Shown one piece after another: positions 1 through 64,000 of a stretch of 64,000 bases of DNA. Within the stretch, counting starts at the first letter, position 1; every line of letters starts with the position of its first letter. The translations under genes and the position numbers were made by a program. Under the pieces are notes generated by a model. The model worked only from the letters and a program-made list of their open reading frames with translations, did no database searches and was not told where the DNA came from. Origin of the DNA: Roseitalea sp. MMSF_3546 (GTDB taxonomy: Bacteria; Pseudomonadota; Alphaproteobacteria; Rhizobiales; Rhizobiaceae); assembly GCF_030732865.1 (NCBI RefSeq), contig NZ_JASHKB010000005.1, positions 62,001-126,000 on the forward strand. The letters are read 5' to 3'.

Positions 1-1
1 G

Positions 2-1198
2 GCGCACATGAACCCCGAGGCGCCGGCGCGCCCGGTGCGCATGGAAACGGCCGGCCCGATGCGGGGCACCGAGCCCGAAGCGGTGATCGTGGCCGTGCGC
101 GAGACCGGGACGCCGGCGGCGGAGTCCGAGCCGGCCGGGCGGCGCAGCGAGGCGGTCGAAGACGTCGCCGTGTCGCAAAGCGAGGCGGACGCCGATCGCC
201 GGTCCGATGCCGTCACAACCGCCATGGTGGCGCTGGCCAGCCTGGCGACGATGCAAAGGACCGCGACGCGCGCGGACGGCAAGGGCGCGCCGCTCCATGA
301 CACCCACCCTGTCGTCGCCGGGGCGGCCGGCGATTCCGACATGCCGCAAACGCCCGCTAAGGCGGGTCCCGTCGCCGCCGATGCCCTTGCCAAGGCCGCC
401 GATGCCCTTGCCAAGGCCGCTGCGCCATTGCCGGTCGGCGGGAGCCTCAAAGCCGGCGCGCAGGTGAGCGAACCGCCGGTTCAGGTGCTCGAACCGCCAA
501 GGGCGGACGGGGCCGGCAAGCCTTCCATGGCCGATAGCGGACGCAACGCAGCGGCCGAGAGCCTGCCGAAAGCGCCGCCGCCGGTGTCGCCGGCATCCTC
601 ATCGCCGCCGCCGCTGAAGACGCCGGTCGCCGATGCGGCGGGGCCGGTGCCCGGACCGGCGCCGGGCGACGGGCAGAGGCCGCCGTCCGTTCCGGTGCCG
701 ATGGAGGTCGAAGCGCGGGCGCAATCGGCGCTGCGCGAGACCATCGCCGCCCATGTCGGCCGGGTCGGCACCGTTCCGGCTGCCGGGCAGACGGTCAGCG
801 TGCTGCGGATTCAACTTCAGCCGGCGCATCTGGGTCAGGTGAACGTGACCATGCGCGTCGTCGACGGCGCGTTGACCGTGCAGCTTGCCACCGAGACCGA
901 GGCCGCCGGCCGCATGCTGGCCTCCGACCGCGACGGGCTTGCCGGCGTGCTGCGGGCGCTGGGCGGCCAATTTGCCTCCGCGCAGGTCGAGATCGGCGGC
1001 GAGGTGCTGCAGCGCTTTGGCGCCGATGACGGGCCGGGCCGCCAGAATGCAGGCGGGGCGCGTGGCGACGAGGGCGCAGCCGGCGGCCGGTCGCGTGGCG
1101 ATGGCGGGCGCGGCGAGACCGATGGACAGCGGTCCGAACCGGGCGCAGACACAATGGCGCGGCGGGATCAAGACGGGGCCGGGCGAATCATCATTTGA
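2..1198 (+). CDS. fliK: Flagellar hook-length control protein FliK (MotD type), probably cut at the left edge
   Basis: FliK (called MotD in Sinorhizobium) is a secreted ruler that sets hook length and switches the export apparatus from hook to filament substrates. The frame is open to the left edge, so the ATG at 8 need not be the true start. Residues up to about 240 are low-complexity and rich in Ala, Pro and Gly, as usual for FliK. The conserved C-terminal core lies at about 1-based residues 255-330 and includes LRIQLQPAHLGQVNVTMRV, the Flg_hook domain pattern. The far C-terminus is Gly/Arg/Asp rich. It heads the flagellar block and is followed by rem, as in rhizobia. Product identity is firm; the start is uncertain. 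Confidence 0.85.
   Translation, partial: AHMNPEAPARPVRMETAGPMRGTEPEAVIVAVRETGTPAAESEPAGRRSEAVEDVAVSQSEADADRRSDAVTTAMVALASLATMQRTATRADGKGAPLHDTHPVVAGAAGDSDMPQTPAKAGPVAADALAKAADALAKAAAPLPVGGSLKAGAQVSEPPVQVLEPPRADGAGKPSMADSGRNAAAESLPKAPPPVSPASSSPPPLKTPVADAAGPVPGPAPGDGQRPPSVPVPMEVEARAQSALRETIAAHVGRVGTVPAAGQTVSVLRIQLQPAHLGQVNVTMRVVDGALTVQLATETEAAGRMLASDRDGLAGVLRALGGQFASAQVEIGGEVLQRFGADDGPGRQNAGGARGDEGAAGGRSRGDGGRGETDGQRSEPGADTMARRDQDGAGRIII
374..415 (+). repeat. Two perfect 21-bp tandem copies inside fliK
   Basis: A 21-bp unit at 374-394 is repeated exactly at 395-415 and encodes AADALAK twice in the Ala-rich linker of FliK. The repeat is in frame, so copy-number change would lengthen or shorten the protein by seven residues without breaking it. 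Confidence 0.9.
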
Positions 1199-1295
1199 TG
1201 GTAAACGAGCCGTTAACGCCGCCGCCGCGGCGGCGCGATTGCCCGCATGACGGGACGTCGGTTGCGTTCGAGCGCTCCGGTTTCGATTCGTTTGC

Positions 1296-1314
1296 ATTTC
1301 GCAATAGGCGAAAT
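1296..1314 (+). promoter_or_regulatory. Inverted repeat between fliK and rem
   Basis: ATTTCGC at 1296-1302 and GCGAAAT at 1308-1314 form a perfect 7-bp inverted repeat with a 5-nt loop, followed by TTT. It could be a weak terminator for fliK or an operator upstream of rem. The 190-bp gap 1199-1388 holds nothing else recognised and probably carries the rem promoter. Confidence 0.45.
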
Positions 1315-1388
1315 TTTGGGGGTACGAGGGGATTCCGCCCGCCGGTACCTCTATTGCATCGGTAGGGGACTGAATTGGCGGAATAACA

Positions 1389-2144
1389 ATGATTGTTATA
1401 GTTGACGACCGGTGCGCGGTTCTGGACGCGTATCAGGGAATGTTCTCGCGTATCGGGTACTGCGTTTATGGGATGAATTCTCAGTCGGTATTTGACTGGA
1501 TCGAGACATGCCCCGCAGAAGAACTGGAGACGATCGAGTCGTTTCTTGTCGGCAAGGTCGACGACGAGGACAGGCTGATCAATCTGCTGCGTGCGCGGAC
1601 CCGCGTGCCGATCATCGCCATGCTCGAATCCGGCTCTCTGGACGAGACCTTGCAGCGTTTCGATGTCGGTGCGGACGACGTCGTGCGCAAGCCGGTTCAT
1701 GTGCGCGAGATCCTGGCGCGGATCTCGGCGATCCGGCGCCGCGCAGAGGACTCCAAGACCTATATCGATCTTGGCCGGTTGCGCGTGTTCATGGACGGGC
1801 GCGACCCGCTCGTCGACGGCAAGCCGTTTCCGCTGCCGCGCCGCGAGCGCCGCGTGCTGGAATATCTGGCCGGCAATGGCGAGCGACGCGCCTCGCGCAC
1901 GCAGGTCTACAACGCCGTTTATGGCGTGCTGGAAGATCATGTCGAGGAATGCGTGATCGAGAGCCACATCTCCAAGCTGCGAAAGAAGCTGGCCAAGGCG
2001 CTGGGCGCCAATGTCATCGACTCGCGCCGTTACCTGGGATACCGGCTGTGCCTTGAAGGCCTGCGCGCGGCGCCGGAGGGGGCGGACGGGCCGGCCAGGG
2101 CGGTTGCGGCGGCACAGCAGCCTCGGGCAAGCTTGGCCGTGTAG
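1389..2144 (+). CDS. rem: Rem, orphan OmpR-type activator of flagellar genes
   Basis: Rem is an exponential-phase activator of swimming genes in Sinorhizobium and relatives. Residues 1-118 form a receiver-like domain: the acidic VDD start and the KP at 101-102 are present, but the region where the phospho-acceptor Asp should sit reads ETIESFLVG, with no Asp. Residues about 125-225 form an OmpR-type winged-helix DNA-binding domain with LPRRERRVLEYLA and VIESHISKLRKKL. At 251 aa it is slightly longer than the rhizobial protein because of an Ala/Gly-rich tail. No histidine kinase lies beside it. The missing Asp fits a regulator controlled by its amount rather than by phosphorylation, which is inference. 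Confidence 0.9.
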   Translation: MIVIVDDRCAVLDAYQGMFSRIGYCVYGMNSQSVFDWIETCPAEELETIESFLVGKVDDEDRLINLLRARTRVPIIAMLESGSLDETLQRFDVGADDVVRKPVHVREILARISAIRRRAEDSKTYIDLGRLRVFMDGRDPLVDGKPFPLPRRERRVLEYLAGNGERRASRTQVYNAVYGVLEDHVEECVIESHISKLRKKLAKALGANVIDSRRYLGYRLCLEGLRAAPEGADGPARAVAAAQQPRASLAV

Positions 2145-2170
2145 CCTTTTTCGCAGCAATGCGAAAAGGG
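2145..2170 (+). promoter_or_regulatory. Stem-loop in the flgE leader that overlaps its ribosome binding site
   Basis: Directly after the rem stop, CCTTTTTCGC (2145-2154) can pair with GCGAAAAGGG (2161-2170) around a 6-nt loop, giving a 10-bp stem with one G-U pair. The 3' arm runs into the Shine-Dalgarno GGGGAG (2168-2173) that serves the flgE ATG at 2181. The structure could mask the flgE ribosome site or attenuate read-through from rem. Confidence 0.5.
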
Positions 2171-2180
2171 GAGATGCGCA

Positions 2181-3437
2181 ATGAGTCTTTACGGCATGAT
2201 GCGCACCGGCGTGTCGGGCATGGAGGGTCAGTCCAACAAGCTGGCCACCGTTGCCGACAATGTCGCCAACGCCGATACCACCGGATACAAGAAGATGGGC
2301 GTGGAGTTCTCCTCGCTCGTCGTCAGCAGCCAGCCCAACAGTCATACCTCGGGCGGCGTGATCAGTTCGGTGCGCCAGTCGGTGACCCAGCAGGGCGTAC
2401 TCGAATTCACCAGTTCCGAGCTCGATCTGGCCGTTGACGGCAACGGCTTCTTCGTCGTGCAGGACGCGGACGGCAACGCCTTCATGACGCGGGCGGGCTC
2501 GTTCGTGCCCGATGGCGAGGGTCGGCTGGTCAATGCGGCCGGCTATTTCCTGGCCGGCTACAGCTATGCCGATGGCGAACCGGGGATCGTTGCCAACAGC
2601 CTGGAGGGCATGGACCTGGTGCGGATCGACAATATCGAACTGGTCGCCGCACCCTCCCAGAACGGAACCTTCGAGGTCAACTTCCCGGTGGGCGCGGAGG
2701 CGGCGACCGGTCCGTTGCCGTCGAGCAATGCGGCCGGGGCCGAATACACCCAGAAATCCTCCATCGTCGCCTACGACAATGTCGGCCAGGTGAGGACGCT
2801 GGATGTCTACATGACCAAGACCGCCGCCGACACCTGGGAGGTGGCGGTCTTCGACAAGGACGAGGCGGCGCCGGGCGCCGGCTTTCCCTATGGTTCGGGG
2901 CCGCTTGCCACCCAGACGCTGACCTTCGATCCGGCCAATGGCAATCTGGCCGCGGGCAGTGCCACCGATCTGACGGTGACCGTGCCCGGCGGCGGCCCGC
3001 TCACCCTCGATCTGACCGGCAGCACGCAGCTTGGCGCCGACTTCACGGTCTATGACGTCGATGTCGACGGCAATCCGCCGGTGGCCGTGGAGGAACTGAA
3101 CATCGCCGCCGACGGCACGGTCTATGCCCAGTACACGAACGAGACGCTGCGCGCGCTGTTCCGGATCCCGCTCGCCGACGTGCCCAGCCCGGACCAGCTC
3201 ACGCGGCTTTCGGGCAACCTTTATGCGCCAAACGAGGAGACCGGCGATGTCCGGGTCGGCTGGCCGCAGCAGGGCACCCAGGGCTCGATCGTCTCGGGGG
3301 CGCTGGAGGCGTCCAATGTCGATATCGCCGAGGAACTCACCGAGATGATCCAGGCGCAGCGCAACTACACGGCCAATTCGAAGGTCTTCCAGACCGGTTC
3401 GGACCTGATGGACGTGCTGCTGACGCTGAAGCGATAG
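2181..3437 (+). CDS. flgE: Flagellar hook protein FlgE
   Basis: FlgE polymerises into the hook joining rod and filament. The N-terminal 40 residues contain the rod/hook signature (GMEGQSNKLATVADNVANAD), which lacks cysteine and forms the inner helix. The middle, residues about 85-310, is the FlgE D1/D2 region including FDKDEAAPGAG and Thr/Gly-rich beta segments. The last 45 residues (ASNVDIAEELTEMIQAQRNY) are the conserved C-terminal rod/hook helix. At 418 aa it matches rhizobial FlgE. The start is fixed by GGGGAG seven nucleotides upstream. It is first in the flgE-flgK-flgL run. Confidence 0.95.
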   Translation: MSLYGMMRTGVSGMEGQSNKLATVADNVANADTTGYKKMGVEFSSLVVSSQPNSHTSGGVISSVRQSVTQQGVLEFTSSELDLAVDGNGFFVVQDADGNAFMTRAGSFVPDGEGRLVNAAGYFLAGYSYADGEPGIVANSLEGMDLVRIDNIELVAAPSQNGTFEVNFPVGAEAATGPLPSSNAAGAEYTQKSSIVAYDNVGQVRTLDVYMTKTAADTWEVAVFDKDEAAPGAGFPYGSGPLATQTLTFDPANGNLAAGSATDLTVTVPGGGPLTLDLTGSTQLGADFTVYDVDVDGNPPVAVEELNIAADGTVYAQYTNETLRALFRIPLADVPSPDQLTRLSGNLYAPNEETGDVRVGWPQQGTQGSIVSGALEASNVDIAEELTEMIQAQRNYTANSKVFQTGSDLMDVLLTLKR

Positions 3438-3489
3438 TCAAGGGCAAGTCGCCGCGACCGGTGCTGCCGGGCGCTGACCGGGTGCATGC

Positions 3490-4953
3490 ATGACACTGAC
3501 CGCCGCACTGAAGATCGCGCAAAGCTCGCTGTTCAACGTCTCCCAGCAGACGTCGCTGACCTCGCGCAACATCTCCGAGGCGGACAACGAGAATTACGTC
3601 AAGCGGCAGGCGCGCGTTGCCACGACCGAGTATGGGGCGCGGGTCTATTCGGTCGGGCGCGCGGAGGTGCCGGCGCTGTTTCGCGATTCGGTCAATGCGC
3701 TGTCCGACAGTGCCGCCCAGGGGGTCATCGCCGATACGGCCGGACGGCTGCGGACCATCGTCAACGGCGTCGACAACCAGGCATCGCCGGCAACCAAGCT
3801 CGATGCGCTGCGTCAGGCATTGCAGGTCTATTCGACAGACCCCTCCAATACCGTGCTCGGCGGGGCTGCGGCCGATGCGGCGCGCGAGCTGGCAACCGCC
3901 ATCAACACGGCCTCGCAGGGCATTCAGGACCACCGGGCGCGGCTCGACCGCGATATCGCCTCGGGCGTTGCGCGGCTCGGCGAATTGCTGGCCCAGTTCG
4001 AGCAGGTCAACACCCGTGTCGTGGAAGGCACGCGCATGGGCCGCGACGTCAATGACGACCTGGACCAGCGCGACACGCTGATCAAGCAGATGTCCGAATT
4101 CGTCTCGGTCTCGGTGATGGAGCGCGGCGACAACGATGTCGTGCTGTTCGCCGGCCAGGGCATCATGCTGTTCGAGACCGTGGCGCGCGATGTCACCTTC
4201 GAACCGAAGACGGCCTACGCGCCCGGCATGACCGGCAACACGCTGCGCATCGACGGCGTGCCGCTGGTCGTCGGCCAGGGCGCCAATACCAGCGCCTCGG
4301 GCACGCTGTCGGCGATGATCCAGGCGCGCGATACGATGGCCGGGCAGGCGCAGGCGCAGCTCGACGAGGTGGCGCGCGGGCTGGTGGCGGCGTTCGCCGA
4401 GACCGACCAGACCGGCGGCGGCGCGCCCGACCGTGCCGGCCTGTTCACCCATGCCGGCGGTCCGGCGATCCCGGCCGCCGGGACCCTGGCGCCCGGACTG
4501 TCGCTGACGCTTTCGGTCAATGCCGCCTACGATCCGCTGCAGGGCGGCGATGCGGCCCGCTTGCGCGACGGGGGCGCCAATGGACCGGCTTATCTGGCCA
4601 ATGCGAGCGGAGGCGTTGCCTTCGCCGACAATCTGATCGCGCTGATCGGCCGGCTCGATACGCCACTTGCCACCGATGCCGCGGCCGGGATCGCCGGCGA
4701 CAAGTCGGTGACCGACTATGCGCGCGCCTCGATCGGCTGGATCGAGGGCCAGCGGCAGACGGCCGAGCGCGCCTCCGAAGCCAAGTTGGCGCTGCACCAG
4801 AAACTGTCGGGCGACTATCTCGAAAAGACCGGGGTCAGCGTCGACGAGGAAATGACAAAGCTGATCGCGCTCGAGCAGTCCTATGACGCTTCGGCGCGGA
4901 TCATGGCGGTCGTCGGTCAGATGCTCGACAATCTGATGGCGGCGGTGAGGTGA
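3490..4953 (+). CDS. flgK: Flagellar hook-filament junction protein FlgK (HAP1)
   Basis: FlgK is the first junction protein between hook and flagellin filament. The N-terminal helix region includes SSLFNVSQQTSLTSRNISEA. Residues about 95-300 form the FlgK helical domain with the DLDQRDTLIKQMSEFVSVSV segment. The C-terminal helix contains DEEMTKLIALEQSYDASARI. Length is 487 aa, normal for alphaproteobacteria. It follows flgE by 52 nt and is separated from flgL by only 4 nt, so the two are very likely co-translated. No anomaly was seen. Confidence 0.95.
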   Translation: MTLTAALKIAQSSLFNVSQQTSLTSRNISEADNENYVKRQARVATTEYGARVYSVGRAEVPALFRDSVNALSDSAAQGVIADTAGRLRTIVNGVDNQASPATKLDALRQALQVYSTDPSNTVLGGAAADAARELATAINTASQGIQDHRARLDRDIASGVARLGELLAQFEQVNTRVVEGTRMGRDVNDDLDQRDTLIKQMSEFVSVSVMERGDNDVVLFAGQGIMLFETVARDVTFEPKTAYAPGMTGNTLRIDGVPLVVGQGANTSASGTLSAMIQARDTMAGQAQAQLDEVARGLVAAFAETDQTGGGAPDRAGLFTHAGGPAIPAAGTLAPGLSLTLSVNAAYDPLQGGDAARLRDGGANGPAYLANASGGVAFADNLIALIGRLDTPLATDAAAGIAGDKSVTDYARASIGWIEGQRQTAERASEAKLALHQKLSGDYLEKTGVSVDEEMTKLIALEQSYDASARIMAVVGQMLDNLMAAVR

Positions 4954-4957
4954 CGCC

Positions 4958-5998
4958 ATGAAGGTCAATCACATCGCCACGCAGGCGCTGTTCAACCAGA
5001 TGCGCAACGCGACCGCGCACATGCAGTCCGAACTGAGCCGGCTGCAGCAGGAGGCGGTGACCGGCCGGATGGCCGATGCCGGCCTGGCGCTCGGCGAGCG
5101 CGCGCAGGACCTGGTTTCGTTCCGTTCCGATATCGCCCATGTCGAAGGCACGATCGACGCCAATCAGATCGCCATGTCACGGCTCGACATGACCCAGACC
5201 GGCCTGGGACAGCTTACCGGGCTCGCCGATGGCATGGTCTCAACGCTCGGCATCTGGCTGGGCGAGGACGGCAAGGGTGCCGACGTTGCCAAGGCGGCCG
5301 CATCGGCGCTGACGGACATGACCGGCGTTCTCAACCTCAAGGTCAACGGCTCGCACATCTTTGCCGGGTTGAACACGCAGGCCGCACCCGTCGCCGAGCA
5401 TGTCGGCGGGCCGGGCCAGGCGGCCTTCGAGGCGGCCTTTGCGAGCCATTTCGGCTTTGCCAAGACCGATCCGGCGGCGGCCACCATCACCGCCGCCGAC
5501 ATGACCGATTTCCTCGAAACGGTCATCGAGCCCGATTTCATGGGCGCGGGCTGGACGAGCCGCTACTCGTCGGCGACCGACGCGGTGATCAGGGCGCGGA
5601 TCGGGCCGGAGGCGGTGACCGACGCCTCGGTGTCGGCCAATGAGGAAGCGATCCGCCAGCTTGCGCTTTCGGCGGTGGTCGCGCTGGAAAGTCACGGGGC
5701 GCCGCTTTCGGCGGAGGCACGCCGGGCCGCGGGCGAATTCGCGCTGTCGCGGGCAGCGAGCGCCAGCGGCGCGCTGGCGCAGTTGCAGGGCGATACCGGG
5801 CTGATCGAAGCGCGCATCGAGCGCCAGAACCAGGCCCTGGCCGGCCAGCGCGACATTCTTCAGACGATCGCCAACCAGATGGAGGCGGTCGACCGTTTCG
5901 AAGCGTCGGCCAGGCTGACGGGGCTGCTGACGCAGATCGAGGCCTCTTATGCCGTGACCGCCCGCATCCAGCAGATGAGCCTGGTGCGGTATCTATGA
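4958..5998 (+). CDS. flgL: Flagellar hook-associated protein FlgL (HAP3)
   Basis: FlgL is the second junction protein and has flagellin-like termini. The N-terminus (residues 1-140) contains QSELSRLQQEAVTGRMAD, a flagellin N-terminal domain pattern; the C-terminus (about 265-346) contains IERQNQALAGQRDILQTIAN and ends with MSLVRYL. The 346-aa length is as expected. The ATG follows the flgK TGA by 4 nt. It is followed by flaF after about 30 nt. Confidence 0.95.
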   Translation: MKVNHIATQALFNQMRNATAHMQSELSRLQQEAVTGRMADAGLALGERAQDLVSFRSDIAHVEGTIDANQIAMSRLDMTQTGLGQLTGLADGMVSTLGIWLGEDGKGADVAKAAASALTDMTGVLNLKVNGSHIFAGLNTQAAPVAEHVGGPGQAAFEAAFASHFGFAKTDPAAATITAADMTDFLETVIEPDFMGAGWTSRYSSATDAVIRARIGPEAVTDASVSANEEAIRQLALSAVVALESHGAPLSAEARRAAGEFALSRAASASGALAQLQGDTGLIEARIERQNQALAGQRDILQTIANQMEAVDRFEASARLTGLLTQIEASYAVTARIQQMSLVRYL

Positions 5999-6029
5999 CC
6001 AATGAACAAGTGAGCCGGGAAGAGCGCCG

Positions 6030-6377
6030 ATGATCCAAGTGAACTATGCCGAAATCGAGGCCGACGCGCTGGCCAGCTCGCGCGAACGCGAGCAGCAATT
6101 GCTCGACCAGTCCATTGCCCTCATGCAGCGGGCCATCGAGCAGGGCCCGCAATCGATGGCGGCCGTCGAGGCGATGCACTTCACCGTGCGCATCTGGACC
6201 CATCTGCTGAACGATCTGGCCGGGCCGGAGAACGAATTGTCGGACGAGTTGCGGGCCGGGCTGATCTCGATCGGCATCTGGATCCTGCGCGAGGCCGAGG
6301 CGGTGCGGCAGGGCGATTCCGACAACATCGGCGAAATCCTCGACATCACCAGGATCATCAGGGACGGATTGCAATGA
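6030..6377 (+). CDS. flaF: Flagellar biosynthesis regulator FlaF
   Basis: FlaF is a small cytoplasmic protein restricted to alphaproteobacteria. It promotes flagellin synthesis or secretion and acts opposite FlbT, which restrains flagellin mRNA translation. The 115 residues are predicted mainly helical, with recognisable segments IRTWTHLL-like (VRIWTHLLNDLAG) and LISIGIWILREAEAV. The stop overlaps the flbT start in an ATGA, so the two regulators are translationally coupled. No signal peptide or membrane segment. Confidence 0.9.
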   Translation: MIQVNYAEIEADALASSREREQQLLDQSIALMQRAIEQGPQSMAAVEAMHFTVRIWTHLLNDLAGPENELSDELRAGLISIGIWILREAEAVRQGDSDNIGEILDITRIIRDGLQ

Positions 6378-6823
6378 AAGGCAGCTTCAAGCTCTTCCTG
6401 AAGGCCAATGAAAAGGTCTTCATCAACGGCGCCGTCATCAAGGTCGACCGCAAGGTCGGTTTCGAACTGCTCAACGATGTCGACTTCCTGCTCGAACATC
6501 ACGTCATGCAGGTCGAGGACGCGACGACGCCGCTGCGCCAGCTCTATTTCGTCATCCAGATCATGCTGATGTCGCCGAGCGAGAAGCCGGCCGCCCTGCA
6601 GCTCTACCGCGATTCGGTCAAGGCGCTCATGGCGACCTTCCAGGACAGGGCTATCGTCGACGAACTGGCACGGGTCGACGCGATGATCGGCGAGGACAGG
6701 CCGTTCGAGGCGCTCAAGCTGTTGCGGTCGCTGTTCGAGGCGGAGGCCGAGGTTCTTTCGGGCGAGGCGACACCGCTCGCCCGCGATGAGGCGCCGGTCA
6801 GGCGCGCTGCGGCAGGAGGTTGA
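6374..6823 (+). CDS. flbT: Flagellin mRNA translation regulator FlbT
   Basis: FlbT binds the flagellin mRNA leader and couples flagellin translation to assembly in Caulobacter and relatives. The N-terminal half is a beta-rich domain (FLKANEKVFINGAVIKVDRK) followed by helices (LRQLYFVIQIMLMSP, FEALKLLRSLFEAEAEVLSG). At 149 aa it is a usual FlbT. It overlaps flaF by 4 nt at the start and ends 4 nt before flgD. Confidence 0.92.
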   Translation: MKGSFKLFLKANEKVFINGAVIKVDRKVGFELLNDVDFLLEHHVMQVEDATTPLRQLYFVIQIMLMSPSEKPAALQLYRDSVKALMATFQDRAIVDELARVDAMIGEDRPFEALKLLRSLFEAEAEVLSGEATPLARDEAPVRRAAAGG

Positions 6824-6827
6824 GGCC

Positions 6828-7223
6828 ATGAGCGATGTCAGCGCGATAGCGGGCGTGTCCGCAGCGGGCGCGAGCGCGCCGGCGAGCCGCACCACCGTCG
6901 ACTACGAGGCGTTCCTGCAGCTGCTGGTCACGCAGATGAAGAACCAGGATCCGACCGAGCCGATGAGCAACACCGAATATGTGGCCCAGCTCGCCTCGTT
7001 CTCCAATGTCGAGCAGAACACCAAGGTCAACGACAAGCTCGACTATCTGATCTCGATGATGGGGATCCAGCAGGCCGGCGCCATGATCGGCCGCGCCGTG
7101 ACCTCGCCCGACGGCGCCGTTTCGGGCGTGGTCAGCGAGGTGCGCATCTTCGACGACGGCATCGTCGCCGTGCTCGAGGACGGACAGCAACTGCCCGTCG
7201 GGCCGGGCGTGACGGTGCGCTGA
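6828..7223 (+). CDS. flgD: Flagellar hook assembly scaffold FlgD
   Basis: FlgD caps the growing hook and is discarded afterwards. Residues about 15-70 hold the conserved FlgD N-terminal core, YEAFLQLLVTQMKNQDPTEP and FSNVEQNTKVNDKLDYL. At 131 aa it lacks the Tudor/Fn3 domains of enterobacterial FlgD, which is normal for rhizobia. The ATG at 6828 is chosen because AGGAGG at 6814-6819 sits 8 nt upstream; an upstream ATG at 6786 would lie inside flbT. Confidence 0.92.
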   Translation: MSDVSAIAGVSAAGASAPASRTTVDYEAFLQLLVTQMKNQDPTEPMSNTEYVAQLASFSNVEQNTKVNDKLDYLISMMGIQQAGAMIGRAVTSPDGAVSGVVSEVRIFDDGIVAVLEDGQQLPVGPGVTVR

Positions 7224-7264
7224 ACCGTGGCCCGGCGCGCCGATCCCAGCGACGGAGCCCGGTA

Positions 7265-7531
7265 ATGGCCGAGGCCGATGTCATCGACATCGTTCAGCTC
7301 GCCATCTGGACGACGCTGGTGACGTCCGGTCCGTCGGTCGGCGCGGCGATGCTGGTCGGGCTCGTCATCGCGCTGTTCCAGGCACTCACGCAGGTCCAGG
7401 AAATCACCCTGACCTTCATACCGAAGATCGTGGCGATCCTCGTCACCATCGCCCTTTCGGCCGCTTTCATGGGCGCGCAGATCGGCCGCATGACCGAAGT
7501 GCTCTACGGGCGCATCGAGACGGGGTTCTAG
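7265..7531 (+). CDS. fliQ: Flagellar export gate protein FliQ
   Basis: FliQ is an 88-aa subunit of the FliPQR export gate. Two hydrophobic hairpins are visible (about residues 16-37 and 52-73), and LVIALFQALTQVQEITLTFI is the typical family core. It lies between flgD and flhA. FliP is not in this window and is expected upstream in the cluster. Confidence 0.93.
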   Translation: MAEADVIDIVQLAIWTTLVTSGPSVGAAMLVGLVIALFQALTQVQEITLTFIPKIVAILVTIALSAAFMGAQIGRMTEVLYGRIETGF

Positions 7532-7693
7532 AGCGGTCCGCCCTCACCGTCTTGCGCCGCAGCTTTCTTTCGTCACGCGCGGTCGCGCCCGCCGGTCAGC
7601 CCCGGACAAGCCACTCGCACCATGATCGCACGGCAAGTCGACCCGCGCCGCAAGGGGCGGGCGCCGCCCCGACCAGCGGTTCAGGAGAGCGTC

Positions 7694-9778
7694 TTGGCCA
7701 ACGCGCAGATCCCCGCGCAGATCCCGTCCTTTTCGGGCAGCGACGTCACGTTCGCAATCGGCATCATCATGGTGCTGTCGCTTCTGTTCCTGCCCATCCC
7801 GGTCTTTCTGATCGATCTGGGGCTGGCGGTGTCGCTGGCCTTTTCGGTGCTGATCCTGATGGTGGCACTGTGGATCCCGCGCCCGCTCGATTTCTCCTCG
7901 TTTCCGACCATCTTGTTGATCTCGACCATGCTGCGGCTGTCGCTGAACATCGCGACGACGCGGATGATCCTGTCGGAAGGTCATGGCGGGGTCGATGCGG
8001 CGGGCAATGTGATCGCCGGCTTTTCGCGGTTCGTCATGAGCGGCGATTTCGTCATCGGGCTCGTCGTCTTTCTGATCCTGGTGGTCGTCAACTTCGTCGT
8101 CATCACCAAGGGCTCGACGCGCATCGCCGAGGTCGGCGCGCGGTTCACGCTCGATGCGATCCCCGGCAAGCAGATGTCGATCGATGCGGATCTTTCGGCC
8201 GGCACGATCGATGACGCCGAGGCGCGGCGCCGGCGCAAGGAGCTCGAGGAGGAGAGCTCGTTCTACGGCTCGATGGACGGCGCGTCGAAATTCGTGCGCG
8301 GCGATGCCATTGCCGGGCTCATCATCACCTTCATCAACATCGTGGGCGGCATCGTCATCGGCTATACGCGCCATGGCATGTCGATGGGCGAGGCCGCCGA
8401 CGTCTTCACCAAGCTGTCGGTCGGCGATGGGCTGGTCAGCCAGATCCCGGCGCTGATCGTCTCGCTCGCCGCCGGCCTTCTGGTCTCCAAGGGCGGCAAT
8501 CAGGGCTCGGCCGACAAGATCGTCTTCGACCAGCTTGGCAACTATCCGCGCGCGCTCTATGTCGCGGCCGGTCTGCTGCTGATCCTGGCGTTCATGCCGG
8601 GCCTGCCGGCGCTGCCCTTCCTGATGCTGTCTGTGGCGATGGCGACGGTCGCCTATATGCGGCCATTGTTTCGCGCAGCCGCCGAGGAGGAGGAGCGCAA
8701 GGCCGAACAGGCGCGACAGCAGGCGCAGGAGCGCGAAAGCCGCGACTCGGTCAAGAGCTCGCTCGCCGTGCCCGAAATCCAGCTTTGCCTGGGCAAGCAG
8801 CTCGCCACCCAGCTCGTGCCCAAGCAGCAGGACATGGCGCATCGCATGAAGCAGATGCGCAAGCGCTTTGCCGCCGAATACGGCTTCGTGGTGCCCGAGG
8901 TGCAGCTCGTCGACGAATACGACATGCCGCCCAAGGCCTATCGCATCAAGATATACGGCACGAGCGTCGCCGAGCATGAAATGCGGCTTGGCGAACTGCT
9001 CGCCTTTGCCGAACCGGCCGAGATCATGGGCATTCCCAACACGGCGGTGCGCGAGCCGGCCTTCGGCGGCGAGGCGCTGTCGGTGATGGAGACCTTCCGC
9101 GACGATCTGCGGCGCATGAACGTGCCGGTCGCCGACAGCGTGTCGGTCATCCTGACCCATCTGAGCGAGGTCGTGCGCAACAATCTGCCGCAGCTGTTCT
9201 CCTACAAGGCGATGAAGACGCTGATCAACGACATGGAGCCCGAATACCGCAAGCTCGCCGACGAGATCTGCACGACGCATGCGACGTATCCGGGCCTTCA
9301 GGCCGTGCTCAAGCTGCTGCTCGCCGAGCGCGTTTCGATCCGCAATCTGCCGCTGATCATCGAGGCGGTGGCCGAGATCGCGCCGACCACGCGCAAGTCC
9401 GAGGCCATCGTCGAGCATGTGCGCTCGCGCATGAGCCAGCAATTGTGCGGCGATCTGACCGTCGACGGGGTGCTGCACATCATCCGGCTGGGCAATCGCT
9501 GGGAGCTGGCGCTGCGCGAGGGGCTCAAGCGCGACGCGGCCGGCGAGATCGTCCAGTTCGACATCGATCCGCGCCAGCTCGAGGAGCTCGGCGCCGCGCT
9601 CGGCAAGGAGATCGGCGAAAAGAAGCAGCGCCACGAAAAGGTCGCCATCGTCACCACGCCCGAGGCCAGGCCCTATGTGCGCATGATCGTCGAGCGCATG
9701 CATCCGGATGTCTCGGTGCTGTCGCATCTGGAAATCGGCAAGGGCATCGAGATCAGGATCGTGGGCACCTTGCCGTGA
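7694..9778 (+). CDS. flhA: Flagellar export gate protein FlhA
   Basis: FlhA is the large inner-membrane export protein whose cytoplasmic ring docks substrates and chaperones. The N-terminal third has about eight membrane segments; the FHIPEP-family signature is around [17 protein letters not shown]. The C-terminal half is the cytoplasmic domain, with [20 protein letters not shown] near its end. A TTG start at 7694 is preferred: AGGAGA at 7683-7688 precedes it and the resulting 694 aa matches the family. An ATG at 7622 would add 24 poorly conserved residues. The stop overlaps the fliR GTG. Confidence 0.93.
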
Positions 9779-10530
9779 ACGCGCTCGCCGAGGCCTATCT
9801 GGTGGCGGGATTCCTGCTGTTCTGCCGGATCGGCGCGGTGCTCATGGTCATCCCCGGCTTTTCCTCGGCGCGCGTTGCGGTGCGCATCCGCCTGCTCGCC
9901 GCCGTGGCGCTGACGATCGCGCTGTTTCCGCTGATGGCAGAGGAGGTGCTCGGCCGGCTGTCGTCGGCCGATGCGGGCGGGCTGGCGCGGGCGGTCGCCT
10001 CCGAAGTGCTGATCGGGGTCGCGATCGGGCTGATCGCGCGCATCTATCTGCTGGCGCTCGAATTCATCATGTCGGCGGTGGCCATGTCGATCGGCTATGG
10101 CGGCATGCTCGGCCCGCCGATCGAGGGCAGCGACCCGCAGGCGGCGCTGTCGGCGCTGGTGTCCTTCACCGCGCTGATGATCCTGTTCGCCGCCGACTTC
10201 CACCACATCGTGCTGCGCGCGGCGCTGTTTTCCTATGACGCATTTCCGGCCGGATCGATTCCCGACCCGCGCGTGCTGCTCGCCGATCTGGTCGACACGC
10301 TGGCGGTGACCTTCTCGATCGCGCTGCGCCTTGGCAGCCCGTTCATCGGCTTTGCCATCATCGCCAACATGCTGGTCGGCGCGCTCAACAAGCTGGCCGT
10401 GCAGATCCCGATCTATTTCGTCGCGCTGCCGGCCATGCTGCTGGGCGCGCTCGTCATCCTTTACTTCAACCTGCCCTTCGTGCTGACGGTGTTCGGCGAC
10501 AATTTCGACCTGCTTTACCGGGGGTTCTGA
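9775..10530 (+). CDS. fliR: Flagellar export gate protein FliR
   Basis: FliR completes the FliPQR gate. The 251-aa product has about six membrane segments, the family stretch [20 protein letters not shown] near the N-terminus and [20 protein letters not shown] near the C-terminus. It starts with GTG at 9775, overlapping the flhA stop (GTGA), which fits translational coupling. The following gene begins 1 nt after its stop. Confidence 0.93.
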
Positions 10531-10531
10531 G

Positions 10532-10945
10532 ATGAAGCGCAGCGAAAAGGATCTGAGGCGTCTGGTCCGGGTGCAAAAGGCGGTCGCCGACAAGTCGCGG
10601 GCCGACCATCGCGCCGCCCAGGGCGCCCTGGCCGAAAACGCACGCGATCTCGCCGAACTGGAAGCGGCGGCGGCACGCCCGTCGGCCGACGTGCTGGCGA
10701 TGATCGACCTTTACGTCGGGCAGGCCCGCAAGCTCGCCAATGAACGCGACAAGCTGGCCGCCGCCGAGCGGCAGGCGCGTTCACGGCTGATCGCCAAGGC
10801 CGCGCGCGTCAAGCCGCTCGAGCGCCGGGCGCGCCATGCGGCCGAGGACGAAGCGCGCTCTGACCAGCAAAAGCACATGGACGAACTGTTCGACCGGCGC
10901 GCGGCGGCGGCCCGTCAAGCTTCCCGCAAGCCAGGGCGGGCATGA
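10532..10945 (+). CDS. Coiled-coil protein, FliJ-like (flagellar cluster)
   Basis: The 137-aa product is almost entirely helical, charged and Ala/Arg/Lys rich, with heptad-like patterning from residue 3 to about 125 and no membrane segment. FliJ, the coiled-coil stalk and chaperone escort of the flagellar ATPase, has the same size and character. Position directly after fliR is typical of a poorly characterised rhizobial gene. The FliJ assignment rests on size, coiled coil and context, not on a diagnostic motif. Confidence 0.6.
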   Translation: MKRSEKDLRRLVRVQKAVADKSRADHRAAQGALAENARDLAELEAAAARPSADVLAMIDLYVGQARKLANERDKLAAAERQARSRLIAKAARVKPLERRARHAAEDEARSDQQKHMDELFDRRAAAARQASRKPGRA

Positions 10946-10952
10946 TGGCGTC

Positions 10953-11336
10953 ATGGAACCGCTGTCCGCCCTTTCGACGATCGCCGCGCCCGGCGCGATC
11001 AAGCCGGCCGACCGGCCGCAAGCGCCCGAGCGGGGCGCGGCCGATTTCGCCGCAATGACGGGCGCGGGCACCCAGGCGAGCGAACGCCCGATCGCCGAGC
11101 GCCTGCCCGCGCCGGCCAGATCCGATGGGTTCAAGGGGCTGGAGACGATGATGATCCAGCAGATGCTCGCCGACATGCTGCAATCGCAGGAGGGCGGCTT
11201 TTTCGGCGAGGGGCTCGGTTCGGACTACTATGTGTCCTTCATGGCCGAAATGATCGCCAGCGAGGTGACGGACGGCATGGATCTGGGCATCGCCGCGCGG
11301 CTTGAAGGGCACTATGGTGGCGGAGAACGCGGATGA
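10953..11336 (+). CDS. Rod-binding protein, FlgJ N-terminal type
   Basis: Residues 57-115 (GFKGLETMMIQQMLADMLQS then SDYYVSFMAEMIASEVT) match the rod-binding domain at the N-terminus of FlgJ, which helps rod assembly. Unlike enterobacterial FlgJ there is no C-terminal muramidase, so the 127-aa protein would act as a rod scaffold only. The first 50 residues are Ala/Pro rich and probably disordered. ATG at 10953 is used; an in-frame ATG at 10836 lies deep inside the preceding gene. Overlaps the next gene by ATGA. Confidence 0.7.
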   Translation: MEPLSALSTIAAPGAIKPADRPQAPERGAADFAAMTGAGTQASERPIAERLPAPARSDGFKGLETMMIQQMLADMLQSQEGGFFGEGLGSDYYVSFMAEMIASEVTDGMDLGIAARLEGHYGGGERG

Positions 11337-11710
11337 CCGGTGAGGGCGCCGGCAGCGGGGCACGGGCGAATGCGCTGCGCCTGATCGATCGCCTCAGGGC
11401 CGTCATCGAGGAGGAGAACGCGACCATCCGGCGCGACCCGGGCGCCGATGTGAGCGGTTTCGTCGAGGCCAAGAATCGCGGGCTCTACGAACTCGAACTG
11501 GCCTTCACGGCGGGCGCGGCGCGCATGGACGACGCGGAAATCCGGGCGCGGGCCGGCACGCTCAAGGCGGCGCTCGATGACAATGAACGGCTGCTCGATG
11601 CCCATATCGGTGCCGTGGGCGAGGCGCTGAACCTGGTCGAGCGGGCAAGCGGGGCGGCAACGGGCGATGGTACCTATGCCAATCCCAGGCGGCCCAAGGG
11701 CTATCTGTGA
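11333..11710 (+). CDS. FlgN-like flagellar chaperone
   Basis: FlgN is the export chaperone for FlgK and FlgL, both encoded in this block. The 125-aa product is a helical protein with LRAVIEEENATIRR and LKAALDDNERLLDAHIGAVG, the layout of FlgN helices, and ends in a short TYANPRRPKGYL tail of the kind found in alphaproteobacterial FlgN proteins. It overlaps its upstream neighbour by 4 nt and its downstream neighbour by 4 nt. The call is from pattern and context. Confidence 0.6.
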   Translation: MTGEGAGSGARANALRLIDRLRAVIEEENATIRRDPGADVSGFVEAKNRGLYELELAFTAGAARMDDAEIRARAGTLKAALDDNERLLDAHIGAVGEALNLVERASGAATGDGTYANPRRPKGYL

Positions 11711-12180
11711 TCGCCCGGCTGGCCACCGCGCTGGTGACGCTGGTGACCTGCCTTGGCGGGCTTTACGCGGCGGTCGGCTTGGTGCCCGGCGATGCGGCGG
11801 CCGGGTCCGGCAGCAATGGCCATGGCGCGACGAGCGAATTGCGCACCGATTTCATCGCCACGCCGATCGTGGCGGCCGGCGGCATCGATGCCTATGTCAT
11901 CGGCCGCTATGTGATCGATCTGGACAAGGCGGCCGGCAAGGCGCTGGACCAGCATGTGACGGTGCTGATCGAGCATGGCGTGACCAGCTATTTCTACCGG
12001 AACGCCGCGCAGACCTTCTGGCAGGGCGGCCCGATCACCGTGGCCGACATCTCCACGGGCCTGAAGGCCGAGATCAATCGCGTCGCCGGCCGGCCGCTGG
12101 TGAGCGAACTGACGATCCGCCAGCTCGACTATCTGCAGACCGACGAAGTGCGCCAACCGGTGATCTCGGTCGAGCGCTGA
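11707..12180 (+). CDS. Membrane-anchored protein of the flagellar cluster, function unknown
   Basis: The 157-aa product starts with GTG at 11707, overlapping the FlgN-like stop. Residues 5-25 form one membrane anchor or uncleaved signal; the rest would be periplasmic. A beta-like stretch IDAYVIGRYVIDLD is followed by KALDQHVTVLIEHGVT and ends with LTIRQLDYLQTDEVRQPV. The size and single anchor recall FliL, but no FliL motif is certain. It is the last gene of the rightward flagellar run and converges with 12184-12609, which looks similarly built. Confidence 0.65.
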   Translation: MIARLATALVTLVTCLGGLYAAVGLVPGDAAAGSGSNGHGATSELRTDFIATPIVAAGGIDAYVIGRYVIDLDKAAGKALDQHVTVLIEHGVTSYFYRNAAQTFWQGGPITVADISTGLKAEINRVAGRPLVSELTIRQLDYLQTDEVRQPVISVER

Positions 12181-12183
12181 GCG

Positions 12184-12609
12184 TCAGCGGCCCGGCGTTT
12201 GGCTGGGCACGGCGAGAAAGTACTGCGCATCGGTGATCACCGATGGTCCGACCTGCTTGTCGCGATGGGACAGGCAGGCACGGCGCGGATTGTCGCCGGG
12301 CGCGATCGACGACAGCGCCTTGATCAGCAGGTCGTTGGTGCGGGCCGCGGCGACCTGGTACTCATTGTCCGAGAAATTGACCGGCAGGCTGGCGCGCGCG
12401 CTGATCTGGCAGAAGCCGACCCGCTCGGCGTCCTGGTAGATCGGAATGGAAACCGGCAGCAGCTCGGCGGTGCGGCTGGTCGGCGCGGACGACGCTCCGT
12501 CCGTGCCCGTTCGCGGTAGCAGCGGCCCGGGGGCGGCGCCCAGATAGACGCCGGACACGGCCATGACGATGACGACGGTGGTGATGATCGGAATGTCGAG
12601 TGCGCGCAT
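12184..12609 (-). CDS. Small membrane-anchored protein, function unknown
   Basis: The 141-aa product has one hydrophobic segment at residues 7-25 and then a periplasmic-type domain. Its pattern (VSIPIYQDAERVGFCQISAR, then LLIKALSSI and VITDAQYFLAV) resembles that of the convergent neighbour 11707-12180, suggesting distant kinship. Two Cys residues lie in the outer domain. No family recognised. It faces the flagellar run with only 3 nt between the stops. Confidence 0.6.
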   Translation of the reverse strand: MRALDIPIITTVVIVMAVSGVYLGAAPGPLLPRTGTDGASSAPTSRTAELLPVSIPIYQDAERVGFCQISARASLPVNFSDNEYQVAAARTNDLLIKALSSIAPGDNPRRACLSHRDKQVGPSVITDAQYFLAVPSQTPGR

Positions 12610-12663
12610 GGCGGCTCCCTCGCGTGGCGGGCACCATGATCGCGCGCCAGACTTGCGCGGAGG

Positions 12664-13716
<1,053 letters not shown>

Positions 13717-15016
13717 CGGTGCTCCTTTCTCGGTCCGTTGCCGTCGGCCCGCGTTCGCGCGACAGGTCGAGATGGACGGCCGCGGTCCAGGTGAAGTCCG
13801 GCCCGCCAAGGCCCTCGCCGGTCAGCGGGTCGAAATATTCGAAGAAACCGGACTGGCCGACCATGGCCAGCGTATCGCGACGGACGCGGCGGGCCAGATC
13901 GTCATGGCCGTGTGCGGCAAGGCCCCGGGCGATCATCCAGTTCATCACCGACCAGACGGGCCCGCGCCAGTAGCGGCGCTGTTCGAAGGCCTCGTGGCGC
14001 GGATCCCAGCTGGGGAAGGCGTAGCGGACGGCCTCGACGATCTCGGCGGCCTGGCGCAGCGTTTCGGCACGCTGCTCGGCGGTTCCGGCGCCGCCATAAA
14101 AGGCCAGCATGGAGGCGCTGCTCAGCGCCGGCGACAGCGTCCCGGTGCGCAGATCGCGGGCGACGAAGCCGCCGGCCGTATCGCTCCAGAGTGCCTGCGC
14201 CCCCTCGCCATCGCGGGCGATCCAGTCGGCGATGCGGCGGCGGGCCGGATCGTCGCCGAAGCGCTCGGCGAGCGCCATCAGGTCGCGATCGGCGCGCATG
14301 AGCACGAACTGCACGCATGGGTCGGCCATCAGGAACGGGCCATCGCGCGTCACCTTTTCATGGTCCCAGCCGCATTGGCGTCCGAAGGCGACGATCGCCA
14401 GATAGCGGTCATATGTGATGGCGTCGGGCCGGGTCTCGGCGTCGGCGACATCGGTGTCGCGGCGGCGATAGGCGCCGGGAGTGTCGGGCACCGCGATGCG
14501 TGCCATCGCCGCATCCCAGTCGGGGCAATTGTCGCGACCCGATTCCCATGGGTGGATGATGCCGACCAGGCCGGTTTCGTCCGGATCGCGATAGCGATGC
14601 CACCAGGCATGCCAGGCCAGCATCCTGGGAAACAGCCGGTTGGCGCGCGCGATATCGTCGCTGCCGCCGGTTTCGACCAGCCGGCGCACAACGGTCGCCG
14701 CCACCGGCGGCTGGGAGTGGCCCGAAGTGGGCGGGTCGGCATCGGTGCCCCAGACATCGGGGCCGGGGAAATAGTCCGGGTCGAGCTGGTGGAAGACGAT
14801 GTGCGGGACCATGCCGTCGTCCCACTGGCCCGCAAACAGGGTTTCGAGCTCGCGCCAGGCGCGGTCGCGGTCGAAAGTGGCGAAGCCGAGCGCGGCGAAT
14901 GCCGAATCCCAGTTCCACTGGAACGGATAAAGCCGCCCCGTCGGCACGGTGTAGCCGCCCCGGTCATTGGCGCGCAGGATGGCGCGGGCCCTCTCGTCGA
15001 GCGCGGCGGCCACCGG

Positions 15017-16246
15017 TCAGCCCTTCACGCTGCCGGCGGTCAGGCCGGAAACGAGGAAACGCTCGAACCACAGGAACAGGACCAGGACCGGGATGGTGGC
15101 GATCACCGCGCCGGCCATCAGGTGCTGGCGCGGCACTTCGGAGGAGTTGAGCGAGACGACCCCGCGCGACAGCGTGAACATGTCGATATCGTCCAGAAAC
15201 ATGAAGGCGAACAGGAACTCGTTCCAGGCGATCATGAAGACGTAGAGCGCGACCGAGGCGAGCGCGGGCAGCGACAGCGGCAGGGTGATCTTGCCGATCA
15301 CGCCGGCGCGGGTCAGCCCGTCCATCAGGCCGGCTTCCTCGAGTTCGGAGGGAATGCCGCGGAAATAGCCCTGAAGCATGTACAGCGCGACCGGAATGGT
15401 GGTCGCCGGGTAGACGATCAGCAGCCCGGTCAGCGTGTTGCGCAGGCCAAGCTGCGAGAACACCGCATAAAGCGGGATCACCAGCACGATGGCCGGCACC
15501 ATGTAGATCAGGAGGATGGACCGCGACAGGAAGGCCTGGCCGGGAAAGCGCAGCCGCGCCACCGCATAGGCGCCGGGCACGGCAAAGCTGAGCGTGATGA
15601 TCACCGTGCCGATGGCGACGATCGCGGTGTTCATCAGGAAGGTGCCGAAGCTGTAGACGGTGAACAGTTCGATATAGGAGCGGAACAGCCCGGCCGGGCC
15701 CTGGGCGATATCGAGCGAAAAGTCGAGCGGATTGGCGAGCAGTTCGGACTGGTTCTTCAGCGACGTCATCACCATGACGTAAAAGGGCAGGGCGACCATG
15801 ACCGTAAAGAAGACCAGCCCGAGCCCCTTGGCGAGCCGCAGCACGACGATCTCGAATTGGTAGCGCGTCAACCGACCGGAGGGCTGGGCGGCCATGGTGC
15901 GGTCGACGGCGAACCAGGTCAGGCCGACAAAGGCGGCAATGGCCGCCATCTGGGCGAGCGGGGCGGTGGCCAGTGGCAGGCCGAGCGGTGCGCCGAAGGT
16001 GGCGGCGGCCTGCACCAGAAAGACCGCAGCGATGGCCGCGATCGTCACGCCGAAAGTGCGGGCGGCCGGACGGAAGGCGGTGATCGTCGCGCCGCAGACC
16101 GCGCCGGCCAGCATGGCCGCGCCGACGGGCGGGGTCGTCGCCGCGCCCGAGACCAGCATGAACATCACGGCGGTGACGATCATCCACACAAGGCCCCACA
16201 GGGCGCCCGCGACGAAGCCGGTGAGGGTGCCAAGGCCCGGCTGCAT
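15017..16246 (-). CDS. Carbohydrate ABC transporter permease (MalG type) with an N-terminal membrane extension
   Basis: Residues about 135-409 form the standard MalG-like permease with six membrane segments and the EAA loop EEAGLMDGLTRAGVIGKI, which contacts the ATPase. Before it are about 125 residues with four hydrophobic segments that MalG-type proteins, usually about 280 aa, do not have. The start overlaps the stop of the partner permease (TGATG). The role of the extension is unknown. Confidence 0.88.
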   Translation of the reverse strand: MQPGLGTLTGFVAGALWGLVWMIVTAVMFMLVSGAATTPPVGAAMLAGAVCGATITAFRPAARTFGVTIAAIAAVFLVQAAATFGAPLGLPLATAPLAQMAAIAAFVGLTWFAVDRTMAAQPSGRLTRYQFEIVVLRLAKGLGLVFFTVMVALPFYVMVMTSLKNQSELLANPLDFSLDIAQGPAGLFRSYIELFTVYSFGTFLMNTAIVAIGTVIITLSFAVPGAYAVARLRFPGQAFLSRSILLIYMVPAIVLVIPLYAVFSQLGLRNTLTGLLIVYPATTIPVALYMLQGYFRGIPSELEEAGLMDGLTRAGVIGKITLPLSLPALASVALYVFMIAWNEFLFAFMFLDDIDMFTLSRGVVSLNSSEVPRQHLMAGAVIATIPVLVLFLWFERFLVSGLTAGSVKG

Positions 16247-17586
16247 CAGCCCTCATCCTGCGGCGAGTACTTGAAGATGACGATCGAAAAGCACAGCAGC
16301 ACGAGGAAGACGACCACGGCGACCGCGGCGCCGGCGCCCAGATTGGAGATGGCGAAGGCCTGCTCGTAGACGTTGACGACAAGCGTGCGCGTGCCGGCCG
16401 CGCCGCCCGTCAGAAGGAAGATGTCGTCGAAATTGTTGAAGCTCCAGATGAAGCGCAAAAGGAACAGGATGGCGATGATGCCGACGAGCTGGGGCAGGGA
16501 AATGTACCAGAACTGCTGCAGCGGCGTGGCGCCGTCGACCTCGGCCGCCTCGTACATGTCGGCGGGGATGGACTGCATGCGCGCGAGTATGAACAGGAAC
16601 GACAGCGGAAAGGAGCGCCAGGCCTCGATCAGGATGATCGTCGTCAGCGCGACGGGGAAGTTCACGGTCAGGCCGAAAAAGTCGACGGCAAAGGCGCGCT
16701 GACCCAGAAAGTTGACAGGCTGGTCGAGCACGCCGACCTGGCGCAGGATCGCATTGAGCGCGCCCGAGAACGGATCGAGCAGCAGCACCCAGGTAAAGGC
16801 GACGGCGATGACCGGCGCGACATAGGGAAACAGGAAGAGCCCGCGCAGCACGGTGCGGCCGGCAAAGGCGGTGTTGAGGATCTGCGCGGCGAACAGGCCC
16901 AGGATGATGGCGCCGAGCGTCGCAAAGACGGTGTAGTAGACCGTCACGCGCAGCACGTGCCAGAACTCGGCCGCCGAGAAGACCCGGTCGAAGTTTTCCA
17001 GCGTGAACTCGAAATTGGTCAGCACATTGTCGGCGGTGGCCTGGCTGGTCGCCGGGCTGTCGCGCACCGGCACCGGATCGGCGATATAGGCCGCGGTCGC
17101 GGTCACCTCGACGGCGATGGTCTCGCGATGGCGCGGTTCGACCCGGCCGAGTTCGCAGGTCAGTTGCCGGCCATCGAGCGCGCAACGCGGATCGAGGTCG
17201 CCGGTGACGGTCAGCCCGGCCGGCAGCGTGTCGGTGAAGGCGGTGTCGCGCAGCGGTTCGTCCTGCGACGAGTTGCGCAGCCGGTACTGCAGCGTCGCCA
17301 CGTCGCCCGGTTCCACGAGATCGCCGCGCAGGCGCTCGTTGACGAACAGGCTCGCTGGCCTGAGGTCGCCCAGGCCGACGGGCTTGAACGAGATCCAGAA
17401 ATTGGCGAGCAGCGGAGCCAGCACCACGGCCATGACGATGCCGAAGGTCGGCAGCAGCATGGAGTAGGCGAGGTTGCGTTCGCGCCGGGCGAGCGGTCCC
17501 AGCGCGGTCGGCGGTACCGGCGGGCGCAGTTCGGCCGCCCGCCGGGCAGTGTCGTCGAGCCGTTCGAGGTCGGACGTGCTGGCCAT
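16246..17586 (-). CDS. Carbohydrate ABC transporter permease (MalF type) with a DUF11-like periplasmic insert
   Basis: The product (446 aa) has one membrane segment near residues 33-58, then about 110 residues of soluble sequence, then five membrane segments with the EAA loop YEAAEVDGATPLQQFWYISL. The soluble stretch contains LQYRLRNSSQD, FTDTLPAGLTVTG and LTCELGRVEP, the pattern of DUF11-type Ig-like repeats (polar sheet, DTLPAG, paired Cys), and would face the periplasm. Plain MalF-type permeases of this class are near 300 aa. It follows the binding-protein gene by 57 nt. Confidence 0.88.
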   Translation of the reverse strand: MASTSDLERLDDTARRAAELRPPVPPTALGPLARRERNLAYSMLLPTFGIVMAVVLAPLLANFWISFKPVGLGDLRPASLFVNERLRGDLVEPGDVATLQYRLRNSSQDEPLRDTAFTDTLPAGLTVTGDLDPRCALDGRQLTCELGRVEPRHRETIAVEVTATAAYIADPVPVRDSPATSQATADNVLTNFEFTLENFDRVFSAAEFWHVLRVTVYYTVFATLGAIILGLFAAQILNTAFAGRTVLRGLFLFPYVAPVIAVAFTWVLLLDPFSGALNAILRQVGVLDQPVNFLGQRAFAVDFFGLTVNFPVALTTIILIEAWRSFPLSFLFILARMQSIPADMYEAAEVDGATPLQQFWYISLPQLVGIIAILFLLRFIWSFNNFDDIFLLTGGAAGTRTLVVNVYEQAFAISNLGAGAAVAVVVFLVLLCFSIVIFKYSPQDEG

Positions 17587-17643
17587 TGTGCGGCGCGTTC
17601 GATGCGCGGTCGGGGCGGACCGCCGGCCCGCCCCGAACCGGCT

Positions 17644-18987
17644 CTACTCGATCGCGCCGAGCTGCTCGTTCATCATCGACACCGCCGCCGAGGCGTCGAT
17701 CTCGCCATCGATAAACTGGCGCACGATGCGGTTGATGACCTGGCTGTTGATCATCTTCGAGGCGAGGGCGAGCTGGTTCTCCTGAACGCCCCAGCGCGCC
17801 GCCGTCTCGAGGCCGACGGTGATGCTGCTCACGGTCTCCTCGGGGTAGAGCTCGGCCAGCGGCGCCTTGCGGTCGACGCCGACGGGAAGCCCGGACCAGC
17901 CCTCGACGAACCGGTCCGGATCATCCGGCGTGCCGCGCCGCACCGGGAACAGTCCCTCGGGCGCCATGGACAGGAATTCGAGATAGCCCTCGTCCATCAG
18001 GAAGCTGACGAACTGGGCCGCGACGTCGGTGTTCGCATCGGCGGTCACGCCGATATAGTTGATGCTGGCCCAGGCCGCGCCGTCGGGATTGGACGGGCCG
18101 GACAGCGTGGTGACCACCGCGGTCTTGGAGGCCAGTTCCGTCGAGGTCGGATCGTCATTGATGGTCGGCGGCGCGGAATCGCGCAGACCCGCCAGTTCAT
18201 CGAGGATGAAGGGCGACCAGATGATCATCGCCGCATCGCCGGCGAAGTAGAGTTCACGCGATTGCTGCCAGAACAGGTCGCCGGGGGGCGAGGCTTCTGC
18301 CAGTGTCTTGTAGAACTCCAGCACTTGGGTGGTCGCGGCCTCGTCGAGCGGGGCGAAGCCGTCTTCGTCGACCGGCGAAACGCCGTTGGCCAGGAAGACG
18401 TGCTCGAGCACCTGGCTCATGAAGGCCTCGTCCACCTTGGTCGCCGCGACGAAACCGTATATCTCCGGCGGGTTGTGCAGTTCTTCGATGGCAGCGGTGA
18501 TGTCGGCGTAGGAATCGGGCGCTTCGAGACCGGCCTGCTCGAACAGGTCCTGGCGGTAAAGAAGCATCTGCGTCCAGCCATTGACCGGAACGGCGGCGGT
18601 GAGCCCGTCGAAATCGGCCATGTCGATCGCGCCCTGCTGGAACGTGTCGGGGCCCAGGTCCTCGATGATCTCGTCATTGGTCTCGACGTCGAGGATGCCT
18701 GCTTCCGCCCAGGGCAGAACGTTGGGCAAAGTGTGGTAGATGACGTCGGGCAGGTCGCCGGCGGCGAAGGCGGCCGTCGCGCGCGTGGCCAGTTCGCTCT
18801 CGGTGACCGGGATGACCTCGACCTCATGACCGGTGGCCTCGTTGAAGGCGGCGGCGATCTGTTCCTGAACCTCGAGGCGCTCGGGCTGCTCCTCGGTCGT
18901 CCAGAAGCGGATCGTGTCGGCATGCGCCATAGTGACCGCCGATGCGGAAACCAAAAGTCCGGCTGCCAGTCTGGTGACGATACTCAT
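17644..18987 (-). CDS. Extracellular solute-binding protein of a carbohydrate ABC importer
   Basis: This 447-aa periplasmic protein captures the substrate. Residues 1-23 are a signal peptide ending AHA. The mature part begins DTIRFWTTEEQPERLEVQEQ, the family 1 solute-binding fold, and includes TRATAAFAAGDLPDVIYH and AAMIIWSPFILDELAG. It is first in the operon (binding protein, two permeases, hydrolase, ATPase). AGGTTAG lies before the ATG. The low positive charge and high Asp/Glu content fit a secreted protein of a marine or salt-tolerant bacterium, which is inference. Substrate is not visible from the sequence. Confidence 0.92.
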   Translation of the reverse strand: MSIVTRLAAGLLVSASAVTMAHADTIRFWTTEEQPERLEVQEQIAAAFNEATGHEVEVIPVTESELATRATAAFAAGDLPDVIYHTLPNVLPWAEAGILDVETNDEIIEDLGPDTFQQGAIDMADFDGLTAAVPVNGWTQMLLYRQDLFEQAGLEAPDSYADITAAIEELHNPPEIYGFVAATKVDEAFMSQVLEHVFLANGVSPVDEDGFAPLDEAATTQVLEFYKTLAEASPPGDLFWQQSRELYFAGDAAMIIWSPFILDELAGLRDSAPPTINDDPTSTELASKTAVVTTLSGPSNPDGAAWASINYIGVTADANTDVAAQFVSFLMDEGYLEFLSMAPEGLFPVRRGTPDDPDRFVEGWSGLPVGVDRKAPLAELYPEETVSSITVGLETAARWGVQENQLALASKMINSQVINRIVRQFIDGEIDASAAVSMMNEQLGAIE

Positions 18988-19740
18988 TTCGCTAACCTCC
19001 CAGTGCGAAACCGCCGCCGGCTCAAGCGCGCAACGCAGCGCGCCGCCGGGCGACGTGATGTGAACGCGGATCGAACGGAAAAACGAGGGCTTGCGGCGGC
19101 GAACCGCCCGTCGGTCGCATGTGCCTGATCGAACGGTGCACGCCAGCCTCCCTACGTCTTTTTTATACCCAAACAGCTTTGACGATCAAGCGCTTCGGTG
19201 GGCCAGGGTCTGTTGCGTATCAGCGCGCGAGACCACGTTGGTGTCCGAGATCGTCGGCCAACAGGCAAAAAGCGCAAGCAAGTGTGGCCCGCTTGGGTAT
19301 TTTAGACGCCGTGGTCGGCGACTTCGGCCCAAGCCCAAGGGCCGCGCCCTAACCCTGCCTGCGGCACGGCCCTCTCGGTGATGTTCGACAGGCCCTGGCG
19401 CAGATCGCCGGATCTGCCGAACGGGAGCCCGGCAAAGGCAGGCAGCCGCTCCCGCCGTCGCGCGGCGGGTTCGGCGCGGTCGCGCGATGGCGAGGGATAC
19501 GCGGAACCGATTTCCTTCGCCTTGCTTGTCCGGTCGCCGAGATGGGGCGCTTCCGCCCGATCGGGCTGGAGCGACTGCTTGCATCGTCATCTATTCGCTC
19601 AAAGATGACGCCGTGCTTAACCCCCGACCCGCAAGTTTTCGGGGGTCAATCGGCACGGCCCCGCTTGGCAAGGCGCGTGCATGGCTGTTGTGTATGATGG
19701 CGCCGTGCCGAACGGGGCGCCCCACACCGGAGAGACGATC
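18988..19740. promoter_or_regulatory. Long intergenic region between the ABC operon and adenine deaminase, with a LacI-type half-palindrome
   Basis: These 753 bp separate divergent genes and hold no convincing gene. AAGCGCTT at 19188-19195 is the core palindrome seen in many LacI-family operators and lies about 200 bp upstream of the binding-protein start. Two ATACCCAA-type words in opposite orientation occur at 19166-19173 and, as TTGGGTAT, at 19293-19300. No LacI-family gene is present here. Promoters for both flanking genes should lie inside. Confidence 0.4.
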
Positions 19741-21552
19741 ATGGACGAACCGACCAATGCGCGAGACCTCAAGCCCTGGGCCGAAAGCGCCCGCGACCTG
19801 GTCAACGTCGCCATGGGCCGCAGGCCGGCCGAACTGGTGGTTCGGAGCGGGCGCTGGGTGAACGTGCATTCGGGCGAGGTGATCGAGAACACGGATCTGG
19901 CGATCATCGATGGCCGTTTCGCCTATTGCGGTCCGGATGCCAGCCATTGCATCGGCGAGGGGACCGAGGTGATCGACGCCGATGGCCGCTACCTGGTGCC
20001 GGGGCTGTGCGACGGGCACATGCATGTGGAAAGCGGCATGGTGACGGTGACCGAGTTCGTGCGCGCCGTCGTCCCGCATGGCACCACTTCGATGTTCGTC
20101 GACCCGCACGAGATCGCCAACGTGCTGGGGCTCGACGGCGTGCGCATGATGCATGACGAGGCGCTGGAGATGCCGGTCAACGTGTTCGTGCAGATGCCCT
20201 CCTGCGTGCCCTCGGCGCCGGGGCTCGAACATGCCGGCGCCTCGCTCGGCCCGCAGGAGATCGCCCAGGCGATGGCCTGGCCGAACATCATCGGGCTCGG
20301 CGAGGTGATGAACTTTCCCGGCGTCGCCGCCAACGACCAGACCATGGTCGGCGCGATCGCCGCCACGGTCGGTGCGGGCAAGACCGTGGGCGGGCATTAT
20401 GCCTCGCCCGATCTCGGCATCGCCTTTCACGGCTATGTCGCCGGCGGGCCCGAGGACGACCACGAAGGCACGCGCGCCGAGGACGCCATCGCCCGCGTGC
20501 GCCAGGGCATGAAGGCGATGCTGCGCCTCGGTTCGGCCTGGTACGATGTCGCCGAGCAGATCAAGGCGGTGACCGAAAACGGACTCGACCCGCGCAATTT
20601 CATCCTGTGCACCGATGACAGCCATTCGGGCACGCTGGTGCGCGAGGGGCACATGAACCGCGTCGTGCGCCATGCGATCGGGCAGGGGCTGAACCCCGTC
20701 ACGGCGATCCAGATGGCAACGCTCAACACGGCCGAGCACTTCCGGCTCGAACGCGAACTGGGCTCGATCACGCCGGGTCGCCGCGCCGACTTCCTGATCG
20801 TGTCGAACCTTGCCGAACTGGCGATCGACGAGGTCTGGGCGCGCGGGCGCAAGATGGCCGAAAGCGGCAAGCTGGTCGGCGAGATCGCGCCCTATTCGTA
20901 TCCGACCGCGGCAAGGAGCACGGTGCGGCTGGGCAAGGAACTGACCGCCGACGATTTCCGCGTCGACGCGCCGGTGAACGAGGGGCAGGTCGACGTGCGG
21001 GTGATCGGCGTGATCGAGAACCAGGCGCCGACCCGGGCCCTGCAGGCGAGGCTCGATGTGACGGGCGGGGTCGTTCAGATGGACCGGGCGAACGACGTCT
21101 GCCAGATCGCCCTCGTCGAGCGGCACAGGGGCACCGGCGCGGTGACCAACGCATTCGTTTCCGGCTTCGGCTATACGGGCGATTGCGCCATGGCCTCCAC
21201 GATCGCCCATGACAGCCATCACATGATCGTCGTGGGGACAAACCATGACGACATGGCGGCCGCCGCCAACCGGCTCGGGGCGGTCGGCGGCGGCGTGGTC
21301 ATGGTTTCGGGCGGCGAGGAACGGGCATTGATCGAGATGCCGATCGCGGGGCTGATGAGCGACGAACGCGCCGAGATCGTCGCGCAAAAGGCCGACCGGC
21401 TGGGCGACGCCATGCGGCAGATGGGCTGCACGCTCAACAACGCCTACATGCAACATTCGCTGCTGGCGCTGGTCGTGATCCCCGAACTGCGCATTTCCGA
21501 TGTCGGGCTGGTGGATGTCAGGACCTTCGAGAAGGTTGACGTGTTCGTGTGA
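19741..21552 (+). CDS. ade: Adenine deaminase
   Basis: Converts adenine to hypoxanthine and ammonia in purine salvage. The amidohydrolase metal motif is PGLCDGHMHVESGM near residue 100; the family stretch ILCTDDSHSGTLV and the C-terminal domain with DSHHMIVVGTNHDDM follow. The 603-aa length fits the Ade family. The ATG at 19741 is preferred because GGAGAG lies just upstream; an in-frame ATG at 19681 would add 20 unconserved residues. It stands alone, converging with parE. Confidence 0.93.
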   Translation: MDEPTNARDLKPWAESARDLVNVAMGRRPAELVVRSGRWVNVHSGEVIENTDLAIIDGRFAYCGPDASHCIGEGTEVIDADGRYLVPGLCDGHMHVESGMVTVTEFVRAVVPHGTTSMFVDPHEIANVLGLDGVRMMHDEALEMPVNVFVQMPSCVPSAPGLEHAGASLGPQEIAQAMAWPNIIGLGEVMNFPGVAANDQTMVGAIAATVGAGKTVGGHYASPDLGIAFHGYVAGGPEDDHEGTRAEDAIARVRQGMKAMLRLGSAWYDVAEQIKAVTENGLDPRNFILCTDDSHSGTLVREGHMNRVVRHAIGQGLNPVTAIQMATLNTAEHFRLERELGSITPGRRADFLIVSNLAELAIDEVWARGRKMAESGKLVGEIAPYSYPTAARSTVRLGKELTADDFRVDAPVNEGQVDVRVIGVIENQAPTRALQARLDVTGGVVQMDRANDVCQIALVERHRGTGAVTNAFVSGFGYTGDCAMASTIAHDSHHMIVVGTNHDDMAAAANRLGAVGGGVVMVSGGEERALIEMPIAGLMSDERAEIVAQKADRLGDAMRQMGCTLNNAYMQHSLLALVVIPELRISDVGLVDVRTFEKVDVFV

Positions 21553-21555
21553 TCC

Positions 21556-21858
21556 TCACTCGAACGCGTCTTCCCAATCCTGCCCGCCATAGAAAAAGCG
21601 CAGGAACGTCACGGTATCGTCGTCAATAGTGAAGGCGATGGTGATGCGGCGTTCGAACCCGACGATCCGCAGGCCCGGCAGCAGGTCGTGGCGCGGCGCG
21701 CCGCGCGCGGCGGCGAGGTCGAATCCGAAGCAGAAGCGGCGAATGCGCCGGACATAGGCGATCGCGACGGCACGGCCGGTTGCCGATGAAACCCAATCAT
21801 AGATCGCGTTGAGATCGGTCTCCGCATCAGCGGTGATGCGGACACGCCGACGTTTCAT
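21556..21858 (-). CDS. parE: ParE/RelE-superfamily toxin
   Basis: The 100-aa basic protein has the ParE pattern: RVRITADAETDLNAIYDWV at the start, a central RRIRRFCFGFDLAAARGAPR, and the C-terminal strand TVTFLRFFYGGQDWEDAF. ParE toxins usually poison DNA gyrase; RelE relatives cleave mRNA, and the sequence here favours ParE by its helical start. It overlaps the antitoxin gene by ATGA, with the antitoxin first, as is normal for parDE. Confidence 0.88.
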   Translation of the reverse strand: MKRRRVRITADAETDLNAIYDWVSSATGRAVAIAYVRRIRRFCFGFDLAAARGAPRHDLLPGLRIVGFERRITIAFTIDDDTVTFLRFFYGGQDWEDAFE

Positions 21859-22136
21859 CGATCTGTCCTGGACAGACGTCGATGCCGGTCCTCGATCGCA
21901 TCGAATACGTCTTCGGCATCGAGAAGTTGCGACGGGTCCGCCTTGACGGCCTCATAGGTCGGAACGACCTCCTCGCGCAGCCATTTCTCGATCGCCGCAT
22001 CGCGCTCGCGCAGGGCGCGCAGCCCCTCCCGGACAACTTCGCTGGCCGAGCCATATTCGCCGCTTTCGACCTTGCGGTCGATGTATTCGGCCGCTGCCTG
22101 CGGCAGGCTGACGGTTCGCTTCAATGTCCTGGTCAT
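21855..22136 (-). CDS. parD: ParD-type antitoxin
   Basis: The 93-aa product begins TRTLKRTVSLPQAAAEYIDR, a ribbon-helix-helix DNA-binding domain, followed by SGEYGSASEVVREGLRALRE, the ParD signature. The acidic C-terminal half would wrap the toxin. The ATG at 22136 follows AAGGAG. A perfect palindrome lies 17 bp upstream of the start (22153-22171), a likely autoregulatory operator. Confidence 0.9.
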   Translation of the reverse strand: MTRTLKRTVSLPQAAAEYIDRKVESGEYGSASEVVREGLRALRERDAAIEKWLREEVVPTYEAVKADPSQLLDAEDVFDAIEDRHRRLSRTDR

Positions 22137-22152
22137 GGTGTCGCTCCTTGCG

Positions 22153-22171
22153 GGTATGAATAATTCATACC
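22153..22171 (-). promoter_or_regulatory. Perfect 19-bp palindrome, likely parDE operator
   Basis: GGTATGAAT and ATTCATACC form 9-bp arms around a single central A. It sits just upstream of parD between the gene and the trkH stop. Ribbon-helix-helix antitoxins bind such palindromes and repress their own operon. The AT-rich centre contrasts with the surrounding high GC and could include the -10 region. Confidence 0.75.
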
Positions 22172-22188
22172 GGAGCGTCGCTTCAAGC

Positions 22189-23643
22189 TCAATCCCGCCA
22201 GAATGCAGGGCTGAGCAGCACCAGCACGGTGAACAGTTCGAGCCGGCCGAGCAGCATGCCGAAGGCAAGGATCCATTTCGCCGACTCCTCGAGCGGGCCG
22301 AAATTGCCGACCGGGCCGATGACCGGGCCGAGCCCGGGGCCGACATTGGACAGCGCGGTCAGCGAGCCCGATACCGCGGTGACGAGATCGGCGCCGGTCA
22401 TTGCCACCAGCACCGTAATGATGCCGGCGAGCAGGAAGAACGTGCCGAAATACATCATCGTCACGTATTGGGTCTGATCGGGAATGGACAGCGAGCCCGA
22501 GCGGACCGTGCGGATCGCGTGGGGGTAGATGAAGGTCTCCAGCGACCGCTTGATGACGCCGTAAAGGATGATCCAGCGCGTGGTCTTGATTCCCCCCGTC
22601 GTCGAGCCGGCGCAGCCTCCCAGCACCGTCGCCACCAGGATCAGCGCCACGGTGAACGCATTCCACTGCATGTAATTGTCGACCGCGTAGCCGGTGGTCG
22701 TGACGATGGCCACCACGGTGAACACCGCGCTGGTGAAGCCCTCGCGAAACGCGATCGTGTCGGACAGGTCGAGCTGCATCGAAAGCAGAACCGCCAGAAA
22801 CAGCGTATAGCACAGAAAGACCAGCACCTGATTGTCGCGAAAGGCGTCAAAGCGCGCGCGCAGCGCCAGCAGGATGAGCGCGGTGAACGGCAGAGCGGCG
22901 ATCAGCATGAAGACGATGGCGATCCAGTGCGTCCAGGGGTTGGTGAAATAGGCAAATGAGCGATCATGGGTCGAAAAGCCGCCCGAGGCCAGCGTCGTCA
23001 TGGCATGGTTGATCGCGTCGAACCCGCTCATCCCCGACCAGGCATACAGGATGGCGCACAGGACGGTCAGCGACGCGTAGATGCCGACCACCGAATAGGC
23101 ATAGGTCGAAAAGCGGGCGAAGGGCCGGTCGTAGCGGTCCGACGATTCGATCTTGAAAAAGGTCGAACCGCCGATCTTCAGGAACGGCAGAATGAACAGG
23201 CCCAGGACGATCACGCCCAGGCCGCCGATCCATTGCAGCATGGAGCGCCACAGCAGGATGCCCGGAGGCATGGTGTCGAGACCGGTCAGAACGGTCGAAC
23301 CGGTGGCTGTTGCGCCCGAGACGGCCTCGAAGAAGGCATCGGCCAGCGAAAGCTGCAGCGTGGAAAAGGCGAACGGCACCGCGGCGGCGGCCGAAAATGT
23401 CAGCCACAGCATGTTGACGACCAGAAAGGTGAAGCGCGTCGAGACCACCGGCGGACCCGAGCGGGTTGCCACGGCGACGAGTGCGGAAAGCCCGCCGATC
23501 ATGGCGGCCGAACTGGCAAAGACCTTCCAGTCCTCATTGTCGTAGTACAGGTCGACAAGGCCGGGTATCAGCATCATGGTGGCCAGGTAGAACGCAAAGA
23601 CCGCGCTGACATGCACGGCACTGCGCAGCATGTTGGCATTCAT
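22189..23643 (-). CDS. trkH: Trk-type potassium uptake membrane subunit TrkH
   Basis: TrkH forms the K+ channel of the Trk system, which works with the NAD-binding TrkA (not in this window). The 484-aa product has about ten hydrophobic segments and four P-loops with filter glycines: ATATGSTVLTG, TLASGGFS, VTTTGYA and GSTTGGIKTTRW-preceding CAGS, ending with TALSNVGPGLG. The ATG at 23643 begins MNANMLRS. It is the gene just upstream of parDE on the same strand. Confidence 0.93.
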   Translation of the reverse strand: MNANMLRSAVHVSAVFAFYLATMMLIPGLVDLYYDNEDWKVFASSAAMIGGLSALVAVATRSGPPVVSTRFTFLVVNMLWLTFSAAAAVPFAFSTLQLSLADAFFEAVSGATATGSTVLTGLDTMPPGILLWRSMLQWIGGLGVIVLGLFILPFLKIGGSTFFKIESSDRYDRPFARFSTYAYSVVGIYASLTVLCAILYAWSGMSGFDAINHAMTTLASGGFSTHDRSFAYFTNPWTHWIAIVFMLIAALPFTALILLALRARFDAFRDNQVLVFLCYTLFLAVLLSMQLDLSDTIAFREGFTSAVFTVVAIVTTTGYAVDNYMQWNAFTVALILVATVLGGCAGSTTGGIKTTRWIILYGVIKRSLETFIYPHAIRTVRSGSLSIPDQTQYVTMMYFGTFFLLAGIITVLVAMTGADLVTAVSGSLTALSNVGPGLGPVIGPVGNFGPLEESAKWILAFGMLLGRLELFTVLVLLSPAFWRD

Positions 23644-23806
23644 GTCGGGGCCGACTCCCGGTTCGCTCCGCCCGCCGCGTTCGGTGCCGTTGGCAAAGCG
23701 GGTCCGGCGCGTATACACGTTGGCCGGCGGCAATGCCAAGAATTTAGGTCGGGCCGAGGATGGCGATCGGGCCGGATTGCCTGGTCGGGCAGGAAAGGAC
23801 AAGGCG

Positions 23807-25093
23807 ATGAGCGCGCAGACCGAGCATGCAGCGGCCGAACGGTGCGACGCGGATTTCGCCGACCGCGTACGCGCGGCCGCCGAGGCGATGCGGGGGCTGT
23901 TCCCGCCCACGCCGCTGCAGCAGAACGCCTATCTGAGCGCGCGATATGGCGCCCGCATCTTCCTCAAACGCGAGGATCTTTCGCCGGTGCGCTCATACAA
24001 GATCCGCGGCGCGTTCAATTTCTTCCGCAAGCGGGCCGGAGACGGCGGTCTGTTCGTGTGCGCCTCGGCCGGCAATCACGCCCAGGGCTTTGCCTATGCG
24101 TGCCGGCATTTCGGCAAGAAGGGTGTCGTCTTCATGCCGGTGACGACGCCGCAGCAGAAGATCGACAAGACGCGCGCCTTTGGCGGCGACAGCGTATCGA
24201 TCGAGTTGATCGGCGATGTGTTCGACGAGTGCAATGCGGCCGCAATGGCATTCGCTGACAAGAAAGGCGCCCCGCTCGTGCCGCCCTTCGACGATCCGGA
24301 CATCATCGAGGGGCAGGCGACGGTCGCCCTGGAGCTCGTCGACCAGATGCCCGAGGCAGCCGGCATCGAGCGCATCCATGTGCCCGTCGGCGGCGGCGGG
24401 CTGTCGGCCGGCATGACGCGCTATCTCGAGGCGATCGGCCTGGCGCCGGAGATGATGCTGATCGAGCCGGCGGGCGCGCCGAGCCTGAAGCGGGCGCTGG
24501 AGGCGGGCGAGCGGGTGCGGCTGGCGTCGATCGACAATTTCGTCGACGGCGCAGCGGTCGGCCAGGTCGGCCTGCACAACTTTGCGATCCTGGACCGCTA
24601 CCGGCCCCGGGACGTCACGCTGGTCAGCGAGGACCGGCTGTGTACGAGCATCCTCGAACTGCTCAATGTCGAAGGGATCGTGCTCGAGCCGGCCGGCGTG
24701 CTGGCGGTCGACGCGCTCAAGGACGTGCCGGCCCGCCGATTGCGGGGCCGGACCGTGGTCTGCATCGCTTCGGGCGGCAATTTCGACTTCGAGCGGCTTG
24801 CCGAGGTCAAGGAACGCTCGCTTCGCTTTGAGGGCCTGAAGAAGTACTTCCTGCTGCGGCTTCCCCAGCGACCCGGCGCGCTCAAGGACTTCCTTGGCCT
24901 GCTCGGTCCGCACGACGATATCGTCCGGTTCGAGTATCTGAAGAAGTCGGCGCGCAATTTCGGCTCGATCCTGATCGGCATCGAGACGCGCGAGCCGGCC
25001 AATTTCGCCGGTCTGATGGCGCGGATGAGCGATGCGGGCATCGTCTGGCAGGACATCACCGAAAACGAGCTGCTGGCCGGCCTGATCATCTGA
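23807..25093 (+). CDS. ilvA: Threonine ammonia-lyase (threonine dehydratase)
   Basis: PLP enzyme making 2-oxobutanoate from threonine for isoleucine synthesis. The PLP lysine is K65 in SYKIRGAF; the glycine loop is VPVGGGGLSAGM. After about residue 330 comes an ACT-like regulatory tail (FLLRLPQRPGALKDFL), so isoleucine feedback control is likely. Length is 428 aa. ATG at 23807 follows AGGAAAGGA. The DNA is divergent from trkH. ilvD lies about 33 kb away in the same window. Confidence 0.92.
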   Translation: MSAQTEHAAAERCDADFADRVRAAAEAMRGLFPPTPLQQNAYLSARYGARIFLKREDLSPVRSYKIRGAFNFFRKRAGDGGLFVCASAGNHAQGFAYACRHFGKKGVVFMPVTTPQQKIDKTRAFGGDSVSIELIGDVFDECNAAAMAFADKKGAPLVPPFDDPDIIEGQATVALELVDQMPEAAGIERIHVPVGGGGLSAGMTRYLEAIGLAPEMMLIEPAGAPSLKRALEAGERVRLASIDNFVDGAAVGQVGLHNFAILDRYRPRDVTLVSEDRLCTSILELLNVEGIVLEPAGVLAVDALKDVPARRLRGRTVVCIASGGNFDFERLAEVKERSLRFEGLKKYFLLRLPQRPGALKDFLGLLGPHDDIVRFEYLKKSARNFGSILIGIETREPANFAGLMARMSDAGIVWQDITENELLAGLII

Positions 25094-25108
25094 ACCGGGC
25101 CGAGGCGC

Positions 25109-26278
25109 CTATTCGGCCGCGTCGCGGTCGGGCAGGATGAGGTTGTCGGCGGGCGTGCCGGGCTTGCCCTCGACCCTGTCCTCGATGTCCCGATTGTGCC
25201 GCTTGGGCGGGATCCGGCCGTTGCGCGACAGCAGCACGGCGATCGGTCGGGTGCCGTCGAACTCGGACAGGATGATCACCATGATCGCCATAAGCGGCAC
25301 CGAAAGCAGCGCACCGGCGATGCCCCACAGCGCACCCCAGCCGGTCAGGGATACCAGGATGATGAACGGGCTGAGATTGAGCGAGCGGCCCATGAGCGAG
25401 GGCTCGAGCAGGCTGCCCACGAAGACCTGGCAGGCGGTCAGCGCCAGGAATGTGCCGAGCACCCAGGGCACGTCGCCGAACTGGACGATGGCGATGGCGG
25501 TCGGAAACAGCACGCCAAGGAACGAGCCGACATAGGGCACGTAGTTCATCAGCGCGATGAGCACGCCCCAGAAGGCGGCGAAGTCCAGGTCGATGGCGGC
25601 CATGACGATGTAGCACATCAGCCCCAGCACCAGATTGATCAGCGTCTTGGTTGCCAGATAGTCGCCGATGCGGGTGTTGATGACCGACACGATTTCGAGG
25701 ATGCGGCGCGAATCGTCGGGCGACTCGGTCAGCCGCTTGGACTTGCGCTCGAAGACCTGGCGTTCGGCCAGCGCGAAACCGGTATAGACGAAGATCACGA
25801 ACATGGTGCCGACCAGCACGGAGACCGAGGTGACCGTGGAGCCGATCAGCGACTGCAACGAAACCTCGCCGAAGATGTCGCGCCGGATGGTCTCCCAGGT
25901 CGGCTCGGTGGCGATGCCGAATTCCTCGCCGAAGCTGCGCCAGATCCCCTGGATGATGGAAAGCAGGCGCTCCTGATAGGTCGGCGCCAGCGCGATGAGC
26001 TGGTTGATGTTGGAGATGATCAGCCAGACGATGGCGGCGACGATCAGGATGATCATCGCGATGGAGATGGAAAAGCGGACCGAGGAGGGCGTCAGCGGCC
26101 CGATGACCGGGATGCGCTGCATGTACTGGGCGATGGCGGTGACGATATAGGCCAGGATCACGCTGGCAATTACCGGGATGATGACCGCCTGTCCGATATA
26201 GAGGATCCAGCCGATCATCAGCGCCAGAGCGAGGCCGTAGACGAAATTGCGGAATCGGTCGTGACGTTGTGTGATCAT
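25109..26278 (-). CDS. AI-2E family transporter
   Basis: The 389-aa membrane protein belongs to the AI-2E/PerM family. It has N-terminal hydrophobic segments at about 15-60, an amphipathic middle (about 85-200), then SVINTRIGDYLATKTLINL and ALMNYVPYVGSFLGVLFP, the family's central motif, and more segments to about 345. The C-terminus is charged. Family members carry varied substrates including Na+/H+ or autoinducer 2, so the substrate is not known here. GGAGCG precedes the ATG at 26278. It converges with ilvA. Confidence 0.85.
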   Translation of the reverse strand: MITQRHDRFRNFVYGLALALMIGWILYIGQAVIIPVIASVILAYIVTAIAQYMQRIPVIGPLTPSSVRFSISIAMIILIVAAIVWLIISNINQLIALAPTYQERLLSIIQGIWRSFGEEFGIATEPTWETIRRDIFGEVSLQSLIGSTVTSVSVLVGTMFVIFVYTGFALAERQVFERKSKRLTESPDDSRRILEIVSVINTRIGDYLATKTLINLVLGLMCYIVMAAIDLDFAAFWGVLIALMNYVPYVGSFLGVLFPTAIAIVQFGDVPWVLGTFLALTACQVFVGSLLEPSLMGRSLNLSPFIILVSLTGWGALWGIAGALLSVPLMAIMVIILSEFDGTRPIAVLLSRNGRIPPKRHNRDIEDRVEGKPGTPADNLILPDRDAAE

Positions 26279-26471
26279 GGACGCTCCGAAAGGGCCGGCT
26301 CCTGGGAACCGGCCTCGGCCGACATCTTTCCCCATTGGCATGGCGCTGTGCAAGCGCACAATCGCCGGCAAACTGCGCTTTTGTGTGGCCGGTGAACCGC
26401 TTGAGCCGGCCGTGACCTTGCCGCGCCGCGCCGGCGCGCCTAAGGGCGCAGGGTTGTCGAAAGGAGACCCC

Positions 26472-27710
26472 ATGGCCGGCATCGTCGCGCTTTGCGCGGC
26501 CTATGTGCTCTCGCAGCTCTATCGCAGCTTCCTGGCCGTGCTGACACCGGCCATGGTCGACCAGCTTGGCATGAGCTATGGCCAGCTCTCGGTCGCCTCG
26601 GGCATGTGGTTCGGTGTGTTCGCGCTGATGCAGTTCTCGGTCGGCGTCTGGCTCGACCGGCACGGTCCGCGGCGCACCTCGGCATGGCTGCTGGCGGTTT
26701 GCGGGGGCGGCGGGGCGGCGCTGTTCGCATCGGCGCAGGCACCCTGGATGGTGGTCGTCGCCATGGCGCTGATCGGGGCGGGCTGCGCGCCGGTGCTCAT
26801 GGCCTCCTACGTGCTGTTCGCCCGCAACTTCGATCCGGCGCGCTTTGCGCTGCTGGCCTCGGTGTTCATCGGCTTCGGCAATCTGGGCAACATCCTGTCG
26901 GCGGCACCGCTGGCCGCCGCGTCCGAGGCCATCGGCTGGCGGGCGGTTGTCGCCGGGCTGGCGGCGCTGACGCTGGCCATTGCCGGGGCGATCGCGATGC
27001 TGGTGCGCGATCCGGAGCGGCTGGAGGGGGCGGCGCAGTCCGACGGCTATGGCGGGTTCGTGACGGTGATGCGCATCAGGGCGCTGTGGTTCATCATGCC
27101 GCTGGTTCTGGTCTATTATGCCTCGGCGGGCGGCATTCGCGGTCTGTGGGCCGGTCCCTATCTGGCCGACGTGCACGGCGCCGACGCGCTCCTGATCGGC
27201 AATGTCACGCTGGCCATGGCGCTGGCGATGGCGCTGGGAAGCTTCGCATACGGCCCGCTCGATACGCTGTTCAACACGCGCAAATGGGTGATCGTGGGCG
27301 GGGCGGCGGTGATGATCGTGGCCCTGTCGGTGCTTGCGATCGCACCGCGCGCCGACATCTGGCCGGTCACCGCGGCGCTGATCGTCATCGGCGCGACCGG
27401 TGTCGGCTATGGGGTGATCACGGCCCACGCCAAGGCGTCCATGCCGCCGCATCTGATCGGCCGAGGCGTGACGCTGATGAATTTCTTTTCGATCGGCGGC
27501 GTGTCGTTGATGCAGTTGCTGTCGGGTTGGGTGCTGACGGCCAATCTCGATCCGGCCGCGCCGGCGGGCGGCTATCGGACGCTGTTTGCCTTTTACGCGA
27601 TGGCGGTCGCGGTGCCGCTGGTCATCTACCTTTTCTCGCGTGACGCACGGCCGAAGGCCGAGCCGGCGCTCAGCGCGGCAGGTCCAGCGACCGCACCCAA
27701 TCGGCAATGA
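26472..27710 (+). CDS. Major facilitator superfamily transporter
   Basis: The 412-aa protein shows twelve hydrophobic segments and the MFS motif A-like loop VWLDRHGPRRTSAW between segments 2 and 3. The first segments include YRSFLAVLTPAMVDQLGMSY. No diagnostic substrate motif was recognised. The ATG at 26472 has AAAGGAG upstream. Its last 41 bp overlap the 3' end of the convergent hydrolase gene. Confidence 0.85.
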   Translation: MAGIVALCAAYVLSQLYRSFLAVLTPAMVDQLGMSYGQLSVASGMWFGVFALMQFSVGVWLDRHGPRRTSAWLLAVCGGGGAALFASAQAPWMVVVAMALIGAGCAPVLMASYVLFARNFDPARFALLASVFIGFGNLGNILSAAPLAAASEAIGWRAVVAGLAALTLAIAGAIAMLVRDPERLEGAAQSDGYGGFVTVMRIRALWFIMPLVLVYYASAGGIRGLWAGPYLADVHGADALLIGNVTLAMALAMALGSFAYGPLDTLFNTRKWVIVGGAAVMIVALSVLAIAPRADIWPVTAALIVIGATGVGYGVITAHAKASMPPHLIGRGVTLMNFFSIGGVSLMQLLSGWVLTANLDPAAPAGGYRTLFAFYAMAVAVPLVIYLFSRDARPKAEPALSAAGPATAPNRQ

Positions 27711-28740
27711 GCGCTGCGACCGGTTCGTTGTTGGCCGGCGAGAGCACATCGCCGGCGATGATGTGATCGAACGGGTCGCCGGTTTCGGCCACGGCGACGA
27801 TTTCGGCGTCGGCTCCCCAGCGTTCGGCGATGCGGCGCGTGACGGCATGATCGACAACCTGGTCGCTGTCCGAGAAGACGAACAGGGCCGGAATGTCGGC
27901 ATCCTCGACGATCAGCCCGCGCGCGTGGCGCACCAGGGCCGCCATGGGCACAAGCGCAACGGACGGATAGCTTGTCGTCCAATAGCGCGCATGGGCCGGA
28001 TTGATCGGCTCGAAGCCGCGGGTCTCGCCGACGATCAGCGGCACAAGGGTGCGGGCGAAGGGCGCGGCCAGGAGCTGGCTGCCGGAGGCCTTGACGCCAA
28101 AATTGGGCGCCACGAACACGATGCCGGCGATCCGGTTACGCAGATCGGGGTGAAGGGCGGCCACGGCGGCCAGCGTGCCGCCGGTCGATGTTCCGATGAT
28201 GACGACATGTTCGCCCAGGCGTTCTGCGATCGCGATCGCCTCGGCGGTGTCGTCGATCCAGTCCTGAACGGTGGCCTCGGCCATGGCCGATCCGTTTCGG
28301 CCGTGTCCGGTCAGCCGCGCGAAGTACAGATTGGCATCGAGCCGCTCGGCGGCCATGTCGGGCACCGGCCGCAACTCGCCCTTGGTGGCCGAAAAGCCGT
28401 GCAGATAGACCAGCGAGACCGGGGTGCGGGCCCTCGATGCGGGGAAGGCCCAGACGATCTGCTTGGCGGCGATGTCGCGCAGATCGTCGACCTCCGCCTC
28501 GGTGCGGGCGAGATAGGCATCAAGGTCCTCGCCGATCACCTCGGGCGAAAAGCGGATCGTGGTGTCGACCGGCTCACGCGGGCCGAAGACCCAAAGGGCG
28601 GCGGCGAGGGCGAGGACGATGGCAATGAGCGTGAGCACGGTGCGGATCCTCAAACGCCGGCTGGGTTTCGGCGCGCTGCCGTGGGAGGACGATCGTTCGG
28701 CCGATGCATCCCCGTCCGGATCGGCGTCGGTATGGGTCAT
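27670..28740 (-). CDS. Membrane-anchored alpha/beta hydrolase
   Basis: The 356-aa product has one hydrophobic segment at residues 33-52 after a charged cytoplasmic N-terminus, placing the catalytic domain in the periplasm or outside. The alpha/beta fold markers are YLHGFSATKGE (oxyanion region), the nucleophile elbow GTSTGG, the Asp in FSDSDQVVDH and a His in GDPFDHII. Substrate unknown; carboxylesterase or lipase-like. It overlaps the convergent MFS gene by 41 bp. Confidence 0.8.
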   Translation of the reverse strand: MTHTDADPDGDASAERSSSHGSAPKPSRRLRIRTVLTLIAIVLALAAALWVFGPREPVDTTIRFSPEVIGEDLDAYLARTEAEVDDLRDIAAKQIVWAFPASRARTPVSLVYLHGFSATKGELRPVPDMAAERLDANLYFARLTGHGRNGSAMAEATVQDWIDDTAEAIAIAERLGEHVVIIGTSTGGTLAAVAALHPDLRNRIAGIVFVAPNFGVKASGSQLLAAPFARTLVPLIVGETRGFEPINPAHARYWTTSYPSVALVPMAALVRHARGLIVEDADIPALFVFSDSDQVVDHAVTRRIAERWGADAEIVAVAETGDPFDHIIAGDVLSPANNEPVAALIADWVRSLDLPR

Positions 28741-28865
28741 CGCGGGTGGTCCTTCTCAGCCCTTGGGTAGCTCTCCGCGCCGGCCTTGGCAATCGCCGAG
28801 AACGCGCTTGCGCGTTGACAGGGGCCGGGCCTGCGTCCATGTGACAGGGAAAACGGGAGATGGCG

Positions 28866-29186
28866 ATGGCCGGTTTCTTGAAACGTCTGTTCGGTGGCGG
28901 CGAGGGCGAGGCCCCGGCGCGGGACGAAACGACCGACAGGGCGCCCGACGAGGAATACAAGGGCGTTGCGATCCATGCCGCTCCGGCCCAGGAGGGCAGC
29001 CAGTGGCGCCTTGCCGGCACGCTGACGCGCACCGTCGACGGCGAGGCGATCACGCGGCGTTTCATGCGCGCCGATCTGGTCCCCTCGCGCGATCAGGCGG
29101 TGGCGGCTTCACTCGACAAGGCGCGGCTGATCATCGACCAGAACGGCGATTCGCTGTGGCAGGGCGATCTCGACCGGCCCGTCTGA
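28866..29186 (+). CDS. HlyU family protein
   Basis: The 106-aa product begins AGFLKRLFGGGE and carries the HlyU pattern YKGVAIHAAPAQEGSQWRLA and FMRADLVPSRDQAVAASLDK. HlyU was named as a transcription regulator of haemolysin in Vibrio, but the alphaproteobacterial members are uncharacterised. The second ATG (28866) is preferred to 28860 because GGGAG would touch the first ATG with no spacer. It precedes aroA by 28 nt. Confidence 0.8.
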   Translation: MAGFLKRLFGGGEGEAPARDETTDRAPDEEYKGVAIHAAPAQEGSQWRLAGTLTRTVDGEAITRRFMRADLVPSRDQAVAASLDKARLIIDQNGDSLWQGDLDRPV

Positions 29187-29214
29187 CAGGACGCATCGAA
29201 CGACCGATCCGACC

Positions 29215-30486
29215 ATGACCGATTACCTCGCCGCCGACCGGCTGACCGTCAGACCGGTCACCACGCCGCTGGTCGGGCGCGCCGTGCCGCCGGGCTCGAA
29301 ATCGATCACCAATCGCGCGCTGCTGCTGGCCGGGCTGGCAAGGGGAACGAGCCGGATCACCGGCGCGCTCAAGAGCGACGATACACAGCTGATGGCGCAG
29401 GCGCTGCGGCAAATGGGCGTTGCCGTCGACGAGCCCGATGCGACGCGCTTCACCGTGACCGGCACCGGCCGGCTCGTCGCTCCCCAGCAGCCATTGTTTC
29501 TGGGCAATGCGGGCACGGCGACGCGCTTTCTGACCGCCGTGGCCGCGAGCGTCGAGGGCACGGTCATCGTCGATGGCGACGCGCACATGCGCAAGCGGCC
29601 GATCGGCCCACTGGTCGACGCGCTCGCCACGCTGGGGGTCGATGTCGCCGCGCCGACCGGATGTCCGCCGGTGACGGTGCGCGGCGATGGCGCGATGCCG
29701 CCGGGGCGGATCGAAATCGATGCGGGGCTGTCCAGCCAGTACGTCTCGGCGCTGCTGATGGCCGCGCCGCTCGCGCAAGGGCCGGTCGATGTGGTGCTCA
29801 AGGGCGCCCAGATCGGCGCGCGCGGCTATGTCGACCTGACGCTGGCGGCCATGGAAGCCTTCGGCGCACGGGTCGAACAGCCTGGCGAGGGCCATTGGCG
29901 GACGCGGCCGGGCGGCTACAGGGCGGCCGACTTCGTCGTCGAGCCCGACGCGTCGGCGGCGACCTATCTGTGGGCGGCCGCCGCGCTCACCGGCGGCGCC
30001 ATCGATCTGGGCGTGCGGCCCGATGCCTTCACCCAGCCCGACGCACGCGCGCACGATCCGATTGCGGCCTTTCCCTCCATGCCCGCGCGGATCGACGGTT
30101 CGCAGATGCAGGACGCGGTGCCCACGCTCGCCGTGCTCGCCGCCTACAACCGGACGCCGGTGCGGTTCGTGGGCATCGAGAACCTGCGCGTGAAGGAATG
30201 CGACCGCATCCGGGCGCTGTCGCAGGGGCTCAACCGCATCCGGCCGGGCCTGGCTGCCGAGGAGGGCGACGAACTGGTCGTGCATGCCGAGCCGGGCCTG
30301 CGCGGCGCGCGGGTCGAGGCGACGATCGACAGTTTCGCCGACCACCGGATCGCGATGAGCTTCGCGCTGGCCGGGCTGGTGACGGATGGGATCACGATCG
30401 ACGATCCGGGCTGCGTCGCCAAGACGTTTCCGGCCTATTGGGACGTGCTCGAAGGGTTGGGGGTGCGATTGTCAGGCCATTCGTGA
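29215..30486 (+). CDS. aroA: 3-phosphoshikimate 1-carboxyvinyltransferase (EPSP synthase), class I-like
   Basis: Joins PEP to shikimate 3-phosphate in aromatic amino acid synthesis. Motifs seen are VPPGSKSITNRALL (K29), LFLGNAGTATRFLTA, ASAATYLWAAAAL, the catalytic region DAVPTLAVLAAYN, LRVKECDRIRAL and DSFADHRIAMSFALAG. These are of the class I kind. Position 101-equivalent, Pro in the E. coli GTAMRP loop, is Phe here. Rhizobial chromosomal AroA is often class II, so this could be a second copy. Length 423 aa is normal. Confidence 0.88.
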   Translation: MTDYLAADRLTVRPVTTPLVGRAVPPGSKSITNRALLLAGLARGTSRITGALKSDDTQLMAQALRQMGVAVDEPDATRFTVTGTGRLVAPQQPLFLGNAGTATRFLTAVAASVEGTVIVDGDAHMRKRPIGPLVDALATLGVDVAAPTGCPPVTVRGDGAMPPGRIEIDAGLSSQYVSALLMAAPLAQGPVDVVLKGAQIGARGYVDLTLAAMEAFGARVEQPGEGHWRTRPGGYRAADFVVEPDASAATYLWAAAALTGGAIDLGVRPDAFTQPDARAHDPIAAFPSMPARIDGSQMQDAVPTLAVLAAYNRTPVRFVGIENLRVKECDRIRALSQGLNRIRPGLAAEEGDELVVHAEPGLRGARVEATIDSFADHRIAMSFALAGLVTDGITIDDPGCVAKTFPAYWDVLEGLGVRLSGHS

Positions 30487-30539
30487 CGCCGTCGTCTACG
30501 GGCTCGTTCCCGCAATGACGGCGCTTGGTGCGGGATGCC

Positions 30540-31013
30540 TCAAACCAGAGCCGGGTCGATGCCGACATCGGGCCGGTCGATCACTTCGCGCAGCGCAAAG
30601 GACGAATTGATCCGGACCACATGGGGCAGGGCGCTCAGCCAGTCGCGGTGGATGCGCTCGTAGTCGGCCAGATCCTTGGCGGCCACGCGCAGGATATAGT
30701 CGTATTCCCCGCTCATCAGATAGCAGACCAGCACGTTCGGGCAGCGTTTGACGGCGTCCTCGAATTCGCGCAGCGTGGTCTGGAACTGGCCGGTCAGCGA
30801 GATGTGCACGATCACCGTCATTTGGTGACCCAGCGCGCGGTTGGACAGCCGGGCGTGATAGCCGCGAATCGTGCCCGACTTCTCCAGCGCATCGAGCCGG
30901 CGCGAGCAGGCCGATGGCGACAGGCCAACGCGCTCGGCAAGCGTCGCATTGGCCATGCGCCCGTCCTTCTGCAACTCGGTCAGAATGGCAAGATCGATGG
31001 CATCGTGCTGCAT
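30540..31013 (-). CDS. Lrp/AsnC family regulator, likely of alanine dehydrogenase
   Basis: The 157-aa protein has an N-terminal helix-turn-helix (LAILTELQKDGRMANATLAE, then LSPSACSRRLDALEKSG) and a C-terminal RAM ligand domain (VIVHISLTGQ, CYLMSGEYDYILRV). Such proteins bind amino acids and form octamers on DNA. It is divergent from ald across 137 bp, the arrangement of AldR and AldA in rhizobia, where the regulator activates ald in response to alanine. The specific role here is inferred. Confidence 0.88.
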   Translation of the reverse strand: MQHDAIDLAILTELQKDGRMANATLAERVGLSPSACSRRLDALEKSGTIRGYHARLSNRALGHQMTVIVHISLTGQFQTTLREFEDAVKRCPNVLVCYLMSGEYDYILRVAAKDLADYERIHRDWLSALPHVVRINSSFALREVIDRPDVGIDPALV

Positions 31014-31150
31014 GGGCGCAAAGATTCCTCGTAGTCAGGTCGGATCTACGCACGATATTGCAAGTCTGCGTGCCGGTCTACCCCGCTTTGCACGGACATT
31101 GCGCAGCGTGTCTGGCATGTTCGCGCCAATTCGTTTCAGGGAGAGACGGC
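31014..31150. promoter_or_regulatory. Divergent control region of lrp-type regulator and ald
   Basis: The 137 bp between the two divergent starts must hold both promoters and the regulator's sites. The stretch is less GC-rich than the flanks. GAGAG at 31141-31145 serves the ald start. No operator could be assigned with confidence by eye. Confidence 0.55.
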
Positions 31151-32269
31151 ATGCGCGTTGGCTGCCCGAAGGAAATCAAGAACCACGAATACCGCGTCGG
31201 ACTGACGCCCGGCTCGGCGCGCGAATATGTCGCCCACGGCCATGAGGTGATCGTCGAAAGCGGCGCGGGCCTGGGGATCGGCGCCGACGACAATGCCTAC
31301 CGCACCGCCGGCGCATCGGTCGTGGAGACCGCCGCGGAGGTGTTCGAGAAGGCCGACATGATCGTCAAGGTCAAGGAGCCGCAGGCGTCGGAATGGGCGC
31401 GGTTGCGCGAGGGCCAGATCCTTTACACCTATCTGCATCTGGCGCCCGACCCCGACCAGACCCGCGGGCTGGTCGACAGCGGCTGCACGGCGGTCGCCTA
31501 TGAGACGGTCACCGACGATCAGGGCGGGCTTCCGCTGCTGGCGCCGATGTCGGAGGTCGCCGGCCGGCTGTCGATCCAGGCCGCGGCGACGGCGCTGCAC
31601 AAGGCCAATGGCGGGCGCGGCGTGCTGCTGGGCGGCGTGCCGGGCGTCAAGCCGGGCCAGGTGACGGTGATCGGCGGCGGCGTGGTCGGCATCAACGCGG
31701 CGCGTATGGCCGTCGGGCTTGGCGCCCATGTGACGATCATCGATCGGTCGCTGCCGCGTCTGCGCGAACTCGACAACATCTTCAAGGGGCGCGTCGAAAC
31801 CCGCTACTCGACGGTCGAAGCGCTCGAGGAGACGGTCTTCGAGGCCGATGTCGTCGTCGGCGCGGTGCTCATTCCCGGGGCGGCGGCGCCCAAGCTGGTG
31901 ACGCGCGAAATGCTCGGCGGCATGCGCAAGGGCGCCGTGCTTTGCGATGTCGCCATCGATCAGGGCGGCTGCTTCGAGACCTCGAGGCCGACCACCCATG
32001 CCGAACCGACCTATGAAGTCGATGGCATCGTCCATTACTGCGTGGCCAACATGCCCGGTGCGGTGCCGGTCACATCGGCGCAGGCGCTCAACAACGCCAC
32101 GTTGCGTCAGGGGCTGGCGCTGGCCGATCGTGGCCTGGCGGCGCTGGCCGAGGACCGGCATTTGCGCAACGGGCTGAACGTGCATCGCGGCCGGGTGACG
32201 AACGCCGCGGTGGCCGAGGCGCTGGGCTACGATGTCGCCGATGTCCGCGACTTCGTGAAGGTCGCCTGA
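31151..32269 (+). CDS. ald: Alanine dehydrogenase
   Basis: NAD-dependent enzyme converting L-alanine to pyruvate and ammonium, and back. The 372 aa contain [17 protein letters not shown] (substrate Arg), [11 protein letters not shown] (catalytic His), the NAD site [17 protein letters not shown], and [18 protein letters not shown] near the C-terminus. ATG at 31151 follows GAGAG. Divergent to a Lrp-type regulator that probably controls it. Confidence 0.95.
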
Positions 32270-32584
32270 CGGCCCGACCCCGAAAACGCCGCGGCCCAGT
32301 CGTTCCTCGGCCCGGACCGCGCGCCGGCGGACAGCCACGAATCCCGAACGTCTTCGCCTCCTAGCGCCGGGGTGCCTTCACCCCGACGTAACCTCGGTGT
32401 CGCCTGTTGCAGATGCGCAACAGGTGCGACCGGACGCGGACCCTATTTCGCGTAATACGCGATTAACTCCATTGATACATCCTATGAGGGTGTTATTGTC
32501 CGGGTGGGAATCGTGGCGGTCCGGTCTGCCGGGCGCGCGGTGTCCGGGCCACGCGCAATGAAAGCGGAAATCTGAGGGATGACG
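32270..32584 (+). promoter_or_regulatory. Leader of the outer-membrane barrel gene with two inverted repeats and a candidate promoter
   Basis: This gap of about 315 bp has CCTGTTGC (32403-32410) paired with GCAACAGG (32417-32424), an 8-bp stem with 6-nt loop, and a second inverted repeat CGCGT-AAT-ACGCG at 32449-32461. Downstream, TTGATA (32472-32477) and TATTGT (32494-32499), 16 bp apart, resemble a housekeeping promoter. The region is more AT-rich than the genes around it. The first stem may be the ald terminator, the second an operator. Confidence 0.5.
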
Positions 32585-33337
32585 ATGGACCTGAAAAAAC
32601 TGAAACTGGGGACGGTGATCGCCTGTTTGTTGATGGCGACGCCAATGCTTGCGAGCGCGGCGGAGGACTCCGCCATGTCGATGGGGGGCGTGCAGTCGGG
32701 CAGTTGGTCGGGCTTTTACCTTGGCGGCCATGTCGGTTACGCCACGGGGGAGGTGCGCTGGTACAACCCGCGGATCGATGCGGTCAATTCCGACAGCAAC
32801 GAATCCGCCGTCTTCGGCGTGCAGATTGGCCACGACTTCTCAATCGGTGGCCTCGTGGCGGGGATCAACGCCGGTTTCGCGAACACGCTGGGCGGTTCCG
32901 GCGAGATCCTGTGCGGCGCGGCGCGCGGCGTTGCCTCGCCCAATCCGAACGGCCGCATGTGCGACCGCGAAATCGCCGATGTCTTCACCATTGGCGGCCG
33001 GTTGGGCGTGCCGTTTTCCGACAGGTTGCTCGGCTATGCTTCGGCCGGCTACGCGAACGGGCGGCTGGAGACCCATGCATGGCCACAGGCGGACGGGCGG
33101 GACGGACCCAAGGGGCGCCGATCCTCGGCCCGCCATGACGGGTTCTATGTCGGCCTTGGCGGGGAAGTGGCCCTGACCGAGCGCGTGGCGACCAGCCTTG
33201 AATGGCGGTACTACGAATTCGCGCCCGCCGATCAGGTCAAGATACAGAACGACGGAGGCATGCCGCCAAACCCGATCCGGGAGGACGTGCGCGGCCGGGC
33301 CAACACGATCAATCTCGGACTGGTCTTCCGGTTCTGA
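32585..33337 (+). CDS. Outer-membrane beta-barrel protein (OmpA/Omp25-like porin family)
   Basis: The 250-aa product has a signal peptide ending at ASAAED-like residues near 26 and then a barrel: SWSGFYLGGHVGYATGEV, HDFSIGGLVAGINAGFANTL, LGVPFSDRLLGYASAGYANG, FYVGLGGEVALTERVATSLE and the terminal strand INLGLVFRF with C-terminal Phe, the outer-membrane assembly signal. It resembles the 8-strand barrels common in rhizobial envelopes. ATG 32585 is preferred to 32579 since GAGGG abuts the latter. Confidence 0.85.
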   Translation: MDLKKLKLGTVIACLLMATPMLASAAEDSAMSMGGVQSGSWSGFYLGGHVGYATGEVRWYNPRIDAVNSDSNESAVFGVQIGHDFSIGGLVAGINAGFANTLGGSGEILCGAARGVASPNPNGRMCDREIADVFTIGGRLGVPFSDRLLGYASAGYANGRLETHAWPQADGRDGPKGRRSSARHDGFYVGLGGEVALTERVATSLEWRYYEFAPADQVKIQNDGGMPPNPIREDVRGRANTINLGLVFRF

Positions 33338-33432
33338 GCCGCCCGCTCATCCGGGTTCGGCTTCACCAATGCGATCGGGCGGCGGCGACCGGCGGCCGCC
33401 CGAGGACCTGTGCAGGCCGTCGCGCGCACCGG

Positions 33433-33993
33433 TCAGCCGATGAAATCGGTGATGCGACGCAGCGTGACGCGGCGGTTGCGCCATTCGGGCGCCTGGGTTG
33501 GCACCAGCAGATAGCGCTCGCCATAGCCGATGGTCTCCATTGCACGCCGTGGCACGCCGAAGGCGACCAGTTCGCGGGCGACCGAACGGGCGCGCGCATC
33601 GGACAGGCGCAGGTTCGAGGCGGCCGATCCGACCGCGTCGGTGTGGCCTTCGACCAGGAAGATCTCGCGCGGGCGGCGCCGGGCCATGCGCCGAAGGGCG
33701 ATGGCGATCTGCTCGACCTTGTGAAGCTCACTGCGCGGAATGCGGGCCGAGCCGAAGGCGAAATTGATCGACCGGATATCGATCGAGGGCGCGATGCGGC
33801 GCAGATCGTGACGCTGCTTGAGTTCGTCGACCGACACGCGCGCCTCGGGCTCGATGGCAAAGCGCGGATCGGCGCCAAGCTGGCGCATGATGGTCGCGGC
33901 GGAGGGTGTGGACTGGGCGAGGGCGGGCGTTGCGGCGGCAAGGCTCCCCGCGAAGACGCCGAGCGCGGCGCGGCGGTTGATGGTGCTGGTCAT
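33433..33993 (-). CDS. OmpA-family peptidoglycan-binding protein
   Basis: The 186-aa product has an N-terminal export signal (INRRAALGVFAGSLAAATPA) with a twin Arg, so either Sec or Tat export is possible. The C-terminal 110 residues are an OmpA-like domain: INFAFGSARIPRSELHKVEQ, FLVEGHTDAVGS, LRLSDARARSVARELV, and IGYGERYLLVP, with the Asp and Arg that contact diaminopimelate. No lipobox Cys. It is a lone leftward gene. Confidence 0.85.
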   Translation of the reverse strand: MTSTINRRAALGVFAGSLAAATPALAQSTPSAATIMRQLGADPRFAIEPEARVSVDELKQRHDLRRIAPSIDIRSINFAFGSARIPRSELHKVEQIAIALRRMARRRPREIFLVEGHTDAVGSAASNLRLSDARARSVARELVAFGVPRRAMETIGYGERYLLVPTQAPEWRNRRVTLRRITDFIG

Positions 33994-34070
33994 GGCGGCT
34001 TTCCTTCATCGGAGTCGTCTTTGGGCGGTACACTGCCGCCTTCAGGCTGAATCGGCGATGAACGGGGCGT

Positions 34071-34688
34071 TCATGCGGCGCCGGGTGAGGCGACGCCATG
34101 GTCGGCGGCGAGCGCGGCGCGCTCGGCTTCGCTCAGCGGGCGAACATGGCCGGTGGAGCGTCGGTAGGGCCGAAAGCCCATCTTCTGGTAGAGCGGCAGG
34201 GCGGCCGGATGGTCGAGCGTGCAGGTGTTGACGGTGACGCTGTTGGGACGCTTTGCCCAGGCGGCCTTGACCGCCTGGCCCAGGAACCACTTGCCGAGGC
34301 CAAGGCCGTGCACATGCGGGATCATGCCGAAATAGGCCAGGTCCACCAGCCGCCTGCTCTTGCGGTTGAGCTCGAAGAAGCCGGCCGGCGCACCGTCGAC
34401 ATGCAGCACCGTGATCTCGCAGGCATCGGCGTGGATGGCCGCGCGCAGGGCGTCATCGCGCATGCGCAGCCGCGCTTCCCAGTGCCAGTGGATGCCGACC
34501 TGGAAATACAGATAGCGGTAGAAGTGCAGCGGCGGCTTGCGGGCAATCAGGAGCGCCGTCTGCACGCCCGAGGGCAGCGGCGGATAGTGCCCGGGAGGCG
34601 TGGTCATCTCAAGATAAGTGATCGTTGTTTCAAGGGTTTGCGCGCCCTTGTTCGGATTTTGAATCCGGTTGGCCGACAGCCAGCTCAT
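34071..34688 (-). CDS. GNAT family N-acetyltransferase
   Basis: The 205-aa protein carries a GNAT domain in the second half: EITVLHVDGAPAGFFEL, LAYFGMIPHVHGLGLGKWFL (acetyl-CoA pyrophosphate loop, HGLGLG), and DHPAALPLYQKMGFRPYR. The start at 34688 is 1 nt after the sseA stop; a shorter start at 34607 would drop the conserved TYLEMTTPPGHYPP segment. Substrate unknown. It ends the cysK-alaX-sseA group. Confidence 0.85.
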   Translation of the reverse strand: MSWLSANRIQNPNKGAQTLETTITYLEMTTPPGHYPPLPSGVQTALLIARKPPLHFYRYLYFQVGIHWHWEARLRMRDDALRAAIHADACEITVLHVDGAPAGFFELNRKSRRLVDLAYFGMIPHVHGLGLGKWFLGQAVKAAWAKRPNSVTVNTCTLDHPAALPLYQKMGFRPYRRSTGHVRPLSEAERAALAADHGVASPGAA

Positions 34689-34689
34689 C

Positions 34690-35547
34690 TCAGCCGTCCG
34701 CCGGACCGGTCTCGACCGGCGTATCGCGCCGCCCGCCCCATTGGCTCCAGGAGCCGTCATAGAGCCGGGAATCGTCGACGCCCAGCGAGGCCAGCGCCAG
34801 ATTGATCACCGCGGCCGTCACGCCGGAGCCGCAGGTGGTGACGACCGGCTCGTCGAGGTCGATGCCGGCGCGTTCGAACACCGCGCGCAGGCCGTCGAGG
34901 TCCTTCAGATAGCCGTTGTCGGACAATTCGCCAAAGGGCACGTTGCGCGCGCCGGGCATATGGCCCGCCCGCATGCCGGCGCGGGGTTCGGGCTCGGTGC
35001 CGGCAAAGCGGCCCGGCCCGCGCGCATCGGCGATCTGGGCGCTCCGGTCGTCGACGATCTGGCGCATGGCGTTGAAGGTCACGATGGCGCGGGCGTTGCA
35101 ATGGGGCACGAAGGCGGTGCCGGCGGTGCGCGTGGGCGCGTCCGTGACCGGGCGTCCCTGCGCCTGCCAGTTGTCGAAGCCGCCATCGAGCACGAAGACA
35201 CTGTCCGCCCCCATGATGCGGAACATCCACCACACGCGCGGTGCGGTGAACATGCCGGGCCCGTCATAAACGACGATCGTGTCGGTTCGCGCGATGCCCA
35301 TGGCGCTGGCATGCTGCTCGAAGACGCTCGGCGCGGGCAGGGTGTGCGGCAGGTCGCTGGACGGGTCGACCACGGCGTCGTGATCGAAGAAGACCGCGCC
35401 GGGGATGTGGGCGGCGTCGTATTCGGCGCGCGCGTCGCGGCCCTGGTCCGGCAGGTACCAGGATCCGTCGACGATCACCAGGCCCGGATCGTGCAGATGG
35501 GCTTCCAGCCAGTCGGGCGAGACGACGAAGCGGCTCCTTTCGCCCAT
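34690..35547 (-). CDS. sseA: 3-mercaptopyruvate sulfurtransferase (tandem rhodanese)
   Basis: The 285-aa protein has an inactive N-terminal rhodanese domain (FVVSPDWLEAHLHDPGLVIV, HIPGAVFFDHDAV) and a catalytic C-terminal one with the active-site loop CGSGVTA, the form typical of mercaptopyruvate sulfurtransferase rather than thiosulfate rhodanese. It moves sulfur from 3-mercaptopyruvate to thiol acceptors. It follows alaX by 22 nt. The neighbouring cysK suggests a shared role in cysteine metabolism. Confidence 0.9.
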   Translation of the reverse strand: MGERSRFVVSPDWLEAHLHDPGLVIVDGSWYLPDQGRDARAEYDAAHIPGAVFFDHDAVVDPSSDLPHTLPAPSVFEQHASAMGIARTDTIVVYDGPGMFTAPRVWWMFRIMGADSVFVLDGGFDNWQAQGRPVTDAPTRTAGTAFVPHCNARAIVTFNAMRQIVDDRSAQIADARGPGRFAGTEPEPRAGMRAGHMPGARNVPFGELSDNGYLKDLDGLRAVFERAGIDLDEPVVTTCGSGVTAAVINLALASLGVDDSRLYDGSWSQWGGRRDTPVETGPADG

Positions 35548-35569
35548 TTCACGCTGCTCCCTTGGACGG

Positions 35570-36307
35570 CTATTGCGGCGGCGGCCCGAACCGTATCCTA
35601 AAGCGCCGGTTCTCGCGACCCTTCTTCTCGATCTTGCCGATATGGATCGGGCCGATCTCGCCGGTCGCGGCGACATGGGTGCCGCCGCAGGGCTGGCTGT
35701 CGATGGCCGCGTCCTCGCCGATGCAAACGAGACGGATCCGGCCCGCGCCGGCCGGCGGGCGGACGTTCTTGGACTTGACGAGGCCGGGATTGGCGGCAAG
35801 TTCGGCCTCGTTGATCCATTGCGCATAGACCGGGTGATCGGCGCCGACCATCTCCATCAGCGCGGCCGTCACCTCGGCCTTGTCGACCGTCTCGGCCATG
35901 TCGAAATCGACCCGGCTCTCGCTCTCGCCGACCGCGGCGCCGGTGATCGGAAAGGGGCAGACGACCGACAGCAGATGACAGGCCGTGTGCATGCGCATCA
36001 GCGCGTGCCGCCTGTCCCAGTCGATTGCCAGCGTCAGCGTCTCGCCGACCTCGGGCAGCACCGACCCTTCGGCCGGCACGTGGACGATCTCGTCCTTTGT
36101 CGCGCCGGTCACGGTCGTCGCGATCGTGACGGTGCTCGCGTCGGCGCGGGTCAGCATGCCGCTATCGCCCGGCTGGCCGCCCGAGGTCGCATAGAAGATC
36201 GTCCGGTCGAGCACGATCCCGCCGTCATCGGTGATGGCCGTGACCGTGCCTTCGCACGCCGAAAGATAAGCGTCGCTGCGAAAGAGCGCCTTAGTTCGTG
36301 ACGGCAT
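35570..36307 (-). CDS. Alanyl-tRNA editing protein AlaX
   Basis: A free-standing editing domain that hydrolyses Ser-tRNA(Ala) or Gly-tRNA(Ala). The zinc ligands are H107 and H111 (HTACH) and C207 with H211 (PCGGTH). The N-terminal AlaRS-like part holds DRTIFYATSGGQPGDSG. Length 245 aa suits the larger AlaX-M type. The start overlaps by 17 bp the end of the frameshifted gene upstream. sseA follows 22 nt after its stop. Confidence 0.9.
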   Translation of the reverse strand: MPSRTKALFRSDAYLSACEGTVTAITDDGGIVLDRTIFYATSGGQPGDSGMLTRADASTVTIATTVTGATKDEIVHVPAEGSVLPEVGETLTLAIDWDRRHALMRMHTACHLLSVVCPFPITGAAVGESESRVDFDMAETVDKAEVTAALMEMVGADHPVYAQWINEAELAANPGLVKSKNVRPPAGAGRIRLVCIGEDAAIDSQPCGGTHVAATGEIGPIHIGKIEKKGRENRRFRIRFGPPPQ

Positions 36308-37003
36308 CGATTGCCGCGCTCAAGTCATCGACAAAGCAGACAACACCGTTGTTTCCGGCGATCGTTCTGTCCGGTCTCGGCGTATAGATCGGCGTGCCGT
36401 CAATCTTGACCAACCGCCTCATGCAGCCAAGCGAAATGAGCGGCTCCGGCGATGAAAGGCCGTTTGTCAGATAGGCTCTAATGGCTGTGTCCAACTCGTC
36501 GGGCAAGTCAAAGGACCAGTCGGCTCGAATGGCCTCCGATCCCGCCAAACCGAAGTAGAAGGAGTCGGCCGGCTGATCACCGACGTCGACGTCGAAGGTC
36601 GATGCCCAAGCCTGAAATGTCGCGTCTTCGGCGATCAGTTCGGACAATGCGGGCCTGGCGCGGCGCAGTGCAACCCGATGCTCGTTCCCTTGAGCATCAC
36701 GAAATGACGGCTCGACAAGAGATGCCGTCTCGATCGCATCGCGCGTCGCGCTGAACTCGCTACGCATATCCAACGCAAATTCTCGATTTCGAGGCGCAGT
36801 TGCTCCAGGATGGACGATTGCATGTTGTCGATCTTGGCCTTGAGCGACGTCTGAACGTTCCCGATGTTCTGATTCGTCGTCGCGATAGCCACTTCAACGC
36901 CCCGCAAGGACATGTCGACGACATACCAAACGCCGCCGACCGCGAGCGCGGCGCTGATGAGCGCGCCACCAAGAAAGCGACCAAAAGTCAGTGACAAGTC
37001 CAA
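36291..37003 (-). pseudogene. Frameshifted membrane-anchored coiled-coil protein of unknown function
   Basis: Two frames on the minus strand join naturally. The first starts at a TTG (37003) with AAGGAG 7 nt upstream and gives one membrane segment (FLGGALISAALAVGGVWYVV) and a coiled coil to LEQLRLEIENLR. The second continues the coiled coil as LDMRSEFSATRDAIETA, from about 36773 to the stop at 36291, then a soluble domain with no recognised motif. Adding one T at the CGTTGG near 36774 would restore a single protein of about 237 aa. It may be a true frameshift or a sequencing error. GC is about 57 percent over the four lines 36301-36540, below the flanks. Confidence 0.65.
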
Positions 37004-37038
37004 ATTTCCCGCTCCTTCGACGCCGTCGATATTACCAT

Positions 37039-38064
37039 CTATTGGAAGGGAATGGCAATTTCCGGGCGGGCCTCCACCCATTCGGGCACGGGCAGGCCCT
37101 TCTCGCGCAGAAAGGCGGGATTGTAGACCTTGGACTGGTAGCGGTGGCCGTAATCGCAAAGGACCGTGACGATGGTGTGGCCGGGCCCCATCTCGCGCGC
37201 CATGCGGATGGCGCCGGCGATGTTGATGCCGGTCGACCCGCCCATCACCATGCCTTCCTCCATGGCCAGCGCGAAGATGATGTCGAGCGCCTCGTCGTCA
37301 GGCACCTGCCAGGCGAAATCGGGCGCGAAACCCTCCAGATTGGCCGTGATCCGGCCCTGGCCGATGCCCTCGGTGATCGAGCCGCCCTGCGATTTCAGTT
37401 CGCCGGTGGTGTAGTAGCTGAAGAGCGCGGCGCCCATCGGGTCGGCGATGCCGATCTTCATTTCGCTGTTGCGGGCGCGCAGGCCCTCGGCGACGCCGGC
37501 GAGTGTGCCGCCCGAGCCGACCGCGCAGACAAAGCCGTCGACCGTGCCGTCCGTCTGCTGCCAGATTTCCGGCGCGGTGGTGTCGATGTGAGCCTGCCGG
37601 TTGACGACATTGTCGAACTGGTTGGCCCAGATGGCGCCGTTCGGTTCGGTTTTCGCCATCTGCTCGGCAAGCCGTCCCGACAGGCGCACATAGTTGTTCG
37701 GATTGCGATAGGGCACCGCCGGCACCTCGATCAGTTCGGCCCCGCCAAGGCGCAGCGCGTCTTTCTTTTCCTGCGTCTGCGTTTCGGGAATCACGATCAC
37801 CGTGCGATAGCCGAGCGCGCGCGCCACCATGGCCAGCCCGATGCCGGTATTGCCGGCCGTGCCCTCGACGATCACGCCGCCGGGACGCAGGACGCCGCGC
37901 GCCTCGGCATCGCGGACGATGGCGAGCGCCGCCCGATCCTTGACCGACTGGCCGGGGTTGAGGAATTCGGCCTTGCCCAGGATCGTGCAGCCGGTCTCCT
38001 CGGAGGCGCGCCGGAGCTTGATCAGCGGGGTGTTGCCGATCAACTCGATGATCGAAGTGTGCAT
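37039..38064 (-). CDS. cysK: Cysteine synthase A (O-acetylserine sulfhydrylase)
   Basis: PLP enzyme making cysteine from O-acetylserine and sulfide. The PLP lysine is K42 in NPGQSVKDRAAL; EGTAGNTGIGLAM is the substrate loop; VCAVGSGGTLAGVAEGL is the phosphate-binding loop. Length 341 aa. ATG 38064 is chosen because GGAG lies 6 nt upstream; an ATG at 38076 is also in frame. It leads the leftward group toward alaX and sseA. Confidence 0.93.
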   Translation of the reverse strand: MHTSIIELIGNTPLIKLRRASEETGCTILGKAEFLNPGQSVKDRAALAIVRDAEARGVLRPGGVIVEGTAGNTGIGLAMVARALGYRTVIVIPETQTQEKKDALRLGGAELIEVPAVPYRNPNNYVRLSGRLAEQMAKTEPNGAIWANQFDNVVNRQAHIDTTAPEIWQQTDGTVDGFVCAVGSGGTLAGVAEGLRARNSEMKIGIADPMGAALFSYYTTGELKSQGGSITEGIGQGRITANLEGFAPDFAWQVPDDEALDIIFALAMEEGMVMGGSTGINIAGAIRMAREMGPGHTIVTVLCDYGHRYQSKVYNPAFLREKGLPVPEWVEARPEIAIPFQ

Positions 38065-38482
38065 GAAATGCTCCATGATTTGTCTGAACGCTCGGGGTCC
38101 GATCCCGGCAAGCCGCATCGCGCTTTTAGCACAGGCAGACGCAAATGTCGGAATCGCGGGACCGCTGGCAACTCCTTGATTTGAAGGCAGCTTTGAATTC
38201 GACATGTGATCGCGCAGCCGATGTCGACCGAAGATCGGATATCGGAATTCGCTTTGCCAGTGTTGACGTTGACCGGCCTGTCCCGCAAGGCATTCATGCC
38301 GGGAGATCAGGGGGTTTGGGGATTTGTTTGCCACAACCGGCCGGTCTTTGCGAACTGGCGATCGAGGGAACCGCCAGCCGGTGATCCGGTTTGTGTGTGC
38401 ACGCGTAGACGTTCGAAAAGGGTGACACCGAGGTTGTCGATCGCCCGACGACGGCGAGCCTCAAGGATAAGGGTCTTCTTGC
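38065..38482. other. Intergenic region between cysK and the ChrR-like gene
   Basis: These 418 bp separate divergent genes. Apart from the sigma-factor-like promoter at 38382-38411 and the presumed cysK promoter, nothing was recognised. Short open frames here lack ribosome sites and family patterns. No RNA gene was identified. Confidence 0.5.
38382..38411 (+). promoter_or_regulatory. Candidate ECF (sigma-E/ECF11-like) promoter upstream of the ChrR-like gene
   Basis: TGATCC at 38382-38387 and TAGACG at 38406-38411 are separated by 18 bp. This matches the TGATCC-N18-TAAG-like promoters recognised by the RpoE sigma factor of Rhodobacter, from memory of that family. The -10 element lies about 71 bp upstream of the ATG at 38483. 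A near-identical site in opposite orientation lies at 46686-46659. Confidence 0.65.
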
Positions 38483-39124
38483 ATGTATCAGGGACAGTTC
38501 GGCTCTCTGGATGCGCTGGTCAGCGGTTATGTGGCGGGCAGCCTGCCGCGGCCGGTCAATGTGCTCATGGATGCGCATCTGGAACTGTCGGAGGCGAACC
38601 GGGCGATGGTCGCCGGGCTCGAGGGCGCGGCCGGACAGGCGTTGGAATCGCTCACGCCGGCGCGCCTTGCGCAGCGCGACAGCCGCCTGGCGGCGATTTT
38701 CGGCTCGAGCGCGCCCGCTGGCACCGAGGTGGCGCCGCGCCGCGCCGGCATGCCGCGCGCGCTTTACGAGTTCACCGGCTATTCGCTGGACGAGGTACCG
38801 TGGAAGACCAAGATGCCCGGATTTCGCGAGTATGACATGGATGATGTGGATGGCTGCCATGTCTCGATGTTCTGGATCAAGCCGGGTCGCACCGTGCCCT
38901 CGCACACCCATGAGGGCATGGAGCTGTCGCTGGTCATCGAAGGGGCCTTTCGTGACGAGCGCGGCCGCTTCGGGCCGGGCGACATCTCGATCGCCGATCC
39001 GTCGGTCGACCACCGGCCCGTGGCCGAGGAAATCGGTCCGTGCATCGGATTTGCCGTCACCGATGCGCCGCTGCGCCTGACCGGTTCGCTGCGTCAGCGC
39101 CTGAGCGACATCCTGTCGATCTGA
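38483..39124 (+). CDS. ChrR-like cupin anti-sigma factor without the zinc cysteines
   Basis: ChrR proteins bind an ECF sigma factor through an N-terminal zinc domain and sense singlet oxygen through a C-terminal cupin. Here the N-terminal HLELSEANR places H32, but Ser36 and Asn39 occupy the places of the usual two cysteines (H-x3-C-x2-C). The cupin half keeps H141, H143, E147 (SHTHEGME) and H177 (DHRP), the metal ligands at the same numbers as Rhodobacter ChrR. Length 213 aa. There is no sigma gene next to it. It may bind no sigma factor, or do so without zinc; subfamilies with this sequence exist, so this is not unique. Confidence 0.82.
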   Translation: MYQGQFGSLDALVSGYVAGSLPRPVNVLMDAHLELSEANRAMVAGLEGAAGQALESLTPARLAQRDSRLAAIFGSSAPAGTEVAPRRAGMPRALYEFTGYSLDEVPWKTKMPGFREYDMDDVDGCHVSMFWIKPGRTVPSHTHEGMELSLVIEGAFRDERGRFGPGDISIADPSVDHRPVAEEIGPCIGFAVTDAPLRLTGSLRQRLSDILSI

Positions 39125-39152
39125 CGACGCCCTGGCGCCCGGAAACCGAACG

Positions 39153-39187
39153 AGCCCCTGATGCGTACACCCATCGGGGGCTTTTCT
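39153..39187 (+). terminator. Rho-independent terminator-like hairpin after the ChrR-like gene
   Basis: AGCCCCTGATG (39153-39163) pairs with CATCGGGGGCT (39172-39182) over 11 positions with one G-U pair and an 8-nt loop, followed by TTTCTC. It ends only 25 nt before the next ATG (39212), leaving no room for a separate promoter, so it may attenuate rather than end transcription. Confidence 0.8.
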
Positions 39188-39211
39188 CATGTCCGGTCAC
39201 GAGGAGAATCA

Positions 39212-40051
39212 ATGAGCGCACTTTATCGCATCCGGCCGTCGGACGGGGTGGTCTGGATCACCGGGGCCAGCGCCGGCATCGGCCGCGCGCTCGCGCTCGG
39301 CCTGGCCGCAAAGGGCTATGACGTCGTGGCCACCGCGCGCGGCGCCGACAAGCTCGACGCGCTTGCGGCAGGCAGCGCCGATCTTCTGGGCCGGATCCAT
39401 GCCCTGCCATGCGACGTGACCGACCGGGCGGCGATGGCCGAGGCCGTTGCAACGATCGAAGACCGGCATGGACGGATTGCCGGCGCCGTGTTCAATGCCG
39501 GCAATTTCTGGCCGGTGCCGGGCGAGGCGCTGGATGTCGACGCGTTCGAGAAGACCTATCGGCTCAATCTGTTCGGCCTGATTTACGGCCTCGTGCCGGT
39601 GGTCGAGCGGATGAAGGCGCATGGCCGCGGGCATGTGGTTCTGGTCGGGTCGTCGTCGGGCTATGCCGGCCTGCCGTCGGCGTCGGCCTATGGCGCGTCC
39701 AAGGCGGCGATCAACAACATGGCCGAGGCGCTGAAATTCGATTTCGACAAGCTCAACATCCGCATCCAGATCGTCAATCCGGGCTTCATCGACACGCCGC
39801 AGACGCGCAAGAACGAGTTCGAGATGCCCGCGCTCATGCCGGTCGAGAAGGCGGCGGGGGCCTTCATTGCCGGCATGGAGAACGGCGGCTTCGAGATCAC
39901 CTTCCCGCGCCGTTTCACCTATCTTCTCAAACTGATGCGCATGATGCCGCATCCGGTCTACTTCTGGATCATGCGCCGGGCGACTGGCTGGAACCGGCGC
40001 GCGATGGAATTCGGCGATACCACGCCGGCAAGCGTGATCCGTCAGGGCTGA
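39212..40051 (+). CDS. Short-chain dehydrogenase/reductase
   Basis: The 279-aa enzyme has the NAD(P) motif TGASAGIG (17-24), the NAG motif in FNAGNF, and the catalytic Tyr160 and Lys164 in SASAYGASK with Ser148 region SSSG. A hydrophobic, basic C-terminus (FTYLLKLMRMMPHPVYFW) suggests membrane association. GAGGAG precedes the ATG. Its 3' end overlaps the convergent GPH carrier by 10 bp. Being downstream of the ChrR-like gene it probably shares its promoter. In Rhodobacter a short-chain dehydrogenase also belongs to the photooxidative group, as far as recalled. Confidence 0.88.
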   Translation: MSALYRIRPSDGVVWITGASAGIGRALALGLAAKGYDVVATARGADKLDALAAGSADLLGRIHALPCDVTDRAAMAEAVATIEDRHGRIAGAVFNAGNFWPVPGEALDVDAFEKTYRLNLFGLIYGLVPVVERMKAHGRGHVVLVGSSSGYAGLPSASAYGASKAAINNMAEALKFDFDKLNIRIQIVNPGFIDTPQTRKNEFEMPALMPVEKAAGAFIAGMENGGFEITFPRRFTYLLKLMRMMPHPVYFWIMRRATGWNRRAMEFGDTTPASVIRQG

Positions 40052-41403
40052 GCCGAGCCGGCCGATTCGATCGTGCGGCGCAGCGCGGACTGTTCGGCCG
40101 CATCGAGCGGGAAATTCCATACCAGGGCGATCGCACCGAGCTTCAGGGCGATGGGCACCCAGCCATAGGTGATCGCAAGACCCGCAAGCGCCACCGGATC
40201 CTGATCCGGGCCGGCGCCGGCCCGAAAGCCGAATGCATCGAGCACCGGAAAGGCAAGACCGACCGCGAGCGCCAGCGACAGCTTGGTCGAAAGGCTCCAG
40301 GCCGCGAAATAAAGCCCGGAGCGTTGTTCGCCCGAGCCGGCGGTGTCGACATCGATGACGTCGGCCTGGATGGCCGGCGGAATGGCCAGATCGAAGCCGA
40401 CCAGCAGGCCGGTCACCGCGCAGATCACGGCGAAGGCGGCGATGTCGCCCTGCGACAACAGCGGCACCGGCGCGAACACGATCGCCGCGCAGATCATGCC
40501 CAGCGCCCAGGCCCGGTGCTTGCCGATCCTGCGCGCTGCCCAGGCGGCCAGCGGCACGCCGGCAACGCCGCATGCGAAGTAAAGGAACAGCAATGGCCCG
40601 CGCATCGCCTCTGCCCCCAGCACGTCGGCGACGAAGAGCAGGAACAGCGTGGCGGGAATGCCGTTGGCAAGCCCGTTGAGGAAGAAGGCCGCGATCAGCC
40701 GGATGAAGGGCCGGTTGCGAGCCAGATGGCCGAGACCCTCGCGCCATCGCACGCGTTCGCGCGTGAACTCGCGCGGTTCGGGAACGGTGAAGACGGCGAA
40801 CAGCCCCAGTACGGGCAGGCTGGCGGCGATGACGACGGCCAGCAGCGCAAGGCCGTGGAAGGATCGCGCGTCGTCGAGGCCGAGCGCGAAGGGCAGGGCG
40901 ATGGCGATCAGCGTGCCGGTCAGGGTCAAGCCCTCGCGCCATCCGGCGATTGTGGTGCGGCCGCCATAGGCGCCGGTCATCTCCGCGCCCCAGGCAAAAA
41001 AGGGGATGACGGAGGCGGTGTAGCCGACCGACAGGATCGCGCCCCAGGCAAACAGATAGAGCACGCCCGCCTCGGCGGGTGGCCAGAACAGCATGAAGGC
41101 CGCGAGCGCGGTCAGCGGCAGCGAGGCGGCGAACAGGGTGCGGCGCCGGCCGAAGGGTGTGCGCAGCCGGTCGGCGATCACGCCGATGAGGGGATCGTTG
41201 ACGGCATCGAGAATGCGCACGAAGAGCAGCGCGGTGCCGATCGCCGCCAGCGGCAGGCCGACGGCCTCGGCATAGAAGGTCGGCACCAGAATGTAGAGCG
41301 GCAGGGTGAGCGCGGCCAGCGGGATCGCCGGCAGGGCATAGGCGATGATGCGCGCCAGGGTCGGCGGCGCGGTGTCCGATGGCGGACGGTGGGGCTCGCG
41401 CAT
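40042..41403 (-). CDS. GPH-family (glycoside-pentoside-hexuronide type) MFS transporter
   Basis: The 453-aa membrane protein has about twelve hydrophobic segments and the GPH motifs LPLYILVPTFYAEAVGL, FVRILDAVNDPLIGVIADR and RTPFGRRRTLFA. The family usually couples sugar uptake to cations, but members in photooxidative-stress clusters lack a known substrate. AAAGG lies just upstream of the ATG. It is downstream of cfa on the same strand, separated by a repeat-rich 187 bp. Confidence 0.88.
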   Translation of the reverse strand: MREPHRPPSDTAPPTLARIIAYALPAIPLAALTLPLYILVPTFYAEAVGLPLAAIGTALLFVRILDAVNDPLIGVIADRLRTPFGRRRTLFAASLPLTALAAFMLFWPPAEAGVLYLFAWGAILSVGYTASVIPFFAWGAEMTGAYGGRTTIAGWREGLTLTGTLIAIALPFALGLDDARSFHGLALLAVVIAASLPVLGLFAVFTVPEPREFTRERVRWREGLGHLARNRPFIRLIAAFFLNGLANGIPATLFLLFVADVLGAEAMRGPLLFLYFACGVAGVPLAAWAARRIGKHRAWALGMICAAIVFAPVPLLSQGDIAAFAVICAVTGLLVGFDLAIPPAIQADVIDVDTAGSGEQRSGLYFAAWSLSTKLSLALAVGLAFPVLDAFGFRAGAGPDQDPVALAGLAITYGWVPIALKLGAIALVWNFPLDAAEQSALRRTIESAGSAQP

Positions 41404-41499
41404 GATCGCCTTTCGGAAACTTGAGTCGATTCAGGCGCTTGTACGGTCGCGCTCACGGCACGGTTCAAACGCGCGCCGGTGCGTTTGCGGGCCTTGGCT

Positions 41500-41562
41500 G
41501 GCAGGCTTCACTTGTCAGACATCACTTGGCAGGCTTCACTTGTCAGGCATCGCTTGGCAGGC
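41500..41562 (+). repeat. 14-bp tandem repeats downstream of cfa
   Basis: Four consecutive 14-bp units (GGCAGGCTTCACTT, GTCAGACATCACTT, GGCAGGCTTCACTT, GTCAGGCATCGCTT) span 41500-41555, followed by GGCAGGC. Units 1 and 3 are identical; the 28-bp pair repeats with two mismatches. It lies in the gap between cfa and the GPH gene. Confidence 0.9.
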
Positions 41563-41573
41563 ACGATCTGGCT

Positions 41574-41589
41574 GCCGTCAGGTGACGGC
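41574..41589 (-). terminator. Perfect palindrome just after the cfa stop codon
   Basis: GCCGTCA-GG-TGACGGC forms two 7-bp arms and ends 1 nt past the cfa stop. No T-run follows on the minus strand, so it is at best a processing or weak termination hairpin. Confidence 0.4.
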
Positions 41590-41590
41590 A

Positions 41591-42871
41591 TCAATTGGCG
41601 GGCTTGGCGAAGGTCATCTGGCGCACATCGATGAACTCGGCGCGGAAGCCGGCCTCGCAATAGAACAGATAGAACTCCCACAGACGCTTGAAGCGGTCGT
41701 CGAACCCCATGCGCGCGATCTGGTCCCAGGCGGACCAGAAGCGGTGGCGCCAGTCGGCCAGGGTGCGTGCGTAGTCCTGCGGAAAGATGTGTTCGTTGAC
41801 CAGCCGCATGGCGTGGCGCGTGCCCAGATCGTAAAGCGCGCTGGGCGGCGGCAGCATGCCGCCGGGAAACACGTAGCGCTGAATGAAGTCGGGCTGGCGC
41901 CGATAGACGGGAAACGCCTTGTCGTTGATCGTGATGATCTGAAGGCCGGCCTTGCCGCCCGGCTTGAGCACGTCGCGCAGCTTGGCGAAATAGGTCTCCC
42001 AATACTGCTCGCCCACCGCCTCGAACATCTCGATGGAGACGACCTTGTCATAGGTATCGCGTTCGTCGCGGTAATCCTGGAACTTGATGGTGACCTTGTG
42101 GTCGAGCCCGGCTGCGCGCATGCGCTGCCGGGCAAAGTCCATCTGCTCGCGGCTGATCGTCAGACCGGTCACGGTGCAGCCGATCTCGCGGGCGGCGAAC
42201 TCGGCAAAGCCGCCCCAGCCGCAGCCGATCTCGAGCACGTGATCGTCCTTGCCGATGCCGGCCGCCCTGGCCAGGGCGCGATACTTGGCGGTCTGGGCGC
42301 TCTCCAGGTCGTTGGCGCCGCCGGCGAACAGCGCCGACGAATAGGTCATGGTCGGGTCGAGCCAGAGCGAATAGAAGGCGTTGCCGAGATCGTAATGGGC
42401 GGCGATGTTCTTTTGCGCCTTGGTGCGCGTGTTGCGGTTGAGCCAGTGCCGGATGCGCGAGAAGAACTTCACCGTGGCGCCGGCGGTCGCCAGGCGTTCG
42501 CCCAGTTCCTCGTTGACGACGAACAGTTCCAGGAAGGAGGTCACGTCCGGGCTTTCCCAGTCGCCGTCGACGTAGCTCTCGGCCACCCCGATCGTGCCGC
42601 CGGCAAGGGCGCGCCGGGCCAGATCCCAATTGTGCAGGATGACGACCGCATCGGGACCCTCGGCCTTGCCGGCGATGCGCACGGAGCGCCCGTCGGGCAT
42701 GCGGATGGTCAGCGAGCCCCTTGGCAGATTGAGGGCGGCGCGCAGGGCGAGGCGGGCCTTGACGGGCAATCCCGCCAGGTAGCGCGAGATGTTCTGGGGA
42801 GTCAGTGTCTCGGCCGCCGCGATGATCTGTTCGGCTTGCTCCCGGCCGTTGAGCGTTTGCGTCGCTGCCAT
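41591..42871 (-). CDS. cfa: Cyclopropane-fatty-acyl-phospholipid synthase family methyltransferase
   Basis: Methylates double bonds of membrane phospholipid acyl chains using S-adenosylmethionine. The SAM site is VLEIGCGWGGFAEFAAREIG, followed by GLTISREQMDFAR and KVVSIEMFEAVGEQYW, typical of the family. Residues 1-120 form the N-terminal lipid-binding part. Length 426 aa. ATG 42871 is preferred over a TTG one codon before. It lies in the photolyase operon, the setting of the sigma-E-controlled cfaA of Rhodobacter. A furan-fatty-acid role is possible but not shown. Confidence 0.88.
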   Translation of the reverse strand: MAATQTLNGREQAEQIIAAAETLTPQNISRYLAGLPVKARLALRAALNLPRGSLTIRMPDGRSVRIAGKAEGPDAVVILHNWDLARRALAGGTIGVAESYVDGDWESPDVTSFLELFVVNEELGERLATAGATVKFFSRIRHWLNRNTRTKAQKNIAAHYDLGNAFYSLWLDPTMTYSSALFAGGANDLESAQTAKYRALARAAGIGKDDHVLEIGCGWGGFAEFAAREIGCTVTGLTISREQMDFARQRMRAAGLDHKVTIKFQDYRDERDTYDKVVSIEMFEAVGEQYWETYFAKLRDVLKPGGKAGLQIITINDKAFPVYRRQPDFIQRYVFPGGMLPPPSALYDLGTRHAMRLVNEHIFPQDYARTLADWRHRFWSAWDQIARMGFDDRFKRLWEFYLFYCEAGFRAEFIDVRQMTFAKPAN

Positions 42872-42908
42872 CAATGCCCGCCCCTTGTTCTTGCCTGTTC
42901 GCAGGGAA

Positions 42909-43769
42909 TCATTCGGCGGGATCGGGCGCAGCGTCCTCGTACGAGACAGGTCGCGGTGGCCGGCCCCGCGCGTGAAACTTCGCGCCCTTGAGCCACAATT
43001 TCAAGGCTTGCCAATGAATTCCGGCGATTACCTTGAGCGTCATGAAAGGCAGGCGGGCGATCTGGCCGAGCAGATGGGCGGTGTCGAGCGGCTGTGCCGA
43101 GCCCGAAAAGGTCGCCGAAAGCAGCGGTTGTGCGTCCTCGGTCTCGAGGATCCTCACGCGCACTTGCTGGCCCGGCGGCAAGACGCGGAAATGGTAGCGC
43201 GCGCCAAGATCGATGAAGGGCGAGACATAGAAGATCTTGGTGCGCTCCTGGCGCAGACCCGCCGGGGTGAGCTGGCCGGGCTCGACGGCGCAGACATAGG
43301 TGTGGCGTTCGCCGAAGGTGTTGCGCACCTCGTAGATGGCCGCGCTCAGCCGGTCGGCGGCGTCATAACAGAAATACACCGAAAGCGGGTTGAAGACGTA
43401 GCCGAGCAGGCGCGGATAGGCGAGCAGCAGGATGCGCGCCGGGCGCCGGCCGCCGCCCTGTTCGACGAGCGCGCTCGCATAGTCGCGCAGCGTGGCGTGG
43501 CCGCCGTCCGCGGGCAGATGGTCGGCCTGGTGGAAGGCGGCGAGGTTGAACCGGTCGACCGAGAACAGCGGCGAGGCGGCGTCGATCTCGGCCAGCCGGT
43601 CAAGATCGAGCAGGGCTGAGAACACCCGATAGGTGAAGCGGTGGCCGAAGGGTTTCAGGCGCGCATGCATGACCTTGCCCGGATAGAGCAGGGCGGGCGC
43701 ATCGGGCGGGGCGAAGACCGGCGCTTCGCCGGGTGCGCCGTGGGTCGGTATGCTGGCGTGGACGGTCAT
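42909..43769 (-). CDS. DUF1365 family protein
   Basis: The 286-aa product begins a conserved LLYPGKVMHARLKPFGHRFT and includes LLAYPRLLGYVFNPLSVYFCY, the DUF1365 signature, then FGERHTYVCAV and VSPFIDLGARYHFRV. Biochemical role is not known; the family is regularly encoded with cfa-like and FAD-oxidase genes. The ATG lies 11 nt after the stop of the FAD enzyme gene. Confidence 0.88.
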   Translation of the reverse strand: MTVHASIPTHGAPGEAPVFAPPDAPALLYPGKVMHARLKPFGHRFTYRVFSALLDLDRLAEIDAASPLFSVDRFNLAAFHQADHLPADGGHATLRDYASALVEQGGGRRPARILLLAYPRLLGYVFNPLSVYFCYDAADRLSAAIYEVRNTFGERHTYVCAVEPGQLTPAGLRQERTKIFYVSPFIDLGARYHFRVLPPGQQVRVRILETEDAQPLLSATFSGSAQPLDTAHLLGQIARLPFMTLKVIAGIHWQALKLWLKGAKFHARGRPPRPVSYEDAAPDPAE

Positions 43770-43780
43770 GGCCGTGCAGA

Positions 43781-45130
43781 CTATTCGGCGGCCACGGGCA
43801 TGGAAAGGTCCGGCAGATCGCCGCGCCAGGGAATGTGACCGCCCAGCGCCTCGGCGGCGGCCAGACCCGAACGCAGGCCGTCCTCGTGAAAGCCGTAGCC
43901 GGTCCAGGCGCCGGCGAACCAGACGGCGCGCCGCCCCTGGATCAGGGAAAGCCGTGCCTGGGCGGCGAAGGCGCGCGCGTCGTATTGGGGATGATCGAAG
44001 CTCCACTCGCCGAACACGGTCCCCGGCGCGGGCTCGTGGCTGGGGTTGAGACTGACAAACAGCGGATAGCGCGGGTCGATGTTCTGCAGCCGGTTCATCC
44101 AGTAGGTCACGCAGATGTCGCTTTCCTCGCCGCGTGCGCTCTCGCGCAGATAGTTCCAGGCGGCCCAGGCGCGCTTGCGGCGCGGCATGAAGCCGGGATC
44201 GCGGTGCAGGACGGCGCGGTTCGGCCGATAGGGGATCGCCGACAGGATATCGCGCTCATTGGCATCGGCATCGGCCAGCATGGCCAGGGCCTGATCGGAA
44301 TGGGCGGCGATGACGACGGCGTCGAACCGGGTGCGTTCGCCGTCGGCCGTCGTGACGATCGCACCGCCGTCTGCCGGCCGTTCGATGCGCGCGACCGGTG
44401 TCGCCACGCGCACGCGCCCGTCAAGCCGGGCAAGCATCTTGTCGAGATAGTTGCGCGCGCCGCCCGAAACCGTGCGCCACAGCGGCGGCCGGGTCTCGAG
44501 CAGCCGGTGGTTTTCGAAGAACTGCACGAAGGTAAGGGCCGGAAAGTCCAGCATGCGGACCTTCGGGGTCGACCAGATGGCGGCGGCCATGGGGATGAGG
44601 TAATCGTCGCGAAAGCGGGCCGAAAAGCCGCGGCGCTCCAGATAGGCCCCGATCGACAGGCCGGCCAGCCGGCCGGCGTCGCGGTCGGCCCGCGCCTGTC
44701 TGTTGAAGCGCAGGATCTCGCGGATCATCCACAAGAACCCCGGCGACAGCGCATTGCGCTTCTGGGCGAAGACCGAAAGGTAATCCTGGCCGCACCATTC
44801 GCGGCGGCCCCGGTCGAGCGACAGCGAAAAGCTCATATTGGTGTCTTCGCAGGCGATGCCGAGATGGTCGAACAGCGCGCACAGTTCGGGATAGTTGCGC
44901 TCGTTGAAAACGATGAAGCCGACATCGACGGGTATGTGCGTGCCGTCATGGTCGACATCGATCGTGCAGGTGTGCCCGCCCGGTCGGGCATCGGCCTCAA
45001 ACAGCGTCACATCCCGGGTGAAGGACAGCGACCATGCGGCCGACACGCCCGCAATTCCGCTGCCGATGACGGCGATACGTCGTTCGATGCCGGCCAGTTC
45101 GAACTGCCCCGGTGCCGGTTTGATGTTCAC
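43781..45130 (-). CDS. FAD-dependent oxidoreductase (amine-oxidase/desaturase-like)
   Basis: The 449-aa flavoprotein has the Rossmann motif RRIAVIGSGIAGVSAAWSL and the conserved FEADARPGGHTCTIDV, with the C-terminal FAD contact FAGAWTGYGFHEDGLRSG. Proteins of this kind with DUF1365 and cfa partners are thought to act on lipids; that is context, not proof. GTG start at 45130 overlaps the photolyase stop (GTGA). Confidence 0.88.
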   Translation of the reverse strand: MNIKPAPGQFELAGIERRIAVIGSGIAGVSAAWSLSFTRDVTLFEADARPGGHTCTIDVDHDGTHIPVDVGFIVFNERNYPELCALFDHLGIACEDTNMSFSLSLDRGRREWCGQDYLSVFAQKRNALSPGFLWMIREILRFNRQARADRDAGRLAGLSIGAYLERRGFSARFRDDYLIPMAAAIWSTPKVRMLDFPALTFVQFFENHRLLETRPPLWRTVSGGARNYLDKMLARLDGRVRVATPVARIERPADGGAIVTTADGERTRFDAVVIAAHSDQALAMLADADANERDILSAIPYRPNRAVLHRDPGFMPRRKRAWAAWNYLRESARGEESDICVTYWMNRLQNIDPRYPLFVSLNPSHEPAPGTVFGEWSFDHPQYDARAFAAQARLSLIQGRRAVWFAGAWTGYGFHEDGLRSGLAAAEALGGHIPWRGDLPDLSMPVAAE

Positions 45131-46584
45131 GCGGCGTGTCTCCTTGTCTGCTCATAGGCGGCAAGCGCCCGCTTGCGCGCCTGCCCGTGGTCGACCATCG
45201 GTTCGGGATAGGTCTCGCCCAGCCGGATGCCGGCGCGGTCGAGGACGTCTTGCGGGGCCTGCCAGGGCTTGTGGATGTATTTGGTATCGAGCGCGGCGAG
45301 CTCGGGCACGTAGCGGCGGACATAGGCGCCGTCCGCGTCGAACTTCTCGCCCTGAAGAACCGGGTTGAAGACGCGGAAATAGGGCGCGGCATCGGCCCCC
45401 GAGCCGGCCACCCACTGCCAGCTCGCCGTGTTGTTGGCCGGGTCGGCGTCGACGAGCGTGTCCCAGAACCAGGCCTCGCCGCGGCGCCAGTCGATCATCA
45501 GATCCTTGATCAGGAAAGAGCCGACGATCATGCGCACGCGGTTGTGCATCCAGCCGGTCTGCCAGAGCTGACGCATGCCGGCGTCGACGATCGGATAGCC
45601 GGTGCGGCCGGCCCGCCAGGCCCGCAGCGCCCTGTCGTCGTCCCGCCAGGGAAAGGCGTCGAAGTCGCTGTTGAAATTGGCCGTCCCGAGGTCGGGGAAA
45701 TGAAACAGCAGGTGGTAGGAGAATTCGCGCCAGGCCAGTTCCTTGCGGAAGGTTTCGAGGTCGCCGGCGGCCACGCCCCTTGCCTTGCCGGCGGCGTGCC
45801 AGACATCGAACGGCGTGATCTCGCCGAAACGCAGATGCGGCGACAGGCGCGACGTGCCCTCAGCGGCAGGCTTGTTGCGTTCGGCCTTGTAGCCGGCAAG
45901 CCCGTCTTCGACGAATTCGGCAAGGCGGGTCTGCGCACCGTGTTCGCCGGGATCCCAGACCTCGGCAATGCCGCCCGACCAGTCGGGCTCTTTCGGCAGC
46001 AGGGACCAATCCTCGAGCCGATCGCTCGCAATCGTCGTGTGATGGGCCCGGATGCTTTCGGGCGCCGGCAGGGGTTCGCGCGGCTCGCCCGATTGCGCAA
46101 AGGCCCGCCAGAAGGGCGAATAGACGCGGTAGGGCCCGCCATCCTTGGTGCGAATGCGGGTCGGCTCGTGCATCAGCGCGCCGTCATGGCTCGCAACCGT
46201 CAGCCCGCGCTCGCCGAGATCGCGCTTGATCTTCTGGTCGAGCTGCACCTCATGGGGCGCGTAGCGGCGGTTCCAGTAGACGGTATCCGCGCCGGTCTCG
46301 GCGATCAGTGCATCGAGCACGGCGGCCGGGTCGCCGCGCCGCAGAACAAGCGGCAGGCCGATGCCTTTCAGGCTGTCGGCAAGGGCGGCCAGCGAATGGT
46401 GCAGCCACCAGCGTTGGGCGCCGCCCAGCGCCGGGCCCGCTTGCGGCGGATCGTCGAATATGAACACGGCGATGACCGGCCGGCCGCTTTGCGCCGCCGC
46501 GGTCAGTGCGCCGTTGTCGCGCAGGCGCAGATCGCTGCGGAACCATACGACGACCGGCGCGTCGGAATCGTCAGCAGGTCGCAT
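45127..46584 (-). CDS. phrB: Deoxyribodipyrimidine photolyase (CPD, class I)
   Basis: Repairs UV-made pyrimidine dimers with light using FAD. The 485 aa show the N-terminal antenna-binding domain (VVWFRSDLRLRDNGAL) and the FAD-binding half with TSRLSPHLRFGEIT, WREFSYHLLFHFPDL, YPIVDAGMRQLWQTGWMHNR and ANNTASWQWVAGSGADAAPY. The set is complete, so the enzyme should be active. It is the first gene of the leftward operon and lies 75 bp downstream of an ECF-type promoter. Confidence 0.93.
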   Translation of the reverse strand: MRPADDSDAPVVVWFRSDLRLRDNGALTAAAQSGRPVIAVFIFDDPPQAGPALGGAQRWWLHHSLAALADSLKGIGLPLVLRRGDPAAVLDALIAETGADTVYWNRRYAPHEVQLDQKIKRDLGERGLTVASHDGALMHEPTRIRTKDGGPYRVYSPFWRAFAQSGEPREPLPAPESIRAHHTTIASDRLEDWSLLPKEPDWSGGIAEVWDPGEHGAQTRLAEFVEDGLAGYKAERNKPAAEGTSRLSPHLRFGEITPFDVWHAAGKARGVAAGDLETFRKELAWREFSYHLLFHFPDLGTANFNSDFDAFPWRDDDRALRAWRAGRTGYPIVDAGMRQLWQTGWMHNRVRMIVGSFLIKDLMIDWRRGEAWFWDTLVDADPANNTASWQWVAGSGADAAPYFRVFNPVLQGEKFDADGAYVRRYVPELAALDTKYIHKPWQAPQDVLDRAGIRLGETYPEPMVDHGQARKRALAAYEQTRRHAA

Positions 46585-46658
46585 GCGGCAACCGGGCCTT
46601 GGTGAGCTTGCAGATGGGAATACGCGCCGAGGCGGGCGAATGCGGGGTCATGAACGCG

Positions 46659-46686
46659 CTTACGCCGGAATTTGCCGCTTGGATCA
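46659..46686 (-). promoter_or_regulatory. Candidate ECF (sigma-E/ECF11-like) promoter upstream of phrB
   Basis: On the minus strand TGATCC (46686-46681) and TAAGCG (from 46662) are separated by 18 bp, the same form as the site at 38382-38411. The -10 is about 75 bp upstream of the phrB ATG. Together the two sites bracket the whole stress cluster, facing inward. Confidence 0.7.
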
Positions 46687-46732
46687 ACCCTCTTGCCGGT
46701 TGCGCTTGCGCGCGGCGCGCCGAGGATACTAA

Positions 46733-47722
<990 letters not shown>

Positions 47723-47775
47723 CGGTCTCGGAACGGCGGGATGGCGGAAACGGTCCGGGACGGACCTGCCGCGTA

Positions 47776-47850
47776 TGGCTCCCCAGGCAGGATTCGAACC
47801 TGCGACCGATCGATTAACAGTCGAGCGCTCTACCGCTGAGCTACTGGGGA
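47776..47850 (-). tRNA. tRNA-Asn (anticodon GTT)
   Basis: The minus strand reads TCCCCAG at the 5' end, GTAGCTCAGCGGTAGAGC as D-arm region, CTGTTAA as anticodon loop (GTT), GGTTCGAATCC as T-arm and CTGGGGA closing the acceptor, with CCA encoded at 47776-47778. It forms a full cloverleaf. Confidence 0.95.
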
Positions 47851-48013
47851 ATACGTGATCGCCGGCGCGCTATAACAGAGCCCCGCCCGCCTTGCAAAGG
47901 GGCAAAATGCAGCTGGCCGCGGCCGATGCCGGCCCGGCCGGCGCGCGCGGGCATTTGAAGCGCCGTTTCGCGATGCCTAAATGAGGGCTAAAGGGTCAGT
48001 TTCGAGGGTCGGC

Positions 48014-48364
48014 ATGGACCAGATCGACGCACCGGCGCGTGCCGGCCAAGCCGAACCGGTCCGGGTCGGGCAGGCCGGCGAAGATCGACCGGAGGAAGCG
48101 AAGCAAGAGCCCGAAAAGGGCCGTGTGCTCACGGTGTTCGGTCGCCGGTTCACGCTGCCCGGCTCACGCCGTTCGCGGATCGTGCTGGGCACCGGCCTTT
48201 CGATCGCGGGCCTGTTCGGGTTCCTGCCCGTGCTCGGTTTCTGGATGGTGCCGCTCGGCCTGCTGATCCTGTCGCATGAATTGCACGTCCTGCGGCGCAC
48301 GCGCCGGCGATGGGCCGTGTGGCAGGAGCGCCGTCGCCGCACGGGCGCGCAGCGGGGACGGTGA
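48014..48364 (+). CDS. Small membrane protein, function unknown
   Basis: The 116-aa product has a charged N-terminus (1-35), the pattern TVFGRRFTLPGSRRSRIVLG, then two hydrophobic stretches (about 60-85) with LFGFLPVLGFWMVPLGLLIL and a basic tail. Proteins with this core are common in Hyphomicrobiales and lack assigned function. The ATG 48014 follows GAGGG. It lies between the two tRNA genes. Confidence 0.7.
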   Translation: MDQIDAPARAGQAEPVRVGQAGEDRPEEAKQEPEKGRVLTVFGRRFTLPGSRRSRIVLGTGLSIAGLFGFLPVLGFWMVPLGLLILSHELHVLRRTRRRWAVWQERRRRTGAQRGR

Positions 48365-48485
48365 AGCTTCGCCGCCGGAGGCGAGCGCGGCCTTGCGAGC
48401 GCGGCCCCGTCGCGTCTTTCCTGTGCAATGCATGTTGACCGGCGTCGGCCAAGACCATATGGGATCAAGGCCTTATCGGCGCGAG

Positions 48486-48559
48486 GGCCTCGTGGCGGAG
48501 TGGTTACGCAGAGGACTGCAAATCCTTGCACCCCGGTTCGATTCCGGGCGAGGCCTCCA
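48486..48559 (+). tRNA. tRNA-Cys (anticodon GCA)
   Basis: GGCCTCG at 48486 pairs with CGAGGCC near 48549-48555; the D-arm is GCGGAGTGGTTACGC, the anticodon loop ACTGCAAAT contains GCA, the T-arm is CCCGGTTCGATTCCGGG, and CCA is encoded at 48557-48559. Confidence 0.95.
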
Positions 48560-48692
48560 AATTTCCGGCATGTGACTGAATTCGCATGCTTTGTGGTGCG
48601 GGTGCGCGGGTGCGCTGTGGGGCACCGGCGCGCGGCGGTCGGCGGCGCACCGGAAGCCGGCCGGCAGCGGGCGAGCGAGCGGGGAAGGGATC

Positions 48693-49364
48693 ATGGGCCA
48701 GGACTTCAGCCAGTTGCGCCATGCAATGGTCGAGGGTCAGGTGCGCGTCGCCGACGTCTCCGACCGGGCGCTGCTTGCGGCGATGCGCGAGGTGCCGCGC
48801 GAGATGTTCGTGCCCTCGCGGCTGCGGCCGCTGGCCTATATCGACGAAGACATCCTGCTCAACGAGGGCGATGACGTTGCCCGCTACATGATGGAGCCGG
48901 CGGCGTTCGCAAGGCTCGTGCAGCTCGCCGAGGTGCGGCCGGGCGACCTGGTGCTCGATATCGGTTGCGGCACCGGCTATTCCTCGGCCATCCTGTCGCG
49001 GCTGGCCGGCGCGGTCATCGCACTTGAATGCGACGAGGGCCTGGCGGCCAGGGCGACCGACATCTTGAGCGCACAGGGCTTTGACAGCGTGGCCGTGGTG
49101 ACCGGTCCGTTGGCCGACGGCCTTGCCGAGGAAGGCCCGTTCGACGTCGTCTTCGTGGGCGGAGCGGTGGATTTCGTGCCCGATGCGCTGCTCGCGCAGA
49201 TCAAGCCGGAAGGACGGCTGGTCGCCGTCAAGGGCCACGGGCTGACCGGTGCGGCGATGCTGCACCTGCGTGACGATGAGGGCATATTGTCCAGCCGCCG
49301 CGCCTTCAACTGCGCGGTCAAGCCGTTGCCGGGCTTCGAGAGCAAGCCCGAATTCGTGTTCTGA
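48693..49364 (+). CDS. Protein-L-isoaspartate O-methyltransferase-like protein
   Basis: The 223-aa enzyme has the SAM motif VLDIGCGTGYSSAILSRLAG and the PCMT-like start with VADVSDRALLAAMREVPREM. It belongs to the shorter PCMT-like branch found before tolC in alphaproteobacteria; true isoaspartate repair is not certain because the substrate-contact motif is diverged. GGAAGGG precedes the ATG. tolC follows after about 140 nt. Confidence 0.85.
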   Translation: MGQDFSQLRHAMVEGQVRVADVSDRALLAAMREVPREMFVPSRLRPLAYIDEDILLNEGDDVARYMMEPAAFARLVQLAEVRPGDLVLDIGCGTGYSSAILSRLAGAVIALECDEGLAARATDILSAQGFDSVAVVTGPLADGLAEEGPFDVVFVGGAVDFVPDALLAQIKPEGRLVAVKGHGLTGAAMLHLRDDEGILSSRRAFNCAVKPLPGFESKPEFVF

Positions 49365-49502
49365 CGGACGCCGGACGGTGGCGGCGCCTTGCCGAATGCG
49401 GCGCCGTTTGTTCCATGTTAAGAAATGTAACTTGCACTGTGTGCGGGGGCGCCGGTATCAAGGCAGCGGTGGCGGCGACAAGCGTGGGTTGAGGGTGTAG
49501 GC

Positions 49503-50855
49503 ATGCGACGCGTTCTGGTTTCGGGCCTGGCGGCCATTGCGATTGTCGCCATGCCGGCCGCGGCAGCGGCCGCAGAGACGATCACCGGGGCGCTCGCCCG
49601 CGCCTATGAATACAATTCCGAACTCAATGCCGCGCGCGCCGGCGTGCGCGTTCGCGACGAGTCGGTGCCGCTCGCCAAGTCGGGCCTGCGACCGCGCGTG
49701 ACAGGAACCGCCGGCATTTCCACGACCGCGACGAGCGGCGCACCGCAGACCTCGCGGTTGAGCTTCGGCATCGAGGTCAATCAGTCGATCTTCGACGGCT
49801 TTCAGACCCAGAACAATGTCAGGGCGGCCAAGGCCGGCGTGCGCGCCGAACGCCAGAACCTGCGCAATACCGAGCAGAACATCCTGTTCGATACGGCGCA
49901 GACCTATATGGACGTGCTGCAGAACCGGCAGATCGCCGGCCTGCGCGCGCGCAACATCGAATTCCTGCAGGAACAGCTGCGCGCGGCGCGGGCCCGTTTC
50001 GAGGTCGGCGAGGGCACGCGTACCGACGTGGCTCAGGCCGAAGCCCAGCTTGCGGCGGCGCGCGCCCAACTGGTCGCCGCGCGGGCACAGGTCGACACCA
50101 GCGAGGCGAGCTTTCTGCAGCTGACCGGAACGCGTCCGGGGTCGCTGCAGCAGGCCAGGCCGCTGATGCGCCTGCTGCCCGGTTCGCTCGATCAGGCCTA
50201 TGCCATCGCTTTCGACGAGCACCCGGCGATCCTTCTGCGCAACGCGCTCGTCGATTCGAGCCTGTTCACCGTCAAGGCGGCCGAAGGGGCGTTCCTGCCG
50301 CAGGTGGGGCTGAGCGCCTCGGTCGATCGCACATCGATCAGCGGCGGTCCCCAGGCAGGCACGAGCACCAGCGCCACGGTCGGCGCACAGATCACCATTC
50401 CGATCTATCAGGGCGGCCGGGCGAGCGCGCAGGTGCGCCAGGACAAGGAAGAACTCGGACAGGCGCGAATCGAAACGGCCGTGGCACGCGATCAGGTGCG
50501 CCAGGCGGTGGCCTCGGCCTTCACGCAACTGGAGGCCTCCCGGGTCTCGGTCAACGCGAACACCGAATCGGTGCGCGCGGCGCGCCTTGCGCTCAACGGT
50601 GTCGTCGAGGAGCGCAATGTCGGCCAGCGCACGACACTGGACGTGCTCAACGCGCAGTCGACCCTGCTCGACGCGCAGGTCGGCCTGGTGCAGGCGCAGC
50701 GCGACCTGGTCGTGTCGTCCTATGCGCTGGCCTCGGCCATCGGCCGGCTCAGCGCCGAGCGGCTCGGCCTGAACGTGCAGGTCCACGAACCCGAAGAGCA
50801 TTACGAGGCCGTCAAGGATCTGTGGTACGGACTGCGCACGCCCGACGGGCGCTGA
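49503..50855 (+). CDS. tolC: TolC family outer-membrane export channel
   Basis: The 450-aa product has a signal peptide (about 1-24, ending AAA) and the two tandem TolC/OEP repeats: LARAYEYNSELNAARAGVRV and LSFGIEVNQSIFDGFQTQNN in the first, QITIPIYQGGRASAQVRQDK and TTLDVLNAQSTLLDAQVGLV in the second. It forms a trimeric tunnel for type I secretion and efflux. The pcm-like/tolC/popZ/valS order is conserved in rhizobia. Confidence 0.93.
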   Translation: MRRVLVSGLAAIAIVAMPAAAAAAETITGALARAYEYNSELNAARAGVRVRDESVPLAKSGLRPRVTGTAGISTTATSGAPQTSRLSFGIEVNQSIFDGFQTQNNVRAAKAGVRAERQNLRNTEQNILFDTAQTYMDVLQNRQIAGLRARNIEFLQEQLRAARARFEVGEGTRTDVAQAEAQLAAARAQLVAARAQVDTSEASFLQLTGTRPGSLQQARPLMRLLPGSLDQAYAIAFDEHPAILLRNALVDSSLFTVKAAEGAFLPQVGLSASVDRTSISGGPQAGTSTSATVGAQITIPIYQGGRASAQVRQDKEELGQARIETAVARDQVRQAVASAFTQLEASRVSVNANTESVRAARLALNGVVEERNVGQRTTLDVLNAQSTLLDAQVGLVQAQRDLVVSSYALASAIGRLSAERLGLNVQVHEPEEHYEAVKDLWYGLRTPDGR

Positions 50856-51015
50856 CATGGCCAGCCGACGCAATCGAAGCTGACTTGCATCCCCGCCATC
50901 CCCCGCTTTCCTGTGTGCGACCGCGCGCGCGGCCCGCGCAGGATTCTCTTTTTTCGTCGTGTCGAGTACCCTTTGTGCATTGATTCGCGCAGTTCGAGGC
51001 GGAGCAGACCGAACG

Positions 51016-52035
51016 ATGGGCCAAGCCAAGCCAGTTGACGACCAGCCGTCGATGGACGAAATCCTGTCCTCGATCCGGCGCATCATCGATCGGGGCGAGG
51101 AGCCCGCACGGCCCGCGCCGCCGGTGGCTCCGGTCTTCGATCCGCCGCCTCCCGCGCCGCATTCGGCGGGGCCGGAGCCGCATCCGGTCAACGGCAACCG
51201 GCCGCAGCCGGCGACCGGGCCGCGCGCCGATGCGCCGCGGTTGCGCGGTAGCCATGCCGCACCCAACGACGCCGATGCGATGGCCGGGCGGCCGCCGTTG
51301 AGCCGGGAGGAACTGGACAGCTTTGCCGAGGTCATCGATGCGCGTTCGCGCGGCGCAGCGGCCGATGGCCGGCCCGCCCAGGCCAGCGCTCAGCACGCGG
51401 CCCATGAGGAACGTCGCGGCAAATACGCGGCGCGCTTTTCCGAGGACGACAGCCGCGCCTTTGCCCGGGTGGCCAGCGTGCTGTCGGAGACGACCGGCGT
51501 CGCGCCCGAGCCCGGCGGCGGTCTTTCAAGGCGCGCCGAAGCGGAACAGCGGCCGGACGATGGCGCGGCCTATGACCATGTGGTGAACGACCAGGCACCC
51601 GACATCGTCCATGACGACGCCCCCGCGCAAGCAAAGGCAGGCCTTGCCATGTCCACACAATCCCCAAAGGCGAGTGCGACCGGAACACGCCAGGCCGATG
51701 CGCCGGCGCGGCGGGCGCAATGGTCCGGTCATGGGTCCGATCATGGGTCCGGTCACGACGCGCCGGCGCGGGCCGCCACGGCTCCGCAACGGACGCAGGC
51801 CGGGCATGGCGGATCGCTGGTCTCGGCCCGGGCGCGCCAGTCGGTCGAGATGTCGTTCGACGCGCTGTCGGCGACGCTGCGCGAGCAGGCCGGACGCGAT
51901 CTGTCCGAGATGGCCGAGGACATCCTCAAGCCGATGCTGTCGGACTGGCTCGACAACAATCTGCCCTCGATGGTCGAGCGGCTGGTGCGCGAGGAGATCG
52001 AACGCATCGCGCGCGGCGAGCCGCGCCGGGACTGA
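51016..52035 (+). CDS. popZ: PopZ-like polar organising protein (DUF2497)
   Basis: PopZ forms a polar matrix that anchors centromeres and cell-cycle regulators. The 339-aa product has the N-terminal SMDEILSSIRRIID element (about 12-26), a long Pro/Ala/Gly-rich disordered middle (to about 265), and the C-terminal assembly region DLSEMAEDILKPMLSDWLDN and LVREEIERIARGE. It precedes valS, as in relatives. Confidence 0.88.
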   Translation: MGQAKPVDDQPSMDEILSSIRRIIDRGEEPARPAPPVAPVFDPPPPAPHSAGPEPHPVNGNRPQPATGPRADAPRLRGSHAAPNDADAMAGRPPLSREELDSFAEVIDARSRGAAADGRPAQASAQHAAHEERRGKYAARFSEDDSRAFARVASVLSETTGVAPEPGGGLSRRAEAEQRPDDGAAYDHVVNDQAPDIVHDDAPAQAKAGLAMSTQSPKASATGTRQADAPARRAQWSGHGSDHGSGHDAPARAATAPQRTQAGHGGSLVSARARQSVEMSFDALSATLREQAGRDLSEMAEDILKPMLSDWLDNNLPSMVERLVREEIERIARGEPRRD

Positions 52036-52127
52036 CCGCAGCGCGGCGGAGGCTTTGTTGACTTCGCCGGGTGCATCCGGTTTACAGCGGAACGGCTGAT
52101 TTCGCCGTCCCGGAACGGATCAATTTC

Positions 52128-55100
52128 ATGCTCGACAAGACCTTTGACGCGGCCGGCGTTGAGCCGCGCATTGCCGCCAAATGGGACAAGGCCAACGCCT
52201 TCGCCGCCGGTGCCGGCGCGCGCGAGGGCGCCGAACCCTATTGCATCGTGATTCCGCCGCCCAACGTGACGGGCTCGCTGCACATGGGCCATGCGCTCAA
52301 CAACACGCTGCAGGACATCCTGATCCGGCATCAGCGCATGCTCGGCAACAATGTGCTGTGGCAGCCGGGCATGGACCATGCCGGCATCGCGACGCAGATG
52401 GTGGTCGAGCGCCAGCTTGCCGACAGCGGCGAGAACATGACGCGGCGGCAGATGGGCCGCGACAAGTTCGTCGAACGCGTCTGGCAGTGGAAGGAGGAGT
52501 CGGGCGGGCAGATCCTCAATCAGCTCAAGCGGTTGGGCGCCTCCTGCGACTGGTCGCGCGAGCGCTTCACCATGGACGAAGGGCTGTCCGAGGCCGTGCT
52601 CGAGGTCTTCGTGCGGCTTTACAGGGAAGGGCTGATCTATCGCGGCAAGCGGCTGGTCAACTGGGACCCGAAATTCGAGACCGCGATCTCCGACCTCGAG
52701 GTCGAGAACATCGAGGTCGACGGCCATATGTGGCACTTCAAGTACCCGCTCGCCGGCGGCGCGACATATGACTATGTCGAAAAGGACGCCGATGGGAACG
52801 TCACGCTGCGCGAGACGCGCGACTACATCTCCATCGCCACCACCCGGCCGGAGACGATGCTCGGCGACGGTGCGGTGGCCGTCCACCCCGATGACGCGCG
52901 CTATGCGCCGATCGTCGGCAAACTGTGCGAGATTCCGGTCGGACCGAAGGAGCACCGGCGGCTGATCCCGATCATCACGGACGACTATCCCGATCCCGAT
53001 TTCGGCTCGGGCGCGGTAAAGATCACTGGCGCGCACGACTTCAACGACTATGAAGTGGCAAAGCGTGGCTCCATCCCGATGTACCGGCTGATGGACACGA
53101 AAGCCGCCATGCGCGACGACGGGCTGTCATACGAAGAAGCAGCTCTGGTGGCGACGGAATTGGCGGCGACTGACCAACTCGGCGAGCATGTCTTCGACCG
53201 CGCCAAATACGATGTCCTAAGCAAGCACGGTTTGCTTCCAGACCCCTATTCGACAGACGTTTCAGCATTCGAATTCGCTATCGACCTCATTAATCTGGTG
53301 CCCGACGATCTGCGCGGGCTCGACCGGTTCGAGGCGCGCACGCGCGTCGTCGAGCAGATCACCGGCGAGGGGCTGGCGGTGATGACGACCGACGAGGAGG
53401 GCAATGCGATCCCCTTCGTTGAGGCCAAGCGCATCATGCAGCCCTTCGGCGACCGCTCCCATGTGGTCATCGAGCCGATGCTGACGGACCAGTGGTTCGT
53501 CGATGCCAAGACGCTGGCCGAGCCGGCGATCGCCTCGGTGCGCGAGGGACGCACGCAGTTCGTCCCGCGCAACTGGGAGAAGACCTATTTCGAATGGATG
53601 GAGAACATCCAGCCCTGGTGCGTGTCGCGCCAGCTCTGGTGGGGCCACCGCATTCCGGCGTGGTATGGCCCCCAACTGGTACCCTTGGAAGGCCTGCGTT
53701 ATGCCGAGACACAAGCTGTAGGTGCAAATACTGTATTCGTTGGACGGAATGATGAAGAGGTTCGCCGGGAGGCATTCGAATATTATTCGGAAATCGTCGC
53801 CGATCCGTCAGATATTGTGTTTGTTGAAAGTTCAAATGAGGCGTTGGCTCTATTGTCGGAAGATGGGCCGACTAAGATCCCCCTTTACAGAGATCCCGAC
53901 GTCCTCGACACCTGGTTCTCGTCCGCCCTGTGGCCGTTCTCGACGCTCGGCTGGCCGGAGAACACCGAGGCGCTCGACACCTGGTATCCGACCTCGGTGC
54001 TGGTAACCGGCTTCGACATCATCTTCTTCTGGGTCGCCCGGATGATGATGATGGGGCTGCACTTCATGACCGACGACGAGGGCAGGGGCATCGAGCCCTT
54101 CCACACCGTCTATGTGCATGCGCTGGTGCGCGACAAGCACGGCGCCAAGATGTCCAAGTCCAAGGGCAACGTCATCGATCCGCTCGAACTGATCGACCAG
54201 TACGGGGCGGACGCGCTGCGTTTCACGCTCGCCTCGATGGCCACGCCCGGCCGCGACGTCAAGCTCGACCCCGACCGCATCGCCGGCTATCGCGCCTTCG
54301 GCAACAAGCTGTGGAACGCCACGCGCTTTGCCCAGATGAACGGCGTCGCGCCCGCCCCGGACTTCGATCCGAACGGCGCCGAACTGACGATCAACCGCTG
54401 GATCCTCACCGAATTGTCGGCGACGGTCGATGCGGTCGACCGCGCCATCGCCGGCTACCGGTTCGACGAGGCCGCCATGGCCGTCTACCGTTTCGTCTGG
54501 AACACCTATTGCGACTGGTATCTGGAACTGCTCAAGCCGGTGTTCGCCGGCCAGCACGAGGCGGCCAGGGCCGAGTCGCGCGCCTGCGCGGCTCATGTGC
54601 TCGATGCGATCTTGAAGCTCATGCACCCGTTCATGCCGTTCCTGACCGAGGAGTTGTGGGCGCTGACCGGCGACCGCGACGGCCTGCTGTGCCATGCGCG
54701 CTGGCCCGGGCCCGAGCTTGCCGACCGTGCGGCGGCGGCCGAGATCAACTGGCTGATCGAGCTGGTCTCGGGCATCCGCTCGGTGCGCTCGGAGATGCAT
54801 GTCCCGCCCTCGGCCAAGGCGCCGCTGGTGGTGGTCGGCGCCGGCGATGAGACCTGCGGGCGGCTGCTGCGGCACGATCCGGCGATCAAGCAGCTTGCTC
54901 GGGTGACCGACATCGTCATCGAGAGCCAGGTGCCCAAGGGCGCCGCGCAGATCGTGGTGGGCGAGGCGACGGTCTGCCTGCCGCTGGGCGAACTCATCGA
55001 TGTCGCCGCCGAACGGGCGCGGCTGGAAAAGGCGATCGGCAAGGCGCGCGAGGAAATCGCCCGCGCCGAAAAAAAGCTCGGCAACGACAAGTTCGTCGCC

Positions 55101-55205
55101 AATGCGCGGGCCGAGGTGGTGCAGGCCGAGCGCGACAAGCTGGCCGAAATGCAGCCATCGCTGGAAAGGCTGCAGGCGGCGCTGGCGCGAATCGAAAGCC
55201 TCTGA
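52128..55205 (+). CDS. valS: Valyl-tRNA synthetase with two long low-GC internal segments
   Basis: Charges tRNA-Val. HIGH is LHMGHAL, KMSKS is GAKMSKSKGNV; the editing domain has TTRPETMLGDGAVAVHP. The C-terminal coiled-coil arm is present (ARLEKAIGKAREEIARAEKK). At 1025 aa it is about 75 residues longer than the E. coli enzyme (951). The extra length lies at about residues 330-387 (within the editing domain, before LRGLDRFEAR) and about 517-588 (between HRIPAWYGP and DPDVLDTWFSS). The second segment has about 47 percent GC over 53701-53880 against about two-thirds in the flanks. The frame is intact. Confidence 0.95.
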   Translation: MLDKTFDAAGVEPRIAAKWDKANAFAAGAGAREGAEPYCIVIPPPNVTGSLHMGHALNNTLQDILIRHQRMLGNNVLWQPGMDHAGIATQMVVERQLADSGENMTRRQMGRDKFVERVWQWKEESGGQILNQLKRLGASCDWSRERFTMDEGLSEAVLEVFVRLYREGLIYRGKRLVNWDPKFETAISDLEVENIEVDGHMWHFKYPLAGGATYDYVEKDADGNVTLRETRDYISIATTRPETMLGDGAVAVHPDDARYAPIVGKLCEIPVGPKEHRRLIPIITDDYPDPDFGSGAVKITGAHDFNDYEVAKRGSIPMYRLMDTKAAMRDDGLSYEEAALVATELAATDQLGEHVFDRAKYDVLSKHGLLPDPYSTDVSAFEFAIDLINLVPDDLRGLDRFEARTRVVEQITGEGLAVMTTDEEGNAIPFVEAKRIMQPFGDRSHVVIEPMLTDQWFVDAKTLAEPAIASVREGRTQFVPRNWEKTYFEWMENIQPWCVSRQLWWGHRIPAWYGPQLVPLEGLRYAETQAVGANTVFVGRNDEEVRREAFEYYSEIVADPSDIVFVESSNEALALLSEDGPTKIPLYRDPDVLDTWFSSALWPFSTLGWPENTEALDTWYPTSVLVTGFDIIFFWVARMMMMGLHFMTDDEGRGIEPFHTVYVHALVRDKHGAKMSKSKGNVIDPLELIDQYGADALRFTLASMATPGRDVKLDPDRIAGYRAFGNKLWNATRFAQMNGVAPAPDFDPNGAELTINRWILTELSATVDAVDRAIAGYRFDEAAMAVYRFVWNTYCDWYLELLKPVFAGQHEAARAESRACAAHVLDAILKLMHPFMPFLTEELWALTGDRDGLLCHARWPGPELADRAAAAEINWLIELVSGIRSVRSEMHVPPSAKAPLVVVGAGDETCGRLLRHDPAIKQLARVTDIVIESQVPKGAAQIVVGEATVCLPLGELIDVAAERARLEKAIGKAREEIARAEKKLGNDKFVANARAEVVQAERDKLAEMQPSLERLQAALARIESL

Positions 55206-55537
55206 GGGGCGGCGATCGGCGCTGCGCCGGCGGCGCGGCCGGCCTTCAAAGGACCGCAAACCCAAAACGCCGGTTACTGTGGCGATTGCGCAACAGTCGT
55301 GATTGTGCGCTGCAGTGGCCCGCGCGCCCCCTGCGTTTTTGCCCGTATTCCGTCAAGAAGAGGTATTGACTTATTTGCGAATCAGGTCGCGCAGTCCCCG
55401 GCATCGGGGATTTGCGATGCGCGATCAACGCCCATTGCCGCCTGTCCGCCAAGTGCAATGGGCGAAAGCTTCCGCAAAGGTTGCGCCTGTGCCGGATTGT
55501 CGTTCAATTGAACCGAGACGATTCGGAGGGGATGGGG
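55206..55537 (+). promoter_or_regulatory. Leader of the FadL-like gene with two boxes shared with the ilvD leader
   Basis: CGATTGCGCAACAGT (55283-55297) and TGCCCGTATTCCGTCAA (55340-55356) both recur with one or two mismatches upstream of ilvD at nearly the same spacing. TTGACT occurs at 55366-55371, but no matching -10 was assigned. No gene was recognised in these 332 bp. Confidence 0.5.
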
Positions 55538-56794
55538 ATGCCCGAGACAATCAAGGTCCTGGTTCTGGGTCTGCTCGGCGCGGCCGGTTGCGTCGGCGCC
55601 GCCGGTGCGGCCGGGTTCGGTCGCGCGGACGCCGACACCGACATCTTGTACGAGCAAAGCAGTTTCGATTTGCGCGCCGGGGCGACACTGGTCATGCCGC
55701 GGCGCGGCTACGAGACGATCAACGGCGCGCCCGCGACCGATCCGGACTTCACGCGGGACCACGTCATACCGTCGATTGCGGCCAATGTCGTCCTTCATGA
55801 CAAGGCGCGATGCGCCGGGACCTTCGTTGAGGTCTATGGCGCCGATGTCGTCTACGGCCCGCAAAAGATCATGAGCGACCAGCGCTTCGTCGACTTGGAC
55901 GGTCCCGGGGGGCTCGATCCGATCCCGACGGCCAATGCGACCGAGTCGGTCGAACTGACCTCGAACGAGTATGGCCTGACATGTGCTTTCGGATTTCAGG
56001 CCGGCCCCGGCACGGCCTGGATCATCGGCGGTGGCTTTCTCGAGAACTTCCAGTACACCGAGGATACGGTGTTCGGAACGCTCGACTTCGATGGCGGCTA
56101 CGAGCCGGGCTTCCGCGTCGGCGCGGCGTTCTCCATCGAGGAGATCGCGCTGCGTGCGCAGCTTCTCTACCGCTCGTCGGTGAGCCACAGCCCGGGCGGG
56201 ACCTTTTCGGGCTATATTCCCAATCCGGGCTTCGATCCGCTGACGCCGCCTTCGCCGACCAATCCGCAATTTGCCCTGCCCAGCGGGCTCTACGACACCT
56301 CCGGGGTCGGCACCACGCCGCAGAGCGTCGAGTTGAGCGTGCAGTCGGGCGTCGCGCCGGGCACGCTCGTCTTCGGTTCGGTCAAGTGGACCGACTGGAG
56401 CGTGGTCGACACGCTCGATTACACCATCGACCCCTCCGGCGCAGCGCTGCCGAGCCGGAACGAGTATTTCTGGAAGGATGGCTGGACCGTGACCGCGGGC
56501 GTCGGCCGGCAGATCACGGAAATGGTCGCCGCATCGGCCAGCCTGACCTGGGATCAGGGCGTTTCGACCACCGAGGATGTGCTGACCGACACCTGGACGC
56601 TGGGCGGCGGCGTGGCGGTGTCCGGCGAACGTGCCAGCCTGCAGATTGGCGGCGCCATCAACTATCTGACGGCCGGTTCGGTCGCCATGGACCCCGATCT
56701 GACCGATGCCGATCCGGCCGGCGCCAATTCGGCGGCAACGGTGGGCGCCGACTGGGCGTTCGCGCTCGGCGGCAGTCTGACCATCACCTGGTAG
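55538..56794 (+). CDS. FadL-like outer-membrane transport protein
   Basis: The 418-aa product has a signal peptide (to about residue 25) and the FadL/OMPP1/TodX barrel pattern: [76 protein letters not shown] and the terminal strand ending LTITW. FadL proteins import long-chain fatty acids or other hydrophobic compounds. Start 55538 is chosen because GGAGGGG abuts the earlier ATG at 55532. Its upstream boxes match those before ilvD. Confidence 0.85.
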
Positions 56795-56851
56795 ACGCAC
56801 CGGCCGTCCCCCGCGCCGGGCGACAGGGCCGGGCCGGCTTACGGGTCCTTG

Positions 56852-56876
56852 AAGCGCTCCGCACCGGGAGCGCTTT
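56852..56876 (+). terminator. Hairpin between the FadL-like gene and ilvD
   Basis: AAGCGCTCC (56852-56860) and GGAGCGCTT (56867-56875) make a perfect 9-bp stem with a 6-nt loop and a short TT tail. Likely terminator of the FadL-like gene, although the tail is weak. Confidence 0.6.
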
Positions 56877-56932
56877 AACTGCCTTGTCGGCATGCGGGCC
56901 GGTCCGGCCCCGGCAATGGCGGCCGATTGTGA

Positions 56933-57004
56933 CGATTCGGCAACAGTTCCCAGCTAAGAATTCCGCTAAGACACCGCCGGGCACCGCTGCCCACATTCCG
57001 TCAA
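56933..57004 (+). promoter_or_regulatory. ilvD leader boxes matching the FadL-like leader
   Basis: CGATTCGGCAACAGT (56933-56947) and TGCCCACATTCCGTCAA (56988-57004) match the boxes at 55283 and 55340 in 13 of 15 and 15 of 17 positions, with box starts 55 and 57 bp apart. They may be operator sites or remnants of a duplicated leader. Confidence 0.5.
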
Positions 57005-57087
57005 AAACCGCGCGCACGCCACGGTGCGCGCTGCCCGGATCGCGCGATCGACCGGCCCGGGCACAGCGACAAGGACCGGACCCACCG

Positions 57088-58812
57088 ATGGACAAACCCG
57101 TTTTCGACAAATCCAAGCTTCCCAGCCGCTACACCACCGTCGGTCCGGCCAGGGCACCGCACCGCTCCTACCTTTATGCGATGGGTTTGTCGGCCGAAGA
57201 GATCGCGCAGCCGCTGGTGGGCGTGGCCACCTGCTGGAACGAGGCGGCACCGTGCAACATCGCGCTGATGCGCCAGGCGCAGGTGGTCAAGAAGGGCGTC
57301 GCCGCCGCCAGCGGCACGCCGCGCGAGTTCACCACCATCACCGTCACCGACGGCATCGCCATGGGCCATCAGGGCATGAAGGCCTCCCTGGTCAGCCGCG
57401 ACGTGATCGCCGATTCGGTCGAACTGACCATGCGCGGGCACTGCTATGACGCGCTGATCGGGCTTGCCGGCTGCGACAAGTCCCTGCCGGGCATGATGAT
57501 GGCGATGGTCCGGCTCAACGTGCCTTCGGTGTTCATCTATGGCGGGTCGATCCTGCCGGGCACCTTCAAGGGCCGCCAGGTGACCGTTCAGGACGTGTTC
57601 GAGGCGGTCGGCATGCATTCGGTCGGCAAGATGAGCGATGCGGACCTCGACGAACTCGAGCAGGTCGCCTGTCCGTCGGCCGGCTCGTGCGGGGCGCAGT
57701 TCACCGCCAACACGATGGCCACCGTCGCCGAGGCGATCGGGCTGTCGCTGCCCTATTCGTGCGGCGCGCCGGCCCCTTACGAGATCCGCGACCGGTTCGG
57801 TTTCGCCGCCGGCGAGAAGGTGATGGAACTGATCGCCCGCAACGTCCGGCCGCGCGACATCGTCACGCGCAAGGCGCTCGAGAACGCGGCGGCCGTGGTT
57901 GCGGCCTCGGGCGGGTCGACCAATGCGGCGCTGCATCTGCCGGCGATCGCCCATGAATGCGGCATCGAATTCGATCTGTTCGACGTTGCCGAGATCTTCA
58001 AGAAGACGCCCTATGTGGCCGATCTCAAGCCGGGCGGAAAATATGTGGCCAAGGACCTGTTCGAGGCCGGCGGCATTCCGCTTCTGATGAAGGCGCTGCT
58101 CGATGGCGGCTATCTGCATGGCGACTGCATGACCGTGACCGGCCGCACTTTGGCCGAAAACATGGAGCATGTTGCCTGGAACGACGAGCAGGACGTCGTC
58201 TATCCGGTCGAAAAGGCGATCACGCAGACCGGCGGCGTCGTCGGCCTGAAGGGCAATCTGGCGCCCGACGGGGCGATCGTGAAGGTCGCCGGGATGAAGA
58301 AGCTCAAGTTCTCGGGCCCGGCGCGGTGCTTCGATACCGAGGAAGAATGCTTTGCGGCGGTGCGCGACGGCAAGTACGAGGCCGGCGAGGTGCTGGTGAT
58401 CCGCTATGAGGGGCCCAAGGGCGGTCCGGGCATGCGCGAGATGCTGGCGACGACGGCCGCGATCTATGGCCAGGGCATGGGCGATCAGGTGGCGTTGATC
58501 ACCGATGGCCGCTTTTCGGGGGCGACGCGCGGCTTCTGCATCGGCCATGTCGGGCCGGAGGCCGCCGTCGGCGGGCCGATCGGCCTTTTGCGCGATGGCG
58601 ACGTGATCACCATCGATGCGGTCGAGGGCACGCTCGAGGTGGCCTTGAGCGAGGACGAACTCGCCGAGCGGCGCAAGGCGTGGCAGCCGCGCAAGACCGA
58701 CTACACATCGGGGGCGTTGTGGAAGTATGCCCAGACGGTGGGCGATGCGCGCTATGGCGCGATCACCCATCCCGGCGGGGCCGAGGAGAAGCAGTGTTAC
58801 GCGGACATCTGA
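57088..58812 (+). CDS. ilvD: Dihydroxy-acid dehydratase
   Basis: Dehydrates 2,3-dihydroxy acids in valine, leucine and isoleucine synthesis. The 574 aa hold three Fe-S cysteines, C49 ([10 protein letters not shown]), C129 (AGCDKS) and C201 ([13 protein letters not shown]), with K130 beside the second as the likely carbamylated lysine, and the C-terminal [28 protein letters not shown] lies upstream of the ATG. Its stop overlaps the exoR start (TGATG). Confidence 0.95.
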
Positions 58813-59648
58813 TGTCGGAAATGCGGTGTGAGTGTGTGATCGGGCGCGTTCTTGGCCCGGCCAGGATCCTGGGTCCGGTCGTGACTCTTGGCCTGGCAAT
58901 GGCCGTGGCGGCGCCCGCCGCCGGGCCGGCGTTCGCCTTCGATCAGCAGGAGGGCGCCGTCGCCGAGCCGCAGCAGAATGTGCGGTCGCTGTTCAAGTTC
59001 GGCTTTTCGGCCTACAAGAGCGGCAACAAGGACGAGGCGTTCCGCGCCTATCGCGATGCGGCCGAGCACGGCCATGCCGGCGCGCGGTGGAAGCTGGCAC
59101 ACATGTATGCGGCCGGCGATGGCGTCGCCGAGAACGACTACGAGGCGTTCAAGCTGTTCCAGGGCATCGTGCGCGAGGGCGCCGCGCCCGGATCGCAGGA
59201 ATCGACCTTCGTGGCCAATGCGCTGGTCTCGATCGCCAACTATATGAGGCGCGGCATTCCCGGCTCGCCGGTGCGGGCCAATCCCGACCAGGCACGCAAT
59301 CTGTACTGGCAGGCGGCGGCCGATTTCGGCGATCCCAATGCGCAGTTCGAGCTCGGCCGCATGTTCCTTGAGGGCGAGGGCGGGCCGTCCGATGCGCGCC
59401 AGGCGGCGCGCTGGTTCAATCTTGCCGCCGGCAAGGGCCATGTCGGCGCCCAGGCGATGCTGGGCCAGATGCTGTTCGAACGCGGGCAGTCCGTGCGCGG
59501 GCTTTCGATGATGACGGCCGCGCTCGAACGCGCCGAGCCCGCCGACCGCGCCTGGATCCGGCAGATCCAGGAAGAGGCCTTCGCCGTGGCGACCGAATCC
59601 GACCGCCGCACCGCCATGGTGCTCGCCGAGGAGCTGAAGGCCCAATAG
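58812..59648 (+). CDS. exoR: ExoR-type periplasmic Sel1-repeat regulator
   Basis: ExoR binds and restrains the ChvG/ExoS sensor kinase, so controlling exopolysaccharide, motility and acid response in Sinorhizobium and Agrobacterium. Residues 1-42 form a signal peptide ending AFA. The mature part has VRSLFKFGFSAYKSGNKDEA, AEHGHAGARWKLAHMYAAGD, FGDPNAQFELGRMFLEGE and KGHVGAQAMLGQMLF, Sel1 repeats in the ExoR arrangement. Length 278 aa is close to the 268 aa of Sinorhizobium ExoR. The start overlaps the ilvD stop. The kinase is not in this window. Confidence 0.88.
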   Translation: MSEMRCECVIGRVLGPARILGPVVTLGLAMAVAAPAAGPAFAFDQQEGAVAEPQQNVRSLFKFGFSAYKSGNKDEAFRAYRDAAEHGHAGARWKLAHMYAAGDGVAENDYEAFKLFQGIVREGAAPGSQESTFVANALVSIANYMRRGIPGSPVRANPDQARNLYWQAAADFGDPNAQFELGRMFLEGEGGPSDARQAARWFNLAAGKGHVGAQAMLGQMLFERGQSVRGLSMMTAALERAEPADRAWIRQIQEEAFAVATESDRRTAMVLAEELKAQ

Positions 59649-59723
59649 CGACGGCCACCGGAAGCGGATCCGGAGCTCCGGACTTCTGGCCCCTTGGGCG
59701 CCCGGCGCGCTGGCCTGCTTGCG

Positions 59724-59819
59724 CTATTTCATGTGATTGGCGAAATAGAGCGCCCAGCCTGCAATGATAAGCGCGCCGACCGGCACGATCAGCAGTGATA
59801 TCATCTCGATCGTCGTCAT
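59724..59819 (-). CDS. 31-aa membrane peptide, overlapping the upstream small gene
   Basis: MTTIEMISLLIVPVGALIIA is followed by a short polar tail, a single hydrophobic helix. The ATG overlaps the stop of the 76-aa gene (ATGA), so it is translationally coupled. Such peptides accompany the 76-aa family elsewhere, as far as recalled. Function unknown. Confidence 0.6.
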   Translation of the reverse strand: MTTIEMISLLIVPVGALIIAGWALYFANHMK

Positions 59820-60046
59820 TGCCGCAACCGCTTGAGTATCATGCTGCCAACATAGTGCAGCGTGCTCGATACAAGAAGGGAAAAGACGCTGACGAAGATC
59901 AGAAAGCCGGATGCTTGCGCCGATCCGTAGAGGCTTGAGATGATCGGCGCCAGTCCGCCGACGGCAATAACGGCTATCGCCAGGCCGTTCAGGTAGCCGG
60001 CCAGCAGCTTGATCCGCTCGTTGTGAATGGTTGTCGCAAGGCTCAT
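59816..60046 (-). CDS. 76-aa membrane protein with two hydrophobic segments, function unknown
   Basis: The product starts SLATTIHNERIKLLAGYLNG, then has hydrophobic segments at about 20-39 and 47-66 and a basic end (LKRLRQ). Proteins with the HNER-x-KL start are widespread small membrane proteins, sometimes called amino-acid permeases without evidence. It sits between the 98-aa secreted gene (15 nt) and the 31-aa peptide (overlap). Confidence 0.65.
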   Translation of the reverse strand: MSLATTIHNERIKLLAGYLNGLAIAVIAVGGLAPIISSLYGSAQASGFLIFVSVFSLLVSSTLHYVGSMILKRLRQ

Positions 60047-60061
60047 GGCGTGTCGCCGGGA

Positions 60062-60358
60062 TCAGCCGGCCGCCCGTGAACGTGACGGCGCGATCGTGCG
60101 CGAGGCGGTGGGACACCCCTGCTGAAGCGTCTTCCAGGCGGTGTTGTTGAGCACCTTGTCGCAGCGCGCCAGCACCGCGCCGCCCGGCAGGTCCAGACAC
60201 ATGGTCTCGCCGACCGCGATGTCGCGTCCCTTGAACCGGCAGGTGCAGGGGATCGGGCGGTTCGCCTGTTCCGCAACCACCCCGTCGGCGCCCCAAGCTT
60301 GGCCCGTGCCCCCAATGGGCGCGGCAAACGCCGCCAGCAACAGAAGGTGTTTCGTCAT
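60062..60358 (-). CDS. Secreted cysteine-containing protein, function unknown
   Basis: The 98-aa product has a signal peptide (to about residue 23, ending AWGA) and a short mature domain with five Cys in PCTCRFKGRDIAVGETMCLD, LARCDKVLNNTAWKTL and GCP, probably disulfide-bonded in the periplasm. Similar small proteins occur in Rhizobiales. A 10-bp word CACAATCGGC is directly repeated at 60389-60398 and 60404-60413 just upstream. It heads a three-gene leftward cluster. Confidence 0.7.
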   Translation of the reverse strand: MTKHLLLLAAFAAPIGGTGQAWGADGVVAEQANRPIPCTCRFKGRDIAVGETMCLDLPGGAVLARCDKVLNNTAWKTLQQGCPTASRTIAPSRSRAAG

Positions 60359-60496
60359 GACACAGCCTCCCTCGCCCGAACTGTTCCACACAATCGGCGC
60401 ATGCACAATCGGCCCGGCGATGGAACCGCTGTCAGCGAAGGGCGGCCGGCGTCACCGACCTTGAGGCTTTTCGCGGGGTCAGCCGGGTCAGCGCGG

Positions 60497-61279
60497 TCAA
60501 AGTGCCATATGCGCGATCACCGGGACATGGTCCGACGGCTTCTCCCAGGATCGCACATGGCTGTCGACGGAAACGCCACGCAGCCGGTCGGCCGCCTCCG
60601 GCGACAGCATCAGGTGGTCGATGCGGATGCCGTGATTCTTCTGCCAGGCACCGGCCTGATAATCCCAGAAGGTATAGATCCCCGCCGCCTCGTCGCAGGC
60701 GCGCAGCGCATCGGTGAAACCGCAATTGGCGAGCCGGCGGAAGGCGGCGCGGCTTTCGGGCCGATAGAGCGCATCGCCCTCCCAGGCTGCCGGGTCGTGA
60801 CAGTCCTGGGGCATCGGGATGACGTTGTAGTCGCCGGCAAGGATCAGCGGCTCCTCCAGCGCCAGGCGTTCGCGCGCCCAGGCCTCGAGGCGCTCCATCC
60901 AGGCAAGCTTGTAGGGGAACTTGTCGCTGGCGATCGGATTGCCGTTGGGCAGGTAGAGCGAGACGATGCGCACGGCACCGTCAGCGGTGGAGATGACCGC
61001 CTCCATGAAGCGCGCCTGGATGTCGTCATCGGCGCCGGGCAGGCCGCGGCCGACCTCGTCGATCGGCCGGCGCGAGAGGATGGCAACGCCGTTGAAGCCT
61101 TTCTGGCCATGGGTCTCGACATTGTAGCCGAGCGCCTCGAACGCCTCGCGGGGGAAATTCTCGTCCACCGACTTGATTTCCTGCAGGCAGGCAATATCGG
61201 GCCGCGCCTGCTCGAGCCAGCTCAGCACGGTGTCGAGCCGTGCCTTGATGCCGTTGATGTTCCAGGTCGCGATCTTCAC
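60497..61279 (-). CDS. xthA: Exodeoxyribonuclease III
   Basis: Base-excision repair AP endonuclease and 3'-exonuclease. The 260 aa show KIATWNINGIKARL, CLQEIKSVDENFPREAFEA (metal Glu), LILAGDYNVIPMPQDCHD, YTFWDYQAGAWQKNHGIRID and SDHVPVIAHM with the catalytic Asp-His. Length and motifs are complete. It lies 24 nt downstream of erpA on the same strand. Confidence 0.95.
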   Translation of the reverse strand: MKIATWNINGIKARLDTVLSWLEQARPDIACLQEIKSVDENFPREAFEALGYNVETHGQKGFNGVAILSRRPIDEVGRGLPGADDDIQARFMEAVISTADGAVRIVSLYLPNGNPIASDKFPYKLAWMERLEAWARERLALEEPLILAGDYNVIPMPQDCHDPAAWEGDALYRPESRAAFRRLANCGFTDALRACDEAAGIYTFWDYQAGAWQKNHGIRIDHLMLSPEAADRLRGVSVDSHVRSWEKPSDHVPVIAHMAL

Positions 61280-61303
61280 GGCGCCCTCGAAGCGGGGGGC
61301 CGG

Positions 61304-61657
61304 TCAGATCGTGAAGGATGTGCCGCAGCCGCAGCTCGCCACGGCGTTGGGGTTCTTGATCTGGAAGGACTGCCCGATCAGGTCATCGACGAAATCGATC
61401 ACCGAGCCGCCCATATAGACCAGCGAGAGTTCGTCGACGACAATGGTGGCGCCGTCCTTTTCGAGCACGACATCGTCGTCGTTGCGGCCCGAGACGAGGT
61501 CGAACTTGTAGGAAAAGCCCGAGCAGCCGCCGCCCTCGACGGAGACGCGCAGCGCGTCCTTGTCCGGCTCGTCCGCAAGTACCCTTGCGACACGGGCGAA
61601 CGCCGCATCGGTCACCGACACGGTCTTGTCGGTCATGGTCTGGTCGTGTGCGGTCAT
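61304..61657 (-). CDS. erpA: Iron-sulfur cluster insertion protein ErpA (HesB/IscA family)
   Basis: A-type carrier delivering Fe-S clusters to target enzymes. The 117 aa carry the three conserved cysteines C45 (GGGCSGFSYKF), C109 and C111 (SCGCGTSF). A second start at 61636 is possible and gives 110 aa. It is divergent from dgt, with xthA downstream, the usual order in rhizobia. Confidence 0.92.
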   Translation of the reverse strand: MTAHDQTMTDKTVSVTDAAFARVARVLADEPDKDALRVSVEGGGCSGFSYKFDLVSGRNDDDVVLEKDGATIVVDELSLVYMGGSVIDFVDDLIGQSFQIKNPNAVASCGCGTSFTI

Positions 61658-61769
61658 GATCGGTCTTTCGGCCCTTTTTCCGTCCCCGCGCGCGGCGGCG
61701 CGCAGGCGCAATGCGTAAATGAAGGTATGGACGCATGCCCGGCGCGTCAATATGCGTTGGTGCGGGACA

Positions 61770-62990
61770 ATGGCTGACACGCTGGCAGATATCGGCTTCG
61801 GGTTCGGCGCGCGGGCAGCGTTCGCCTGCGATCCGGCACGTTCGCGCGGGCGCCTCAAACCGGAGCCGGAAAGCCCGACACGCACCGCCTTCCAGCGCGA
61901 CCGCGACAGGATCATCCATTCGACGGCCTTCCGCCGGCTCAAGCACAAGACGCAGGTCTTCCTCAGCCACGAGGGCGACCACTATCGCACCCGGCTGACG
62001 CACACGATCGAGGTCGCGCAGATCGCGCGGGCGCTGGCCCGCGCCTTCCGTCTCGACGACGACCTGGCCGAGGCGGTGGCGCTGGTGCACGATTTCGGTC
62101 ATACGCCGTTCGGCCATACCGGCGAGGATGCGCTCGACGATCTGATGGGCGAATATGGCGGTTTCGACCACAACGCGCAGGCGCTGCGCGTGGTGACGCG
62201 TCTCGAACAGCGCTATGCGGAATTCGACGGGCTGAACCTGACCTGGGAGACCCTGGAGGGGCTGGTCAAGCATAACGGTCCGCTGGTCGATGCCGGCACG
62301 GGCGAGCCGTTCGGCGCACGGGCCTTGCCGCGGGCCATCGCCGACCATGTGGCGCGCCAGGATCTTCAGATCGACCGGCATGCAAGCCTTGAGGCGCAGG
62401 CCGCAGCGATTGCCGACGACATCGCCTACAACACCCATGACATCGACGACGGGCTGCGGTCCGGGCTGTTGACCTTCGACATGCTGGCCGGCGTGCCGCT
62501 GGCGGGCGACATGCTCGCACGCGTCGACGACCGCTACGGCGTGCTCGATCCGGCGAGGCGCGCCCATGAGGTGACCCGGCGGGTGATGACCGTGATGGTC
62601 GAAGACGTCATCGCCACGACCCGCGCCAATCTGCGCCGGCTGGCGCCCTCGTCGGTGGACGACGTGCACGGGGCGGGGGAGACGCTGGTGCGCTTTTCCA
62701 ATGAGATGGCGCGCTGCGAAAAGGGTCTGAAGGGGTTCCTGTTCGACAATCTGTACCGCCATGAGCAGGTCATGGCGGTGCGAGCACGGGCCGAGCAGGT
62801 GGTGCGCGATCTGTTCGCCCGGTTCGTCGTCGCGCCGGAACTGATGGCGGCCGACTGGGGCGAAACGCCCGGCCAGCTCGACGAGGCGCAACTGGCCAGA
62901 CGCGTCGCCGACTACATTGCCGGCATGACCGACACCTACGCGCTCGCCGAACACCGGCGCCTGTTTGACCGCACACCGGAATTGCGTTAG
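61770..62990 (+). CDS. dgt: Deoxyguanosinetriphosphate triphosphohydrolase-like protein (HD domain)
   Basis: Hydrolyses dNTPs to nucleosides and triphosphate. The 406 aa begin with the family [20 protein letters not shown], then the HD metal site [15 protein letters not shown] and [18 protein letters not shown], and [16 protein letters not shown] 61770 gives the usual length. argS follows after 59 nt. Confidence 0.92.
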
Positions 62991-63049
62991 CGACCGCCGC
63001 ATCGGGTGCGGAACGGGCATCCGCGCCATTTCCTCCTTGGGTTTTCGTG

Positions 63050-64000
63050 ATGAACATCTTCGCCGTGTTTCGCGACCGTATTTGTGCTGCCATCGATACG
63101 CTCGGCCTGGCGTCGAGCGATGGCGAACCGCTCGATCTGTCGCGGGTCAAGACCGAGCCGCCGCGCGATGCGGACCATGGCGATCTTGCGACCAATGCGG
63201 CCATGGTGCTGGCCAAGAAGGTCGGCGACAATCCGCGCGCGCTCGCCCAGCGCATCGCCGATGCCATGGCCGCCGACCCCGATGTGAGCGAAGCGACCGT
63301 GGCCGGGCCGGGCTTTGTCAATCTGCGGCTTGCGGACGGCTTCTGGCGCGCACGGCTGGCCGAGATCATCGAGGCGGGCGCCGACTACGGCCGCGCGGCG
63401 CTTGGTGCCGGCACGAAGGTCAATGTCGAGTACGTCTCGGCCAATCCGACCGGGCCGATGCATGTCGGCCATTGCCGCGGCGCGGTGGTCGGCGACACGC
63501 TGGCCAATCTGCTCGCCTTCGTCGGCTTCGAGGTGACCAAGGAGTACTACATCAACGATGCGGGCGCGCAGGTCGAAACGCTCGGCCGTTCGGCGCTGTT
63601 GCGCTATCGCGAGGCGCTGGGCGAGGATATCGGCGCCATCCCCGAAGGACTCTATCCGGGCGACTATCTCAAGCCGGTGGGCCAAGCGCTCGCCGCCGAG
63701 CATGGCGAGGCCTTGCTTCGGATGGCCGAGGGCGAGGCGGTGGCGATCGCCACCGACGCGGCGATCGAGGCGATGATGGCGATGATCCGCGACGATCTGG
63801 CCGCGCTCAACGTGCATCACGACGTCTTCTTCTCCGAGCGCACGCTGCATGCCGACGGCGCGCGCAAGATCCGCAAGGCGATCAACGACCTGACCATGAA
63901 GGGCCATGTCTACAAGGGCACGCTGCCGCCGCCCAAGGGACAGGTTCCGGAGGACTGGGAAGATCGCGAGCAGACGCTGTTCCGGTCGACCGAGGTGGGC
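63050..64000 (+). CDS. argS: Arginyl-tRNA synthetase, 3' end beyond the window
   Basis: The first 317 codons are seen. They include the N-terminal additional domain ([27 protein letters not shown]-like [12 protein letters not shown]), the HIGH-type motif [12 protein letters not shown] after YVSANPTGP, and [14 protein letters not shown]. The gene continues past 64000. There is no clear Shine-Dalgarno. It follows dgt, as in relatives. Confidence 0.93.

Follow-up and report, generated by a model that had tools for sequence, protein, structure and literature searches.

A ChrR-like protein with an intact cupin and without zinc cysteines as a putative anti-sigma factor encoded apart from an RpoE-like sigma factor in Roseitalea and its relatives

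Gene content of the locus

The locus was analysed within a stretch of 64,000 nucleotides of contig NZ_JASHKB010000005.1 of Roseitalea sp. MMSF_3546, referred to here as the window. The central gene, on the plus strand at 38483-39124, is an orphan chrR-like gene of 213 codons for amino acids, identified by family profile, structure match and model, whose product joins a zinc-less anti-sigma domain to an intact cupin. A sigma-E-type promoter-like site of the form TGATCC-N16-CGTA (38382-38407, plus strand) begins 101 nt ahead of the chrR start. A PLP-dependent cysteine-synthase-like gene (37039-38154, minus strand, start uncertain) is divergent from chrR and is its neighbour in 41 of 41 loci; constant as this neighbour of orphan chrR is, it was preceded by a sigma-E-type site in 0 of the 41.

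A short-chain dehydrogenase (SDR) gene (39161-40051, plus strand) lies directly downstream of chrR and is its neighbour in 38 of 41 orthologous loci. On the minus strand follow genes for an MFS transporter (40042-41403; in 25 of 41 orthologous loci), a cyclopropane-synthase-like methyltransferase, CMAS (41591-42874; 30 of 41), a DUF1365 protein with uncertain start (42909-43772; 27 of 41), an FAD amine-oxidase-like protein (43781-45130; 26 of 41) and a DNA photolyase (45127-46584; 24 of 41), the last being the first gene of a probable operon. A second promoter-like site, TGATCC-N16-CGTA, lies ahead of the photolyase gene (46661-46686, minus strand), and 17 of 24 orthologous loci have it in exact form. 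On the basis of gene order and protein families, the DUF1365 gene is taken by us to be the counterpart of RSP_1090 and the FAD amine-oxidase-like gene that of RSP_1091. In loci where chrR is linked to its sigma gene, an FAD gene was nearby in 33/46 and a DUF1365 gene in 32/46 (flanks of about 2 kb). The same kind of cluster around the window chrR speaks for a signal path that is still intact and that leads to the cupin and to proteolysis, not to the lost zinc.

Features of the ChrR-like protein

The protein scored 133.7 bits with the ChrR family profile TIGR02451, for which the cut-off is 124.5, and the genome-level match (132.8) was also above it; a Cupin_7 domain was found in the same kind of search. 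With the ChrR equivalog NF051881 the score was 110 bits, below the cut-off of 300. R. sphaeroides ChrR from its complex with sigma-E (2z2s_B) was aligned to the window protein with an E value of 1.8e-35; window residue n+1 corresponds to ChrR residue n in the motif region, and the cupin numbers are identical. This alignment bears out the first-pass annotation, which had described an intact cupin without the zinc cysteines. In codons 32-39 (38576-38599, plus strand) His32 is retained as the equivalent of H31, and Ser36 and Asn39 stand in place of C35 and C38, while the cupin ligands H141, H143, E147 and H177 are all present. The fourth zinc ligand, His6 of R. sphaeroides ChrR, has no His counterpart. 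Both cysteines and the N-terminal ligand of the ZAS zinc-binding signature (H-x3-C-x2-C with an N-terminal His or Cys) are accordingly missing.

The window ChrR was the single TIGR02451 match at E <= 0.01 in its genome, which is 99.5% complete; 38483-39124 encodes the sole ChrR-family protein of this genome, and the second ChrR with a full zinc motif for which a search had been proposed was not found there. A model built from 39 sequences (pLDDT 83.1) placed helices at residues 9-18, 23-35, 37-56 and 65-73. Compared with sigma-bound ChrR (2q1z chain B) it gave a Z score of 19.5 and an rmsd of 3.0 over 180 residues, within residues 8-194. The anti-sigma domain is predicted from this model to have the class I four-helix fold, a likeness of fold that shows no function.

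The unlinked RpoE-like sigma factor

Ten Sigma70_r2 matches (E <= 0.01) were found in the genome and none on the contig of the window, so the earlier observation that no sigma gene stands beside chrR is right for the neighbourhood only and not for the genome. One of the ten is an RpoE-like sigma factor of 190 amino acids (G000:C11:27719-28288, G000 being the window's genome); among solved structures R. sphaeroides RpoE is closest to it (E 7.9e-46). Its gene is solitary, with IalB upstream and DUF1232 downstream, both on the opposite strand; IalB is upstream in 43 of 43 family loci and DUF1232 downstream in 39 of 43. No adjoining anti-sigma gene was seen in the window's genome, and no linked ChrR in the 43 family loci examined. 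An ECF11 RpoE-ChrR system has the anti-sigma gene beside the sigma gene; the window's sigma gene lies on another contig than chrR.

Upstream of the orphan sigma genes the 8-mer AGTTTGAC occurred in 23/72 regions, compared with 0.1 expected. This 8-mer marks a conserved box around CGGCAANAGTTTGACCTTT, noted in part of the sample (for example L076, L096 and L148), which may serve a different regulator or be a promoter of another kind. Assignment of this sigma factor to EcfQ (ECF33) was considered and provisionally set aside on gene context and on RpoE being the nearest solved relative. In Rhizobium johnstonii 3841 (G392) the chrR orthologue is at about 2,083,462-2,084,100 of NC_008380 and its sigma gene at about 4,806,041-4,806,583 of that chromosome; this genome has a second sigma match of 41% identity on another replicon (C7:632142-632672). 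In Rhizobium sp. 32-5/1 the orphan sigma match (L348) stops at about residue 109 with chrR (L252) present, which could be a sequencing error.

Distribution and linkage in the family

A sample of 199 genomes of the family was searched, with relatives including Roseitalea, Oceaniradius, Hoeflea, Ahrensia and Rhizobium. Among the ChrR matches two groups stood apart, one of 42 with 43-100% identity and one of 49 with 24-38%. The sigma matches comprised 43 at 53-100% and 49 at 39-51%, besides a third set of weaker matches to different ECF sigmas. The orphan-type sigma clade was present in all 42 family genomes with orphan ChrR, and the sigma without orphan ChrR was seen in one, G053, which is 88% complete. 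The orphan chrR and sigma genes were never adjacent in these 42 genomes: 37 had them on separate contigs, and in the remaining 5 the distance was 1.1-2.7 Mb. The ordinary sigma-ChrR pairs were at most 1.5 kb apart in 49 of 49. Both kinds were found together in 2 family genomes against 10.3 expected (Fisher p 2.4e-4, uncorrected for kinship). Among the genomes of the order, G257 and G293 each have two ChrR matches and one sigma match, the sigma being on yet another contig.

Coevolution of tree distances was also calculated. The partial r was 0.30 for ChrR and sigma and 0.31 for sigma and DUF1232, and two pairs of unrelated genes were higher; being weak, and no better for ChrR and sigma than for sigma and DUF1232, this measure was dropped as support.

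Loss of the zinc site and conservation of the domain

For residue counts, 69 orphan ChrR (all 42 of the family and 27 of the order) were compared with 46 linked ChrR (26 of the 49 of the family and 20 of the order); the 27 and 20 order loci were picked by hand after their linkage was known, a non-random choice that covers only part of the listed orphan matches. In the orphans Cys35 and Cys38 were each retained in 0/69, His31 in 63/69 and each cupin ligand in 69/69. In the linked proteins Cys35 was kept in 43/46, Cys38 in 39/46, and His31 and the cupin ligands in 46/46. An N-terminal His was present in 7/42 orphan compared with 26/26 linked family members. The loss of the zinc cysteines goes beyond chance, since the same loss is found in 69/69 sampled relatives of the clade. 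In a tree of 116 sequences the 69 orphans lay on one side of a branch with support 100/97; judged by this tree, the orphan zinc-less ChrR form a well-supported clade and not a local oddity. In the first sigma tree, which included a very distant outgroup (branch of about 10), the unlinked group needed 2 changes; with the outgroup removed it lay on one side of a branch with SH-aLRT 98 (every second row plus the class-level rows).

The first-pass annotation had left two ways out of the zinc loss, namely that the protein senses without holding a sigma factor or that it holds one in another way. The mean conservation of anti-sigma helices I-III was 0.58 in orphans and 0.60 in linked ChrR. Leu69, Ile72 and Phe73 of helix IV (window positions) were more conserved in orphan than in linked ChrR, and Pro24 (window numbering) was 90% conserved among orphans. 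By these values the anti-sigma domain of the orphans appears not to be decaying. Sensing without a sigma partner found no support and is judged improbable. The other way out gained indirect support from the unlinked sigma in 42/42 genomes, the conserved domain and the ChrR fold of the model.

Three sigma-linked ChrR (L173, L176 and L331, of G136, G084 and G262) have both zinc cysteines replaced, by Ser/Ser, Ser/Ser and Ser/Ala respectively, and lie in different parts of the tree. As both cysteines are gone in these 3/46, a pair can apparently stay linked without the zinc.

Sigma-E-type promoter sites

Sites were counted as exact matches to TGATCC-N15-17-CGTA within 300 nt upstream, a pattern derived from these sequences and matched in linked pairs, with no curated model behind it. 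The exact site was upstream of orphan chrR in 61/69 (family 39/42, order 22/27) and upstream of the unlinked sigma gene in 0/72 (family 0/43, order 0/29). In the linked pairs it was upstream of sigma in 40/46 (family 24/26, order 16/20) and upstream of chrR in 0/46 (family 0/26, order 0/20). Shuffles of the family promoter sets gave 0.0, the order sets being counted without shuffles. With one mismatch allowed, a site was found in 1/43 family unlinked sigma genes (0.7 in shuffles) and in 1/26 linked chrR. The earlier suggestion of a modified feedback loop is thereby supported indirectly, through a sigma-type site that stands before chrR and not before the sigma gene.

The other genes of the orphan loci rarely had the exact site (SDR 1/38, MFS 1/24, CMAS 2/29, DUF1365 1/27, FAD gene 2/26), in line with transcription reaching them by read-through from chrR and photolyase. 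With a looser pattern, used at first, the window had 2 matches, and as many or more were obtained in 8/100 shuffles; the case therefore rests on the conserved positions and not on the count in the window. The window's genome contains 8 exact N15-17 matches, of which 2 are in the chrR cluster and 4 inside ORFs of at least 100 aa. Two exact matches outside such ORFs, L179 (G000:C6:64968) and L184 (G000:C44:76631), are possible further targets. Pattern counts per genome showed no visible separation of genomes with and without the sigma, a motif of 10 bases having too many chance matches.

Occurrence in the class

In a class-level sample 45 of 289 genomes had a sigma match at E <= 1e-50, two of them being the genome of the window and another from its order; the remaining 43 matches were at 46-55% identity. 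At 19 of these loci that were inspected, a ChrR match adjoined the sigma in 12 and not in 7. The separation of the sigma is less clean outside the window's order. A ChrR match at E <= 1e-33 was found in 6/289 class genomes, three of which come from the window's order, its own genome among them, and three from outside (G517, G620 and G519). The orphan ChrR of these three have lost both zinc cysteines, carry the promoter site upstream and are distant from the sigma gene. In these genomes the sigma also has its own linked ChrR, whose zinc cysteines are missing in part or altogether, and the sigma gene has no such site within 350 nt. The two-ChrR genomes outside the order are represented by loci L355, L365 and L366 with L356, L353 and L354. 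The linked form is also present in a further genome, G622 (L357), which is absent from the class ChrR matches at E <= 1e-33. With G517, G620 and G519 added, orphan and linked ChrR were still divided by one separating branch (SH-aLRT 96, every second row).

Proposed mechanism and alternatives

A bacterial light-stress switch that is normally made of two adjoining genes seems to be pulled apart here, with the restrainer placed among the genes that it probably controls. The reading we prefer, at a probability of about 0.68, is that the orphan protein is a zinc-independent ChrR-type anti-sigma factor acting in trans on the orphan RpoE, and that the autoregulated operon was rewired into a mainly negative feedback loop. 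The anti-sigma domain would keep its four-helix fold without zinc and clamp the RpoE-like sigma encoded elsewhere (G000:C11:27719-28288). Singlet oxygen or peroxide, acting via the intact cupin and the neighbouring fatty-acid and FAD genes, would lead to destruction of ChrR. The sigma thus freed would switch on the photolyase operon and chrR itself. As the sigma's promoter is on chrR and not on the sigma gene, the loop would be mainly one of negative feedback, compared with the autoregulated operon of R. sphaeroides. Binding, inhibition, independence of zinc, the signal and the use of the promoters are what we infer for this system from the comparisons above.

R. sphaeroides ChrR cannot inhibit sigma-E without zinc (PMC6852236), and an anti-sigma factor of Neisseria related to it depends on its cysteines (PMC2893595); the loss could on these grounds mean lost inhibition. 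In favour of the preferred reading, a survey of class I anti-sigma domains found zinc and zinc-free kinds mixed across the tree, though about 72% of the soluble ones are of the zinc type (PMC7406223), and the three linked ChrR without either cysteine point the same way. Counting against an anti-sigma role in trans, Rhizobium sp. 32-5/1 keeps chrR with its sigma frame broken in the record, and the tree distances of ChrR and sigma show no distinctive coevolution. The conserved box upstream of the sigma genes in part of the sample also leaves room for control of the sigma through transcription alone.

The presence of both linked and orphan ChrR in three genomes outside the order suggests that the orphan started as a regulon-borne second copy. 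A fuller history can be offered tentatively, and we hold it to be somewhat short of an even chance: an ancient zinc-less ChrR was a second, regulon-borne copy beside the ordinary operon, and in the window's order, Hyphomicrobiales/Rhizobiales as judged from its relatives, it may have replaced the linked ChrR as sole inhibitor, splitting the pair. The autoregulated operon would thereby have given way to a loop where the sigma drives synthesis of its inhibitor alone, and sensing would be left entirely to the cupin and the nearby fatty-acid genes.

The same three genomes (G517, G620 and G519), which hold an unlinked zinc-less ChrR with a sigma-type site and a sigma with its own linked ChrR, also speak for a rather unlikely alternative, in which the sigma induces the orphan as an additional ChrR, one that tempers the response or sets its timing and is not the resting inhibitor, the sigma being controlled mainly via its own transcription. 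The single branch between orphan and linked ChrR (SH-aLRT 96, those three included), the upstream regions of the unlinked sigma without the autoregulatory motif (0/72) and the conserved 8-mer in those regions (23/72) fit this alternative too. A linked ChrR for the sigma is, however, unseen in the window's genome and in 43 family loci, so that another factor would be needed to restrain the sigma in the resting state.

Much less probable is that sigma binding was lost and that the protein is a cupin sensor or enzyme within the regulon with a relic N-terminal domain. Such a relic would agree with the loss of both zinc cysteines in 69/69 and with an N-terminal His in only 7/42, but the N-terminal domain is conserved to about the same degree in orphan and linked ChrR, its fold is kept in the model, and a single unlinked sigma clade strictly accompanies the protein. 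That the anti-sigma domain binds metal via other ligands, among them the His32 kept in 63/69, is very improbable, given that the residues at the replaced positions vary (Lys, Ser, Arg, Gln, Asn or Ala at Cys35; Asn, Ser, Ala, His, Gln or Arg at Cys38) and no new invariant set appears. The preferred reading, of a zinc-independent anti-sigma factor acting in trans, is the one placed beside known systems below.

Comparison with known systems

In the open-access literature, as far as its text was available, no printed account of a zinc-less orphan ChrR system was found. In the S. meliloti paper PMC6180224 no heading names ECF11, and a word search gave no mention of ChrR. The anti-sigma survey PMC7406223 covered the region within 10 coding sequences of a sigma and raised orphan anti-sigmas as a possibility. 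Surveys limited to the sigma neighbourhood would miss the whole clade.

The Bradyrhizobium japonicum EcfQ (ECF33) system resembles the present one in that no anti-sigma gene is linked to its ECF sigma gene, and it is induced by hydrogen peroxide and singlet oxygen (PMC3420878). EcfQ differs from the window's sigma in its gene context and, judged by the nearest solved relative, in its ECF group. The window ChrR has a cupin, is soluble by family and is encoded away from the sigma, in contrast to RseA and RskA, which are membrane-bound. What these zinc-free class I proteins share with the window ChrR is a four-helix anti-sigma domain without zinc (PMC7406223, PMC6852236).

The R. sphaeroides RpoE-ChrR system (ECF11, with a ZAS anti-sigma carrying a cupin) shares with the window the ChrR family score, the two-domain fold and the four cupin ligands, as well as the cluster of photolyase, CMAS, DUF1365 and FAD genes (presumed counterparts, judged from gene order and protein family) and the sigma-E-type site. 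The window system differs in being without the anti-sigma zinc site, in its unlinked sigma and in a sigma gene without an autoregulatory site. The linked ChrR pairs of the same family and order share with it the promoter motif (on the sigma gene, 40/46) and an FAD gene and DUF1365 nearby, and differ in that their genes are adjacent and C35 (43/46) and C38 (39/46) are kept. A natural clade that lacks the zinc and has the cupin, the promoter site and the core cluster is a ready test of whether the zinc is structural and the cupin the sensor. With the orphan and linked systems, nature offers two feedback designs for the same stress response that can be compared with each other.
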